Positions 1 to 38,520 of a DNA stretch of 38,520 nucleotides are shown here, in pieces. A model generated the notes under the pieces. The model had not been told where the DNA came from. It searched no databases and saw only the letters and a program-made list of their open reading frames with translations. The position numbers and the translations under genes are program-made. The stretch covers positions 133,599-172,118 of the forward strand of contig JAFLUY010000003.1 in NCBI GenBank assembly GCA_022508565.1. The letters are read 5' to 3'. Every line of letters starts with the position of its first letter. Position 1 is the stretch's first letter. This DNA comes from Erysipelotrichales bacterium (GTDB taxonomy: Bacteria; Bacillota_I; Bacilli_A; RF39; UBA660).

Positions 1-1
1 A

Positions 2-1090
2 AGTGAAGTTGAAGCTTATCGTTTAGAAAATTCAAAAGAGGTTGATTTAAACTTTAAAACATTAGATCATATTATTAATTATGTAAAAAACTATGATCGT
101 AGCGAAGGAGAAATAAGAGTAAGATTCTACGATAATTGGGTTTATTCAATAAATATCGCTCAAGAGGATTACTATACATTATTAATTGGACACTCAAGAG
201 AAAAACAAATTGTATATGAGTATCGTCATACATACAGCATAGAATATAATACAGCAAAAGCACGAGAAAATGCAGTTAATAATCTTGATTATAGAATCGA
301 AGAAGGGAAAAAATATATTGATTCTAAAAAACATAATTTATGGCAAGATTTCGTAGAAGACTTATCAGATCCTAATAATGCAAGTTTTTATAATAATGAA
401 ATAGATAATATAATTGAAATTATAAAGCTAATGAATGATCAAAGTGAAGAATCTATAGAAGATGCTTTAGAATTTTTGCTTGATAAGTATTATTTATCAT
501 CTCAAATTACATATAAGGTTGTTGAAACAGTAACAAAATTTTCAAATAATGGTGTCGCATTTGCAAAGCATTATTTAGAATTATTAAAAAAGAACAATGA
601 TCCAGTTGAAGTTACAAGTGGTTTTGAAGATTTAATTGAATATACTAAGAAAATAAATGAAATTATAAATGAAGGAACAGTTGCACCTGAGTTAGTATTT
701 AATGTTTCTGATAGACTATATTATATGCCTATAATATTTGATGAAGGAATTCATGATATATATCTTCTAGAAATTGGAGAAGGGCTATACGAAGGTACAT
801 TGGATGGTAATCTAGTAACTGTTGTTTATGATGATCAATTCTTAGATATCAAAATCATTAATGGAAATCAAACTCATACTTTCAAAACTACTAAAGAAAA
901 TAAACCTTTAAAAGTAGATGAACACATTGATTCTATTGCTACAGGACATAAAGCAATTATATACTTTACTGAGATTAAAGACTTTGATAAAGCTATTGAA
1001 CAAGCTGTATTAAATAATAAGGCAGAATCAAATATCAATGTAAATTATATAGCAAAAGCCTATGGACTTAAAAAGAAAAGAAGTGAATAG
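2..1090 (+). CDS. Hypothetical protein, 5'-truncated
   Basis: The reading frame is open from base 2 to the TAG stop, so the gene starts before the window; 362 codons are visible. An internal ATG at 431 has no Shine-Dalgarno site and is not the likely start. The visible part is acidic and mostly helical in its first 230 residues. A more beta-like stretch follows (around residues 230-320, with motifs such as LYEGTLDGN), and the C-terminus is basic, ending KKKRSE. No signal peptide or membrane segment is seen in this part. I do not recognise the family. The stop codon lies in the loop of its own terminator hairpin. Confidence 0.85.
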   Translation, partial: SEVEAYRLENSKEVDLNFKTLDHIINYVKNYDRSEGEIRVRFYDNWVYSINIAQEDYYTLLIGHSREKQIVYEYRHTYSIEYNTAKARENAVNNLDYRIEEGKKYIDSKKHNLWQDFVEDLSDPNNASFYNNEIDNIIEIIKLMNDQSEESIEDALEFLLDKYYLSSQITYKVVETVTKFSNNGVAFAKHYLELLKKNNDPVEVTSGFEDLIEYTKKINEIINEGTVAPELVFNVSDRLYYMPIIFDEGIHDIYLLEIGEGLYEGTLDGNLVTVVYDDQFLDIKIINGNQTHTFKTTKENKPLKVDEHIDSIATGHKAIIYFTEIKDFDKAIEQAVLNNKAESNINVNYIAKAYGLKKKRSE

Positions 1091-1101
1091 TCACTTCTTT
1101 T
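1076..1101 (+). terminator. Rho-independent terminator overlapping a stop codon
   Basis: An 11-bp perfect stem (AAAAGAAGTGA / TCACTTCTTTT) encloses a four-base loop that contains the TAG stop of the upstream gene. The U-rich part is the 3' arm itself. Confidence 0.85.
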
Positions 1102-1113
1102 ATTATGATTATA

Positions 1114-1142
1114 TTTTGTTATATTTTAATAAATGTTATAAT
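1114..1142 (+). promoter_or_regulatory. Promoter of the D,D-carboxypeptidase gene
   Basis: A TTTTGT -35 box, 17-base spacer and TATAAT -10 box preceded by TGT (extended -10). It lies about 30 bases before the start codon, just after the upstream terminator. The racemase promoter at 2615-2643 has the same design. Confidence 0.7.
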
Positions 1143-1172
1143 TAATAATAAGTAAATGATGAGGGGTAAAGT

Positions 1173-2393
1173 ATGAAAGTATTATCTAAAATATTTATTT
1201 TAATTCTATCGATATTTCCAATAAACATTTTTGCAATTGAGCTTCCAAATTTATACTCAAATAATGTTTTGTTATATGATGTTGAAAACGAAGAAATTTT
1301 ATATGATAAAAATATAGATGAAATAATAAATATAGCTAGTCTTACAAAGATTTTTACAACTATTGTCGCTATTGAAAATATTAACGATTTAAATGAATAT
1401 GTAACTATAAATGATGCTATGTTAAGAGAAGTTCCATACGATGCATCTATAGCCGGTCTAAAAAGTGGAGATAATGTAACATATTTAGATTTGCTATATG
1501 CATCCATACTTCCATCGGGAGCAGATGCTACTATAGCACTAGCCCATGGAATTAGCAATTCCACAGAGAACTTTGTTAAATTAATGAACGAAAAGGCAAC
1601 TTCACTTGGTTTAGAAAATACTCATTTTGAAAATGTCACTGGATATGATGGAGTAAATCATCATAGCACTACAAGAGAAGTGTTAAAGTTTTTGTTATAT
1701 GCATTAGAAAATCCTTTATTTAAAAAAATATATACAACAAGAGATTACGAATTAGCTAATGGACTTAAAGTTTCAGCCACAATAAATTATTATAATAAAT
1801 ATGGATTATATGATACGACACCAATTATTGGAAGTAAAACTGGTTTTACTAGTAAAGCAGGACAATGTATGTCTTCTATTATTAATGTTGTTGATAAAGA
1901 ATTGATATTACTAACATTTGGAGCCCAAAGAACTGACAATAAAAGCGCACATAATTTAGATGATGCCTTCACTATAATTGATTACTTAAATTCAAATTTT
2001 AAGAATAGAGTAATATTTAAAAAAGGCGATACTTTATTAACTATTCCTGTTGAGTATTCTAATATTGATGAATATGAAATAAAAGTACAAGAGGACGTTA
2101 TTGAGTATACAGATGAAATAAAAGCTGAAGAAAGAAAGATTGAATATAAAGGTATAAACTCTTTAGATTATAATTATAAAAAAGGCGATAAATTAGGTAC
2201 AGTAACATATTATTTTAAAGATAAAGTTTATACAGAAGATATCTACTTAAAAGAAGATATTAGCATCGATATAATAAAATATTTATATTTCCACCAAATC
2301 TATGTAACTCCTGTAATAGGAATAATTATATTAGTTTTACTAATTAGAAGAAAACACAAAAAAGAAATTGAAAAGCATGTAATTATTAGTTAA
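1173..2393 (+). CDS. Serine-type D-alanyl-D-alanine carboxypeptidase (peptidase S11, DacF/DacA-like)
   Basis: This enzyme trims the terminal D-Ala from peptidoglycan stem peptides on the outer face of the membrane. The three penicillin-binding motifs are visible in order: SLTK at residues 56-59 (nucleophile Ser56, Lys59), SGAD at 115-118 in the SxN position, and KTG at 222-224. Residues 1-21 look like a signal peptide. A C-terminal hydrophobic segment (about 378-394) followed by RRKHKK suggests a membrane anchor, usual for this family. The length of 406 residues is normal. Start: ATG after GAGGGG. Alanine replaces the usual asparagine of SxN; I recall this variant in Firmicute homologues, so I do not read it as inactivation. 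It has its own promoter at 1114. No terminator follows it before the tRNA. Confidence 0.93.
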   Translation: MKVLSKIFILILSIFPINIFAIELPNLYSNNVLLYDVENEEILYDKNIDEIINIASLTKIFTTIVAIENINDLNEYVTINDAMLREVPYDASIAGLKSGDNVTYLDLLYASILPSGADATIALAHGISNSTENFVKLMNEKATSLGLENTHFENVTGYDGVNHHSTTREVLKFLLYALENPLFKKIYTTRDYELANGLKVSATINYYNKYGLYDTTPIIGSKTGFTSKAGQCMSSIINVVDKELILLTFGAQRTDNKSAHNLDDAFTIIDYLNSNFKNRVIFKKGDTLLTIPVEYSNIDEYEIKVQEDVIEYTDEIKAEERKIEYKGINSLDYNYKKGDKLGTVTYYFKDKVYTEDIYLKEDISIDIIKYLYFHQIYVTPVIGIIILVLLIRRKHKKEIEKHVIIS

Positions 2394-2411
2394 AATAATT
2401 ATATGTATTTT

Positions 2412-2485
2412 GCCGATTTAGTACAGTGGCAGTACAGATGCATGGTAAGCATCAGAGGACAGTTCAATTCTGTCAACCGGCACCA
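2412..2485 (+). tRNA. tRNA-Thr (anticodon GGT), CCA encoded
   Basis: A full cloverleaf can be folded by hand. Acceptor GCCGATT pairs with AACCGGC, with one A5-C68 mismatch. The D stem is GTAC/GTAC, the anticodon stem GATGC/GCATC with loop ATGGTAA, the variable loop four bases, and the T stem GACAG/CTGTC with loop TTCAATT. A73 and CCA follow. The anticodon GGT reads ACC (Thr), and A37 fits a threonine tRNA. The D arm and short variable loop are unusual. The acceptor mismatch would vanish if the 3' arm were AATCGGC, which is exactly the sequence found at 3394-3400 beyond the racemase gene. Confidence 0.85.
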
Positions 2486-2496
2486 TTGGGAAATCT

Positions 2497-2513
2497 GTTC
2501 GAACCATTCGAAC
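2497..2513. repeat. Perfect inverted repeat next to the tRNA-Thr 3' end
   Basis: GTTCGAA, three bases, TTCGAAC. It lies 11 bases after the tRNA CCA and resembles a tRNA T-arm core (GTTCGAA). It may be a protein-binding or recombination arm site, or a decayed tRNA remnant; the sequence does not decide. Confidence 0.6.
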
Positions 2514-2526
2514 TTTAAATATATTT

Positions 2527-2552
2527 TCAGTCTGAAATATGACTGATTTTTT
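2527..2552 (+). terminator. Terminator after tRNA-Thr
   Basis: Stem TCAGTC / GACTGA with an eight-base loop, followed by six T. It would end transcription of the carboxypeptidase gene and the tRNA. Confidence 0.75.
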
Positions 2553-2614
2553 GTTAAATAAAAAATCTCACAGGCAATTCTGATACTTGTGTCAAAATAC
2601 CTAGGGGTTATATA

Positions 2615-2643
2615 TTTTGTCCAAGCAAAATATGTGTTATAAT
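2615..2643 (+). promoter_or_regulatory. Promoter of the racemase gene
   Basis: TTTTGT, 17 bases, TATAAT, with TGT directly before the -10 box (extended -10). About 25 bases before the racemase ATG. Confidence 0.7.
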
Positions 2644-2668
2644 TAAATCAATTAAGCGAGGTTTTATT

Positions 2669-3376
2669 ATGAAAACAATTGGTATTATTGGTGGCATGAG
2701 CTATGAATCAAGCATTCATTATTATGAAAGAATAAATGATCAAGTTAATAAAATTATGGGCGGATTAACATGTGCAAAATTACTGATTTATAATGTTAAT
2801 TTTGAAGAAATAAGAAAGTTAATGCTAGAAAATAAGTGGAGCGAAATTGGTGTCGAGCTTGCAAAAATTGCAAAAACATTAGAAAATGCTGGCGCAGACT
2901 ATATCGTCATAGCAACTAATACTATGCATAAATTAGCTGATTACATTCAAAATCAGATAAGGATACCTTTAATTCATATTGCAGATTGTGTTTCTGATAA
3001 GTGCAAAGAAAATAATACATTTAATGTTGGATTATTAGGGACTAAATATACAATGACGGAAGATTTCCTAGTTAAAAGATTAAAACAAAATGGATTAACT
3101 GTTACTACTCCAAAAGATGAAGACAGTATAAATGAAATAGATAGAATAATATTTGATGAATTATGTAAAGGTGAAATAAAAAATTCTTCAAAAGATTACT
3201 ATATAGATGTTATAAACAATATGATAAAAGAAAATGGTATAAATGGTATTATATTAGGGTGTACAGAAATAGAAATGCTTATAAAACCAGAAGATATTAA
3301 TATTCCTATATTTGATACGACACAATCTCATATTGATTCTATAGTTGGTTATTCCATAGAGAAAGATAATAAATAG
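2669..3376 (+). CDS. Aspartate/glutamate racemase, YgeA type
   Basis: Cofactor-independent amino acid racemase, cytoplasmic, interconverting L- and D-Asp or Glu through two facing active-site residues. The N-terminus IGIIGGMSYESS and the motifs TNTMHK (83-88), LLGTKYTM and ILGCTEIE are diagnostic. The first active-site position is Thr83 instead of the usual Cys, while Cys198 in GCTE is kept. That Thr/Cys pair is the one described for E. coli YgeA, an L-Asp/L-Glu-specific racemase, so this is closer to YgeA than to classical RacD. The length of 235 residues is normal. Start: ATG after GCGAGG. It stands alone between a terminator and a tRNA 3'-end repeat, which suggests a small inserted unit. 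Confidence 0.9.
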   Translation: MKTIGIIGGMSYESSIHYYERINDQVNKIMGGLTCAKLLIYNVNFEEIRKLMLENKWSEIGVELAKIAKTLENAGADYIVIATNTMHKLADYIQNQIRIPLIHIADCVSDKCKENNTFNVGLLGTKYTMTEDFLVKRLKQNGLTVTTPKDEDSINEIDRIIFDELCKGEIKNSSKDYYIDVINNMIKENGINGIILGCTEIEMLIKPEDINIPIFDTTQSHIDSIVGYSIEKDNK

Positions 3377-3392
3377 TTATAGATTACTACGC

Positions 3393-3404
3393 CAATCGGC
3401 ACCA
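3393..3404 (+). repeat. Second copy of a tRNA 3' end (possible displaced attachment-site half)
   Basis: CAATCGGCACCA repeats the 3' end of the tRNA-Thr at 2474-2485 (CAACCGGCACCA) with one difference. This copy, not the one in the tRNA, pairs perfectly with the tRNA's 5' acceptor strand GCCGATT. No T arm precedes it, so it is only a fragment. Confidence 0.55.
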
Positions 3405-3450
3405 GATTAATAAAACAAAGCATTATATAAATCAATAATTCATGTATATA

Positions 3451-3479
3451 TTGTAAAAGAATAAAAGTTATGCTAGAAT
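3451..3479 (+). promoter_or_regulatory. Promoter of the small basic protein gene
   Basis: TTGTAA, 17 bases, TAGAAT, with TGC before the -10 box (extended -10). It lies about 30 bases before the start codon. Confidence 0.7.
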
Positions 3480-3511
3480 AACTTGCAATAAACAAGGAGA
3501 TGAAGGGAAGA

Positions 3512-3763
3512 ATGATTTTAAATTTAAATGTATCAAGAGATCCATCAACAATAAGAAAACAAAGAAAGGTAGCTAATCTTGTAACAAGCCAAAGATTTAT
3601 TAACTTAATAGCACAAAAAGTTGAAAGAGAATTAAGAGAATCGAATGAGGGCCCTTATGTTTATACTCATGATCAAGATAAAGCTATTATGGCTCAATCT
3701 CAACCATCTAAAGTAGCAGCTAAGGGTCTTAGAAGAAGCATCTTTTCAGACAATAGAAGATAA
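3512..3763 (+). CDS. Small basic hypothetical protein
   Basis: An 83-residue soluble protein, rich in Arg, Lys and Gln, with a central QSQPSKVAAK stretch and the basic C-terminus RRSIFSDNRR. There is no signal peptide or membrane segment, and I do not recognise a family. An in-frame ATG at 3500 would add four residues, but it directly abuts the AAGGAG site. The ATG at 3512, preceded by AAGGAG at 12 bases and AAGGGA at 3 bases, is more likely. Its own promoter and a strong terminator make it a single-gene unit. Confidence 0.75.
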   Translation: MILNLNVSRDPSTIRKQRKVANLVTSQRFINLIAQKVERELRESNEGPYVYTHDQDKAIMAQSQPSKVAAKGLRRSIFSDNRR

Positions 3764-3781
3764 TTATTTTATTAAACAAAG

Positions 3782-3809
3782 AACTTGAGTGGTAATACTC
3801 AGGTTTTTA
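3782..3809 (+). terminator. Terminator after the small basic protein gene
   Basis: Stem AACTTGAGT / ACTCAGGTT, nine pairs with one G-U and a six-base loop, followed by four T. Confidence 0.85.
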
Positions 3810-3817
3810 TATTTTTT

Positions 3818-3949
3818 AGTACATATTTTGTTGAGGATAATATAGACGATATAATTGACTACTTAAACTATAGGTAAGAAGTAAGTCGGTTTGTACAAAG
3901 ACACTCTGCATTTGCAAAAAATACATTAAATAAAAAATTAAAGCATTAA
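3818..3949 (+). pseudogene. Possible coding remnant with an internal stop
   Basis: In one frame this stretch reads a protein-like sequence without a start codon (TYFVEDNIDDIIDYLNYR). A TAA at 3875 interrupts it, and it then continues in the same frame (EVSRFVQRHSAFAKN...) to a TAA at 3947. No ATG or ribosome site is present. The composition looks coding rather than random, but no family is recognised and chance cannot be excluded. Apart from this and the flanking terminator and promoter, I see nothing in the 236-base gap. Confidence 0.25.
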
Positions 3950-3953
3950 TTTA

Positions 3954-3982
3954 TTTACAATCACTCAATATGCATTTATAAT
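3954..3982 (+). promoter_or_regulatory. Promoter of the 264-residue unknown
   Basis: TTTACA, 17 bases, TATAAT. It ends 17 bases before the start codon, so the leader is very short. Confidence 0.75.
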
Positions 3983-3999
3983 ATATCGCAGGTGATTAT

Positions 4000-4794
4000 A
4001 TGAATAGATTAATGCTATTTTATATATTGAATAATGTGATAGAAAACTATACTAATGAAGAAGATATAAGTGCTGCAACATTTAAAAAAATAGTTGATAG
4101 TAATACTTTTGAGGAGTACGACGAAGACAAATGCGCTTATACTGAATCACTTATAATGGCTAAAATATTTAGTAAAATTCCTTATTATAAAGTTACTTCT
4201 ACTTTAGCTTTTATAAGTAAAAAATTAGTTAGAAATTGTCAAGCACTTGATAGATATAACATTTTATCAAAAATATGCGTTGGCTGCTTAGAAGACATAA
4301 TGCCTTCAATTAAAAGAAGAGTAGAAACCGAATCAATGGAGCATGTATTAGAATTATGCTACTATTACTATCAAAATGGCAGTTTTGATAATTATAAGAT
4401 AAAAGAGAGATTAATAAAAAATATATGTGATCCAGTATCTCTATTTGGAACATCAGTTGTAGAAAATCTAAACTATTCACAAAATATTTTATTTTCACAG
4501 AAAGAAACTAAAGATAATTTAAGAGATGATATTTCCAAATCAAATGCACATTATACTAGAGATGTAACAGTTGCTTTAAGAGACAAGATAGTAAGATGTT
4601 TTGATATAAATACATTTGAAAAGTTTGCTGAAGATATTAAAGTTTTAATATGTGAAAGTGATATAGAAGATAAGGAACTACTTCTTGAAACAATAAACTC
4701 TATTATTCAAAAATTATATATCTTTTCAATTAGCAAATGGGAAGATCAAGTTGAAGATAATTATCAATTAACCTTAAGCAGTTTTATAGGTTAA
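4000..4794 (+). CDS. Hypothetical helical protein
   Basis: 264 residues, mostly predicted helix, with scattered cysteines (for example RNCQ, KICVGCLED and LELCYYYY) that form no clear metal motif. There is no signal peptide or transmembrane segment, so it is probably cytoplasmic. Start: ATG after GCAGGTGATTAT. It is a single-gene unit with a near-consensus promoter, and its stop codon lies inside its terminator hairpin. I do not recognise the family. Confidence 0.8.
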   Translation: MNRLMLFYILNNVIENYTNEEDISAATFKKIVDSNTFEEYDEDKCAYTESLIMAKIFSKIPYYKVTSTLAFISKKLVRNCQALDRYNILSKICVGCLEDIMPSIKRRVETESMEHVLELCYYYYQNGSFDNYKIKERLIKNICDPVSLFGTSVVENLNYSQNILFSQKETKDNLRDDISKSNAHYTRDVTVALRDKIVRCFDINTFEKFAEDIKVLICESDIEDKELLLETINSIIQKLYIFSISKWEDQVEDNYQLTLSSFIG

Positions 4795-4800
4795 TTTTTT
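4768..4800 (+). terminator. Terminator overlapping the stop codon of the 264-residue unknown
   Basis: Stem TTAACCT / AGGTTAA with a 13-base loop, followed by six T. The TAA stop is part of the 3' arm. Confidence 0.7.
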
Positions 4801-4801
4801 C

Positions 4802-4830
4802 TTGTTCCCAATTTTTATAGATGCTAAAAT
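4802..4830 (+). promoter_or_regulatory. Promoter of the dCMP deaminase gene
   Basis: TTGTTC, 17 bases, TAAAAT, with TGC before the -10 box. It starts right at the end of the preceding terminator. Confidence 0.65.
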
Positions 4831-4857
4831 ATAAGTAGAAAAAGAGAGCTGATAATA

Positions 4858-5418
4858 ATGTTAAGCAAGAGAGAAAATTATTTATCTTGGGATGAATATT
4901 TTATGGGCAATGCCATCTTAGCATCAATGAGAAGTAAAGATCCATCTAACCAAGTTGGAGCATGTATTGTTGATGAAAAAAATCATAAAATTTTATCAAT
5001 TGGTTACAACGGTTTAACTCGTGGTATGAATGATGATGAGTTTGATTGGTTATCAACTGGCGAACAAACAGGAGTAGTAAAAAATATTAAAGATTACTAT
5101 ACTGTTCATGCAGAAAGAAATGCAATATTAAATTTTTATGGAGATTCAAGAAAGCTTGAAGGATCAACACTTTATGTAACTTGGTTTCCTTGCACTGAAT
5201 GTACAAAAGAAGTTATTCAAGTAGGTATAAAGAAATTAGTTTATTTACATATGTACTCAAAATTAGAACTAGTTGAAATAAGTAAATTAATGCTTGAAAA
5301 AGCTGGTGTAGAAATAGTTGAATATAATGGAAAAAGAGAAATAACAAAAGAAGAAGTACAAAGTATTACTGAAGATATTCAAAATATGATTAAAAAGTTT
5401 TCTGAAAATAAAGAATAA
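4858..5418 (+). CDS. comEB: Deoxycytidylate (dCMP) deaminase family protein
   Basis: Zinc-dependent deaminase that converts dCMP to dUMP, feeding thymidylate synthesis in the cytoplasm. The two zinc-binding motifs are clear: HAE at residues 84-86 (His84 ligand, Glu86 proton shuttle) and PCTEC at 111-115 (Cys112, Cys115). The N-terminus WDEYFMGNAILASMRSKDP is typical. The length of 186 residues suits the ComEB/dCMP deaminase family. Start: ATG at 4858 after AGAGAG. The C-terminal 40 residues form a charged helical tail. The gene stands alone and converges on a small unknown gene. A related cytidine-type deaminase cannot be excluded, but the N-terminal signature favours dCMP. Confidence 0.9.
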   Translation: MLSKRENYLSWDEYFMGNAILASMRSKDPSNQVGACIVDEKNHKILSIGYNGLTRGMNDDEFDWLSTGEQTGVVKNIKDYYTVHAERNAILNFYGDSRKLEGSTLYVTWFPCTECTKEVIQVGIKKLVYLHMYSKLELVEISKLMLEKAGVEIVEYNGKREITKEEVQSITEDIQNMIKKFSENKE

Positions 5419-5423
5419 ATGAA

Positions 5424-5711
5424 TTAATCATCATTTTTTTTTATGCTAATAAATTCTATTTTATCAACATTAATAATCATGATTTTGTATCTACTAATTA
5501 GTATGTTATCTACCAATTTAATTTCATCAATTATGGGTACATTATAAATGTTGAATAAAGATAATACATTATTGATATATTCTCTTAAACTACAATTAAG
5601 ATCTATTTTATTATAATAAGAATATGCAAGACCAAAAGAAATCAAATTAGGAATAATATTATACTTTATATAGTATAGATTTACTTCATTAATATTTCTC
5701 CATGTATTCAT
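5424..5711 (-). CDS. Small hypothetical protein
   Basis: 95 residues, rich in Ile, Asn and Tyr, with no clear signal peptide or membrane helix and an acidic end. I do not recognise a family. It is probably real because a consensus ribosome site (AGGAGG, four bases before the ATG at 5711) precedes it. It is divergent from the rubrerythrin gene, with about 140 very AT-rich bases between them, and converges on the dCMP deaminase gene with a five-base gap. Confidence 0.7.
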   Translation of the reverse strand: MNTWRNINEVNLYYIKYNIIPNLISFGLAYSYYNKIDLNCSLREYINNVLSLFNIYNVPIIDEIKLVDNILISRYKIMIINVDKIEFISIKKNDD

Positions 5712-5799
5712 AACGCCTCCTATTACTCATATATAATAAATATATATAAATTACTTTAAATATTAGTGAATTTATATATTTTTATTTAAATAAATATGA

Positions 5800-5833
5800 T
5801 ATACTATAAAAGTAATAGTGATAAATATCACTA
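5800..5833 (+). promoter_or_regulatory. Rubrerythrin promoter with dyad operator
   Basis: An extended -10 box (TGA TATACT, hexamer at 5800-5805) is followed by the dyad TAGTGATA-AA-TATCACTA at 5816-5833, which covers the likely transcript start. No good -35 box is seen. The core GTGA-n6-TCAC has the layout of Rex (and CRP/FNR-family) operators. A lone half-site TAGTGA lies upstream at 5764-5769. Confidence 0.65.
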
Positions 5834-5851
5834 TATAGAAAGGTGAGAAGT

Positions 5852-6391
5852 ATGGATATAAAAGGAACAAAAACAGAACAAAATTTAATGACTGCTTTTG
5901 CTGGTGAATCACAAGCAAGAAATAAATATACTTACTTTGCATCACAAGCAAAAAAAGATGGTTATGAACAAATAGCAGCTATTTTCTTAGAAACTGCTGA
6001 AAACGAAAAAGAACACGCTAAAATGTGGTTCAAAGAATTAAATGGAGGAAAAATTCCTACTACATTAGAAAACTTAAATGCAGCAGCTGATGGTGAAAAC
6101 TACGAATGGACTGACATGTATGATGAATTTGCTAAAACTGCTAGAGAAGAAGGATTTGAAAGAATTGCATTCTTATTTGAAAGTGTTGGAGCAATTGAAA
6201 AAGAACATGAAGAAAGATATCGTAAGCTAATCGAAAATGTTGAAGGCGGACTAGTATTCTCTAAAGATGGAGATAAAATTTGGAAATGTCGTAACTGTGG
6301 ACACATCGTTATTGGAAAAGACGCTCCAGAAGTTTGTCCTGTATGTGCTCATCCACAAGCATATTTCGAAATCAAAGCTGAAAATTATTAG
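5852..6391 (+). CDS. rbr: Rubrerythrin
   Basis: Non-heme di-iron peroxidase that protects anaerobes and microaerophiles by reducing hydrogen peroxide in the cytoplasm. The N-terminal ferritin-like four-helix domain carries the carboxylate motifs ([34 protein letters not shown]). The C-terminal rubredoxin domain has two Cys pairs (CRNCG and CPVCA) that bind one iron. The length of 179 residues is normal. The start is the ATG at 5852 after AAAGGTGAG; an in-frame GTG at 5843 lies inside that ribosome site. A dyad operator at 5816-5833 suggests redox- or oxygen-linked control. Confidence 0.96.
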
Positions 6392-6396
6392 AATAG

Positions 6397-6418
6397 AAGT
6401 AGGGCAACCTACTTTTTT
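6397..6418 (+). terminator. Terminator between rubrerythrin and the helicase gene
   Basis: Stem AAGTAGG / CCTACTT, GCAA loop, T run. The 3' arm also contains the stop codon (complement of CTA) of the converging helicase gene. Confidence 0.85.
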
Positions 6419-7785
6419 ATTATTTCAATTCTATTTTTATTATCATGAATTAGTTCTTTGACAAAGGGACTAATTTTTTTATTTATAATTATATATATAC
6501 AATTTTTAGTTCTTGTAAGTGCAACATAAAATAATCTTCTCTCTTCTTCAAAGGGAATATAATCTTTGTCATTTAAAACAAATCTTAGCATTTTTTCGTT
6601 TTTTATAGTTGAAGGTATATTATCTGAATTGACTAGTATTACATTATTTGCTTCTAATCCTTTTGCTCTGTGTATTGTTAATTTATTCATCCAATCAATA
6701 TTTTCTATATCAGAATTATTTCTTCCAATAATTAATATATCTTTGTCTTTAATCATATTAATTACATCATTTACAGTATATCCAAATAATATTTTTATTG
6801 GCTTTTCTAAATTTTTATTAGAAACTATACTTTTCTTTAATTGTTTTTTATTCTTCATAATAAATCTTGAACTAACACCAATAAGCTCATTACTATTTCT
6901 ATAAGTAAATTTTAAATGAAATATTTTAGTATTCTCAAAATATTGATTAAAATTTACAAAAATATTTAAATTACAACCAGAGAATCTATATATACTTTGC
7001 CAATCATCACCAACAACAAAAATTTTAGAATCACATTTTTTTATTATTTCATGGATAAGATTATATCTAACTAAGGATGTATCTTGGAATTCATCTATTA
7101 TTATATATTTATAATATAAGTTTTTATCTTTAACCTTTTGTGTTGAATTAATAATCATGTCATCAAAATCTATTTTATTAACACTTTCACATTCTCTTTT
7201 ATATATTAAATAAATGTCCATAATTATTTTTATAATTTTCTTTTCATTGAAGAATGTTTTCTTATATAATTTTATAAAATCGTTTAAGCCCATATTATTA
7301 CTTTTAGCAAGCCTAATAAATGTTGAAATAGTTTTCTTTAACTGATAATATTCCTTTGTTTTATAAATAATATCAGTATTCTTATCAGTAAAAAAAATCG
7401 ATTTAATGAATTTATCATTTGTGTACTTAATAAATGATTCAAAATACTCATCTATAATATAATCTAGATAATTGTCTTCTATTATACTTACATTACCTAG
7501 TAATGATAAACCAAGCTTATGAAAAGTGAATACATCTAAGTTATATCCCATCTCTTTTGTTTTATCTACAAGTGATTTAACAGTTTCGTTTGTAAACGAT
7601 ATACAAAGAATCTCATATTCTTTTACTTTAAGAACTTCAATTAAATATCGTATTTTACCAAGTATAGTTAAAGTTTTACCAGAACCTGCTCCAGCTACAA
7701 CTAATGTGGATTTTGCATCGCTTTTAATTGCTTCTATTTGGGTATCATCTAAATAATAATCATTTATTTTAAATATTTCATTCAT
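6409..7785 (-). CDS. Compact UvrD/Rep-family SF1 DNA helicase
   Basis: ATP-driven 3'-5' DNA translocase by family. All core SF1A motifs are visible: Q motif (LDDTQIEAI), Walker A AGAGSGKT (about residues 32-39), Walker B DEFQDTS, motif III GDDWQSIYRFSG, motif IV FTYRNSNELI, motif V HRAKGLEANNV and motif VI RRLFYVALTRTK. At 458 residues it is far shorter than UvrD or PcrA (about 720), so the 1B/2B insertions must be much reduced and the UvrD C-terminal tail is absent. It lies 40 bases downstream of RexA, after a terminator hairpin. No ribosome site precedes the ATG. It could be a HelD- or Rep-like accessory helicase. Confidence 0.85.
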   Translation of the reverse strand: MNEIFKINDYYLDDTQIEAIKSDAKSTLVVAGAGSGKTLTILGKIRYLIEVLKVKEYEILCISFTNETVKSLVDKTKEMGYNLDVFTFHKLGLSLLGNVSIIEDNYLDYIIDEYFESFIKYTNDKFIKSIFFTDKNTDIIYKTKEYYQLKKTISTFIRLAKSNNMGLNDFIKLYKKTFFNEKKIIKIIMDIYLIYKRECESVNKIDFDDMIINSTQKVKDKNLYYKYIIIDEFQDTSLVRYNLIHEIIKKCDSKIFVVGDDWQSIYRFSGCNLNIFVNFNQYFENTKIFHLKFTYRNSNELIGVSSRFIMKNKKQLKKSIVSNKNLEKPIKILFGYTVNDVINMIKDKDILIIGRNNSDIENIDWMNKLTIHRAKGLEANNVILVNSDNIPSTIKNEKMLRFVLNDKDYIPFEEERRLFYVALTRTKNCIYIIINKKISPFVKELIHDNKNRIEIIKK

Positions 7786-7800
7786 ATAATATTTATTAAC

Positions 7801-7827
7801 TAAAAAAGAGAAAATTACTTTTCTCTT
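7801..7827 (-). terminator. Terminator after rexA
   Basis: On the minus strand, AAGAGAAAA / TTTTCTCTT (nine pairs, four-base loop) is followed by a T run. It overlaps the rexA stop codon. The helicase gene begins just 15 bases beyond, so some read-through seems needed for its expression. Confidence 0.75.
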
Positions 7828-10800
7828 AGTTTAGATTTTTAAAAATATCTTTATTTATAGAATATAAATATATATAACAAGACTTATTATACTTTGTTTC
7901 AATATAATTCTTATAACCAGTTAGTTGTTTTTTATATTCATCACTTTCTAGATTAGATAATTTATAATCGATTATATCGAAGTGATCTTCATACTCTAAC
8001 AGTAAATCAATGAATCCGTGATATACTGAGTCATTATCTTTAAATCGAATTTCGTGTTCTTTATAAACTTTTGCATTTTTTATATTTTTAACTTCATCAT
8101 GATTTAAGAAGTTTCTGATTTTTTCTTTATATGAATCATCAATATCTAAATCTTTAAGATTATCATTGTTAAAATCATATACTTCAAATACATAATGCAT
8201 TAATGTACCGAAATCTAACCTTTCTTTTAACTTTCTATCTATTACTTTTGATAATGGTTTAGAAAAATGTTTATTTTCTAACACTTGATTATCAATATTA
8301 AGATTAGTAACAGTTATTTTTTTATTAGATTTATTAATATTTGTTGAATAATTATTTAGTTTCACTAAATTATAATCAGTAGTAATGTTTAGTGAATCTA
8401 AATCAACTGAGTTAATATATTTACTAATTTTATATTTTATTAGTGAAAGAATTTCAGTAAATGATTTTGCATTAATCATTGAAGAACTAGTTATATTAGT
8501 TAAAGGTAAAATTTTCTCATTAAATGAATTAATCATAATTATCTTTTCTTTTGCTCTTGTTAAGGCAACATAGAATAATCTAATTCTTTCGGATAACTCT
8601 TCAACTTTCTCTTTAGTTTTATATAAATCTAACATGAAAGTATTACCAACTCCATCTTTATAAAATGGAGTAATAAAACCGAGATCATTTGAAAATTTAA
8701 ATTTAGAATTATTTGGATCTTTTGTGAAATCAGAATTTAAATAAGGAAGATAAACATAAGGATATTCTAATCCCTTTGAACCATGTATTGTCATTATTGT
8801 AACTGAGTTTGCACCACTGTTTTTATTTGTTGTCATCTTTATGTCTTCATCACTACTTAACATAGAATCAAAGTAATCATTCAAATCATAAATAGTCATA
8901 CCGAAATCATTTAGATTAGCAACACTATTTAAAAAATACTCTAACTTAGTAAGTCTTTCATTAACATCACCAACTATGTTTAATTTACTTATAACATCAA
9001 ATTTATCAATAATAGCGTAAAGCAAATCCTTATTAGATAAAGAATCAGTTAAACTAGATAATTCTAAAGCTAGTTTATATAGATCAGTGTTATCAAAGCT
9101 ATTGTTAACAAATATTTTATATATTTCATCATCACTAATTTTATATACAAATGATCTTGCTATTGATAAAAAAGAATGTTTAAAACTTATATCAAAAGTG
9201 TTTTCTTTAACTTTTATTATTAAGTTAATTAAATTTTTAAGAATATAAATTTCATCTTCATCATTTAACTTAATATCTTTATAAATAGTAGCTGGTATGT
9301 TTTTAAACTCTAAAACCTTTTTTAGTAACTCAAAATTTTTTGATTTATCAACTAATATACAAAAGTCTTTATAAGCAATGTCACGATACTTCATAGTATC
9401 ATTTTCAATATAAGTTACTTTTTCTTGTCTTTCCATTCTACTAATAATATCATCTGCAATAATAAAAGCTTCTGCTTCAGTATAATTATATTGTTTATCT
9501 TCAATATTATATTCTAATATTTCTAAATCATAAGAATCGTTGTGATTATGATCTTTATAAGCCACGTTACCGGAAATCATCTCATGTTGACTCTTATAAT
9601 CAGCTCCACCAACATCATCAAACATGATATTATCAAATATTAAATTAATGTTATCTATAACTTCACATCTTGATCTAAAGTTCATATTTAAATCAATTTT
9701 AAATCCATTTATATCTTTAGAATACTCATCATATTTTTTCTTAAATATATAAGGATTAGCATTTCTAAAACGATAGATAGATTGTTTAACATCACCAACC
9801 ATATAGACATTGTTGTTTTCTATATAAGATATAAATTCTTCTTGAATATCATTAGTATCTTGATATTCATCTATCATAATTTCATAAGTATTATTCTTGA
9901 TATCATTTCGAACATCATCAAAATTTTTAACTAATTCAATTGCTTTTAGAGCAATATCACTAAATTCATAAACATTGTGTTTTGCTTTAAATGAAGTTAT
10001 TCTATCATCTATTCTTTTTAATATTTCTATAATAGCTTCAATATAAACTTTTGTACTTTTATAATGATCAATTAAGGTGTTTTTATCTTCTGATAAATAG
10101 GCAACAATTGTCTTTTTTAATTTATTGCACTCCTCTTTTAATAAAGCGCCATATTCTGTATAGGCATCTCCTCGATTGTCAGCTAACTTCGCACTTTTAA
10201 TTATAAATAACTCATCAAAAGTTGTTGCAGATATTAATGCCTCATAAAAATTGTTATTAGTTTCAATAGCCTTATCTTTAATAGTCTCATCTTTTAAATT
10301 TTCAAGCATAGAAACTAAATCATCTTTTATACAAAATAGATTATCTTCAAATTCTTCAAATTTATCATTTATGTAAGGCTCACTAAAACGAACAGATATG
10401 TAGTTATCTAAGAAATCCTGCTTATTTAAAACATTACTTAAAGATGCGTAATAATTCTTAACTGTTTGTTTAATCTTATTATCATTTTTTATTTCAAAAT
10501 CAGATACTAACTTCAAGAATTTTTCATCTTCATTAGCATATAATTCTTCGAATATATCATCTATTGAATGTTCAATTTCCAAACTAATAATAGATGCATC
10601 CACAATAGAGAAGTCCTTACTTATATTAAGCAAATAGTTATATTTCTTTACTAAACTTTGTGCAAATGAATCAAATGTAGTTATGTATGCAGAATCAAGT
10701 AATTCTGCTTGTTCTTCTAATTCTGGTGTTTCATTTATAATATTTCTAATTCTTTCTTTCATCTCAGCAGCAGCATTATTGGTGAAAGTTAAAATAATGA

Positions 10801-10948
10801 GATTATTAATATTTACTCCTGATTCTAGAATTCTTAATACACGAGATTTTAAAACTGTAGTTTTACCGGAACCAGCACCTGCAGATACAATTATGTTTTT
10901 GTTTTTTTTATCAACAGCTAATTGTTGTAATGGCGTCAAATTACTCAT
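7826..10948 (-). CDS. rexA: ATP-dependent helicase/nuclease subunit A (RexA/AddA)
   Basis: Helicase-nuclease subunit that unwinds and trims double-strand DNA ends for recombination repair with RexB/AddB. It has an N-terminal UvrD-type helicase: Walker A SAGAGSGKT near residue 25, FTNNAAAEMKERI, DEYQDTND, GDVKQSIYRFR, MNFRSR, TIHGSKGLEYPYV and RLFYVALTRAKEK. The C-terminal PD-(D/E)XK nuclease shows GFIDLLLEYED and IDYKLS. The length of 1040 residues is slightly short of the usual 1200. The ATG at 10948 is chosen because GGAGG lies eight bases upstream. It overlaps the rexB stop by eight bases, indicating translational coupling. Confidence 0.95.
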   Translation of the reverse strand: MSNLTPLQQLAVDKKNKNIIVSAGAGSGKTTVLKSRVLRILESGVNINNLIILTFTNNAAAEMKERIRNIINETPELEEQAELLDSAYITTFDSFAQSLVKKYNYLLNISKDFSIVDASIISLEIEHSIDDIFEELYANEDEKFLKLVSDFEIKNDNKIKQTVKNYYASLSNVLNKQDFLDNYISVRFSEPYINDKFEEFEDNLFCIKDDLVSMLENLKDETIKDKAIETNNNFYEALISATTFDELFIIKSAKLADNRGDAYTEYGALLKEECNKLKKTIVAYLSEDKNTLIDHYKSTKVYIEAIIEILKRIDDRITSFKAKHNVYEFSDIALKAIELVKNFDDVRNDIKNNTYEIMIDEYQDTNDIQEEFISYIENNNVYMVGDVKQSIYRFRNANPYIFKKKYDEYSKDINGFKIDLNMNFRSRCEVIDNINLIFDNIMFDDVGGADYKSQHEMISGNVAYKDHNHNDSYDLEILEYNIEDKQYNYTEAEAFIIADDIISRMERQEKVTYIENDTMKYRDIAYKDFCILVDKSKNFELLKKVLEFKNIPATIYKDIKLNDEDEIYILKNLINLIIKVKENTFDISFKHSFLSIARSFVYKISDDEIYKIFVNNSFDNTDLYKLALELSSLTDSLSNKDLLYAIIDKFDVISKLNIVGDVNERLTKLEYFLNSVANLNDFGMTIYDLNDYFDSMLSSDEDIKMTTNKNSGANSVTIMTIHGSKGLEYPYVYLPYLNSDFTKDPNNSKFKFSNDLGFITPFYKDGVGNTFMLDLYKTKEKVEELSERIRLFYVALTRAKEKIIMINSFNEKILPLTNITSSSMINAKSFTEILSLIKYKISKYINSVDLDSLNITTDYNLVKLNNYSTNINKSNKKITVTNLNIDNQVLENKHFSKPLSKVIDRKLKERLDFGTLMHYVFEVYDFNNDNLKDLDIDDSYKEKIRNFLNHDEVKNIKNAKVYKEHEIRFKDNDSVYHGFIDLLLEYEDHFDIIDYKLSNLESDEYKKQLTGYKNYIETKYNKSCYIYLYSINKDIFKNLN

Positions 10949-13322
10949 AGTCATCACCTCCAGGGGCCTTTAATGTTTGATAATTAAAATCTTTAAATTT
11001 TCTAAAGCATATATCCTTATAATCGCAGTAATCGCATCCATCTGCTTTGCCTTCAATTTTAATAGGATGAATTTTAAAATCTCCATCACTAACTTTGTCA
11101 ATAACATTTATTATTAAGTTTTCCATCAAATTACAAAGTTCATCTCTTTCTTCTAAAGAAAGTATGGTTTTCGTTTTCTTTAACTCACCATCTTTTGTAC
11201 TCAATGATTTTATAACTTCAGACTTTTCATATGTATTATCAAATTTAGATATTAGAGAAACACTATCAAAAGTAATTCCTTCAAGTTTTAAGCTTTTTTT
11301 CTTTTCATCTAATGCATTTTTATCTGGCATATAGTTATTTTCTGTATTTAATATATGTTGGATATATAAACCAGCAACTTCATAGTTATCATCTAGAGAT
11401 TTAAGTAAATATAAATAAATTGGAAGTTGTGTAGACAAACCAAATTCTAATAAATCAGTATTAATGCTTTGTGCACTTGTTGTTTTATAATCCACAACTA
11501 ATAAACTATTGTTTAAAACTAAGATCTTATCAACAAAACCTTTTATTTTTGTTTTTATTTTTCTTTGTTTTTCAACAACAATTTCTTTTTCATATAAAGC
11601 ATTTTCATGTGAAGAGTGTTTGTATTGTTCTTTAATTGTCTCAACTACAAACCTAATTTCTTCTTTTAAAGATTTGATAAAATATTTTTCTTTATTAGTT
11701 AAAGTTGATGATTGATAAGTCTTTTTAATATACTCATCATATGCATCATCAACACTTATTTTATCCTCAAGAGTTTCTTCAAGTACATAGTGAAATAAAT
11801 TACCAATAAATTGTTCTAATGTTGTTTCAAACTCATTTATTTTTAAAATATGATTAACATAAAATCTAAATGGGCATTTATAAAAAGTTGAAATATTAGT
11901 ATAAGAAAATGTTATCTTATCATCAATTTCACTTACTAATAATTTATTATCAATCCCAGTAAATTTATTATCATACGATTTATAAATATCAGGATAACTA
12001 TTATAAAGTATTTCTAAGTTATCATTAACTTCATTAAACTTTATTAAAGAATCTAAAGATTTAGATAAACTTAGTTTATTGTATTCATTTGAATAATCAG
12101 AAATAAATTCGGCTTCTTTAACTGTAGTAAATATATTCAGATTGCATAAAAAAGATTTAGAGTAAGTTGCAAATGGCGAATTAAGTTTATATGTAATTGT
12201 GCAATTCTTAATATTAGAAATTGCTTTAATATATTGTTCTTTGATCGCTTTGTTATATTCATTTGAAGTTTCTAAGTACTCAGGCTTTATATCATCATTA
12301 ATATAATCCTCATCTCTTTTTAATTTTGGAATAGAACCAAGATTAAAACCAATTAAGAAGACATATTCATCATCATAAAAAACATTGTCAATGATATTAG
12401 TTGTAACTATTTCATTTTCATGATGAGTATTATTAATTTTAATATTCTTCATTTCTTCTTCAATTAAATTTCTAATAGATTTAATATCATCACACCAATA
12501 GTATGTATTAAGCATATTTGAAAGTCTATCTATAACAATTTGATTCTCTTTATTGTTTTCATAATCAAACTTTTTTTTAATTTTATATAATAATAAATCT
12601 AAATTATTATCAAGATTATCTAAGAAAAATTTAGCAACACCGGTTTTAAAAAGAGAAGTTTCTGATGGTAAATAAACTGATAATTTATATTGTCTCATAA
12701 GCATATTAAAAACAAAAGAATATTCTTCTGAATAATTAGCTATGTAGATCTTATTTGCAGGTATTCCATCACTTAATAGTTTAGAAATATTTTCAAATAC
12801 GTATGCAGTTTCATCATAAATTGTATCAAATTCATGTATTGTTTGTTTTAAGTTTTTATTTTCTTTTTCAATATATTCAATTTCTATTAATTCGCTTATT
12901 AAGTTTAGTAAGTATTTATCAAATTTTTTTATATAATCAAAACCATAAATATAAAGTTTCTTTTTTGATTTTAATAAGTTTAGAAATAGTTTATCAATAA
13001 TTAGCAAGTCTTTATCTAGTAAATATTTTTTTAATGATAGTAAGTTATTTAATTTATCATTGTCATATTTATCTTCATTTATATAATATAAATTTTTTAT
13101 ATAATCTTTAGCTACTCCATAATTAACATTTAAGTAATTCATGACATTAAAAATTGTTTCATTGTTATAGTCGAATAATAATCCTTTTTTTAAATCATTA
13201 AATGTCATTATTTTGATGCTTATAAGTTTGTTGTTATCATCTATATAATCTAGTACTTTATTTTTAATATTGTTAGGCACTAGAAGAATAGAATCATGGA
13301 CCATGTTGTTAATAAACTTCAT
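10941..13322 (-). CDS. rexB: ATP-dependent nuclease subunit B (RexB/AddB)
   Basis: Partner of RexA in double-strand break processing. The C-terminal nuclease domain shows GFVDK and VDYKTT. Four cysteines typical of the AddB iron-sulfur cluster are present: Cys483 (in FYKCPFRFY) and Cys763, Cys766 and Cys772 (CDYCDYKDIC). The N-terminal helicase-like half has no Walker A motif (the start reads VHDSILLVPNNIKN), so this subunit should not hydrolyse ATP; that matches streptococcal RexB rather than Bacillus AddB. At 793 residues it is shorter than either (about 1100). The ATG at 13322 follows AGGTGA; an upstream in-frame TTG is less likely. It is first in the rexB-rexA operon. Confidence 0.9.
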   Translation of the reverse strand: MKFINNMVHDSILLVPNNIKNKVLDYIDDNNKLISIKIMTFNDLKKGLLFDYNNETIFNVMNYLNVNYGVAKDYIKNLYYINEDKYDNDKLNNLLSLKKYLLDKDLLIIDKLFLNLLKSKKKLYIYGFDYIKKFDKYLLNLISELIEIEYIEKENKNLKQTIHEFDTIYDETAYVFENISKLLSDGIPANKIYIANYSEEYSFVFNMLMRQYKLSVYLPSETSLFKTGVAKFFLDNLDNNLDLLLYKIKKKFDYENNKENQIVIDRLSNMLNTYYWCDDIKSIRNLIEEEMKNIKINNTHHENEIVTTNIIDNVFYDDEYVFLIGFNLGSIPKLKRDEDYINDDIKPEYLETSNEYNKAIKEQYIKAISNIKNCTITYKLNSPFATYSKSFLCNLNIFTTVKEAEFISDYSNEYNKLSLSKSLDSLIKFNEVNDNLEILYNSYPDIYKSYDNKFTGIDNKLLVSEIDDKITFSYTNISTFYKCPFRFYVNHILKINEFETTLEQFIGNLFHYVLEETLEDKISVDDAYDEYIKKTYQSSTLTNKEKYFIKSLKEEIRFVVETIKEQYKHSSHENALYEKEIVVEKQRKIKTKIKGFVDKILVLNNSLLVVDYKTTSAQSINTDLLEFGLSTQLPIYLYLLKSLDDNYEVAGLYIQHILNTENNYMPDKNALDEKKKSLKLEGITFDSVSLISKFDNTYEKSEVIKSLSTKDGELKKTKTILSLEERDELCNLMENLIINVIDKVSDGDFKIHPIKIEGKADGCDYCDYKDICFRKFKDFNYQTLKAPGGDDYE

Positions 13323-13338
13323 AAAATCACCTAACAAT

Positions 13339-13347
13339 ATTATATCA
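13339..13347 (-). promoter_or_regulatory. Extended -10 promoter of rexBA
   Basis: On the minus strand, TGA TATAAT lies just before the AGGTGAT ribosome site. The region upstream is A/T only and gives no -35 match. Confidence 0.5.
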
Positions 13348-13362
13348 TTTTATTTAATTATA

Positions 13363-13392
13363 AAAATAAAAAAGAACTAAATATTAGTTCTT
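13363..13392 (-). terminator. Terminator after the M15 carboxypeptidase gene
   Basis: Minus strand: AAGAACTAA / TTAGTTCTT, nine pairs and a three-base loop, then a long T run. The stop codon at 13391-13393 lies at the base of the stem. Confidence 0.85.
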
Positions 13393-14383
13393 AATTTGCA
13401 TATTTACTTGTGATTCCTAAGTATGATTCTAGAGTGATCCAATCACCATCATTATAAAGTGTTAAAGCCAATTCTTTACCAACATATCTTACATGCCATG
13501 ATTCATACATATATCCAGTTTCGTCTTCTTTTCCTTGTGGGTATCTTATAATAAATCCGTATTTATAAGCATTATCGTTAATCCATTTTGCTTCAACAGT
13601 TCCATTAAAACTTTTACTTGGATTATTAATATCAAAACATAAAGCAGTTTGATGTTCCGAATATCCTGCACGAGCTGAATATTTATCAGCTGCTTCCTTA
13701 CCATCTCGTTTAACATAACCATTATATAAGCTTTCTTGTAATTTGTATGGACGGTATCCACTTTGAATCCATAAGTTAAGTCCAACTGCTTGCGCATCAG
13801 CTTTCATCTCCTGCCAAGCATTATAAGCTTCCAGATTTATACAATCATTACATACTTTAGTAGCAGATGTAGGTGTTTTATATGTATTAGTTGGTACATA
13901 ATCTTGAGGCACAGGATATGTTTTATTAACAATTATCATTCCATCTACGTAAGTAACACCATTTATTGTTTCAATTTTATATCCTTTACTAGAAACACCA
14001 TTGTAAACTACGTTATCTGATTTTTTAGTAGTAGTTGAAATAGTCGTCGTTGTAGTAGAAGAGATGTTTTCTGTCTTTTTTGTTGTAGGTTCATTTTTTT
14101 CTTCTGAAATTACAAATTCGGATTCATTGTCTTTATCTTTTGTTTCTTTTTCACAAATATGGTTAATCGTACAATTATAACAACTATCATAGAATATATA
14201 TCCAAATAGTTTTGGAATGAATAAAACAATAAACATTATTAAAGCATACTTTAATGCATTTAAGTATGACTTTCTATTACTTTTATATAATCTAAACATG
14301 ATTAAATATAGAATTGGCACACCAATCCAAATAAATGTATAAAGATAAAAAATTATATTTGTTATCAATGTTGCTTTGCACAT
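13391..14383 (-). CDS. Membrane-anchored D-alanyl-D-alanine carboxypeptidase (peptidase M15, VanY/DacB-like)
   Basis: Zinc metallopeptidase of the LAS family that trims peptidoglycan stem peptides outside the cell. The N-terminus holds two hydrophobic segments (about residues 8-30 and 44-64). A Ser/Thr/Lys-rich linker (about 80-125) follows, then the catalytic domain. Zinc and catalytic residues are visible: SGYRP (208-212), SxH...D with His244 and Asp251 (SEHQTALCFD), and Glu294...His297 (ESWH). The usual Gly of SxHxxG is Ala here. The ATG at 14383 follows AAAAGGTGATAA; an in-frame GTG at 14392 lies inside that site. This is the second carboxypeptidase in the window, chemically distinct from the serine enzyme at 1173. 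Confidence 0.9.
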   Translation of the reverse strand: MCKATLITNIIFYLYTFIWIGVPILYLIMFRLYKSNRKSYLNALKYALIMFIVLFIPKLFGYIFYDSCYNCTINHICEKETKDKDNESEFVISEEKNEPTTKKTENISSTTTTTISTTTKKSDNVVYNGVSSKGYKIETINGVTYVDGMIIVNKTYPVPQDYVPTNTYKTPTSATKVCNDCINLEAYNAWQEMKADAQAVGLNLWIQSGYRPYKLQESLYNGYVKRDGKEAADKYSARAGYSEHQTALCFDINNPSKSFNGTVEAKWINDNAYKYGFIIRYPQGKEDETGYMYESWHVRYVGKELALTLYNDGDWITLESYLGITSKYAN

Positions 14384-14454
14384 ATTTATCACCTTTTAAT
14401 ATAATACTTTCTACTTGTGATTATTTTATGAAATAACATTTTTATTATTCTTAA

Positions 14455-14488
14455 CTATTATAAAATTGGAGGGAAAAGCCTCCAATTT
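14455..14488 (-). terminator. Terminator after the Lys/Thr-rich membrane protein gene
   Basis: Stem AAATTGGAGG / CCTCCAATTT, ten pairs with a six-base loop. On the minus strand it runs into TTTTATAA. It may work in both directions. Confidence 0.75.
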
Positions 14489-14502
14489 ATTTATCTTAAA
14501 AA

Positions 14503-15213
14503 TTATTTTCTTTTCCAGATATTAACTACCATTATTAGCATACCTATAGCTTCAATTACTAAAGAAGCAGTAATTAATATTCTAGTTGCTTGAACAGTTA
14601 AATCAATTTCACTTGATAAGTAAGTAGTTAATACTAAAACGAATAAACCAATTATTACTACTAAGATTCCTAAATCAACTCTTTTACTGATTTTATCATC
14701 TTTTTTTACTTCAGGAATTACTTCAACTTTTTCTTGAGTAACTTCTTTTGTAGCTTCTACTTTAACTTCTTCAATTTTAACTTCTTCCCATTTTGGTTGT
14801 TCAGCTACTGGTTTTTCTTCTTTAATTGGAGCAACAACAGTTTTTGGTTTAGTTGCTGTTTTCTTTACATTTGTGTTTTTACTAGTTGTAGTTTTCTTAG
14901 GTGTATTTGTCTTTTTAGCAGTAGTTGAAGTTTTTTTAGCAGTAGAAGTCTTTGTATTTGTAGTTTTCTTAGGTGTACTTTTAGTAGTATTAGACTTTTT
15001 AGTTGTGTTAGTTTTTGCTGCGTTACTAGTTGTAGCTTTTTTAGCTGTACTAGTTTTATTTGAATTACTCTTACTAGTTGTAGTTTTCTTAACTGTAGTT
15101 GATTTAGCTGAGTTTGTTTTAGCAGCAGTTCCTTTATTAGTATTAGTTTTTTTGTTATTAGCAGTAGTTTTACTATTAGTAGTTTTCTTCTTTGTATCCT
15201 TTGTATCTGCCAT
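14503..15213 (-). CDS. Lys/Thr/Ala-rich low-complexity protein with C-terminal membrane hairpin
   Basis: The first 125 or so residues are almost entirely Lys, Thr, Ser, Asn and Ala, in repeats such as KKTTT, AKKT and TKKST. This composition resembles histone H1-like or bacterial AlgP/HctB-like tails. An acidic stretch follows (about 130-175: KEEKPVAEQPKWEE, VEATKEV), then two hydrophobic segments (about 180-200 and 210-232) ending in WKRK. It therefore looks like a membrane protein with a long, very basic disordered domain, placed in the cytosol or in the wall depending on topology. There is no signal peptide. Start: ATG after AGAGGTGAT. The coding bias at the DNA level is strongly repetitive. 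No family name is claimed. Confidence 0.8.
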   Translation of the reverse strand: MADTKDTKKKTTNSKTTANNKKTNTNKGTAAKTNSAKSTTVKKTTTSKSNSNKTSTAKKATTSNAAKTNTTKKSNTTKSTPKKTTNTKTSTAKKTSTTAKKTNTPKKTTTSKNTNVKKTATKPKTVVAPIKEEKPVAEQPKWEEVKIEEVKVEATKEVTQEKVEVIPEVKKDDKISKRVDLGILVVIIGLFVLVLTTYLSSEIDLTVQATRILITASLVIEAIGMLIMVVNIWKRK

Positions 15214-15228
15214 ATATAATCACCTCTA

Positions 15229-15257
15229 TTATAATTATAATTATTCTTTTTTTAAAA
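15229..15257 (-). promoter_or_regulatory. Promoter of the Lys/Thr-rich membrane protein gene
   Basis: Minus strand: TTGTAT, 17 bases, TATAAT, with a second TATAAT immediately after. It is back to back with the promoter at 15280-15308. Confidence 0.7.
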
Positions 15258-15279
15258 TACAAGAGAAACGATAAGAGAA

Positions 15280-15308
15280 TTTACTTTTCTTTGCAAATAT
15301 TTTATAAT
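15280..15308 (+). promoter_or_regulatory. Promoter of the SNase-like gene
   Basis: TTTACT, 17 bases, TATAAT, 17 bases before the start codon. Confidence 0.7.
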
Positions 15309-15325
15309 AGTACCCAGGTGGTAGA

Positions 15326-15940
15326 ATGAAAAAGGTCATATTTGCGTTTTTAATATGTTTAGTTTTTTTACCAAGAGTTAATGCTTCAGAAGAAAACTTA
15401 ATTTCTGCTGAGTTAGTAAAATGTGATTCTTTATCAAATATTTGGCTAAGCATTAATAACGACATAAAAAGAATTCATCTTTTAGCATTTGAAACTGAAA
15501 GCGGGTTTTTGGATGATGAAATAAATAACTATATCTGTTCGATATTATCTAGTTCTTCGAAAATTCAAATTGAGTACGATATTGAAAAAAAAGATAAGTA
15601 TAACCGAGAACTAGTCTATTTATATGTTGATGGGAAAATATTACAAAATGAATTACTTAGTCTTGGTTATGGCCAAGTTGATAATGTATTACATAATTAT
15701 AGATATTTGAGTGACTTTTGTAATATTCAAAAAGAAGCAATTATTAAAAAGTCAGGTATATGGAATTATCCAAACATCGAAGAAAAATATTGCAATAGTG
15801 GTGTAGCTATTGAAAAATTTTTAGAAGAAGATGAAGAAAAGCAAGAAGATACAACAAAAATAAATAAAACATTAAAATTTATTGTGTTTTTAAATTCATT
15901 AATTTTAATAATGATCTTACTAATAAAAAAAGGCAACTAA
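15326..15940 (+). CDS. Membrane-anchored staphylococcal-nuclease-like protein
   Basis: An exported SNase-fold (TNase-like) protein. Residues 1-20 form a signal peptide ending VNA. The SNase signature is clearest at about 90-120 (DKYNRELVYLYVDGK, then NELLSLGYG) and at GIWNYPN near 144. An acidic linker and a C-terminal membrane helix (about 183-200) follow, so it should stay on the cell surface. In SNase the active site is Arg35, Asp40, Glu43 and Arg87. The Arg87 equivalent is present (YNRELVY), but the first cluster, normally R-L-x-G-I-D-x-P-E, reads HLLAFETES here and appears to lack Arg and Glu. Catalysis is therefore doubtful. Start: ATG after CAGGTGG. Confidence 0.75.
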   Translation: MKKVIFAFLICLVFLPRVNASEENLISAELVKCDSLSNIWLSINNDIKRIHLLAFETESGFLDDEINNYICSILSSSSKIQIEYDIEKKDKYNRELVYLYVDGKILQNELLSLGYGQVDNVLHNYRYLSDFCNIQKEAIIKKSGIWNYPNIEEKYCNSGVAIEKFLEEDEEKQEDTTKINKTLKFIVFLNSLILIMILLIKKGN

Positions 15941-15953
15941 CAAGTTGCCTTTT
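15928..15953. terminator. Bidirectional terminator between converging genes
   Basis: Eleven-pair stem AAAAGGCAACT / AGTTGCCTTTT with a four-base loop. The arms supply T runs on both strands, serving the SNase-like gene and the XRE regulator gene. Confidence 0.85.
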
Positions 15954-15955
15954 AC

Positions 15956-16180
15956 TTATAATAAACCTTTAATATCGTCTTCAGTATATTCTAAAATATC
16001 ACCTGGCTGACACTTTAAAGTACTACATATTTTTTCTAATGTTGAGAATCTAATTGCTTTTGCTTTACCTGTTTTTAAAATAGACATATTAGCTTCTGTA
16101 ATTCCAACATTTTCAGCTAGTTCTTTTAAAGATATTTTTCTATCTGCCATTACACGATCAAGTCTTAAAACAACGCCCAT
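15956..16180 (-). CDS. XRE-family (Cro/C1-type) transcriptional regulator
   Basis: A 74-residue DNA-binding protein made of one helix-turn-helix domain. The pattern MADRKISLKELAENVGITEANMSILKTGKAKAIRFSTLEKICSTLKCQPGDILEY matches the short YozG-like class of XRE regulators, which often lack a separate sensing domain. Start: ATG after GGGAGG, four bases upstream. Its promoter at 16215-16242 carries a perfect palindrome over the -35 box, so autoregulation is plausible. Confidence 0.9.
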   Translation of the reverse strand: MGVVLRLDRVMADRKISLKELAENVGITEANMSILKTGKAKAIRFSTLEKICSTLKCQPGDILEYTEDDIKGLL

Positions 16181-16214
16181 TATATCCCTCCCACAATTAT
16201 TATTTCTTTATTAT

Positions 16215-16243
16215 ATTATAGCATAAAATTATTGATAATCAAT
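16215..16243 (-). promoter_or_regulatory. Promoter of the XRE gene with palindromic operator
   Basis: Minus strand: TTGATT, 16 bases, TATAAT with TGC before it. The palindrome ATTGAT-A-ATCAAT at 16231-16243 covers the -35 box. Confidence 0.65.
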
Positions 16244-16244
16244 A

Positions 16245-16499
16245 TTATTTTTTATAGTTTTCGTAATAATTTCTTTCAGATAAAACATCCAAAAGATTTG
16301 ATACAATATCTTCATCAGTCTCATCTAAAATCATTTCTAACTGATTTATAATCTCATTTAGGGAAGAACAAGATTTATAATCTATATTATAACTTTCTAA
16401 GATATCTATTTGTTCTTGAGATAAATAAATAGTTTTATTTACTTTTTTCATCATTGTATAATCCGGATTAATTTCTACTTCTAAATTGCTTAAATTCAT
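16245..16499 (-). CDS. Small acidic hypothetical protein
   Basis: 84 residues, soluble, with an acidic middle (MILDETDED) and a C-terminus NYYENYKK. The segment KTIYLSQEQIDILESYNID resembles the helix start of small regulators, but no family is recognised. The ATG at 16499 follows GGTGATATGC; an in-frame upstream codon at 16511 lies before that site and is unlikely. An extended -10 promoter is seen at 16516-16521. The gene stops right at the operator of the XRE gene downstream. Confidence 0.7.
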   Translation of the reverse strand: MNLSNLEVEINPDYTMMKKVNKTIYLSQEQIDILESYNIDYKSCSSLNEIINQLEMILDETDEDIVSNLLDVLSERNYYENYKK

Positions 16500-16515
16500 G
16501 CATATCACCACTTAT

Positions 16516-16524
16516 ATTATATCA
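16516..16524 (-). promoter_or_regulatory. Extended -10 promoter of the small acidic protein gene
   Basis: Minus strand: TGA TATAAT, directly after the upstream gene's terminator. No good -35 box. Confidence 0.5.
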
Positions 16525-16555
16525 TAAAAATAGGGACTAATTAGTAGCCCCTATT
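16524..16555 (-). terminator. Terminator overlapping the stop codon of the 113-residue membrane protein gene
   Basis: Minus strand: AATAGGG / CCCTATT with an inner ACTA/TAGT pairing, followed by a T run. The TAG stop is inside the hairpin. Confidence 0.75.
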
Positions 16556-16878
16556 AAATTCATTAAATCAACTGTGTTTAAAAAATAATATCCTGCTATG
16601 ACAATGACAATGAATATTAATAAAAAGAATAGAACTGGTATAAAATCTCTAACACTTACTTTTCCTTTTTTCTTGCTTTTTCCTTTTTCTTTAACTTCTT
16701 TTTTTATTTCAGTATTAATCTCATCTTGAATAATTGCTATTTCGTTAGTGTTTACTAGCTCTTCGTCAACGTCATAGTACTTCTCTCCATGAACACTAAT
16801 TAAAATCTTTTCGATTTCTTCGTTAAAATTTGGCACTAATTTATTATTTGCATCAAACAACTTAACTTGTGTATTCAT
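16537..16878 (-). CDS. Small single-pass membrane protein, hypothetical
   Basis: 113 residues. The N-terminal two thirds is soluble and charged (VDEELVNTNEIAIIQDEINTEIK, then KEKGKSKKKGKV). A single strong hydrophobic helix follows (about residues 82-102), and the end VDLMNLIGATN is short. With no signal peptide and a basic stretch before the helix, the N-terminus is probably cytosolic. The ATG at 16878 follows AAGGAG at the right distance. No family is recognised. It is divergent from the helical-protein operon at 17004. Confidence 0.75.
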   Translation of the reverse strand: MNTQVKLFDANNKLVPNFNEEIEKILISVHGEKYYDVDEELVNTNEIAIIQDEINTEIKKEVKEKGKSKKKGKVSVRDFIPVLFFLLIFIVIVIAGYYFLNTVDLMNLIGATN

Positions 16879-16949
16879 ATCGATTCTCCTTACCATATAA
16901 TATTAACATAATTGAGTGATAAATACAACAAAAGTTGACACCTCAAATC

Positions 16950-16978
16950 TTTACATAAATACGTATATTTGCTATAAT
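16950..16978 (+). promoter_or_regulatory. Promoter of the helical-protein operon
   Basis: TTTACA, 17 bases, TATAAT, with TGC before the -10 box. A near-consensus promoter 25 bases before the first start codon. Confidence 0.8.
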
Positions 16979-17003
16979 TTATGATAATAAGGAGGCATAG
17001 ATA

Positions 17004-18179
17004 ATGGATCCAGAGCTTAAAAGTAGTATTAAATCATTTTTAAAAGAGCTTAAAACTAGAATTGAACTATTATCAAGTAACAAAGTTACTGAAAATGTTG
17101 ATAATGCTAATATCGACGAAATTAAAAAAATCTTATCTAAATATGATATTGCCTCAGACAAAAAAATAAAATTAAGTGATATAAAGAAAATGGATATTGA
17201 AGATTTAAGAACCCTTTTATCATTGATAGGTCAAAAGGATGATTCAATAAATTATCTTTTTTCTAAATTTGAAGAACACTTAGAAAAAATACGCGATTTA
17301 ATAAATAATTATATAAGTGATTTTACAAATATTGAGAAGAATCAAACGGAAGCAATTAATGAAAAGATTGCATTATATCAAAAATATATTGAGTTATTTG
17401 AAAAAGATGAATTAGAAGAGCCGTTCAGAGATATAAATGAAATATCAAAAGTTATTGCAGAAATAGGTCTACCAAACGAAGATAAATGGAGAATACTAAA
17501 ATATATCGCCATTTCGAATAATAAAACAATAAAAGGTATAGATCCAAAATTAAGTGTTCGCGTATCTGAATGTATGGCAGCTATTTCTCCTTATTTAAAA
17601 CAAGAAGAAATTTCTAATATAATAACTTCTAAATTATCAAAATTAGAAATAGATATAGATATAATTCCAACTATAGCAGCTGAGTTATCAAGCGAGACAG
17701 GGATTAATGAAACAATCATTATAAATATAATTGCGTCACTTACTGCTAATAGTTTATCGGAAAAATTAGCAAAAACAGAAGAACCTACTGAGCAAGTTGA
17801 GTTAATCCACCAAATATATTCAGTCCTTGATTTTGTTACAAAACTAGATGACCCAATTGTCTTAGAAGCTAAAGAAATAAGAAATACTACAATTGATTTT
17901 TATAATAATTCTCTTATTAATGGAATTACAGAAGATAAAATAAAAGAATATTTAGAAAAGACTGTCTCAGAACTAACCGAATCTGATGGTATTTCACGCG
18001 AATATGCAATTGAACTAAAAGAAATTGCTGTCTTAAAACCGATTTATGAGACACTAGACACTTTAGAATTAATTGATAATGAAAGTGATGTTTATAAAAA
18101 AGCAATTACAGTTTTAAAAAAATTAGTTGATCAATATAAATTATTGGAAGATAAAAAGAATAGTTTAATTAAAGAATAA
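17004..18179 (+). CDS. Hypothetical all-helical protein, first gene of a three-gene operon
   Basis: 391 residues, acidic, with almost continuous predicted helix. A coiled-coil-like N-terminal part (about 1-150, rich in Lys, Glu, Leu and Ile) is followed by a domain with short helical hairpins (for example IPTIAAELSSETGINETIIINIIASL). No signal peptide, membrane segment or catalytic motif is visible, so it is probably cytoplasmic. Start: ATG after AAGGAGG. A strong promoter precedes it, and the next gene starts 17 bases after its stop. No family is recognised. Confidence 0.85.
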   Translation: MDPELKSSIKSFLKELKTRIELLSSNKVTENVDNANIDEIKKILSKYDIASDKKIKLSDIKKMDIEDLRTLLSLIGQKDDSINYLFSKFEEHLEKIRDLINNYISDFTNIEKNQTEAINEKIALYQKYIELFEKDELEEPFRDINEISKVIAEIGLPNEDKWRILKYIAISNNKTIKGIDPKLSVRVSECMAAISPYLKQEEISNIITSKLSKLEIDIDIIPTIAAELSSETGINETIIINIIASLTANSLSEKLAKTEEPTEQVELIHQIYSVLDFVTKLDDPIVLEAKEIRNTTIDFYNNSLINGITEDKIKEYLEKTVSELTESDGISREYAIELKEIAVLKPIYETLDTLELIDNESDVYKKAITVLKKLVDQYKLLEDKKNSLIKE

Positions 18180-18196
18180 AATAGGAGTTGACATAA

Positions 18197-19576
18197 ATGA
18201 ATGAGGGGAAAAAATTACTGTACTCAATTATTGAAAATAAATTAAATAGATTAACAAATCTTGATACAGACTCATTATTTATTGATGATATTAATTTAAA
18301 AGAATTATCTGAAAAATTAGAGCAAGATGATATAAACTTTTATTTAGTATCTGATAATATAATTGAGAAAGTTATTGAGTATAATAATTTAAAAACAGTT
18401 GATAAATTTAAGAAGGATTTAATTAGTGCAAGAGATTTATTAATTGGTAAAAAAGATTATAATTTAAAAATAAATCTAAACCAAGATCATACAAGTGCTT
18501 TAAATAAATTTAAAAAGAATTTAAATAGAATTGTTAATAATATTGATTCTGAAATATTATATAAGGATGAATTAATTAAAAGAATAAAAGACTTGAAAAG
18601 AGATATGGATTATAATTATCTAATTAATGATTTTGAGTTAATAGAAGATATGACACGAGATTATGATAAATTAAATTATGATAATAATATGATAATTATC
18701 ATGAAATATATTAATGATTTTAATCTAACTTTATTAAAAACGCCAAAAAGAAATTCTCCAAAATTTGATATTCATTTAATAACAAAACCAAAAATAGATC
18801 AAGAAATAAAAGATATATTAAAGAGATTAGAAATAACACAAAAGGAAATTCCAAACTATTTATTAAGCGAACTAAAAAAGTGTGATGTTGAAGAATTTGT
18901 TCATACATTTAATACAATCAAGAAAAATAAAGCGGAAAATGGTGGTATCCTTCATTTTATTGATAAGGAAAATAAAATACTTATTCTTTCAATCTTGCTA
19001 TATGCAAACGAAAAATCAATTAAAGGTATAATTTCTACTATTGAAGATGAAAATGGATATTTAGATATAAATCTACTAAAAATAATTATTAATAATATTC
19101 CAAGTTCCTTATTAGTAAAGAATAATACATATTTTAATTCATTACATAAAGAATATATGAATAATTATAAATTATTAAAAGATTTAAAAGTTAATTATTC
19201 GATTTTAATTAAGAAAACTCCTTTATTTATGATAATGAAAAATGATACTTTAGACTATACTTTAAATTATTTAAGTCAATATGGTGCATCTAAAAAAGAT
19301 ATTATAAATAGATGTTATAAAACATTGGTAACTACTCCATCTTTAATGATAGATAATTTAGAAATAATGAAAAAGTATAATATAAATATAAATGAGTTCT
19401 TTGCAGATAGTAATACTAATTATAATTTACTTAAAATTATAGACTTAGATAAGAAATTAGCTTATTTGAAGAAGACGTTCAAAATTGATTTAACAGATAT
19501 TACTTTATTAAATAAAGTAATTGTTGCTAAAGTATATCAAGAAGCCACTTCAGGCTTTATTAGTTGGGGTGAGTAA
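18197..19576 (+). CDS. Hypothetical helical-repeat protein (mTERF-like repeats in C-terminal half)
   Basis: 459 residues, Lys/Asn/Ile-rich and helical throughout, cytoplasmic by appearance. From about residue 290 there are three spaced P-x-x-[LM] helix ends: NIPSSLLVKN, KTPLFMIMKN and TTPSLMIDN. Each is linked to a helix pair such as TLDYTLNYLSQYGASKKDIINR. This spacing and the x-x-G-A-S-x-x-x-I turn resemble mTERF-type nucleic-acid-binding repeats, but the match is by eye only. Start: ATG after TAGGAG. Its stop is one base before the next gene's start, so the two are probably coupled. Confidence 0.85.
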   Translation: MNEGKKLLYSIIENKLNRLTNLDTDSLFIDDINLKELSEKLEQDDINFYLVSDNIIEKVIEYNNLKTVDKFKKDLISARDLLIGKKDYNLKINLNQDHTSALNKFKKNLNRIVNNIDSEILYKDELIKRIKDLKRDMDYNYLINDFELIEDMTRDYDKLNYDNNMIIIMKYINDFNLTLLKTPKRNSPKFDIHLITKPKIDQEIKDILKRLEITQKEIPNYLLSELKKCDVEEFVHTFNTIKKNKAENGGILHFIDKENKILILSILLYANEKSIKGIISTIEDENGYLDINLLKIIINNIPSSLLVKNNTYFNSLHKEYMNNYKLLKDLKVNYSILIKKTPLFMIMKNDTLDYTLNYLSQYGASKKDIINRCYKTLVTTPSLMIDNLEIMKKYNININEFFADSNTNYNLLKIIDLDKKLAYLKKTFKIDLTDITLLNKVIVAKVYQEATSGFISWGE

Positions 19577-19577
19577 G

Positions 19578-19877
19578 ATGATAGAATACATAAAAGAATA
19601 TGGTGTTACTAGCACTGATTATGAGAGTATTGTTAGAATTTTATCTAAAGAATTAATTGATCTTATGACTTTATCAGAATATAAGGTAAGAGAAATATTA
19701 GATTACTATAATTCTATTGGCTTAACTGAATCTATTTCAAAATTAATTATCAATAGACCGGATTTAATATTAATTGAAAGAGAAGTACTAGATGATCTAA
19801 TTAGTAAAATTGATGCTAAAACATTTGCAACTATTGTAAAAACTTCAATTGATGATTTAATCATTTTAGGAATATAA
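19578..19877 (+). CDS. Small helical-repeat protein, last gene of the operon
   Basis: 99 residues, all helical. The unit YKVREILDYYNSIGLTESI followed by LIINRPDLILIE repeats the pattern seen in the C-terminal half of the preceding protein (helix, G-L turn, helix, P-x-x-[IL]). That suggests the two are related and perhaps partners. The ATG at 19578 follows GGGGTGAG, which overlaps the end of the upstream gene; a longer frame beginning at 19521 would lie entirely inside that gene. A strong terminator follows at once. Confidence 0.75.
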   Translation: MIEYIKEYGVTSTDYESIVRILSKELIDLMTLSEYKVREILDYYNSIGLTESISKLIINRPDLILIEREVLDDLISKIDAKTFATIVKTSIDDLIILGI

Positions 19878-19879
19878 AG

Positions 19880-19899
19880 AATAGCTTCGGCTATTTTTT
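19880..19899 (+). terminator. Terminator of the helical-protein operon
   Basis: Stem AATAGC / GCTATT with a stable TTCG loop, followed by a T run. Confidence 0.9.
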
Positions 19900-19941
19900 T
19901 ATTGTTATTTTTTTTATCTTTTGGTATACTCAGTATGTCTT

Positions 19942-20018
19942 GGTCTGTTGGTGAAGCGGTTTAACACATAACCCTCTCAAGGTTACATACATGGGTTCGA
20001 ATCCCATACAGATCACCA
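19942..20018 (+). tRNA. tRNA-Glu (anticodon CTC), CCA encoded
   Basis: Cloverleaf by hand: acceptor GGTCTGT / ACAGATC (one G-U), D stem GTG/CAC, anticodon stem TAACC/GGTTA with loop CTCTCAA, five-base variable loop, T stem ATGGG/CCCAT with loop TTCGAAT, A73 and CCA. The D arm matches the Bacillus tRNA-Glu pattern. CTC reads only GAG, a minor codon in such an AT-rich genome, so another tRNA-Glu (TTC) must exist elsewhere. Confidence 0.95.
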
Positions 20019-20029
20019 TAGAATAAATA

Positions 20030-20053
20030 CGAGCAATAATTGCTCGTTTTGTT
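20030..20053 (+). terminator. Terminator after tRNA-Glu
   Basis: Stem CGAGCAA / TTGCTCG with a three-base loop, followed by a T-rich run. Confidence 0.85.
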
Positions 20054-20081
20054 TTGTAATTATTCTTAATTAGTGTATAAT
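20054..20081 (+). promoter_or_regulatory. Promoter of the TagO-like gene
   Basis: TTGTAA, 16 bases, TATAAT. It begins directly at the end of the tRNA-Glu terminator. Confidence 0.7.
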
Positions 20082-20099
20082 AAGTTTAAGGGTGATATT

Positions 20100-21155
20100 A
20101 TGGATATTTTCAAACTAAAAGTAAACAACTTTAATGTTTTTTTTATAATATTAGTATGTTTTATATCAGCAGTTTTATTAACACCAATTGTCAAAAAAAT
20201 TGCATATCATATTAATGCTGTTGATAAACCAGATAATAAAAGAAAAGTTCATCATACAATTATGCCAAGATTGGGTGGACTTGCAATATTTTTAGCATTT
20301 TTAATCGGCTATATGATATTTGCGCCTAAAACAACTCAGATGCTTTCAGTGCTTATAGGAGGATTTATAATTATCTTAGTTGGTATGTGTGATGATATTC
20401 ATACATTAAAGCCAATTTATAAGTTAATTGGTCAAATTGTAGCAGCATGTATTGTTGTGTTCTATGGAAATATAACTCTAAATGATATGATTGTCTTTGG
20501 AATACATTTTAAATTTGGAATATTTGCTTATCCATTAGCAGTATTTTTTGTAGTTGCAATAATAAATGCCATAAACTTTGCAGATGGATTAGATGGTTTA
20601 GCTGCAGGAACATCAACAATATACTTTATCACAATCGCGATAATAGGTTATATTATGAACAGATTAGGTGGCCTTGATGTTATACTTTGTTTAATAATGG
20701 CAGGTTCATGTTTAGGCTTCTTAGTATATAATTTCGAACCAGCTTCAATATTCATGGGAGATATTGGAAGTATGTTCTTAGGATTTATAATTTCTATAAT
20801 CGCACTTTTAGGGTTTAAAACTGCAACTATTACTTCTTTAATAATTCCTCTTTTACTATTATTTGAACCAATCTTGGACACTATTCTTGCGATGTTAAGA
20901 AGATTAATGAATGGTAAAAGTATGTCATCAGCAGATCGCGAACATTTACACCATCAATTATTAAAAGGTACTAAATCTATAAGAAAATCAGTACTAATTA
21001 TGTATGGAATTAATATACTATTTGCAAGTGTATCGATATTTTATACTTTAGGTGATAAAAAATTTAGTATGATTTTATATCTTTCACTATTAATACTATT
21101 TATAATTTTAGTATTAAAAACAGATATTTTATTTGATCATAAAAATAATAAATAG
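20100..21155 (+). CDS. Polyprenyl-phosphate sugar-1-phosphate transferase (TagO/WecA/MraY family)
   Basis: Integral membrane enzyme that loads a sugar-1-phosphate (usually GlcNAc-1-P) on undecaprenyl phosphate, the first step of teichoic acid or polysaccharide synthesis. Family motifs are present in order: DKPDNKRKVHHTIMPRLGG, the Mg-binding NFADGLDGLAAG, EPASIFMGDIGSMFLGF, and REHLHHQLL near the end. The HLHHQLL motif points to the TagO/WecA branch rather than MraY. About ten hydrophobic segments cover its 352 residues, a normal length. The ATG at 20100 follows GGGTGAT; an in-frame ATG at 20073 lies upstream in the promoter region. The next gene starts eight bases after the stop. Confidence 0.92.
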   Translation: MDIFKLKVNNFNVFFIILVCFISAVLLTPIVKKIAYHINAVDKPDNKRKVHHTIMPRLGGLAIFLAFLIGYMIFAPKTTQMLSVLIGGFIIILVGMCDDIHTLKPIYKLIGQIVAACIVVFYGNITLNDMIVFGIHFKFGIFAYPLAVFFVVAIINAINFADGLDGLAAGTSTIYFITIAIIGYIMNRLGGLDVILCLIMAGSCLGFLVYNFEPASIFMGDIGSMFLGFIISIIALLGFKTATITSLIIPLLLLFEPILDTILAMLRRLMNGKSMSSADREHLHHQLLKGTKSIRKSVLIMYGINILFASVSIFYTLGDKKFSMILYLSLLILFIILVLKTDILFDHKNNK

Positions 21156-21163
21156 GTGATATA

Positions 21164-21724
21164 ATGCAAGTAAATTTATATGATTTTGATAATACGATTT
21201 ATAAAGGAGATTCTTCAACTGACTTTTTCTTTTATTCGTTAATGAAATATCCAAAAGTAATAAAGTATCTACCTAGAATAATTAAAAGTGGAGTCCTTTA
21301 TAAGTTTAAAAGAATAAATAAAACAAAAATGAAAGAAAATATTTTCTCATTTTTAGAGGTAATTCCTGATGTTGATAATTTAGTAAGTGAATTTTGGGAG
21401 TCTCACTCATGCTATATCAAAGATTTTTACTTAAAGAAAAGACATAATAAAGATATAATTGTATCAGCATCCCCTGAGTTTTTGCTTAAGCCAATAACTG
21501 ATGAACTCAAAGTTATGGATTTAATTGCAAGTGACGTTAATAAAAAAACTGGTAAGTTTAATAAACCAAATTGCTATGGAAAAGAAAAAGTTATTAGACT
21601 TAATAAAAAATATAAAGATATTAAAGTAAACGAATCATATTCAGATAGTTTAAGCGATACTCCAATTCTAAAACTTGCTAAGAAAGCCTATATAGTTAAA
21701 GGCAATAAACTTACAGATTTTTAA
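21164..21724 (+). CDS. HAD-superfamily phosphatase, SerB-like subfamily
   Basis: Mg-dependent phosphohydrolase by fold. Motif I is YDFDNTIY (nucleophile Asp7, acid/base Asp9), motif II VSASPEFLL, motif III the lysine in CYGKEKV, and motif IV SYSDSLSDTP. The helical cap between motifs I and II, with positively charged segments, is that of the IB subfamily (SerB-like, such as phosphoserine or lipid-phosphate phosphatases). The substrate cannot be read from the sequence. Start: ATG after AGGTGAT. Being in an operon with the polyprenyl-phosphate transferase suggests, but does not prove, a role in envelope lipid or sugar phosphate metabolism. Confidence 0.85.
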   Translation: MQVNLYDFDNTIYKGDSSTDFFFYSLMKYPKVIKYLPRIIKSGVLYKFKRINKTKMKENIFSFLEVIPDVDNLVSEFWESHSCYIKDFYLKKRHNKDIIVSASPEFLLKPITDELKVMDLIASDVNKKTGKFNKPNCYGKEKVIRLNKKYKDIKVNESYSDSLSDTPILKLAKKAYIVKGNKLTDF

Positions 21725-21755
21725 TATTTGTTATAAAACAATAAAAAATAATTGA

Positions 21756-21785
21756 AATAGAATAAAATGTTCTATTCTTTTTTTA
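21756..21785 (+). terminator. Terminator after the TagO-like/HAD operon
   Basis: Stem AATAGAA / TTCTATT with a seven-base loop, then C and a run of T. Confidence 0.85.
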
Positions 21786-21831
21786 TGTTTTGGTGTATAA
21801 TACCTTTCATGCAGTACTGAAAGGAGAGCGT

Positions 21832-23733
21832 ATGTTAATCTTAAAAAACATAAGCAAGCAGTATGAAGGAAGTAAAACTATAGTATTAAATAATATTAAC
21901 TTAAAATTTGAAAATCATGGACTTATATGTATACTCGGTCCCTCTGGATGTGGTAAATCAACTCTTTTAAATTTAATTGGAGGACTAGACTACCCAACAG
22001 AAGGAGATATATTAGTTGATGATGCTATCTTAGGTTCTTTAAATAAAAAAGACTTAGATTATTATCATAATAAATATGTTGGTTTTATTTATCAAAATTA
22101 CAATTTAATTAATTATTTAAATGTTGTTGATAATATTGAACTTATCAACAAAAATAAAAGAATAGATGAACTTTTAGATTATCTACATATTAAGGATAAA
22201 AAACATCAAAAGGTAAATAATCTAAGTGGAGGAGAAAAGCAAAGAGTTGCAATAGCAAGATGTTTATCAAATGATCCGAGTGTTCTTCTGTGTGATGAAC
22301 CAACAGGTGCACTAGATATTAAAACAAGTAATGAGATAATGGAGTTGCTTAAAAACATCTCCAAAAAGAAATTGGTAATTGTTGTAACTCATAATGAAGA
22401 ATTAGCATTACAATATGCGGATAGAATAATTCGCTTAGAAGATGGATGTGTTATAAGTGATTCAAAAAAGATTATCAAAAATGTTATAAATAAATATAAT
22501 TATTCAAAAGTAAAGGTATCAAGAAGAAAAATATTTAACATAATAAAGAAAAACATTATAAGTAAATACAAAAGAAATATTTTATCAGTTGCTGCCTTTA
22601 GTGTTGGTCTTATTTCACTTTCTTTAGTTTTGGGTATTTCAAGCGGATTTAATAAAGCCTTAGAAAAAGAAGAAAAGGATTCTTTGAGTAAATATCCGAT
22701 ATATATTTCAAAAACTAGTACAAATCTTGATAATAGTTTAGAAGAGATATTTGATTTTAAGAAAGAAACTGATGATAACTACATTTATGCAAAAAGTGAA
22801 ACACATGAAAACGAAATAACTGAAGAATATATTAATGAATTAAACTCTATTAAGGAAAATACAAATTATATCGTTAAGGCCTATTTAATAAACAATGCTC
22901 TTATTAATGTCGTAAATAAAAAGATCGATGACTTAAATATAATTGCTGGTTCGAATCTAAGCAAAGAAAACGAATTATTATTAGTAGTTAATAATAATAG
23001 AATAAATACAGAAATATTAAAAAGTATTAATCTAAAAAAAGAGAAATACTCTTACGATGAATTAGTTGGTTATGAATTTAAATTAAAAAAGAAAACTTAT
23101 AAAATAGTTGGAATAGCTTCAACTAGCGAAGATTCGTATCTATATGACCTTACAGGTTTATTGAGTATATCAGATTATTTTGATAAAGAGATTCCTTCTG
23201 CTTTTTTTCTGTATCCAAAAGATTATGAAAATAAACAAATAATATTAAAACATTTAGATAAATATAAAGATATAGAATATACTGATTATTCAACTACAAT
23301 TAAAAAACTTTCTACAACAATTGTTGATGCAGTTAGTATGGTTTTACTTTGTTTTAGTATGATTGCTTTACTAGTTTCAACAATAATGATTGGAATTATT
23401 TCTTATATTTCTGTTTTAGAAAGAATAAAAGAAATCGGTTTATTTAAATCATTGGGTTTATCAAATAGATATATTAAATATATTTTTGTTGGAGAAAATA
23501 TAGCTCTAGGATATATTTCAAGTTTAGTTAGTTATTCAGTAATTAAACTATTAAGTATTCCAATTAATAATCTTCTTCAAAATCTAACAGGTATGAGTAA
23601 TATATTGCTAATAGATTCGAATCTTTTATTCATTATATTAATTGTTAGTATTTCTTTAAATATAATAGGTTCATATTTTCCAATAAGAAAGACAAAAAAA
23701 TTAAAAATAATTGATTGTATGAAATATGAATAA
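21832..23733 (+). CDS. ABC transporter, ATPase fused to FtsX-type permease (MacB-like)
   Basis: One 633-residue chain joins an ATP-binding domain (residues 1 to about 230) with an FtsX/MacB-type permease. ATPase motifs: Walker A GPSGCGKS (36-43), signature LSGGE (131-135), Walker B LLCDEPTGALD (Asp155, Glu156) and a switch His in THNEE. The permease has one membrane helix near residue 265, a large extracytoplasmic domain of about 200 residues, and three more helices at the end (from about 490), with the motif ERIKEIGLFKSLG. Such MacB-like proteins export peptides or lipoproteins, or act in mechanotransmission, instead of transporting small substrates. The ATG at 21832 follows AAAGGAG; an in-frame GTG at 21790 lies upstream of the promoter. 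No partner gene is adjacent. Confidence 0.9.
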   Translation: MLILKNISKQYEGSKTIVLNNINLKFENHGLICILGPSGCGKSTLLNLIGGLDYPTEGDILVDDAILGSLNKKDLDYYHNKYVGFIYQNYNLINYLNVVDNIELINKNKRIDELLDYLHIKDKKHQKVNNLSGGEKQRVAIARCLSNDPSVLLCDEPTGALDIKTSNEIMELLKNISKKKLVIVVTHNEELALQYADRIIRLEDGCVISDSKKIIKNVINKYNYSKVKVSRRKIFNIIKKNIISKYKRNILSVAAFSVGLISLSLVLGISSGFNKALEKEEKDSLSKYPIYISKTSTNLDNSLEEIFDFKKETDDNYIYAKSETHENEITEEYINELNSIKENTNYIVKAYLINNALINVVNKKIDDLNIIAGSNLSKENELLLVVNNNRINTEILKSINLKKEKYSYDELVGYEFKLKKKTYKIVGIASTSEDSYLYDLTGLLSISDYFDKEIPSAFFLYPKDYENKQIILKHLDKYKDIEYTDYSTTIKKLSTTIVDAVSMVLLCFSMIALLVSTIMIGIISYISVLERIKEIGLFKSLGLSNRYIKYIFVGENIALGYISSLVSYSVIKLLSIPINNLLQNLTGMSNILLIDSNLLFIILIVSISLNIIGSYFPIRKTKKLKIIDCMKYE

Positions 23734-23739
23734 TATAAT
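23711..23739 (+). promoter_or_regulatory. Promoter of dusB within the end of the ABC gene
   Basis: TTGATT, 17 bases, TATAAT. The -35 box lies in the last codons of the ABC gene. Confidence 0.6.
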
Positions 23740-23773
23740 ATCTTTAGTGATTGAGAAATTCTAGGTGATTAAT

Positions 23774-24760
23774 ATGGAATGGAAAATTGGTAATATTAAT
23801 ATAAAAAATCAAATTGTTTTAGCTCCGATGGCAGGTATTAGCAACACCTCTTATAGGAAAATAATTAAGAAGATGGGTGCTGGACTAATATATGCTGAAA
23901 TGGTTTCAGATAAAGCAATTACTTTTGGAAATGAGAAAACTTTAGAATTATTAAAGATGGACGAAAGTGAAAGACCAATTGCTCAACAAATATTTGGTTC
24001 GGATATTGAATCATTTGTAGCAGCCGCAAAAAAGATAGAAGAAACAATGCATCCAGATATTATTGATATTAACATGGGGTGCCCAGTACCAAAAGTGGCT
24101 GTTCGTGCTCAAGCAGGTGCTTCTCTTTTAAAAAATCCTGAAAAAATTGAGGAAATTGTTAGGTCAGTAGTGCAAGCAGTTAACACACCTGTAACTGTAA
24201 AAATTAGAAGTGGTTGGGATGAAAAATCTATAAATGCAGTACAAGTAGCAAAATGTATTGAAAGAGCAGGAGCAAGCGCTATAACAGTTCATGCTAGAAC
24301 TCGTTCACAAGGTTACTCCGGAACATCTGATTGGAATATTATTAAACAAGTTAAGGAAAGCGTTAACATTCCTGTTATTGGTAATGGGGATGTGACATCT
24401 TGCTATAAAGCAAAAGAGATGTTAGATCAAACTGGCTGTGATGCTGTTATGATAGGTAGAGGTGTTTTAGGTAATCCGTGGCTCATAAAAGAATGTGTAG
24501 AATATTTGAATGATGGCAAAACTCCAGAAAGTGTTTCGATAGAAGAAAGAATAGAAATGTTAAAACATCATTTTGAACTTTTGGTCCAAGATAAAAATGA
24601 GAAGGTTGCATTACTTCAAATTCGCACTCATGCGCTATGGTACATAAAAGGTTTAAAAAACAGTTCAATAGTAAAAAATAAAATATGTCAGTCAAAATCA
24701 AAAGAAGAATTATTTAATATCTTAAATGACTATGTAGAAGAATTAAAAAAAGGTGAGTAA
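23774..24760 (+). CDS. dusB: tRNA-dihydrouridine synthase (DusB family)
   Basis: FMN-dependent reduction of uridine to dihydrouridine in the D loop of tRNAs. The TIM-barrel motifs are clear: LAPMAGISNTSYR, NMGCPVPK with the catalytic Cys, VTVKIRSGWD, ITVHARTRSQGYSG, IGNGDV and MIGRGVLGNPW. The length of 328 residues is normal. Near the active site the usual V-V-K-N-G-A-G reads AVRAQAGA, a modest variant. The ATG at 23774 follows CTAGGTGAT; an in-frame GTG at 23765 is part of that site. A shared terminator separates it from the converging peptidase gene. Confidence 0.95.
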   Translation: MEWKIGNINIKNQIVLAPMAGISNTSYRKIIKKMGAGLIYAEMVSDKAITFGNEKTLELLKMDESERPIAQQIFGSDIESFVAAAKKIEETMHPDIIDINMGCPVPKVAVRAQAGASLLKNPEKIEEIVRSVVQAVNTPVTVKIRSGWDEKSINAVQVAKCIERAGASAITVHARTRSQGYSGTSDWNIIKQVKESVNIPVIGNGDVTSCYKAKEMLDQTGCDAVMIGRGVLGNPWLIKECVEYLNDGKTPESVSIEERIEMLKHHFELLVQDKNEKVALLQIRTHALWYIKGLKNSSIVKNKICQSKSKEELFNILNDYVEELKKGE

Positions 24761-24783
24761 TTTATTTTATGCTCACCTTTTTT
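24745..24783. terminator. Bidirectional terminator between dusB and the peptidase gene
   Basis: Twelve-pair stem AAAAAAGGTGAG / CTCACCTTTTTT. It contains the stop codons of both converging genes. Confidence 0.9.
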
Positions 24784-25820
24784 ATGTCTGCATTTATTTT
24801 TTTAACAAAATCTTTTCCATGTTGATTTAAATATATTTGTCTTTTTTCTAACTCACCAATATAATTTGAAAAAGCCGGTAATGAAAGAAATTCAATTAAA
24901 CTACATAGGAAGAGTTCGGGATCTCTATTATTCAAGTAGTAAAATTCAACTGCCGCGATAAAAGGAATTGAGTACATTAATTTTTCATTTGTAGTAATAT
25001 TAAATGCTTTATTTGCTTCCTCTAAAGATATTTTATTTGCAACCGCAAGCCCTTCAATTGGATTTGTAGAAAAATCTTGTAAGTACTCTCTTGATAATAA
25101 ATTTGTTTCCATCATCAAGTACTGACAAAAATGATTAATCGTATTCCATAAATAAATTCGATATAATTTAACATCCTCAGTAAGTTCATAATGTTTTTCT
25201 ATATAATCACATGCAATAAGTTCCATAAGTAGGGGAAATAATTCTCCAAATGGATAAACAAATAAATCTTCAAGATGTGGATTGATTAGATCACTTATTG
25301 CATGTCCATATTCATGGACTATATTCATAAAATCCTCAATCGTATTTTGAGACTTAACATTGATATAAGAATATTTAAAATAAGGTAAGAAGAATGAATC
25401 AGATCTTATATCACTTAATTTAAAATTATTCTTTCTATCTTTAAAAGCATGATTAAATTTTGATTTTATTATTGGTGGCATACTATTATAAAAGTCATGA
25501 ACAAAACTTAGAAGTATTGAAGGAGTTAATTTATAAACAGTTAATTTAGGTAGTTTTTCTATAGATACTTTATATTCTGAAAAATCACTTATATATTGTA
25601 AATATTCTCTTTTGTTATAAAGTGCAGTAACGTTATCTTTCAACTGTTTTTTTTCGTCATGGTGTTTTTGAAAATTAATAGCCTCGCCTTCAGAATTTAA
25701 CAAATATTCTAAAGGCCATATATCGAATAGCAAACTTTTATCACCAGTACGATTATACTCAGCAATTACAGTGTCGTATTGCTGTTTTATAAGATTTTTG
25801 TTCCAATTTTTATATGCCAT
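24762..25820 (-). CDS. M3-like zinc metallopeptidase (oligoendopeptidase F relative), short
   Basis: Shows the gluzincin motif HEYGH (in IVHEYGHAISD, about residues 169-173; two His ligands and the catalytic Glu) with a downstream Glu in MELIACDYIEKH as the likely third zinc ligand. The helical C-terminal region (SLPAFSNYIGELEKRQ) fits the M3 family of oligopeptidases. At 352 residues it is much shorter than PepF (about 600), because the usual N-terminal helical lid is missing or reduced. There is no signal peptide, so it is cytoplasmic. Start: ATG after AGAAGG. It is probably a complete gene since promoter, ribosome site and terminator are all present. Confidence 0.8.
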   Translation of the reverse strand: MAYKNWNKNLIKQQYDTVIAEYNRTGDKSLLFDIWPLEYLLNSEGEAINFQKHHDEKKQLKDNVTALYNKREYLQYISDFSEYKVSIEKLPKLTVYKLTPSILLSFVHDFYNSMPPIIKSKFNHAFKDRKNNFKLSDIRSDSFFLPYFKYSYINVKSQNTIEDFMNIVHEYGHAISDLINPHLEDLFVYPFGELFPLLMELIACDYIEKHYELTEDVKLYRIYLWNTINHFCQYLMMETNLLSREYLQDFSTNPIEGLAVANKISLEEANKAFNITTNEKLMYSIPFIAAVEFYYLNNRDPELFLCSLIEFLSLPAFSNYIGELEKRQIYLNQHGKDFVKKINADIKKVSIK

Positions 25821-25841
25821 ATATTCGCCTTCTGACTGAGA

Positions 25842-25869
25842 AATATAATAACATAATTAAGTGTTACAA
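25842..25869 (-). promoter_or_regulatory. Promoter of the M3-like peptidase gene
   Basis: Minus strand: TTGTAA, 16 bases, TATATT. Confidence 0.55.
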
Positions 25870-25906
25870 TTCAATACAAATTTTTTCTTTTAAAATCCAA
25901 TTTTTG

Positions 25907-25915
25907 TGGTAAAAT
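25907..25915 (+). promoter_or_regulatory. Extended -10 promoter of uvrA
   Basis: TGG TAAAAT, 24 bases before the uvrA start. No clear -35 box, and no LexA-type operator recognised. Confidence 0.5.
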
Positions 25916-25939
25916 ATTAAAGAAATTTGGTGATGAAGT

Positions 25940-28759
25940 ATGGATAAAATAGTAATAAAAGGAGCAAGGGAAAATAACTTAAAAAATATTTCTTTAGAAC
26001 TTCCTAAAAATAAACTTATTGTTATGACAGGTTTATCTGGTTCTGGTAAAAGTAGTTTAGCATTTGATACAATTTATGCTGAAGGTCAAAGAAGATATGT
26101 TGAGAGTCTATCTGCTTATGCTAGACAATTTTTAGGTGGGGAATCAAAACCAGATGTTGATTCAATAGAAGGTTTATCACCAAGTATTTCCATTGATCAA
26201 AAAACAACAAACAATAATCCACGTTCGACAGTAGGAACTGTTACAGAAATATATGATTATTTAAGACTTTTATTTGCACGTATTGGTACTCCTTGCTGCC
26301 CAAATCATCATGAACCTATAACAAGTCAAAGTATCGAAGAAATGACTAATCGAATCATGGCTTTGGAAGAGGGAAGTAAATTAGAGGTTTTAGCTCCAGT
26401 AGTTCACGGAGAAAAAGGGACACATAAAGATTTATTTGATAAACTAAGAAAAGATGGATTTTCAAGAGTTCGAGTAAATGGTGAAGTTCAAGATTTAGCT
26501 GGAGAAATAATCCTAGAAAAAAATAAAAAAGATAATATAGAAGTAGTAGTTGATAGAATAGTATTACATCCAGAAGAAAGAAGTCGTTTATTTGAAGCAA
26601 TTGAAACATCAACTAAAATGGCAGAAGGAAAAGTTCTAATTAACGTTATTGGAGATAAAGAAATATTAATGAGTGAAAATTATGCATGTCCTAAATGTGA
26701 TTTTTCTCTTCCCGAATTAGAACCACGTATATTTTCATTTAACGCCCCATATGGTGCCTGCCCAATGTGTAAGGGATTAGGTATAACAAAACATATTTCG
26801 TTAGATTTATTAATGCCAGATAAAAGTAAATCTATACTTGATGGAGGAATTAAAACTTTAACAATAGATGATAATATAGAAACTAATAGATTATTTACTA
26901 TATCAAAAAAATTGAATATTGATTTAACTAAACCATTAAGTGAACTAGAAAGCGAAAAATTAGATATTCTTTTATATGGAACAGATGAAGAATTTAATTT
27001 TGAGTATACCTCTAAAAATGGTAATAAAAGATATACAACTGAAACTTATGAAGGAATTGTTACTAATCTTGAAAGACGTTATATCGAGACAGCTTCTGGT
27101 TGGATAAGAGATTGGATAGATGGATATATGGTTGAAAATGAGTGTCCATTATGTAAAGGTTCTCGTCTTCAAAATAATATCTTAAATGTCCTTGTTGGAA
27201 ATAAAAATATATGGGAAGTAACTAAGATGTCTATAAAAGATTTACGTACTTTCTTCAGTAATTTAAAATTAACAAAAACTCAAGCAGAAATAAGCACATT
27301 GCTTATTAAAGAAATAGAATCACGCTTAGAATTTTTAGATAATGTTGGTTTATCTTATTTAACTTTAGCTCGTTCTGCTGGAACTCTATCAGGAGGGGAA
27401 GCACAACGTATAAGACTGGCAACACAAATCGGTTCACAATTAACTGGAGTTTTATATGTTTTAGATGAGCCAAGTATTGGTCTACACCAAAAAGATAATG
27501 ATCGACTTATAAATAGTTTAAAAAATATGCGTGATTTAGGAAATACATTAATTGTTGTTGAACATGATGAAGATACAATGAGAGAGGCCGACTTCTTAGT
27601 TGATATTGGTCCAGTTGCTGGATCAGGTGGAGGATATGTAGTTGCTGCCGGAACTCCAGAAGAGGTTATGAAATGTAAGGATTCAATCACGGGTGATTAT
27701 CTTACTGGAAGAAAGAAAATAGATGTTCCTAAAAAAAGAAGAAAAGGTAATGGAGAATTCATTACAATAAAAGGCGCAAAAGAAAATAACCTTAAAAATC
27801 TTAATGTTAAATTCCCACTAGGATTATTTACTTGTGTAACTGGAGTATCTGGTTCTGGTAAATCATCATTAGTTAATGAAATATTATATAAAGCATTACA
27901 AATCTCAGTTTATGATTCAAAAGTTAATATTGGAAAACATAAGAGTATTGAAGGACTTGAATATGTAGATAAAGTTGTTCAAATTAGCCAAGATCCAATT
28001 GGAAGAACACCAAGAAGTAACCCGGCAACATATACAGGAGTGTTTGATGACATAAGAAATGTTTTTGCTGAAATGAAAGAGTCAAAAATAAGAGGATACG
28101 ATAAATCAAGATTCTCATTTAATGTTAAAGGTGGAAGATGTGAAGCGTGCTGGGGAGATGGTGTTAAGAAAATTGAGATGCATTTCTTGCCAGATGTTTA
28201 TGTTCCATGTGATGTTTGTCACGGAACACGTTTCAATTCAGAAACTTTAGATGTTAAATTTAAGGGTAAAAATATTTCTGAGGTATTAGACATGAGAGTA
28301 GAAGAAGCTTATGAATTCTTTTCTTCAGTACCTAAAGTTAAAAACAAATTACAAGTATTAATGGATGTAGGTTTATCTTACATAAAATTAGGTCAAAGCG
28401 CTCCAACGTTATCAGGAGGAGAAGCAGGCCGTGTTAAACTTGCTAAAGAACTTCAAAAGAAACCAACTGGTAAGTCAGTATTTATTCTCGATGAACCAAC
28501 CACTGGTCTTCATACTGATGATATTAAAAAATTATTAATCATTTTACAAAGAATAGTTGATAATGGAGACACTGTTATTGTAATAGAGCACAATTTAGAT
28601 GTCATTAAAGTGGCAGATTATATCATCGATTTAGGGCCTGATGGTGGAGATGGTGGAGGTAAGATTGTTGCTACTGGAACTCCAGAAAGTGTAGCGAAGG
28701 TAAAAGAATCTTATACTGGCCAATATTTGATTAAAATATTAAATGTTAGTAACAAATAA
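25940..28759 (+). CDS. uvrA: Excinuclease ABC subunit A (UvrA)
   Basis: Damage-recognition ATPase of nucleotide excision repair, working as a dimer with UvrB. Two ABC ATPase halves are visible: Walker A GLSGSGKSS near residue 35 and GVSGSGKSS near 640, signatures TLSGGEAQRIRLA and TLSGGEAGRVKLA, and Walker B VLDEPSIGLH and ILDEPTTGLH. Zinc-finger cysteines appear as CPKC...CPMC, CPLC, and CEAC...CDVC. The length of 939 residues is normal. Start: ATG after TTGGTGATG. uvrB is not in this window. The gene ends in a terminator that overlaps its stop codon. Confidence 0.98.
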   Translation: MDKIVIKGARENNLKNISLELPKNKLIVMTGLSGSGKSSLAFDTIYAEGQRRYVESLSAYARQFLGGESKPDVDSIEGLSPSISIDQKTTNNNPRSTVGTVTEIYDYLRLLFARIGTPCCPNHHEPITSQSIEEMTNRIMALEEGSKLEVLAPVVHGEKGTHKDLFDKLRKDGFSRVRVNGEVQDLAGEIILEKNKKDNIEVVVDRIVLHPEERSRLFEAIETSTKMAEGKVLINVIGDKEILMSENYACPKCDFSLPELEPRIFSFNAPYGACPMCKGLGITKHISLDLLMPDKSKSILDGGIKTLTIDDNIETNRLFTISKKLNIDLTKPLSELESEKLDILLYGTDEEFNFEYTSKNGNKRYTTETYEGIVTNLERRYIETASGWIRDWIDGYMVENECPLCKGSRLQNNILNVLVGNKNIWEVTKMSIKDLRTFFSNLKLTKTQAEISTLLIKEIESRLEFLDNVGLSYLTLARSAGTLSGGEAQRIRLATQIGSQLTGVLYVLDEPSIGLHQKDNDRLINSLKNMRDLGNTLIVVEHDEDTMREADFLVDIGPVAGSGGGYVVAAGTPEEVMKCKDSITGDYLTGRKKIDVPKKRRKGNGEFITIKGAKENNLKNLNVKFPLGLFTCVTGVSGSGKSSLVNEILYKALQISVYDSKVNIGKHKSIEGLEYVDKVVQISQDPIGRTPRSNPATYTGVFDDIRNVFAEMKESKIRGYDKSRFSFNVKGGRCEACWGDGVKKIEMHFLPDVYVPCDVCHGTRFNSETLDVKFKGKNISEVLDMRVEEAYEFFSSVPKVKNKLQVLMDVGLSYIKLGQSAPTLSGGEAGRVKLAKELQKKPTGKSVFILDEPTTGLHTDDIKKLLIILQRIVDNGDTVIVIEHNLDVIKVADYIIDLGPDGGDGGGKIVATGTPESVAKVKESYTGQYLIKILNVSNK

Positions 28760-28777
28760 GTTATTAACATTTTTTTT
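28742..28777 (+). terminator. Terminator overlapping the uvrA stop codon
   Basis: Stem AATGTTAGTAAC / GTTATTAACATT, twelve pairs with one G-U, followed by a T run. Confidence 0.9.
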
Positions 28778-28778
28778 A

Positions 28779-28806
28779 TTAACGAGAGTCTAATTGATGA
28801 TATAAT
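28779..28806 (+). promoter_or_regulatory. Promoter of the lipoprotein gene
   Basis: TTAACG, 16 bases, TATAAT with TGA before it. Confidence 0.6.
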
Positions 28807-28834
28807 AATCAATGTTGAAACGAGGGGATTATTA

Positions 28835-29596
28835 ATGAATAGAAGAAATAAAATAATCGCTATACTAGGGATGATATCTACTTTGTCTTTAAATGGGTGC
28901 TCAAAAATGGAAATACCAACAGGTGAATTTACTACAATCGATGAAGATAAAAATGAAGATACAGTAACTAGTGATAAAGAAATAGAAATAGAAGTAGAAA
29001 AAGAAGAACTTAAATCAATATTAAAAGAATATATGGTAGATAATAATGTGGAAAATCCAGTTTATGTTTTGAGTGTTGATAGTCCATTATCAGAAAATTT
29101 TAAGTCATACGCGTTTGTTAAAGAGATGGAATATAGTACCAATTCTGAAGAACATTCAGAAGATTCTCCATTATTTGATGACATAGCTGAAGTGGTTCGT
29201 TTATCACATTTAGAAAATCAAGAAGAAGTTTTAAAAGGAGTTTGTAATTTTACCCTAATTAAATATCAATCTCTAACTTCTGAAGAAGCTGTCTATGGAG
29301 AAGAAATTTATAACATTACATATGATAGTGATGGTGAAGAAAAGAAAGTGGAATTAAAAGAACAACGATTTGGTGATTCAGAAGAAAATATGTATTTTTA
29401 CGCTTTAACCACTACAACTGAAGAAGGAGTTCGTTACGATTGGTCATTCATTGATAATGAAGAAAACGGATATTTCTCTAACTATTCAGTACCATTTGAA
29501 TTAAAAAAATATTCATACGATGATATAATGAATGAATTTATTGAATATAAAGATGAAGAAAAAGGAGCAACTTTAGGGTTAACTCCACAAAACTAA
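28835..29596 (+). CDS. Putative lipoprotein, acidic, hypothetical
   Basis: 253 residues. The N-terminus has a basic start (MNRRNK), a hydrophobic stretch and the lipobox LNGC at about residues 19-22, so Cys22 should be lipidated and the protein held on the outer face of the membrane. The mature part begins with a very acidic linker (residues 34-60) and then a beta-rich domain (YVLSVDSPLSENFKSYAFV, and ENMYFYALTTTTEEG) of no family I recognise. Start: ATG after GAGGGG. The downstream gene is lgt, the enzyme that would lipidate it, but each has its own promoter and terminator. Confidence 0.88.
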   Translation: MNRRNKIIAILGMISTLSLNGCSKMEIPTGEFTTIDEDKNEDTVTSDKEIEIEVEKEELKSILKEYMVDNNVENPVYVLSVDSPLSENFKSYAFVKEMEYSTNSEEHSEDSPLFDDIAEVVRLSHLENQEEVLKGVCNFTLIKYQSLTSEEAVYGEEIYNITYDSDGEEKKVELKEQRFGDSEENMYFYALTTTTEEGVRYDWSFIDNEENGYFSNYSVPFELKKYSYDDIMNEFIEYKDEEKGATLGLTPQN

Positions 29597-29605
29597 TATA
29601 GGAAG

Positions 29606-29631
29606 AGAGTGAAGAACATTCACTCTTTTTT
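29606..29631 (+). terminator. Terminator after the lipoprotein gene
   Basis: Stem AGAGTGAA / TTCACTCT with a five-base loop, followed by five T. Confidence 0.88.
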
Positions 29632-29657
29632 GTATCAATAAAATATATGATTCTTTG

Positions 29658-29686
29658 TTGATATAAATAGGAGTTTTTATTATAAT
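29658..29686 (+). promoter_or_regulatory. Promoter of lgt
   Basis: TTGATA, 17 bases, TATAAT. Confidence 0.75.
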
Positions 29687-29707
29687 AAATAATAGGAGTG
29701 TGATAAT

Positions 29708-30523
29708 ATGAATCCAGTACTTATCGATTTAAATATTATTCAAATAAGATGGTATTCAGTATTAGTTTTAGCGGCTTGTTTTGTCGTTTTATATTTAACA
29801 CAAAATGAAGCTGAAAAGTTTGGAGTACAAAGAACATTTATATTTAATATGCTTTTTTGGGCGTTAATATTTGGAATAATTGGAGCAAGACTTTATTATG
29901 TATTATTTAATCTAGAAATATATTTAAAAGATCCAGTTGAAATATTAAAAGTCTGGAATGGTGGCTTAGCTATTCATGGTGGTTTAATATTTGGACTAAT
30001 AACAATAGTTTTATATTGTAAAAAATATAAAGTTCGTTTAGTAAGAATGCTTGATTTCTTAGTTGTACCCTTACTTTTAGGACAAGCGATAGGTAGATGG
30101 GGGAATTTCTTTAATCAAGAAGCACATGGCGCTGCAACAACAGCAGCATACTTACAAAGATTATTTATTCCAGATTTTATTATCAAAGGAATGACTATTG
30201 ACGGGGTTGTATATACACCATCGTTCCTTTATGAATCGATAGTTTGTTTAATTGCTTTTATTGTATTACTGTTCGTAAGAAGAGGAAAATATACTAAAGT
30301 TGGAACACCAACAGCAGCCTACCTTATTATATATGGTGTATTAAGATTTTTTATTGAAACATCAAGAACAGATGCTTTAATGATTGGCGGCTTTAAAATA
30401 GCCCAAATTGTTTCAGTAATCATGATTATATTCGGACTTGGTATGATTATGTTAATAACTAAAAAAGGTAAATTTGAAGACCGATATAACGATAAAGACA
30501 ATGATTTAAATATTAGGTTTTAA
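29708..30523 (+). CDS. lgt: Prolipoprotein diacylglyceryl transferase (Lgt)
   Basis: Membrane enzyme that transfers diacylglycerol from phosphatidylglycerol to the lipobox Cys, the first step of lipoprotein maturation. Diagnostic motifs: GIIGARLYYVLF, NGGLAIHGGLI with the essential His, the signature GQAIGRWGNFFNQEAHG, and YESI. Seven hydrophobic segments and 271 residues are normal. Start: ATG after AATAGGAG. The charged tail (KFEDRYNDKDND) is cytosolic. The small unknown gene downstream is probably cotranscribed, as no terminator separates them. Confidence 0.96.
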   Translation: MNPVLIDLNIIQIRWYSVLVLAACFVVLYLTQNEAEKFGVQRTFIFNMLFWALIFGIIGARLYYVLFNLEIYLKDPVEILKVWNGGLAIHGGLIFGLITIVLYCKKYKVRLVRMLDFLVVPLLLGQAIGRWGNFFNQEAHGAATTAAYLQRLFIPDFIIKGMTIDGVVYTPSFLYESIVCLIAFIVLLFVRRGKYTKVGTPTAAYLIIYGVLRFFIETSRTDALMIGGFKIAQIVSVIMIIFGLGMIMLITKKGKFEDRYNDKDNDLNIRF

Positions 30524-30577
30524 TCGTTTTTCTTGAATAATATAAATATAAATGGTAAAATTAACATAGGTGATGAT

Positions 30578-30913
30578 ATGGAACAACTAGATAAGAAATT
30601 AAATCAAATGAGTGTATTAGAAAAAGCAGATAAACTTGCTTCTTTAATTGCAAAAGCAGACTTAGAAACTGACTATGCTATTCAAGTTGCATGGGGAGAC
30701 AGTGCTGCAGCAGCAAAAAATGCCGCAAAAATTGTAATTGAGAATACAAAAACTTTATTTCAATCTAATAGAATAGATCAATTAGATCCTGATGTAAGAG
30801 CTAAAACATTTGCAGATTACCATGTAACATTGGATTCATATTTAAAAATGTTTCCAGAATACCAATTAGAAGATGTTATAACTGAAACAGTTGATAAAGC
30901 ACACTCTATTTAG
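30578..30913 (+). CDS. Small hypothetical protein downstream of lgt
   Basis: 111 residues, soluble, helical, with an Ala-rich stretch (WGDSAAAAKNAAKIV). No family is recognised and there is no signal peptide or membrane segment. The ATG at 30578 follows AGGTGAT; an in-frame ATG at 30533 without a ribosome site is unlikely. It shares transcription with lgt, and its last codons run into its own terminator. Confidence 0.75.
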   Translation: MEQLDKKLNQMSVLEKADKLASLIAKADLETDYAIQVAWGDSAAAAKNAAKIVIENTKTLFQSNRIDQLDPDVRAKTFADYHVTLDSYLKMFPEYQLEDVITETVDKAHSI

Positions 30914-30923
30914 AGTGTTTTTT
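30901..30923 (+). terminator. Terminator of the lgt operon
   Basis: Stem ACACTCT / AGAGTGT with a four-base loop, followed by T. The stop codon is inside the loop region. Confidence 0.85.
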
Positions 30924-30998
30924 AATTGCTTTAGTGCAAATGTTGATACTATATTTCGACACCTTTCATAAATTATACTAGAAAGGAATGAATTTAAA

Positions 30999-31745
30999 AT
31001 GAATAATAATTGTTCATGTGGGAAATGTAATCCTCCTATAGCAGTAGGACCTACAGGACCAACAGGTGCAACCGGAGCAACTGGAGCAACAGGTGTACAA
31101 GGAATTCAAGGAGTTCAAGGAATCCAAGGATTAATCGGACCAACTGGAGCTCAAGGTATTCAAGGAATCCAAGGACCAATAGGACAACAAGGACCAACTG
31201 GGCCAACAGGAGCAAATGGAGTCACTGGGCCAACAGGAGCAACAGGAGCAACAGGAGCAACCGGAGTTACTGGACCAACAGGAGCAACAGGAGCAACAGG
31301 AGCAACCGGAGCTACTGGAATGTCTGCTAACTTAACAATAGGAACTGTTACGACAGGTGTTAATGCATCTGCAACAATAACTGGTACTTCACCAAACTTT
31401 GTTCTTAACTTAGTGTTACCACAAGGACCAACTGGGCCAACAGGAGCAACCGGAGCAACCGGTGCAACCGGAGCAACTGGAGCAACAGGCGCAAGTGATT
31501 CCTTAACTATCAGAAATACAACAACTGGTGATGCTGGAACAAATGCTATGGTTATTGATGTAACAGGAGGACCTGATCATACATTAGATTTTGTTATACC
31601 AAGGGGATACGATGGAGTAGATGGTGAAATAGGTATCCAAGGAATTCAAGGCCCAACAGGAGCCACAGGACCAACAGGAGCAACAGGAGCCACTGGAGCT
31701 ACAGGACCTAGAGGAGCATCTTGCCATTGTGAAGTCGAAAACTAA
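30999..31745 (+). CDS. Collagen-like protein with interrupted Gly-X-Thr triplets
   Basis: 248 residues, mostly Gly-X-Y triplets ([17 protein letters not shown]), which form a collagen triple helix with abundant Thr in the Y place, a common glycan site in bacterial collagens. Three collagen blocks are split by two similar beta-like inserts: about 109-143 ([10 protein letters not shown]...[10 protein letters not shown]) and about 167-207 ([10 protein letters not shown]...LDFVIPRG). The N-terminus has Cys5, Cys7 and Cys10 and the C-terminus Cys242 and Cys244, which could cross-link chains. There is no signal peptide, as in spore-surface BclA proteins. Start: ATG after GAAAGGAATG. The glycosyltransferase gene overlaps its end by 17 bases. 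Confidence 0.93.
31224..31313 (+). repeat. Tandem 45-bp repeat inside the collagen-like gene
   Basis: Two adjacent copies, 31224-31268 and 31269-31313, differ at only two bases and each encodes fifteen residues of collagen repeat. This is a likely site of copy-number change. Confidence 0.8.
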
Positions 31746-32808
31746 ATTAAAAATTGTAGTTTATGCGATTTCTAAAAATGAAAGTGCCTTTGTCGATAGA
31801 TGGTACGAATCAATGAAAGAAGCAGATGAAATATATGTGCTAGACACTGGATCAACAGATGATACAGTAGAAAAATTAAAGAGTCTTGGAGTAAATGTAT
31901 CATCAGAAATTATTACTCCTTGGAGATTTGATGTGGCTCGAAATAAAAGTCTTGATTTAGTACCATTAGATACTGATATATGTGTGTGTACAGATTTAGA
32001 TGAAGTTTTGGAGGGTGGCTGGAGAAAAAAACTAGAGAGTAGTTGGAATAATTCAAATCGAATGCGTTATAAATATAATTGGGCAATAGATGAAAATAAT
32101 AATCCAATAATCACTTTTCTTTATGAAAAGATTCATGACAGACATCATTATAAATGGATATATCCTGTTCATGAGGTTTTAGATTGTTCACTTGATAATG
32201 AAGTTGTCTCAGTAAATGAGAATATTGTTTTAAATCATTATCCAGATAGAACAAAATCACGTTCTTCATACTTACCATTACTTGAACTTTCAGTACAAGA
32301 AAATCCCAATAATGATCGCAATCTTCATTATTTGGGTCGTGAATACATGTATTATAAGGAATGGAATAAATCAATTGATACATTACTTAAGCATATTAAC
32401 TTAAGTACTTCAACTTGGAAAGAAGAAAGATCTGCATCAATGCGTTTTATTTCTAGATGTTACCTAAATCTAAACCGTAAGGAAGAAGCAAAATATTGGT
32501 GTAAAAGAGCAATTGAAGAAAGTCCTAAGCAAAGAGAAGGATATGTTGAACTTGCTTTAATTGAATTTGATGAGGCTAACTATTTAGAAGTTATAATCAA
32601 CTGTCTTAAAGCAAAAACAATTTTAAAAAATGAAATGATTTATATTAATGAACCTTTTTGTTGGGATTCGACAATTGATGATTTATTATCAATAAGCTAC
32701 TATAATTTAGGTTTAAAAGATGAAGCAATCTATTATGTTAATAGAGCACTTGAATATGACAAAGACAATGAAAGAATAAAAGCTAATAAAGAGATATTTG
32801 AAAGTTAA
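31729..32808 (+). CDS. Family 2-type glycosyltransferase with C-terminal TPR-like repeats
   Basis: The N-terminal domain has the GT-A signature: [12 protein letters not shown] at the start, [11 protein letters not shown], and a DxD-type metal motif in CTDLDEV (about residues 87-93). The C-terminal half (about 195-355) shows TPR-like helix pairs ([49 protein letters not shown]). No membrane segment is seen. It starts with GTG inside the end of the collagen-like gene, with GAGGAG 12 bases upstream, which implies coupled translation. From this pairing I infer that it glycosylates the Thr-rich collagen-like protein in the cytoplasm. Confidence 0.88.
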
Positions 32809-32822
32809 ATATCTCTTTTTTC
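32788..32822 (+). terminator. Terminator after the glycosyltransferase gene
   Basis: Stem GAGATATTT / AAATATCTC (extendable with AAA/TTT), seven-base loop, T run. It overlaps the stop codon. Confidence 0.88.
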
Positions 32823-32878
32823 TTTTCTTTTGTTAAAAATAATGTATAATATTTCCTAATTAAGGAAGTGATTTAATA

Positions 32879-34000
32879 ATGTTTATAACTAGTGGTATTA
32901 TTAACGATGGAAAACCAATCGAAATTGATAACAGTAAAATTATTTCATATTTAAATATTTTACTAGTAGATTTAACAGAAGAAGAACAAATGAGCTTTGA
33001 TAAATTGAAGAGTTCATCATTAATTGTAGATGAAGAGGCATCTTTAGTTGAGTATTTTGTTAAATTTAAAAACTTTGTAATTGTTTATGATGATGAAGTT
33101 TACTATTCTAGTGAACTAGATGAAAATATGATTGATAAAGTTCAATACATAAAAAAAGGATATAAATTGCATAAAATGCCAAGTATGTTTTTTGAAAATG
33201 GAAAGAATAAAAAGAAACTTGATCCTATACAAATGGAAATCGAAAGATTAGGTGCTGAACATTCAATAAGTGAAGAAAATGATTTATCTTTTTGGTATCC
33301 AAGAACTCAAGGGATTGGATTTAAATCACCAAAGACAATTATTACAAGTCTAACTGAAGAAGAAACAACGTTATGCAAAACTGGAAATGCAGAGGATTTA
33401 GATTTTGATAGTATTGTTAGTCGTATTTATGGATTAAATCCCGGTTTATATCTTTATAGCGATCTTTTCTTAAGATTGGGTATCACTAGCAATAAATTTA
33501 ATTTTGCTACATGTCATTTAAATAATATTGATGAATTGCGTGAAAAATTAATAAAATATTTTGATGACTTAGTATTTCGCTTAGAATGGGTAACTGAAAT
33601 AAATTTAATTATAAGAGAATATATTAAAACTACATATCAAAGACCCACTATTTATCGTGGGATGCCACTAAATACCGAATTTAGAGTTTTTTATGACTTT
33701 GATACTCAAACTATTTTAGGAATATATAATTACTGGGATAAAAATACAATGGTTGATAATTTAAGAAATAAAGATGAATTATTAACATTTGTAAGTGTTG
33801 CCGATGAAATCGATAGTGAAGTGTCTAAACTTAAACCGCAACTTTATGAAGAAGTTTCTAAGAAAATGCCAAGTGTTACTTTGGAAGGAAAATGGTCAAT
33901 TGACTTCTTATATGATGGTGAAAATTTTGTTTTAATCGATATGGCTCATGCTGAGTGTAGTTATTATTATGAAAAAGTCTTAAGAAATCAAACAAAATAA
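32879..34000 (+). CDS. Hypothetical protein, possible ATP-grasp (D123-like) fold
   Basis: 373 residues, cytoplasmic by appearance. The C-terminal half contains patterns of ATP-grasp enzymes: IYRGMPLNTEFRVFYDFDTQ (a strand with E-F-R-V-F) and GKWSIDFLYDGENFVLIDMAHAE (D-F...D-M, the metal-binding end). They resemble the D123/CDC123-type ATP-grasp layout. This is a by-eye match and the N-terminal half is not recognised. Start: ATG after AAGGAAGTGA. A TATAAT at 32845-32850 is a likely -10 box. It follows the collagen/glycosyltransferase pair after a terminator, so a functional link is uncertain. Confidence 0.8.
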   Translation: MFITSGIINDGKPIEIDNSKIISYLNILLVDLTEEEQMSFDKLKSSSLIVDEEASLVEYFVKFKNFVIVYDDEVYYSSELDENMIDKVQYIKKGYKLHKMPSMFFENGKNKKKLDPIQMEIERLGAEHSISEENDLSFWYPRTQGIGFKSPKTIITSLTEEETTLCKTGNAEDLDFDSIVSRIYGLNPGLYLYSDLFLRLGITSNKFNFATCHLNNIDELREKLIKYFDDLVFRLEWVTEINLIIREYIKTTYQRPTIYRGMPLNTEFRVFYDFDTQTILGIYNYWDKNTMVDNLRNKDELLTFVSVADEIDSEVSKLKPQLYEEVSKKMPSVTLEGKWSIDFLYDGENFVLIDMAHAECSYYYEKVLRNQTK

Positions 34001-34002
34001 AA

Positions 34003-34032
34003 AATGTTAAAAACATCTTACTTTTTAACATT
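34003..34032 (+). repeat. Hairpin without a T run after the possible ATP-grasp gene
   Basis: Eleven-pair stem AATGTTAAAAA / TTTTTAACATT with an eight-base loop. The 3' arm is followed by AAAATAGG, so it is not a standard terminator for the plus strand. It may protect the 3' end of the transcript. Confidence 0.55.
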
Positions 34033-34041
34033 AAAATAGGA

Positions 34042-34068
34042 GGAAAACTTGTATAGTTTTCTTTTTTT
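34042..34068 (+). terminator. Terminator upstream of mrnC
   Basis: Stem GGAAAAC / GTTTTCT with a seven-base loop, followed by a T run. The -35 box of the mrnC promoter lies in its loop. Confidence 0.75.
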
Positions 34069-34078
34069 ATGTTATGAT
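34049..34078 (+). promoter_or_regulatory. Promoter of the mrnC-rlmB-sigH operon
   Basis: TTGTAT, 18 bases, TATGAT with TGT before it. It overlaps the preceding terminator. Confidence 0.55.
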
Positions 34079-34093
34079 TTAGTCGGTGAGGAA

Positions 34094-34456
34094 ATGAATA
34101 ATTTGGTGTTAGCTTACTTAGGGGATGCAGTTTATGAGTTGTACATAAGAGAGTATTTAATAAAGTCAGGTTTAGCAAAAGTAAATGAATTACAGAACGC
34201 TAGTTTAAACTATGTTAGTGCAAAAGCACAAAGACGAATACTTGAAGAATTAATAAATCGTGAATTTTTAACAGAAGAAGAAATAACAATTGTTAATCGC
34301 GGTAGAAATGCATCAAGTCATGCAAGCAAAACAACCGATATAATTACTTATAAAAAAGCAACAGGGTTAGAATGTTTAATTGGATATTTATATAAAGAAA
34401 ATAAAGAAAGGTGTAATGAAATACTAGAGTATATTACAAACCTAGGTGAATTATGA
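34094..34456 (+). CDS. mrnC: Mini-ribonuclease III (MrnC)
   Basis: Double-strand-specific RNase that matures the ends of 23S rRNA. It is a lone RNase III catalytic domain without the RNA-binding domain, 120 residues. Motifs: LAYLGDAVYELYIREYL (catalytic Asp) and the conserved RGRNASSHASK loop, with a late Glu-rich helix (ATGLECLIGYLY). The ATG at 34094 follows GGTGAGG; a longer frame from 34049 starts inside a terminator. Its TGA stop overlaps the rlmB start (ATGA). Confidence 0.94.
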   Translation: MNNLVLAYLGDAVYELYIREYLIKSGLAKVNELQNASLNYVSAKAQRRILEELINREFLTEEEITIVNRGRNASSHASKTTDIITYKKATGLECLIGYLYKENKERCNEILEYITNLGEL

Positions 34457-35124
34457 GAGTATGTGGAAAAAATGTCTTTAATGAAATAGATTATAAAAGT
34501 GTAAGAAAAATCTTATTAGCTGATAATTTTAAAGATAAAGATATAATAAATAAAATAAAAGAAAATAAACTCAAATATATAATTACAGATTCTAAAGTAA
34601 TGGATAAAATGATGAGCCATAATCAAGGTATAATTATTGAAATAGATGATTTTAAATATGGTTCATTAGAAGATATTAAAGATGAATCTTTAGTATTAAT
34701 GTTAGATCACTTAGAAGATCCTCATAATTTTGGAGCTATTATTCGTACATGTGAAGCCAAAGGAATAAAATCAATAATTATACCAAAAGACCGTGGTGTT
34801 ACTGTAAATGAAACAGTTATGAAAACATCATCTGGAGCCTTAAACCATGTAAATATTATTATGGTTACTAATTTAGTAAATGCAATAAATAAACTTAAAG
34901 AAAAAGGCTATTTTATTTATGCCGCTGATATGGACGGTATTAATTATCGTGATGTTAACTTTGCAGATAAAGTAGTTTTAGTAATTGGTAATGAAGGAAA
35001 TGGTATTTCTAAAATAGTGAGTGATAATTCTGATGAAATAATAAGTATTCCAATGAAAGGTGTAGTCAATAGTTTAAACGCTTCTGTTGCAGCTGCAATT
35101 TTGATATATGGAATAGGAGAGTAA
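34453..35124 (+). CDS. rlmB: 23S rRNA 2'-O-ribose methyltransferase (TrmH/SpoU family, RlmB-like)
   Basis: SAM-dependent knotted (SPOUT) methyltransferase. The three family motifs are LEDPHNFGAIIRTCEAKG, VIGNEGNGIS and IPMKGVVNSLNASVAAAI, giving the trefoil knot. The N-terminal part (to about residue 75) is the short substrate-binding domain. The length of 223 residues is a little short of typical RlmB (about 245). Start: ATG overlapping the mrnC stop, with AGGTGAA upstream. The gene order mrnC-rlmB-sigH supports RlmB over other TrmH paralogues. Confidence 0.92.
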   Translation: MRVCGKNVFNEIDYKSVRKILLADNFKDKDIINKIKENKLKYIITDSKVMDKMMSHNQGIIIEIDDFKYGSLEDIKDESLVLMLDHLEDPHNFGAIIRTCEAKGIKSIIIPKDRGVTVNETVMKTSSGALNHVNIIMVTNLVNAINKLKEKGYFIYAADMDGINYRDVNFADKVVLVIGNEGNGISKIVSDNSDEIISIPMKGVVNSLNASVAAAILIYGIGE

Positions 35125-35125
35125 A

Positions 35126-35737
35126 ATGAACGAATACCCAGATAGTGAATTAGTTAATTTAGTATGTGAAAAAAGTGAAGAAGCAAGAGATGTATTATAT
35201 GAAAAATATAAATATATTATTGATATTATTTATAATAAGTATCGTAAAAGTGCTTATTATTTAAGTGTTGATTTAAATGAATTAAGACAAGAAGCAATGG
35301 TGGGCTTTTCTGATGCTTTAGTTAATTACAATCAAGATAAAGATGTTAATCTAAGTACATTTATATCTTTATGTGCTGAAAGAAGAGTAAGAAATTATAT
35401 CAGATCTCAAGAAACACAAAAAAATAAAGTGTTAAGAAATGCTTATTCTTTAGATGATTCTCCATTTGGAGATGCTGAAGAAGTACCATTAAAAGAAATG
35501 ATAGGTAATAGTGCACTAGATCCTCAAGTAACACTAGAGGATTTAGAAAATATAAGAGAACTAAAAAAACAAATAGATGAGATATTAAGCCCATCAGAAA
35601 AAGAGGTATATAAACTTATTATTAATAATTTTTCTTATGAAGATATTGCTTCTATTTTAAATAAAGATATGAAAGCTATTTATAATACTTCTTCAAGAAT
35701 AAGAGCAAAAATAAGAAGCATCTTAGATGAAAAATAA
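35126..35737 (+). CDS. sigH: RNA polymerase sigma factor, SigH-like
   Basis: A 203-residue sigma-70 family protein. Region 2 spans about residues 50-95 (DLNELRQEAMVGFSDALVNY, then STFISLCAERRVRNYIRSQ) and region 4 about 150-200 (LSPSEKEVYKLIINNFSYEDIASILNK...). Regions 1.1 and 3 are absent, as in alternative sigmas. In Bacillus the order is mrnC-rlmB-rae1-sigH; here rae1 is missing and the rest is kept, which supports SigH (competence and early sporulation control). Whether this organism sporulates is not shown. Start: ATG after TAGGAGAG. Confidence 0.88.
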   Translation: MNEYPDSELVNLVCEKSEEARDVLYEKYKYIIDIIYNKYRKSAYYLSVDLNELRQEAMVGFSDALVNYNQDKDVNLSTFISLCAERRVRNYIRSQETQKNKVLRNAYSLDDSPFGDAEEVPLKEMIGNSALDPQVTLEDLENIRELKKQIDEILSPSEKEVYKLIINNFSYEDIASILNKDMKAIYNTSSRIRAKIRSILDEK

Positions 35738-35764
35738 AAGAATTTGTGATGTTTAGGCTAGTTA

Positions 35765-35793
35765 TTGCAATTGATATATTGACATAGTATAAT
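35765..35793 (+). promoter_or_regulatory. Promoter of the 157-residue unknown
   Basis: TTGCAA, 17 bases, TATAAT, 21 bases before the ATG. Confidence 0.75.
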
Positions 35794-35814
35794 AAACAAC
35801 CAGGAGAGATAGTT

Positions 35815-36288
35815 ATGTTAGAAAAATTTGATGTGTTTTTATGTGATGGCATTTTTTATACGAAAGAACAGTTAGAAGAACTAGGACTTATGTTTTTAGA
35901 GCCAGGTAAGATGCGTATTCGTCACGAAAAAGTTGTTCGTTACGCTAATGGAGAAGAATCTATCTATGAAAAAGAATATGATTACTTAGAGGCTCATCCA
36001 AATGAAACAGTTTTTATTAAACCAATTTTAGATTCTGATAAATATACCCTTGTTGTAGTTGTAGACCCATTCTATGGTATTCGTTACCAAGATAGAAGTG
36101 CAATTATGAAATCAGTTGAAAAAAGAGATAAAATTTTTAATGAAATACAAAACTTTGCTATAAATAAAATATCTAGTGTTCCAAATTCTATTAGTCAACG
36201 TAACTATCTAAGACAAGAGGAAGAACAACAAAAGAAAAGACGTTTACAAAATTTAGTTCCTAGATTATCTGAGCAAATGAATAATTAA
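35815..36288 (+). CDS. Hypothetical protein
   Basis: 157 residues, soluble. A mixed N-terminal part (FDVFLCDGIFYTKEQLEELG) is followed by a strand-rich middle (YTLVVVVDPFYGIRYQDRS) and a helical, Gln/Arg-rich tail (RQEEEQQKKRRLQNL) that may bind nucleic acid or partners. No family is recognised. Start: ATG after CAGGAGAG. It has its own promoter and shares a bidirectional terminator with the converging gene. Confidence 0.82.
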   Translation: MLEKFDVFLCDGIFYTKEQLEELGLMFLEPGKMRIRHEKVVRYANGEESIYEKEYDYLEAHPNETVFIKPILDSDKYTLVVVVDPFYGIRYQDRSAIMKSVEKRDKIFNEIQNFAINKISSVPNSISQRNYLRQEEEQQKKRRLQNLVPRLSEQMNN

Positions 36289-36303
36289 GTTTATTTAATG
36301 ATA

Positions 36304-36343
36304 AAAAAAGAATAGTGTAATTTCAGATACACTATTCTTTTTT
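36304..36343. terminator. Bidirectional terminator between two unknown genes
   Basis: Sixteen-pair stem AAAAAAGAATAGTGTA / TACACTATTCTTTTTT with an eight-base loop. It overlaps the stop codon of the minus-strand gene. Confidence 0.9.
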
Positions 36344-37604
36344 AGTATTCAGTTTCCATTACTTTTAATAATGTTTTAGCTTTAGTGATTTCATAATCAT
36401 ATCTTGAACCAATAATTGAGTTTATTGTATTAATTTCTTCAACCCATATATCACGCCAAGAATTATAATCTTTTTTATTTTTACATTTCTTTAGTTCATC
36501 GAAATAAATATCAAAGTTTTCAATATGCGGTTTAATGCTTTCAATACTTTCAGCATAATATTTGAACTTTTCGCCTAATGATATATGTATATAATCTAAA
36601 GTTAGATTAGAATAACTTCTAACCTGTTTATTTCCGTTAATAGTACCTTTAGATTTCTTTAGGAAACTGCAAACATCTTCATCTTGATAACCTAAACTAT
36701 ATAGTAATGCAACCATATTTATAATTTGTTCATAAGGTATAGGTTTAATAAACTCTTTGTTTTCTGGATCATAATAAACCAAAACTTGTTTCATTAATTC
36801 ATGATAATTCTTTCTGCTTTCTTTAATATCTTTAATACTTTCATACTCAGCTGTTTCAGTATTAGATTCTTCTACTTCTATTTTTATTTCAATATCTTCT
36901 GATTCTTGTACTTCTTCTTTAATATTATAGTTTAAAAAATCGGACATTTCTGTAATTATTGACTCAGAAACAAATAATTTTTGTAAGATTGATCTTGCTT
37001 TAGCTATATCATCTTGATTGTAATAAGGATTTAATAAAACTAAATCACTAAATCTATAACAGCAATCAACTAATTCAGAATTACTTTTCAGTTGTTTAAC
37101 TTTAACAAATATTCCAATATATAATTTATGTTTCATGATATTAACTACTTGTTTTGCTCGTTCTTTCTTTTCTTTTTTAGATAATTTCTTGTCGTTACGT
37201 TCTAATTCTTTATTCCATGTATCAAGCTTTTGATTAAGTTCATCTCTATTACGAAAACTATAATCAATTCCGATAGCACTTAAGAATTGCTTATGAGCAT
37301 CTTTAGTTAATGGTCTAGTGTTAAATTTAATAGCAAAACTCATAATAGTGAATAAATCTTTTGTTTTTATGTTAGATAATTCTAAATATTTAGATAACAA
37401 ACTATAATCATTAAATAATAAATAGTCAAAAGTTTTACTAAACCCTTTATCAAATAATACTATATCATTTAATAATCTTTCGATTTCCATTTGTTGTCTT
37501 TTAATATCTCTTTTGTTACTAACATTCTTTTCTTGTAATTTTAATTCATTTGCTTCAAATAATTCTTTTAAATATATTTGAAAATTAATAATTGCTTTAT
37601 CCAT
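36342..37604 (-). CDS. Hypothetical helical protein
   Basis: 420 residues, cytoplasmic by appearance. The N-terminal helical part contains a Lys-rich stretch (ERNDKKLSKKEKKERAKQ, about 133-150). An acidic linker follows near 230-250 (EESEDIEI-type, rich in Glu), then a C-terminal helical domain (YEQIINMVALLYSLGYQDEDVCSFLKKSKG). The last motif looks like a short helix-turn-helix with a G-Y-x-x-x-D-V turn, but this is not enough for a call. Start: ATG after GGAGG, four bases upstream. Its promoter (37653-37682) has a perfect -35 box. Confidence 0.82.
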   Translation of the reverse strand: MDKAIINFQIYLKELFEANELKLQEKNVSNKRDIKRQQMEIERLLNDIVLFDKGFSKTFDYLLFNDYSLLSKYLELSNIKTKDLFTIMSFAIKFNTRPLTKDAHKQFLSAIGIDYSFRNRDELNQKLDTWNKELERNDKKLSKKEKKERAKQVVNIMKHKLYIGIFVKVKQLKSNSELVDCCYRFSDLVLLNPYYNQDDIAKARSILQKLFVSESIITEMSDFLNYNIKEEVQESEDIEIKIEVEESNTETAEYESIKDIKESRKNYHELMKQVLVYYDPENKEFIKPIPYEQIINMVALLYSLGYQDEDVCSFLKKSKGTINGNKQVRSYSNLTLDYIHISLGEKFKYYAESIESIKPHIENFDIYFDELKKCKNKKDYNSWRDIWVEEINTINSIIGSRYDYEITKAKTLLKVMETEY

Positions 37605-37652
37605 TATATTGCCTCCACTTATTTATGAATTATTTGTACCAACTAGTTTTCT

Positions 37653-37682
37653 ATTTTATCTTTAAGTACTTATCATTGTCAA
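37653..37682 (-). promoter_or_regulatory. Promoter of the 420-residue unknown
   Basis: Minus strand: TTGACA, 18 bases, TAAAAT. The -35 box is the full consensus. Confidence 0.7.
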
Positions 37683-37728
37683 GAAAACTTTATAAATAAT
37701 TAAAACTAATTTTATTAACATCAAAAAC

Positions 37729-37756
37729 TTGCAAAACGGGGGGGGTATGTTATTTT
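37729..37756 (+). promoter_or_regulatory. Promoter with an eight-G tract in the spacer (candidate phase-variable)
   Basis: TTGCAA (37729-37734), a 16-base spacer that contains eight consecutive G (37738-37745), then TGT and TATTTT (37751-37756). Adding one G would give the optimal 17-base spacing. The gene controlled starts at 37790. Confidence 0.6.
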
Positions 37757-37789
37757 AAATATAGATAAAATAATAGGGAGAAATGAACA

Positions 37790-38520
37790 ATGAAGAAGAG
37801 AAATATAATAGTTTTAATTTTACTTTTAGCTATAGGTTTTGCAAGCGTAGCTACAACATTATATATAAATGGAACAGCAAATATAGCAGCAAACAAAGAT
37901 GACTTTAATATTTATTTTAGTGAGGCAATGCTAGATGATGAAAATGTGACAGATAAAGTAATAATAAATAATGGAAAAAATATAAAATTTGAAACAAAGA
38001 CATTAAAGTCAATTGGAGAATATACAACACTAGAATATGAAGTAACAAATGCATCAAAAAACTATGATGCATCTGTAACAATGAAATGTAGTTTTGATGA
38101 AGAGCAAAATGAATTTGTATATATAACAAATACAATGATAAATAAAGTAATAAAAGCAAGGACAGCAGAAAAGGGAAGTATAGTAATAACATTAAGTAAT
38201 TCAGTAGTAGAGGATTTCTCATTAGATATTGCATGTGAGCTAGAATTTAATGCAATAGAAAGAAATGAGATAGCAGAAGGAGACATAGTATCAAGTGATA
38301 TAAATACATATAGTTTTTATGGCTACTTTGTAGATGAAGAAGATACACCAATTAAGAATGCAAACCTAGTAATGTATTCAGAAGAACCAAAATACATAAA
38401 AACAGACACAAGAGGATATTTTTATATATCAGGGTTAGAAAAAGGAGAACATGAGTTATACTATGTAAAAGATAAAACTATAGATGAATTAAAAGCTTTA
38501 TCAAAAGATAAGATAAAAGA
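37790..38520 (+). CDS. Exported surface protein, 3'-truncated (SipW/TasA-type leader, CnaB-like domain)
   Basis: The frame is open to the window's end; 243 codons are visible. Residues 1-25 are a signal-like leader (MKKRNIIVLILLLAIGFASV) running into LYINGTANI. That layout resembles SipW-dependent leaders of TasA/camelysin-type proteins, followed by a beta-rich domain (to about 170) in which short-strand patterns such as LEYEVTNASKNYDASV are seen. From about 180 a CnaB/carboxypeptidase-regulatory-like sandwich begins (SFYGYFVDEEDTPIKNANLVMY, then TDTRGYFYISGL), common in surface stalks. Start: ATG after AGGGAG. Codon choice is unusual: almost all Val, Thr, Ala and Ile codons end in A. Any sorting signal would lie beyond the window. 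Confidence 0.8.
   Translation, partial: MKKRNIIVLILLLAIGFASVATTLYINGTANIAANKDDFNIYFSEAMLDDENVTDKVIINNGKNIKFETKTLKSIGEYTTLEYEVTNASKNYDASVTMKCSFDEEQNEFVYITNTMINKVIKARTAEKGSIVITLSNSVVEDFSLDIACELEFNAIERNEIAEGDIVSSDINTYSFYGYFVDEEDTPIKNANLVMYSEEPKYIKTDTRGYFYISGLEKGEHELYYVKDKTIDELKALSKDKIK

Follow-up and report, generated by a model that had tools for sequence, protein, structure and literature searches.

Poly-G tracts in promoter spacers of exported-protein genes in an order of uncultured Bacilli: candidates for porA-like phase variation

A run of eight G within the promoter of a gene for an exported protein raises the question whether expression of this gene is switched by changes in the length of the run. 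Promoter switches based on homopolymers are known from a few pathogens, where they usually serve a handful of genes. The best comparison is porA of Neisseria meningitidis, in which the -35 and -10 boxes are separated by a spacer with a poly-G tract and the optimum spacing is 17 bases (PMC7864442; PMC3639595). A promoter of this type should carry the homopolymer between the two boxes, one-base changes in the tract should shift the spacing around the 17-base optimum, and tract length should be hypervariable between otherwise identical promoters. An initial annotation of the 38,520-nt stretch of DNA considered here, designated the window, had proposed such a promoter close to the window end. In the following, we describe this promoter, its copies in the home genome and its counterparts in related genomes, and we weigh the explanations that can be given for them.

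The window promoter and its copies in the home genome

The window promoter is composed of TTGCAA, AAC, G8, TATGT and TATTTT, in this order, and the ATG (37790) follows 34 bases on (Table 1). The spacer between the -35 and -10 boxes comprises 16 bases with G8 and 17 bases with nine G, so that one-base changes shift the spacing around the optimum. Two of the three expectations are met in this way, that of a homopolymer between the boxes by the window promoter as well as by the recurrent copies. The initial annotation had placed the boxes, the tract, the 16- or 17-base spacer and the distance to the ATG exactly, and its remark that long G runs are rare is borne out. In the AT-rich background (26% GC), G8 is the sole run of more than five G or C in the window, and according to the dinucleotide statistics of the window, runs of at least eight G are expected 0.007 times per window and 0.32 times per genome (both strands). 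The 1.69-Mb home genome contains five, all of them located at the same place in the same promoter.

Table 1 Promoter elements and gene at the end of the window
Feature	Position	Strand	Basis or remarks
55-bp promoter repeat	37717..37771	+	Identical at start of C18 and start of C23; end of C9 carries the last 54 bases
-35 box TTGCAA	37729..37734	+	Sequence; kept in the tract-free paralog C12a
G8 tract inside the 16-base promoter spacer	37738..37745	+	Sequence; five genomic copies, G8 in four and G9 in one
Extended -10 TGT-TATTTT	37748..37756	+	TGT 37748-37750, TATTTT 37751-37756
Likely ribosome-binding site AGGGAGA	37775..37781	+	Read from sequence
Exported surface-protein gene, 243 codons, cut by contig end	37790..38518	+	Signal sequence, Ig-like beta-sandwich, CarboxypepD_reg/SpaA-like domain

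Four of the five copies have the form TTGCAAAAC-G8-TATGTTATTTT and one has the form TTGCAAAAC-G9-TATGTTATCTT. The -10 region is TATGTTATCTT in this G9 copy, which is located on contig C4, and TATGTTATTTT in the paralog C12a. At least two of the tracts precede paralogous exported proteins, and the copy on C9 leads into a paralog that is 64% identical to the window protein. The C4 copy precedes an open reading frame that is cut at about 18 codons and has no visible signal sequence. Contigs of the assembly break at the 55-bp repeat, which is carried by three contig ends (C18 start, C23 start and C9 end); the genes behind the C18-start and C23-start copies are absent from those contigs.

Several paralogs of the window gene have promoters without a tract. 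C12a shows the same promoter, TTGCAA...TATGT-TATTTT, with a spacer of 18 bases, and in C1, C35 and C23i TTGAAA is combined with TATCTT or TATTAT at a spacing of 16-17 bases. The promoter reading is therefore supported by boxes displayed in paralogs and does not depend on the consensus alone. Upstream of a further paralog on C6 (gene 21692-22021, L070), the tract is interrupted, GGGGAGGGG; an interrupted tract would be stable, and this may be a locked promoter.

The window protein possesses a signal sequence, and export is supported by its N-terminal sequence. It contains an Ig-like beta-sandwich at about residues 33-161 and a CarboxypepD_reg/SpaA-like domain at about residues 178-224, the latter being a weak match below the curated cut-off. 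No family of Pfam or NCBIfam was found above the cut-off, and a closer naming of the fold was dropped, as the best match (Z 7.9) was to a generic Ig-like beta-sandwich and gave no family assignment. The gene is truncated because the window ends where contig C23 ends. Full-length relatives of the protein consist of a conserved N-terminal module and varied C-terminal parts, which include InlB-type repeats, BspA-type leucine-rich repeats, a glycine-rich domain and CarboxypepD_reg/SdrD/SpaA domains. From these features we infer that the tract promoter controls an exported protein, whose exposure at the surface is likewise an inference. Two other genes of the window may be mentioned here: an open reading frame with collagen-like triple-helix repeats at 30999-31745 (Pfam PF01391, E 1e-25) and, near the surface gene, a small protein with a match to sigma-70 region 2 at 35126-35737, possibly an alternative sigma factor.

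Recurrence and length variation in the genus and the order

The family of the window protein extends to three further species of the genus (G002, G005 and G006), where the match counts are 46, 42 and 66. A search of the relatives with the home pattern TTGCAA...TATGTTA gave no match outside the home genome, and the promoter design was recognised there by reading the upstream regions of paralogs. In G002 (CANQFG01), the tract promoters have the form TGCAACT-G(7-10)-TGCAATACAAT or the same with TGCGATACATT, the flanks being different from those of the home genome, and in G006 the form is TTGATTTTTC-G(9-10)-TATGATT. No tract was present in the three upstream regions read in G005.

The 49 promoter tracts of G002 consist of 7 (1 tract), 8 (17), 9 (30) or 10 (1) G. 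When copies with identical flanks of 7 and 40 bases, 47 in all, are compared in pairs, the number of G differs in 19 of 37 pairs. This is a comparison of paralogous copies within one genome, not of strains. Since the flanks are identical in pairs that differ in G number, the length of the tract must change far faster than the surrounding bases, and the third expectation, hypervariable length between otherwise identical promoters, is met in this genome. All 44 distinct proteins encoded downstream of G002 tracts look exported, judged by the N-terminal sequence; 26 of them are related to the window protein, and the other 18 make up a second family. The second family (CNAKDIEY...WDVDTVEDALNDLY) is served mainly by the TGCGATACATT promoter type; examples of its loci are L126:4289-5431, L131:3279-4736 and L168:397-1422. 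Similar proteins ('NSKDVYYEDNS...NVQDAID') are located behind G-tract promoters in G046, G131 and G154.

Across the order, the pattern TTGA-N(3-14)-G8-N(0-6)-TAYRWTW was found at about 556 places (the sum of the listed counts), spread over 88 of 337 genomes and 34 of 107 genera; the reversed pattern, used as a control, matches at one place. The share of the order is a lower bound because the pattern misses the home genome, in which the -35 box is TTGCAA. With these results, the recurrence of the tract before paralogous surface genes, which the initial annotation had named as a check of its proposal, is found in the home genome, the genus and the order. Outside the family, the pattern was found in 5 of about 115 genomes of the class. 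The genomes G435, G451, G471, G448 and G459, which belong to other families of the class, have one to four G-tract promoters each, and several tract promoters in such families precede exported or membrane proteins.

The flanks of the tract promoters differ among genera. The tract begins 1-10 bases past the -35 box and ends 0-6 bases ahead of the -10 box, its length ranging from 6 to 14 G across the order, and further genomes contain identical short flanks with 8/9, 9/10, 9/10/11 or 10/11 G. Behind the tracts are genes for prepilins, for Ig-like proteins and repeat proteins and, in a few cases, for enzymes, surface-related or other. In G102 and G141, exported proteins were found behind 12 of 12 tract promoters as against none of 17 ordinary TTGAC...TATAAT promoters; a hydrophobic N-terminus, which is a rough measure, was taken as the sign of export. 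The ordinary promoters of the same genomes are mostly free of G tracts. For these counts it has to be considered that each species is represented by one assembly and that many counts derive from related copies. Tracts at contig edges were left out of the inference on length. In the genera g94 and g102, some species have 30-40 tract promoters and others none by this pattern, which suggests either that tract promoters are gained and lost quickly or that the tracts there are short and locked. A scan of IMG/VR for phages carrying such promoters gave eight matches of mixed GC content without a clear link to the clade, and this line was abandoned.

Spacing, strand and length of the tracts

We consider it probable that these are porA-like phase-variable promoters, driven by slippage and present on an unusually large scale, that serve surface repertoires. 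Slippage, its rate and the effect on transcription and on the surface are inferred. In this model, the spacer of a promoter for the housekeeping sigma factor contains a homopolymer of G; slippage during replication would add or remove G and thereby shift the distance between the -35 and -10 boxes in one-base steps, and the changed spacing would raise or lower transcription of an exported, adhesin-like protein. In the relatives, up to dozens of tract promoters per genome would each stand ahead of their own surface gene, and if these promoters slip independently of one another, many combinations of surface proteins could coexist in one population. The location of the tracts between the boxes, their recurrence before paralogs, the variation in length between near-identical promoters and the exported nature of the targets are established, within the limits of the genome assemblies. 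Slippage within a population and an influence of tract length on transcription remain inferences. The initial proposal of a porA-type candidate is to this extent supported by the recurrence, by variable length with fixed flanks and by the exported targets, and change within a strain and the effect on expression have to be inferred also for the window promoter. Loss of mismatch repair, i.e. a mutator state, was rejected as the source of the variability on the evidence of MutS alone, because mutS1 is present in full length and over the cut-off in 19 of 20 genomes including the home genome. As far as MutS indicates, switching would have to take place in spite of functional mismatch repair.

The main rival is a factor that binds the G tract. 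The G run would then be a fixed G-box for a regulator or a special sigma factor co-regulating surface genes, and the differences in length would be tolerated noise. It holds this place by virtue of the strand: the C8 version of the order-wide search matched in only 1 of 337 genomes, whereas G occupies the coding strand at about 556 places, and a switch based on spacing alone does not predict such a strict rule. (Matches of the C-tract search that appeared to be 'controls' were the same G promoters read through AACT...ATGTTAT.) Length points in the same direction, as the modal tract length is 9 and is kept within a genome despite differing spacers, G9 being found in G141 in spacers of 18, 19 and 20 bases; the flanks, too, are well conserved inside each genome. 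However, a G-box calls for fixed position and length, and neither is met. The tract slides by many bases between genera, its length ranges from 6 to 14 G and is not the same even in copies with identical flanks, and no other constant motif was seen alongside it across genera. As the tract slides relative to both boxes, the one conserved feature is a run of G that determines the spacing, which favours spacing over a binding site, and we regard the G-box as unlikely. The length of 9 may simply be where slippage settles, since the mode of poly-G tracts in Neisseria is also 9 (PMC5953494). As a counterpoint to free slippage, four of the five home copies have the same length and 32 of the 41 tracts in G102 are exactly G9, a narrower spread than free slippage would give. 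Together, the strand rule and the narrow mode suggest that something besides spacing also constrains the tract.

The tracts could also be a mere by-product, if duplications of surface genes took a G-run promoter with them and the length of the run then drifted without adaptive use. The promoters within one genome are indeed near copies, and recent duplication explains their common flanks. It does not explain why the design recurs in 34 genera whose flanks are unrelated and whose protein families differ, nor why G runs persist where spacing matters in so AT-rich a background, when most ordinary promoters in these genomes have none. We consider this explanation improbable. Hardly any weight can be given to the view that the 55-bp repeats are mainly recombination sites at which surface genes are shuffled behind the promoter. 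Three home contig ends lie at the repeat, with two upstream flanks and one downstream flank unpaired, but a repeat as long as the k-mer is in itself enough to break a short-read assembly, most tract promoters of the relatives are located inside contigs with their own genes, and no recombinase or inverted arrangement was identified, without a dedicated search having been made. Two-colour sequencing produces false poly-G at read ends, and some contigs of G154 and G112 start inside a tract, but a sequencing or assembly artefact can practically be ruled out, as the tracts are for the most part internal to contigs, flanked by conserved boxes and followed by genes, and as they recur in many different assemblies on a single strand with respect to the gene, with controls near zero. 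The G154 and G112 contigs had also been considered as mixtures of tract lengths; this was discarded, as repeats or poly-G read ends suffice as an explanation.

Within the phase-variation reading, the spacing of the tract promoters deserves attention. Ordinary promoters in G102 and G141 peak at a 17-base spacer (30 of 92), and tract promoters of the same genomes have spacers of 14-20 bases, mostly 16 or 18-20, with 17 in only 4 of 58. For this difference p = 0.0002, but the copies are related, so that effectively only a few lineages were sampled. If 17 bases is the optimum here as elsewhere, the majority state captured in the assemblies would be one of weak or no expression for most tract genes, which would be turned on by gaining or losing one or two G; that off-17 spacing represents a mostly-off state in G102 and G141 is no more than suggestive. 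Extended to the order, this leads to the concept of a promoter phasome: small-genome Bacilli would maintain as many as about 50 G-tract promoters that slip independently, every one of them serving a different mosaic surface protein; with most spacers kept 1-2 bases off 17, most genes would be off in most cells, rare slips would turn on single ones, and the coding-strand rule would point to an additional unknown constraint. We put this forward tentatively, as a possibility for which the case is at present incomplete.

Relation to known phase-variable systems

With porA, the tract promoters share a G homopolymer that sets the spacing, a surface protein as target and similar tract lengths. They differ in phylum, in the unrelated protein, in their number of up to dozens per genome and in the strand, which is always G; slippage and expression, moreover, are unproven here. 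The best explanation is that they would work like the porA promoter without being homologous to it, slippage and expression being inferred in this analogy. In Treponema pallidum, tpr promoters contain poly-G of about 8-10, and a longer tract lowered the activity of the tprL promoter (PMC7864442). Several paralogous surface genes with promoter poly-G are common to both cases, but the tpr proteins are unrelated, the promoters far fewer, and the mechanism need not be one of spacing. The opc gene of N. meningitidis has a poly-C tract at the -35 region, which is said to affect regulator binding (PMC7864442); like the tracts described above, it is a promoter homopolymer that serves a surface gene, and opc-style poly-C is almost absent here. 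In the gut commensal Bifidobacterium breve, G-tract slippage controls surface pili (PMC9187656), but the tracts are intragenic and act on the reading frame, at two loci, and no promoter spacer is involved. Invertible promoters of gut bacteria, as far as can be judged from their description in a citing paper, also provide phase variation at the promoter level, by an inversion that needs a recombinase (Jiang et al. 2019, cited in PMC11868660), whereas here it would be the length of a homopolymer that changes.

The literature search turned up neither work on this clade nor descriptions of poly-G promoters from Bacilli. To judge from this literature, what is new is the clade, how many promoters a genome holds, the order-wide recurrence, the strand rule and the off-17 spacing. 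In this order of uncultured Bacilli, about one genome in four has tract promoters of this kind, some genomes have dozens of copies, and nearly all copies stand before exported proteins. If the phase-variation reading is true, surface diversity, phage resistance and immune recognition would depend on a state that sequencing reads reveal directly, without culture. One of the relatives derives from a rabbit sample ('Lapin' in the record name).
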